Below, piece by piece: positions 1 through 7,286 of a stretch of 7,286 nucleotides of DNA (position 1 is its first letter; every line of letters begins with the position of its first letter). Location: contig JAJZEJ010000089.1 in assembly GCA_021828635.1 (NCBI GenBank), positions 1-7,286 on the forward strand, in the 5' to 3' direction. A program made the translations under genes and the position numbers. The notes below the pieces were generated by a model that made no database searches, had not been told where the DNA came from, and was given only the letters and a program-made list of their open reading frames with translations. The stretch is from Chloroflexota bacterium. Lineage in GTDB: Bacteria; Chloroflexota; Ktedonobacteria; Ktedonobacterales; Ktedonobacteraceae.

Positions 1-197
1 ACCCGGAGCCGCCACGCAGGGATAATCCCCTGTTCAGCCTGCCCAACGTCGTCTGCACACCGCACATCGCCTCGTATACCAGCGCGGGCGTCAAGCGTAT
101 GCAGGTGATGGCCTGCGAACAGGTAGCGATGGCGCTCAAAGGCGAACATCCGACTAACTTGGTGAATAAGGATGTGTGGGAGAAACGCCGTACCTGA
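1..197 (+). CDS. D-2-hydroxyacid dehydrogenase, C-terminal end (partial)
   Basis: Reading in the frame that starts at base 3 gives 64 codons ending in TGA at 195-197; the 5' part lies outside the window. The visible protein has the pattern DNPLFSLPNVVCTPHIAS, typical of the end of the NAD-binding domain of the D-isomer-specific 2-hydroxyacid dehydrogenase family (phosphoglycerate, glycerate and formate dehydrogenases). The His of TPHIAS (visible residue 21) matches the catalytic histidine of that family. It is followed by a helix with ACEQVAMALKGE and a closing NLVNKDVW, which resembles family members ending in LVNPEVW. These enzymes reduce or oxidise 2-keto/2-hydroxy acids in the cytoplasm with NAD(P). 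The substrate cannot be read from this fragment, so SerA, glyoxylate reductase and others remain possible. The gene converges on the M24 peptidase gene, with a hairpin repeat between the two. Confidence -1.
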   Translation, partial: PEPPRRDNPLFSLPNVVCTPHIASYTSAGVKRMQVMACEQVAMALKGEHPTNLVNKDVWEKRRT

Positions 198-222
198 TGC
201 ACGCATATAGCCAGAGTATGAG

Positions 223-249
223 GCATGGCACCCCTTGTGGGTGCCATGC
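223..249. repeat. Palindromic repeat copy 1 (11-bp hairpin between convergent genes)
   Basis: An 11-bp perfect stem (223-233 with 239-249) closes a 5-nt loop CTTGT. The core at 229-243, read on the minus strand, is CACCCACAAGGGGTG, the same 15 bases as in copy 2. It sits between two convergent stop codons and could act as a bidirectional terminator, but no T-run follows it on either strand. I therefore call it primarily an interspersed palindromic repeat. Confidence -1.
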
Positions 250-265
250 TATCAATTACCATACC

Positions 266-1447
266 TTACATCAACGGCACGATCTCGTTCTGGATTGGCA
301 CACCCGTCACTTCGGCGTCATGCTCGAAAATGAGCAGGTTGACCTCGCTGCGAATGCCAAATTCGGGCAGGTAGATACCCGGCTCAACAGAGCAACAGGT
401 GTTGGGCAGCAAGACACGCTCATCCTGCGTTTCGTAGTTATCGAGATTCGCGCCGTTGCCGTGTTCAGCGGTGGTGATGCTATGGCCGGTACGATGCACA
501 AAGTAGTCGGCATAACCGGTCTGCGCAATCACTCCGCGTGTCACATCGTCCACGTGACGCCCCTCAACCAACTCACCAGCCGCCAGACGCTCACGTACAT
601 AGGCAATGCCACTATCACGGGCGCGACTCACAATCTCAAAGATGTCGCGTTGATGCTGAGGAATTTCGGAACGTGTCCCGGCAAAGGCCACCCAGGTGTA
701 GTCGGCATAGATGCTCTCAGGTTGTGGCAGATGCGCCCAAAAGTCGAATAGCACTAGATCGCCACGCCGGAGCGGGCTATGTTCTGTAGCGGTTGGCAGA
801 TAGTGCGGATTGCCGCTATGCTCGTTGACACCAATAATCGGCGGCTCATCCATCACCAATCCGGCTTCACGCACCAGCGCCATAAAATGCTGCTGCACGA
901 TATACTCGTCAAGCCTCACCCCCGCTTGCAACTCATCACTCAACCAGGCGAACAATTGATCTTTCGCGGCGATCAGGCGGCGACCAGCTTCGCGGTGGCC
1001 CACGATCTGTTCCGCGCTCAACTGCGCCACAAAACGCTGCACCAGATTGGCCGAACTGACCACATTCACGCCAAAAGAACGTACCATTTCGACTGTACCG
1101 GCATCGACACGCGCAATATAAGGAATAGCATTCATAGGTGAATATTCCATCGCAATTCGCGCACCAACCGACAACAAGTCTTGCAAGAGACGTTGCATCT
1201 CCAACCATGTGCGGAAGACGCGCCGTTCCCCCGGCAAACCACGCAAGACGTGCGACTCGACCGCGCTAATCAATACCACTGGTGTACCTTCAGCGGGAAC
1301 AAAATAGCACCAGCGACGTGTGTACATCTCAGTATCGCGCAGGCCCAACACTTGATAAGCTATCGGATTCGATTGGCGAAAATCATAGAAAAGCCAGCCA
1401 TCCAAGTGCGCCTCGCGCAAAGCTTGCTGAATAGATTCCAGGTCCAT
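266..1447 (-). CDS. M24-family metallopeptidase (Xaa-Pro aminopeptidase/prolidase-like)
   Basis: Predicted cytoplasmic dimetal peptidase of the pita-bread fold, probably removing N-terminal residues ahead of proline or cleaving Xaa-Pro dipeptides. From the start chosen here it has 393 residues: a creatinase-type N-terminal domain (about 1-140) and the M24 catalytic domain (about 150-390). All five metal ligands of the family are visible: D235 in FDFW, D249 in YADYTW, H322 in HRTGHS, E355 in SVEPGIY and E368 in IRSEVN. The first Asp lies in DFW rather than the usual DxG, a variant that could mark a subfamily. A longer frame begins with ATG at 1468, but its purine-rich site touches that ATG. 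The ATG at 1447 has GAGAGG eight bases upstream and is preferred. It is transcribed alone, apparently from the TACAAT region near 1501. Activity on proline peptides is inferred from the family. Confidence -1.
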   Translation of the reverse strand: MDLESIQQALREAHLDGWLFYDFRQSNPIAYQVLGLRDTEMYTRRWCYFVPAEGTPVVLISAVESHVLRGLPGERRVFRTWLEMQRLLQDLLSVGARIAMEYSPMNAIPYIARVDAGTVEMVRSFGVNVVSSANLVQRFVAQLSAEQIVGHREAGRRLIAAKDQLFAWLSDELQAGVRLDEYIVQQHFMALVREAGLVMDEPPIIGVNEHSGNPHYLPTATEHSPLRRGDLVLFDFWAHLPQPESIYADYTWVAFAGTRSEIPQHQRDIFEIVSRARDSGIAYVRERLAAGELVEGRHVDDVTRGVIAQTGYADYFVHRTGHSITTAEHGNGANLDNYETQDERVLLPNTCCSVEPGIYLPEFGIRSEVNLLIFEHDAEVTGVPIQNEIVPLM

Positions 1448-1500
1448 AAAAATTACCTCTCGTTTCATCCTTCAAGAGAGCAAAAGACAGAGATATCGCT

Positions 1501-1506
1501 ATTGTA
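1501..1506 (-). promoter_or_regulatory. Possible -10 element for the M24 peptidase gene
   Basis: The minus strand reads TACAAT (5 of 6 to TATAAT) at 1506-1501, which would start RNA about 47 bases before the preferred ATG at 1447. The best -35-like match, TTGCCA at 1533-1528, is 21 bases away, longer than the usual 16-18, so the assignment is weak. Confidence -1.
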
Positions 1507-1542
1507 TCATGCATGTGTGGGTGGGAATGGCAAATTTGTGTT

Positions 1543-1579
1543 CATTGCATGACACCCACAAGGGGTGTCACTACATGTA
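1543..1579 (-). repeat. Palindromic repeat copy 2
   Basis: An 8-bp perfect stem, TGACACCC (1550-1557) with GGGTGTCA (1563-1570), encloses the loop ACAAG. The 15-base core at 1553-1567 on the plus strand equals the core of copy 1 on the minus strand. Taking copy 1 as written on the plus strand as the forward orientation, this copy is reversed. Similarity to copy 3 extends over both flanks (CATTGCA on one side, CTAYATGTA on the other), with a 5-base TGACA indel between the two copies. Confidence -1.
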
Positions 1580-1603
1580 ACGTGCGTTTGAGGCGGCGGA
1601 CCA

Positions 1604-1635
1604 TACATATAGAGACACCCCTCGTGGGTGCAATG
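1604..1635 (+). repeat. Palindromic repeat copy 3, inverted relative to copy 2
   Basis: The core at 1616-1630 reads CACCCCTCGTGGGTG, one base different from the plus-strand core of copy 1 (CTCGT against CTTGT in the loop). Its stem is only 5 bp because the TGACA block present in copy 2 is missing on one side. The outer flanks are the reverse complement of those of copy 2, so copies 2 and 3 form a head-to-head pair separated by about 24 bases, just downstream of the peptide gene. Confidence -1.
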
Positions 1636-1638
1636 TTC

Positions 1639-1659
1639 ACATTAACATTAACATTAACA
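1639..1659. repeat. Short tandem repeat ACATTA x3.5
   Basis: Three ACATTA units followed by ACA lie between the palindromic repeat and the stop codon of the peptide gene. It is a simple tandem array with no evident function, and its copy number could vary by slippage. Confidence -1.
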
Positions 1660-1664
1660 GAATA

Positions 1665-1907
1665 TTAATAGATTGCCGTCAGGAAGCTAGTACTGATAGA
1701 CGGAGAAACAGCGAGACTCATATTAAAAGCGAGATTGAGACCGACAGAGTTAGTGAACGCGCTGACGAACGGTCCGATGCCAAAACCACCGATGCCACAG
1801 GAACCGCAAGCACCAAGCCCGAAGCCGCCCGCGCCAATTACTGCTGTCAGATCTTCATCACTCAGTTCAAACGAATTGCTAAAGTCATAATCATAAAGAT
1901 TGTTCAT
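1665..1907 (-). CDS. Putative double-glycine-leader peptide (bacteriocin/RiPP precursor)
   Basis: An 80-residue protein that I do not recognise by name but whose plan is that of a secreted peptide precursor. Residues 1-28 form an acidic leader containing ELSDEDLTAVIGAGG, which fits the LSxxELxxIxGG leader pattern of class II bacteriocins and class II lanthipeptides, cleaved after Gly-Gly by C39 peptidases. Predicted cleavage after G28 leaves a 52-residue core starting FGLG. That core is rich in Gly (GIGGFGIG), carries C34 and C37 as CGSC, and ends in a Ser/Thr- and hydrophobic-rich stretch. There is no Lys, Arg, His or Trp in the whole protein, and no charged residue after D19. The start is well supported: AAGGAG (1924-1919) lies 11 bases upstream of ATG, and a sigma-70-like promoter lies further up. 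No modification, export or immunity gene is in the window. Alternatives are an unmodified pore-forming peptide, a Cys/Ser-cyclised peptide, or a signal peptide; activity is inferred only. Confidence -1.
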   Translation of the reverse strand: MNNLYDYDFSNSFELSDEDLTAVIGAGGFGLGACGSCGIGGFGIGPFVSAFTNSVGLNLAFNMSLAVSPSISTSFLTAIY

Positions 1908-1908
1908 T

Positions 1909-1932
1909 GTTAAAAAAGCTCCTTTTGTTAAC
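1909..1932 (-). promoter_or_regulatory. Hairpin sequestering the Shine-Dalgarno site of the peptide gene
   Basis: In the transcript, GUUAA (1932-1928) pairs with UUAAC (1913-1909), and AAAAG (1926-1922) pairs with CUUUU (1918-1914), with one bulged C at 1927 and a GAG loop. The AAGGAG site (1924-1919) is therefore buried in a 10-bp, mostly A-U stem one base before the ATG. A competing weak hairpin, GUUAA (1939-1935) with UUAAC (1931-1927), uses the same bases. The low stability would suit regulated or temperature-sensitive opening, but that is inference. Confidence -1.
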
Positions 1933-1979
1933 TTTTAACGTTCTGGAAAACTCACGTGCAAGCTTTCCGTGTACAACAA

Positions 1980-2010
1980 TGACTTTACCCGATAGAACAC
2001 TCAAAGTCAA
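1980..2010 (-). promoter_or_regulatory. Promoter of the peptide gene, with an inverted repeat (operator candidate)
   Basis: The minus strand shows TTGACT (2010-2005, 5 of 6 to the -35 consensus), a 17-base spacer and TAAAGT (1987-1982, 4 of 6 to the -10 consensus). A start near 1975 would give a leader of roughly 70 bases before the peptide ATG. A perfect 7-bp inverted repeat, TGACTTT (1980-1986) with AAAGTCA (2003-2009) on the plus strand, spaced by 16 bases, overlaps both promoter boxes. A dimeric regulator bound there would cover the promoter, so it is an operator candidate. Confidence -1.
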
Positions 2011-2162
2011 GCTCATCACACTGCATTTATCAAAAATTTCTCTGAAAAATGTAGAGGAAAATCTATTTTTAATTTCTTTTCCAGTCTGAATATGCATTTT
2101 TCATGCAAATCTACTTCCAGCCAATGTATCCCTCGATGTTATGTCATTCAGAAGTGGCTGTA

Positions 2163-2171
2163 TGTTACAAT
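2163..2171 (+). promoter_or_regulatory. Extended -10 promoter of pgeF
   Basis: TGTTACAAT fits the extended -10 pattern TGnTATAAT with one mismatch. No convincing -35 box lies 16-18 bases upstream, which extended -10 promoters can do without. RNA would start near 2178, upstream of the TTG at 2205 and downstream of the ATG at 2103, which argues against translation from that ATG. Confidence -1.
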
Positions 2172-2204
2172 AACCCTGAGATTACAACAGAGAGGATCGG
2201 TATC

Positions 2205-3104
2205 TTGATCGAACAGCACTATAACACGGTATGTTATCTGCAATTTGAGCAGTATCAACAATTTTCAGAAGTCGTACATGGTCTTTTCACACGGCAGGGA
2301 GGCTATAGCGCGGCCCCATATGCCAGCCTCAATACATCAGGCACGCTCAAAGGGGGCGATGATCTTGACAATGTTATTCAAAATCGTCAGTTGACATTAA
2401 AAGCACTCAATTTGGAAGACATCCCTGGCGTCACGCTCTGGAACGTGCATGGCGCGGATGTCGCTGTTTTCGAGCGTGGCGCACCCTGGCGCACCGATTG
2501 GGCGCGGCGTTCATACTACGATCAGGCATGGGAGGCGGCATATATACGCAAAGGTGATGCCATTATCACTCGTGAACGCGGCGTGACGCTGGCACTTTCG
2601 TTCGCCGACTGCACGCCCATCGCTTTCTATGATCCCATACAGAGGGCCATTGGCGTCGCACACGGTGGTTGGCGTGGCACGGCGCGTGGTGTTGTCTTCG
2701 CTACCCTGGCCGCTATGCAGGTCCATTTCGGTAGCCGTCCACAAGATATTTATGTCGGCATCGGTCCCGCTATTGGTCCCTGTTGCTATGAGGTTTCGAC
2801 GGATGTGCAGGAGCTTTTCATGGGAGAACAGGATTTCAGTGAGATACCTACACGTACAGAATATCGTCCCTTAATACGCGAGTCTGCCGTCTTCTCAATC
2901 GTGCAACTACCAAATAAAGCAAGCCTGCGCCTCGATTTAGCCGCCACGACGCGCAAGCAGTTATTGTTGGCCGGTGTGCGCCCGCAGCATATCGAGCAGG
3001 CCGCTATCTGCACCAATTGCTACAAAGATCGCTTTTTCTCGCATAGAGGAGAGAATGGCAAAACGGGGCGCTTCCCATTAGTGATAGCGTTGCGAGAAGA
3101 GTAG
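2205..3104 (+). CDS. pgeF: Peptidoglycan editing factor PgeF (YfiH/YlmD, multicopper-oxidase-like laccase family)
   Basis: A 299-residue protein of the PF02578 family (formerly DUF152). Members act in the cytoplasm to keep peptidoglycan precursors correct, by removing wrongly added L-Ser from UDP-MurNAc, and some show purine nucleoside phosphorylase or laccase activity in vitro. Hallmarks in order, numbered from the TTG start: HGLFTRQGG (25-33), NVHGADV with H82, SFADCTPI with C136, GVAHGGWRGTARG with H153, GPAIGPCCYEV (187-197) and CTNCYKDRFFSHRGENGKTGR near the C-terminus. H82, C136 and H153 match the conserved zinc-binding set. The frame is open back to an ATG at 2103, but that lies upstream of the extended -10 promoter. 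TTG at 2205 has AGAGAGG nine bases upstream and gives a length close to the family norm, so it is preferred. The gene stands alone, divergent from the peptide gene. Confidence -1.
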   Translation: MIEQHYNTVCYLQFEQYQQFSEVVHGLFTRQGGYSAAPYASLNTSGTLKGGDDLDNVIQNRQLTLKALNLEDIPGVTLWNVHGADVAVFERGAPWRTDWARRSYYDQAWEAAYIRKGDAIITRERGVTLALSFADCTPIAFYDPIQRAIGVAHGGWRGTARGVVFATLAAMQVHFGSRPQDIYVGIGPAIGPCCYEVSTDVQELFMGEQDFSEIPTRTEYRPLIRESAVFSIVQLPNKASLRLDLAATTRKQLLLAGVRPQHIEQAAICTNCYKDRFFSHRGENGKTGRFPLVIALREE

Positions 3105-3181
3105 TATCTATCTGATTGAGATTAAGAACATCTTCAGGAGCAAGCTTGCCGATTTCAAAATTCACAATCGGAAGAGTTTCG

Positions 3182-3218
3182 CATAGATATCGCTATGATT
3201 ATTTTTTATCTCTCTTTT
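3182..3218 (+). terminator. Weak candidate terminator after pgeF
   Basis: CATAG (3182-3186) pairs with CTATG (3193-3197) around a 6-base loop, followed by ATTATTTTTTATC and a further T-rich run. The stem is short and AT-rich, so this is only a candidate. It lies between pgeF and the 3' end of the oppositely oriented antiporter gene. The rest of 3105-3219 shows nothing clear. Confidence -1.
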
Positions 3219-3219
3219 T

Positions 3220-4512
3220 TCATGAACCGAAGAGGAAGACTGTGCCGCCCATCATGGCATACAGCAAAATGAGCAGCAGCCCCTCAAGCCAAACCAATTT
3301 GCCATCTCTGGTGATCTCGCTAAAAAGAAACGTTGCCAGGGCCAACGTTGCCAGTTCGATAACGCTAAAGACGAGATCGAGCCGTTGCGGCATCAGCAGG
3401 CTTGCCAGTACCAGCACGGGTGCCATTAACAGAGCAATCTGAATAGAGGAGCCAGCCGAGGCCGCCAGTACCATGTCGATACGCTTATTCAAGGCCATCG
3501 AGATCGTGTTGAAATACTCTGGCAAACCGCCAATTAGAGGAATGAAGATCAGGCCCACAAAAGAGGGGTTCCAGTGCAGAATAGCCGTTACCGGTTCAAT
3601 GGCCCCAACCAGGATTTCTGAGAGGACGGCCACACCAACTGTTGCTAGCGTCAACACAAGAATACTGCGCCAGAGCGGTACCTGTTTCTCCTGTTGTGCT
3701 GGCTTTTGCGTGTTCTCTTGAGCAACGTTGGCACGTGTGTTTTCTTCGCTGACAACTAAGGGCGCGTGATGTGCCGTTTCATGCTCTAAAATAGTGTTGA
3801 CCGTGCGATCAATTGTGCTAAGAACATCGGTTTTGCCAGGATGAGTGCTGCTAACAAGATGCTGTCGGTAGGTGAGCAGACGTGTGATCGCGGCTTGCGA
3901 GCGTGCGCCCAACAATGGCTCTATTTCATCTTGTACTTGCTCACTCTTCTCTCCCACACGAAAAACGCTGTATAAGATTGAGGCGATATAGCCAATCAGG
4001 AGTAGAATAGCAATAAAGTCCGAGAGTGCGACGCCATGAATGGCGATATTCGGCTGATGGCTGTACTGTGCCAGTTGGATAGCTACCGTAGGCAGCAGCA
4101 GGCCGCCGATGCTGAGTGCCAGTAACGAGGCATATTGTCCGGCGGGTTGTGTGGCGAAGTTGAGGTCGCCGTGTCGAAAACCGCCCACGCATACAGCAAC
4201 GCCAAGTACCAGCAGTAGATTGCCAAGAACAGAACCAATGATCGAGGCACTGACGACATTAACCAGCCCGTGACTGAGCGCCAAAATGCCAATAATCAGT
4301 TCTGTGGCGTTGCCGAACGTGGCGAAAAGGATACCACCAATTTGCTCGCCGGTATGCTGCGCGATCTCTTCCACCGAAATACCGATCAGGGCCGCTAGCG
4401 GAAGTATTCCAAGCCCTGCTATAATGAAAATAAGCAGTGGGAAGACGTGGAAGAGTTCCAATAATGGTGCGAGAAACGTGCATACGAGCAGGAAGTACAT
4501 CCATCGTGGCAT
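3220..4512 (-). CDS. Ca2+/H+ antiporter of the CAX type (CaCA superfamily)
   Basis: A 430-residue inner-membrane cation/proton exchanger, probably expelling Ca2+ using the proton gradient. About eleven hydrophobic segments are seen: six before residue 185 and five after 281. The alpha-1 repeat is canonical: GNATELIIGILAL (67-79, with E71) and ASIIGSVLGN (89-98). The alpha-2 repeat holds GGLPEY (328-333, with E332) and MVLAASAGSSIQIAL (347-361). In alpha-2 the usual GNAAEH is changed, with the Asn and the His replaced while the Glu stays. A hydrophilic loop of about 97 residues (185-281), rich in Gln, Glu and Thr, separates the two halves and is longer than in many CAX proteins. GGAG six bases before the ATG at 4512 supports the start. 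The gene is divergent from the PsiE-like gene. The specific ion (Ca2+, Mn2+, Na+) cannot be fixed from sequence alone. Confidence -1.
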   Translation of the reverse strand: MPRWMYFLLVCTFLAPLLELFHVFPLLIFIIAGLGILPLAALIGISVEEIAQHTGEQIGGILFATFGNATELIIGILALSHGLVNVVSASIIGSVLGNLLLVLGVAVCVGGFRHGDLNFATQPAGQYASLLALSIGGLLLPTVAIQLAQYSHQPNIAIHGVALSDFIAILLLIGYIASILYSVFRVGEKSEQVQDEIEPLLGARSQAAITRLLTYRQHLVSSTHPGKTDVLSTIDRTVNTILEHETAHHAPLVVSEENTRANVAQENTQKPAQQEKQVPLWRSILVLTLATVGVAVLSEILVGAIEPVTAILHWNPSFVGLIFIPLIGGLPEYFNTISMALNKRIDMVLAASAGSSIQIALLMAPVLVLASLLMPQRLDLVFSVIELATLALATFLFSEITRDGKLVWLEGLLLILLYAMMGGTVFLFGS

Positions 4513-4556
4513 AAGCGGCTCCCGAACGGTTCAGGCAAGATGCCCAAACCCTGTCT

Positions 4557-4562
4557 TATGAT
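4557..4562 (+). promoter_or_regulatory. Possible -10 element for the PsiE-like gene
   Basis: TATGAT (5 of 6 to TATAAT) lies in the 85-base divergent region, about 35 bases before the preferred ATG at 4598. No good -35 box is seen at 16-18 bases, so confidence is low. I found no convincing promoter for the antiporter gene on the other strand in this gap. Confidence -1.
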
Positions 4563-4597
4563 AAACTGCGACGAGTAAAAGAAAGGACATGTACGCG

Positions 4598-5218
4598 ATG
4601 GCACATCCTGATACCGACTCTGATAAACACGAACAATATGAACAGCATGCGCCCGATGTTGCGGCGATGGCTGACATCAAGGACAACCACGTTGCGCATA
4701 ACCACGAGGAAGAGCATGATCCTCTCGCGCATCGCTCAAGCATGTTTCTAGACCGTGTCGATACAATTATCTACGCTATGGTTGGCATCTGCTTTCTTGC
4801 CACCTCCCTGCTGGCCCTAGTCTATACTTTCTGGCAATTTAGCGCGTCTATGCTACTCGATCTACCCAAGCATATTGCTGACCAACAACCGGCCTATCTC
4901 GCCAGTTCCATTGTCAACGTGATCTCTGGCCTGCTACTGGTACTCATCATTGTAGAGATTCTCGGCACCGTGATTCATTATTTGAAATCGCACACTACCT
5001 CGTTGCGCCCATTCCTTTTCATCGGTATTATTTCTGCCACACGAAGTATCTTGTCCATTGGTGCGCGTCTCTCGGTAACGGCAGAATCGGGTTCCACTGC
5101 CACATCAGCGATAGACTTTAATCGCTCGATGATTGAATTGGGCGTCAGTGCCGCCGTCATTCTCGCGCTTGGCATCACCATCAAATTGCTTGGTCGCCTA
5201 GTCGAAGACCGAGAATAA
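4598..5218 (+). CDS. PsiE-family (phosphate-starvation-inducible E-like) membrane protein
   Basis: A 206-residue protein with four hydrophobic segments (about 57-81, 104-127, 138-154 and 179-198). The segment order, with a Glu in TM2 (IIVEILGTVIHYL) followed by LRPFLFIGIISATRSIL, is that of the PsiE family (PF06146), whose biochemical role is unknown. The first 48 residues are a soluble tail with eight His (3, 11, 17, 31, 34, 36, 40, 45) and twelve Asp/Glu, including the cluster HVAHNHEEEH, which could bind metal. An in-frame ATG at 4589 exists, but GAAAGGA (4581-4587) is one base from it and ten bases from ATG 4598, which is preferred. Divergence from a Ca2+/H+ antiporter gene suggests a link to cation or membrane homeostasis, though this is only inference. 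The family call is fairly secure; the function is not. Confidence -1.
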   Translation: MAHPDTDSDKHEQYEQHAPDVAAMADIKDNHVAHNHEEEHDPLAHRSSMFLDRVDTIIYAMVGICFLATSLLALVYTFWQFSASMLLDLPKHIADQQPAYLASSIVNVISGLLLVLIIVEILGTVIHYLKSHTTSLRPFLFIGIISATRSILSIGARLSVTAESGSTATSAIDFNRSMIELGVSAAVILALGITIKLLGRLVEDRE

Positions 5219-5279
5219 TAAAAACATGACATCCACTACCATCACATGGCACCAATCGCATCAAATTCGGAATTTTATA

Positions 5280-5867
5280 CTACTTCATAAATGCTTCAAG
5301 GCATGTTTTGATGGTGGGCCATTCTGCATCAATGATGCTGTAATAGACGGAATGGCGATAGTAACCATCTGGCATAACCATATGATTGCGCAACACGCCT
5401 TCTTTCCGCGCACCGAGACGTTCGATGGCACGCTGTGAGGTCACGTTGCGGCTATCCGTCTTGAACTGCATACGAATGGCACCCAACGTCTCGAAGGCAT
5501 GGCGCAACAGCAGATATTTGCACTCCGTATTGATGCGCGTGCGTCTGAACTCAGGTGCTAGCCAGGTCGAGCCGATCTCCAGGCCGCGATCTTGTAGCAT
5601 GATGTTGAGATAGCGCGTTGAGCCAACAAGACGCCCACTATGACGCTCAATAGTCACAAAAGGCACCTGCTGACCAGCCTCCTGCGCTTCTAATGCTACG
5701 GTAATCCAACCGTCCATTTCCACTTGCGTGTTGGGTTGTGGATGGCTCATGTAGCGCCAGATGTCTATGTCATGGCTGATAGCAAAGAGTTCCGCGCTAT
5801 GGGAGAGGCGTAGCGGCTCCAGGCGCACGCTCTTTCCTTCCAACGTAACGGGATTGACTTGCATCAT
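5280..5867 (-). CDS. GNAT-family N-acetyltransferase (RimJ/RimL type)
   Basis: A 195-residue cytoplasmic enzyme predicted to move an acetyl group from acetyl-CoA to an amine, with unknown substrate. From the start chosen here: the N-terminal strand LEGKSVRLEPLRLSH (9-23), DIDIWRYMSHP (33-43), the strand VTIERHSGRLVGSTRY and then EIGSTWLAPEFRRTRINTE (97-115). The C-terminal part has the typical SRNVTSQRAIERLGARKEGVLR (139-160), where the Asn-x-x-S-x-x-x-x-x-x-L-G pattern marks the acetyl-CoA site. The CoA loop reads RRTRIN, where relatives often have RGTGIN-like sequence, so one or two glycines are missing. The frame extends upstream to ATG 5912, but ATG 5867 overlaps the TGA of the upstream GH15 gene as ATGA and has GGAG eleven bases before it. 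It is therefore the likely start and implies translational coupling. Ribosomal-protein acetylation or antibiotic modification are both possible. Confidence -1.
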   Translation of the reverse strand: MMQVNPVTLEGKSVRLEPLRLSHSAELFAISHDIDIWRYMSHPQPNTQVEMDGWITVALEAQEAGQQVPFVTIERHSGRLVGSTRYLNIMLQDRGLEIGSTWLAPEFRRTRINTECKYLLLRHAFETLGAIRMQFKTDSRNVTSQRAIERLGARKEGVLRNHMVMPDGYYRHSVYYSIIDAEWPTIKTCLEAFMK

Positions 5868-7286
5868 TGCACGTTCTGCTCCTGAAAACGAGTGTATTTG
5901 CCAACATACCAACGTACCGTTGAGACCAGTTCGGCATGGCTCCAGGTCAAAGGCGAGACGCTCAAGGGTTCGCTGGTAAAGGGGTTAACCTGCTCAGCCA
6001 TCACGCCACTGGGGAGCGCGTGGTTATGCGCCCATTCTAAGAGCGGTAGCGCCTTGCGCAAATCATCAATCGTCTTGGCACTGGCGATGCGATATTGGGC
6101 CAGCCAGAGCGTGCAGATGAACCAGGGATTGCCCTGTGCCTGCGACAGATCGGACGTGACCTGATGATAGTAGTCGTTCTCATAACGCGACATGCCACCA
6201 ACATCCGTATGCACCCAGAGCGTCTTCTCCATAATCTGCATCGTGCGTACTACGCGCTCATCATCGGCGGATAGCATACCAAACTGGAAGACACTGCACA
6301 GGCTACTATCAATGGTTTCATCCTTTTGCAGGTTGCCCTGTTCGTCTACATTAATCATACGCACAAAATGACCGCTTTGTTCTTCCCACAGATATTGCAG
6401 AGCCGCATTCTTAATCTCCTCAGCCGCCTGCCGATATTTCTGTGCCAAATCATCTTCACCAAAGATGCCCGCGAAGTTGGCCGCAGCATCAAGACCTGCA
6501 TAGACGGCTGCCACGGTATACGTCAGGATACCATGTCGCTCCTCCCAAAGATCATAGGATGGGCTGGGCAATTTGGTATGCGGCTCACGGAAATTCGTCA
6601 TGAAATCGGCACCGGCGACAATCAGCGGGCGGAAATGTGGCGCGACAAATTCCAGATCGTGAAAACACAGGTAGTGCTGCCACAGACTATAGAGTACAAG
6701 CGCGGTTTCGTCTTCCTGGATGGGTAATTGTGGCTTGCCATTTGCGTCAATCCAGGGATGCCAGCTACTGCCCCAGGAGCGGTCGGGGTTGTATTTATGC
6801 ATCAGATAGCCATCAGGCATCATCACGTTACCACAAAAATCATAGAAGAAACGGGTGATCTCTGAGTAACCTGCATGGCTCATAGCATTGGCAACCAGCG
6901 CACCATCACGCGGCCACATATAAGAGTAGCTATCGTCGGAAAAGTGTCGTATATCGGCATCATTGGCGGCTATAATCGCACCACCCTCGTCAATTTGGGT
7001 ACGCAAGATCAGCAAGCTGCGTTTGTAAAAATCGACCAGCGAGGGCGAAAGATCAGCAAAGGTTTCGCCGTCTTTATTGGTCCAGCGATGCCAGTAGTTA
7101 AGCGTGCGTGTCTTGAAGATAGCAGGGCCACGCTCACAGATCATCGCATTCATCTGGGTAACATCGAGGAAGTCAGTACCAACGGCCAACCAGTGGAAGA
7201 CCTCGGCGGTATCACCAGCGTTCAAGCCAGGTACATGCAGCGCCATCGTGCTATCAACAGAACCTTGCGCGATAGGGTTGCGGCCC
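5864..7286 (-). CDS. Glycoside hydrolase family 15 protein (glucoamylase/trehalase-type), 5' end outside the window
   Basis: The frame is open to the edge of the window, and the codons before the ATG at 7246 read GRNPIAQGSVDST, which fits the family. The gene therefore continues upstream and that ATG is internal. About 473 residues are visible, covering the (alpha/alpha)6-barrel catalytic domain; GH15 proteins are usually over 600 residues with an N-terminal beta-sandwich. Numbering from the Met at 7246, YSYMWPRDGALVAN (107-120) is the substrate-binding segment, E235 in YDLWEERHG matches the general acid, and E418 in GVMAEQVNP matches the general base. The enzyme should invert and release glucose from alpha-glucosides. 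Substrate could be starch-like glucans, isomaltose or trehalose, since bacterial GH15 members include all of these. No signal peptide can be judged. Its TGA overlaps the start of the acetyltransferase gene, so the two are co-transcribed. Confidence -1.
   Translation of the reverse strand, partial: GRNPIAQGSVDSTMALHVPGLNAGDTAEVFHWLAVGTDFLDVTQMNAMICERGPAIFKTRTLNYWHRWTNKDGETFADLSPSLVDFYKRSLLILRTQIDEGGAIIAANDADIRHFSDDSYSYMWPRDGALVANAMSHAGYSEITRFFYDFCGNVMMPDGYLMHKYNPDRSWGSSWHPWIDANGKPQLPIQEDETALVLYSLWQHYLCFHDLEFVAPHFRPLIVAGADFMTNFREPHTKLPSPSYDLWEERHGILTYTVAAVYAGLDAAANFAGIFGEDDLAQKYRQAAEEIKNAALQYLWEEQSGHFVRMINVDEQGNLQKDETIDSSLCSVFQFGMLSADDERVVRTMQIMEKTLWVHTDVGGMSRYENDYYHQVTSDLSQAQGNPWFICTLWLAQYRIASAKTIDDLRKALPLLEWAHNHALPSGVMAEQVNPFTSEPLSVSPLTWSHAELVSTVRWYVGKYTRFQEQNVQ

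Follow-up and report, generated by a model that had tools for sequence, protein, structure and literature searches.

The window, that is the entire stretch of 7,286 nucleotides that was analysed, carries on its minus strand a solitary gene for a small peptide with a double-glycine-type leader. How could such a peptide leave the cell when no exporter is encoded beside it, to which family does it belong, and what might it do outside?

The precursor gene and its surroundings

The gene starts with ATG and encodes 80 amino acids followed by a stop codon in an intact frame (Table 1); at the level of sequence, it is a real gene. The gene content marks the host as ktedonobacterial: the best-named relatives of the window GH15 protein are ktedonobacterial, and the gene order GH15-GNAT-PsiE-exchanger is also found in L001 and L002, two loci from Ktedonobacterales MAGs. 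The initial annotation had seen no C39, LanM or radical-SAM gene in the window, and a Pfam scan of the six larger ORFs likewise detected none of these, nor a YcaO protein or a sensor kinase. Rfam and tRNA scans of the window gave no matches.

Table 1. Coordinates of the features in the window, with the evidence for each.
Feature	Position	Strand	Basis
Precursor peptide gene	1665..1907	-	ORF; homologues P0001, P0002; family alignment A5
Leader, residues 1-26, predicted end Gly25-Ala26	1830..1907	-	Register in 17/17 A5 members; numbering of the LahT150 paper (available text); translation
Predicted core, residues 27-80, 54 aa	1668..1829	-	Alignment A5 and sequence
Shine-Dalgarno AAGGAG	1919..1924	-	Sequence; 11 nt 5' of ATG
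Promoter box TTGACT-17-TAAAGT	1982..2010	-	Consensus scan, alignment with G001, pattern searches
Possible 5' hairpin, between promoter and Shine-Dalgarno	1944..1969	-	3-sequence consensus fold, weak
Imperfect 39-nt inverted repeat directly downstream of the peptide gene	1548..1635	.	79% complementary arms; fold z = -5.4
M24 peptidase	266-1468	-	Pfam scan
YfiH/laccase-domain protein	2103-3104	+	Pfam scan
Na/Ca exchanger	3220-4512	-	Pfam scan
PsiE-like protein	4589-5218	+	Pfam scan
GNAT acetyltransferase	5280-5912	-	Pfam scan
Truncated GH15 glucoamylase	from 5864	-	Pfam scan

Of 18 ktedonobacterial M24/YfiH junctions seen, two were not fetched and 16 were read. A LytR-CpsA-Psr-type gene lies between M24 and YfiH in 15 of these 16, and a multicopper oxidase replaces it in the remaining one. 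In the window this slot (1468-2103) is occupied by the peptide gene, and the LytR-CpsA-Psr-type gene is absent there. The YfiH-like ORF probably begins further downstream than its annotated ATG, as homologues within the class align from about residue 31-34; a later start would widen the intergenic space around the promoter box. An ORF at 1891-2097 on the minus strand was rejected as a separate gene, its similarity to mini-ORFs of the MAG G001 coinciding with the common promoter and hairpin, though it might be translated.

The window contains three copies of a palindromic repeat with CACCCCTTGTGGGTG, two of them exact and one with a single mismatch (0.01 expected), at the sites 223-249 and 1548-1635. 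The pair at the latter site forms a long hairpin immediately after the peptide gene, where a scan detected no terminator-like site. None of the 217 loci searched contains the 15-mer of this repeat, which may be a species-specific extragenic repeat.

A ktedonobacterial peptide family

Among 5.8 billion proteins, two close homologues of the window peptide were found (E 1e-37 and 6e-33), both metagenomic. P0001 is 88% and P0002 67% identical to it over 100% of the query. A profile that included two peptides of G001 retrieved 17 proteins at E<=1 from 7987 scored candidates. The family alignment A5 likewise has 17 rows: two of these matches (P0136 and P0138) were dropped, and the peptide of the window was included together with the second one of G001. 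The entry P0124 corresponds to the first peptide of G001 and is hence not independent. The homologues keep both leader and core. Residues G25 and P46 are invariant in A5, a C-G-x-C-[GS] module is present in 14 of the 17 members and a GPF motif in 13. All members contain at least two cysteines, and in 16 their number is even. Cores are poor in charge: seven of the 17 lack K, R, D and E altogether and 12 have at most one charged residue, while that of the second G001 peptide has seven.

At codon level, comparison of the window gene with the G001 copies gave 36% identity at third positions and 51-62% at positions 1 and 2. The initial annotation had named homologues with a conserved leader as a telling sign; such homologues are present in P0001, P0002 and alignment A5.

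No named family could be assigned to the peptide, as had been anticipated. The window peptide matched nothing in Pfam at E<=1 and only a Maf-like entry of NCBIfam, by chance (E 0.17). For the 17 members, the best Pfam match was Lamprin, a low-complexity hit (E 0.00095), and no NCBIfam family scored better than E 0.0066. PF10439 and TIGR01847, the models proposed earlier for a search, do not appear among the families reported for these members at E<=1. No relative of the peptide was found on viral contigs and no match on plasmids, and two peptide patterns run against genome contigs gave 74 pattern matches, none of them a relative. A search across the phylum (400 genomes drawn from a larger group, at most 13 candidates scored per genome) gave matches at E<=0.001 in six genomes; five are Ktedonobacteria already seen, and the sixth match (G085) sits inside a frame of 284 aa. 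The accessible portions of the open-licence PMC literature, which leaves subscription papers outside its scope, yielded no description of the family. In the libraries searched, the core family thus seems to be undescribed, while a double-glycine precursor with a C39 exporter is an already known kind of system.

Leader and predicted cleavage site

According to the available text of the LahT150 paper, a PCAT leader has hydrophobic residues at positions -4, -7 and -12, Gly at -2 and Gly, Ala or Ser at -1. The corresponding register, L-x3-[ED]-L-x2-V-x-G-[GAST], was sought with a regular expression allowing near-equivalents. Among the 57 complete ORFs in the window that reach 40 aa, only the 80-residue peptide contains it, with L15 at -12, D19 at -8, L20 at -7, V23 at -4, G25 at -2 and A26 at -1. 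Shuffling the peptide 20000 times produced it 42 times, and it is found in all 17 members of A5. Residue 26 is Ala in 13 members and Thr in four, the latter lying outside the Gly/Ala/Ser set given in that part of the LahT150 paper.

Since V23, L20 and L15 fit the register only there, cleavage is predicted after Gly25-Ala26, and the core would therefore comprise 54 residues. The initial annotation had given 52; the cut after G27-G28 is rejected by the register and by conservation, the two residues that follow position 26 being GG in only 12 of the 17 members. The rest of its description agrees with the present results: the gene is a lone double-glycine-leader gene preceded by a Shine-Dalgarno site, the leader is acidic (six D/E and no K/R in residues 1-26) and the core is Gly-rich (20% Gly over 54 residues). 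This core is devoid of K, R, D and E and consists of the Gly-rich CGSCG module, the GPF motif and a hydrophobic, Ser- and Asn-containing tail. AlphaFold predicted no fold for the peptide (pLDDT 44.5); the sole confident helix-like element comprises residues 17-25, at low pLDDT.

A close parallel for the leader is provided by the substrates of peptidase-containing ABC exporters (PCAT/AMS, C39 family), for example in the LahA/LahT system: the register is the same (L-12, D-8, L-7, V-4, G-2, A-1), and family relatives lie beside a C39-ABC gene. In contrast, the window gene has no nearby exporter, and its core is unlike any model searched.

Link to C39 exporters

In G001, two family peptides are encoded in tandem (L098:8554-8805 and 9232-9501). 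They are followed by an ORF for a 188-aa HlyD-like protein, with a weak N-terminal match to TIGR01843 (39 residues, E 0.0044), and then by a 784-aa protein combining C39, ABC membrane and ATPase domains. This exporter matches PF03412 at 7e-37, and its best NCBIfam match is TIGR03796 (696 bits, under the cut-off of 853). The neighbours of the cassette that were scanned are housekeeping genes.

Across the class, C39 is found in 25 of 47 genomes. Leader-type matches to A5 (E<=0.01) occur in 10 of these 25 and in none of the 22 genomes without C39, a co-occurrence not independent of genome size, larger genomes holding more of both. Of 28 such matches, 19 have a strong C39 match no more than 10 kb away, with about 0.15 expected; counted by distinct loci, the figure is 10 of 19, with about 0.11 expected. 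Omitting the C39 locus of G001, the peptides of which are in the model, leaves 17 of 26 matches and nine of 18 loci near C39. These counts used 75 of 86 C39 rows, 11 weak ones (E 2.8e-9 and above) being left out, and the expectation takes positions to be random within genomes of the given size, without regard to contig breaks. Leader-type loci away from C39 are common (9/19). Since most class-wide matches span the leader region only, the clustering supports the leader type and not the window core.

A larger array was observed in Ktedonosporobacter rubrisoli, where nine GG-type peptide ORFs, mostly near copies, occupy L215:7345-10774 on the minus strand. A short HlyD-like gene and one for a C39-ABC protein follow them, and LanM is absent from the 18 kb read.

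Because two relatives in G001 directly precede a C39 exporter, and in view of the co-occurrence of leader type and C39, the window gene is probably an orphan precursor of a ktedonobacterial double-glycine family, exported by a C39 exporter encoded elsewhere. The initial annotation had left a choice between an orphan served in trans and an unknown type of system; the former is now the best reading, with export itself predicted. Transcribed from its own promoter, the gene would give rise to a peptide whose leader helix (L15, L20, V23) engages the C39 domain of a PCAT whose gene lies at another site of the genome. The PCAT would cut after Gly25-Ala26 and export the uncharged core, whose two cysteines may pair as a disulfide.

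Export by this route would also suit a secreted signalling peptide, since pheromones, according to the literature available in part, also use C39 exporters. However, at 54 residues the core is rather long for a pheromone, the window lacks a sensor-kinase gene, and a pheromone model was matched weakly by one member only (E 0.15), so that such a role is improbable.

A common promoter box

A promoter box is common to the window gene and both G001 peptides, and their 200-nt upstream regions align. The box pattern TTGACN{10,17}TCGGGTAAAGT occurs once in the window and in none of 200 shuffles. In the 47 class genomes it gave six matches in five genomes, while a reversed control pattern gave one match in all 47. 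Two of the six lie in G001, each 89 nt before a family ATG; three precede an orthologous gene for a 337-338-aa protein in sister genomes, and one precedes a LacI-like gene in G005. A consensus promoter scan of positions 1450-2200 returned three sites against a shuffle mean of 1.4, which is not significant alone. The region downstream of the box may fold into a hairpin of nine pairs, one of them compensatory, one one-sided and one broken in the window; support for this fold is weak, as it comes from three sequences, two being almost copies of each other.

These upstream elements bear on whether the gene is still functional. A leftover from a cassette, decayed or never exported, could account for the absence of an exporter from the window and for the position of the gene in a slot where relatives carry another gene. 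However, frame, Shine-Dalgarno site and promoter box are all intact, two close metagenomic homologues keep the core, and third codon positions are the least conserved against the G001 copies, which makes a leftover very improbable.

Possible modification of the core

According to the available text of two papers, RiPPs of Ktedonobacteria have been catalogued mainly via modification enzymes (PMC6497799, PMC3951391). The class II lanthipeptides described there come from the same bacterial class and have a GG-type leader like that of the window peptide. A lanthipeptide of this kind, which had been named among the possible types, is nevertheless unlikely here on sequence grounds. The G001 assembly, a possibly incomplete MAG, contains no match to LanM (DUF4135), against 22 of the 47 class genomes that do; its one LANC_like frame (938 aa) lies on another contig than the cassette. 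Moreover, a RAWK/YAWK prefix is carried by 20 of 22 leader-type peptides of LanM cassettes and by none of 17 in LanM-free C39 cassettes, counts that include orthologous cassettes of sister genomes and a LanM label assigned from DUF4135 match coordinates; the RAWK prefix is absent from all 17 family members. Modification by LanM is therefore unlikely, and the mersacidin type was rejected.

Like precursors of the TOMM/microcin B17 type, the window peptide has a Gly/Cys/Ser-rich core with CGSCG, which raises the possibility that, before export, a YcaO protein acting in trans turns the module into azoles, or another enzyme modifies it. G001 indeed encodes two adjacent YcaO-domain proteins, one above the cut-off for the SagD type (TIGR03604, 319.5 vs 219.25), and the best match to A5 outside G001 is an SCGSCG-rich peptide that adjoins YcaO genes in G035 and G037. 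However, the YcaO genes of G001 lie on a separate contig of 3.8 kb, where no precursor of their own is visible. No YcaO-type enzyme was found in the window or on the G001 cassette contig, of which 12 proteins were read by Pfam and the remainder by eye. The peptides beside YcaO have no GG register at the right place and their match may be compositional, the leader of the family is of the PCAT type, with no YcaO gene near its members, and G001 lacks LanM. A modified RiPP is accordingly rated as unlikely: azoles may be formed in trans, and the absence of modification is the simplest reading.

The SCGSCG/Trp-rich peptide (L216:4014-4472(-), L217:4448-4966(-)) has two YcaO-domain genes as neighbours in G037; G035 contains the same frame. 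It resembles an azole RiPP precursor and has no NCBIfam match.

Possible role outside the cell

The same export route would serve a class II bacteriocin or microcin that leaves the cell unmodified or with a disulfide and kills competitors. The leader fits, the relatives in G001 adjoin a C39 exporter and a HlyD-like gene, and they occur in tandem. Precursors, a short C39-ABC gene and HlyD are likewise combined in group III of the cyanobacterial bacteriocin clusters, as far as the accessible part of their description extends (PMC3140520), whereas the HlyD-like gene of G001 encodes only 188 aa with a weak TIGR01843 match. Members of the family also show weak leader-level matches to bacteriocin and lantibiotic models, but none better than E 0.0066 (NCBIfam) or 0.016 (Pfam) for any member. 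Furthermore, the window core carries no charge, and inspection by eye revealed no immunity gene next to the window gene or in between those of G001, immunity proteins being variable. A bacteriocin is possible on this evidence, yet doubtful.

Another precedent is provided by EbfG1-4 of Synechococcus elongatus, GG/GA-leader proteins that, in the available text, are exported via C39 and needed for biofilm (PMC4997328); EbfG1-3 are reported in the accessible part of a second paper to form amyloid (PMC9981879). EbfG1-4/PteB and the present family have in common small GG/GA-leader proteins and a C39 exporter without a named modification enzyme. The uncharged window core, the low charge of most other cores and the even cysteine number of 16 members speak for such a role, as does the likeness to the amyloid hotspot A-Phi-N-I-Pi as given there, of which AFNMS (residues 60-64 of the window peptide) matches four of five positions. 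The strict motif [A][FI]NI[GS] is found in none of the 17 members, the nearest in P0003 being AFNMS; a widened motif, drawn after the family had been seen, is present in 10 of 17, with about 0.7 expected from shuffles. The tail of the window core alternates in hydrophobicity (beta moment p=0.001 vs shuffles), but p<0.01 was reached in only four of the 17 members, two of them with near-identical tails, and not in the other 13. On an aggregation scale, p<0.05 against shuffles was obtained for one of 17, the window peptide, and the lack of a fold in the AlphaFold prediction likewise counts against this role. Biofilm and amyloid behaviour belong to EbfG, while the present family is known from its sequences.

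Outside the cell, the core might thus act in a self-assembling matrix or at the surface, in the manner of EbfG, rather than as a classical bacteriocin; on our analysis this role is narrowly preferred to that of a bacteriocin, with less than even confidence. More broadly, and as a tentative suggestion, Ktedonobacteria may export via C39 uncharged Gly/Cys/Asn-rich peptides that would build an extracellular matrix or surface coat, as the counterpart, in Chloroflexota, of the EbfG amyloids known from cyanobacteria.

The window gene and its relatives add to the Ktedonobacteria a peptide family not represented among the Pfam and NCBIfam models searched. Mining led by modification enzymes easily misses cassettes of GG peptides, a short HlyD-like gene and C39, as well as orphan precursors such as this one. 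Should the cores self-assemble, export of matrix proteins via C39 would no longer be confined to cyanobacteria.
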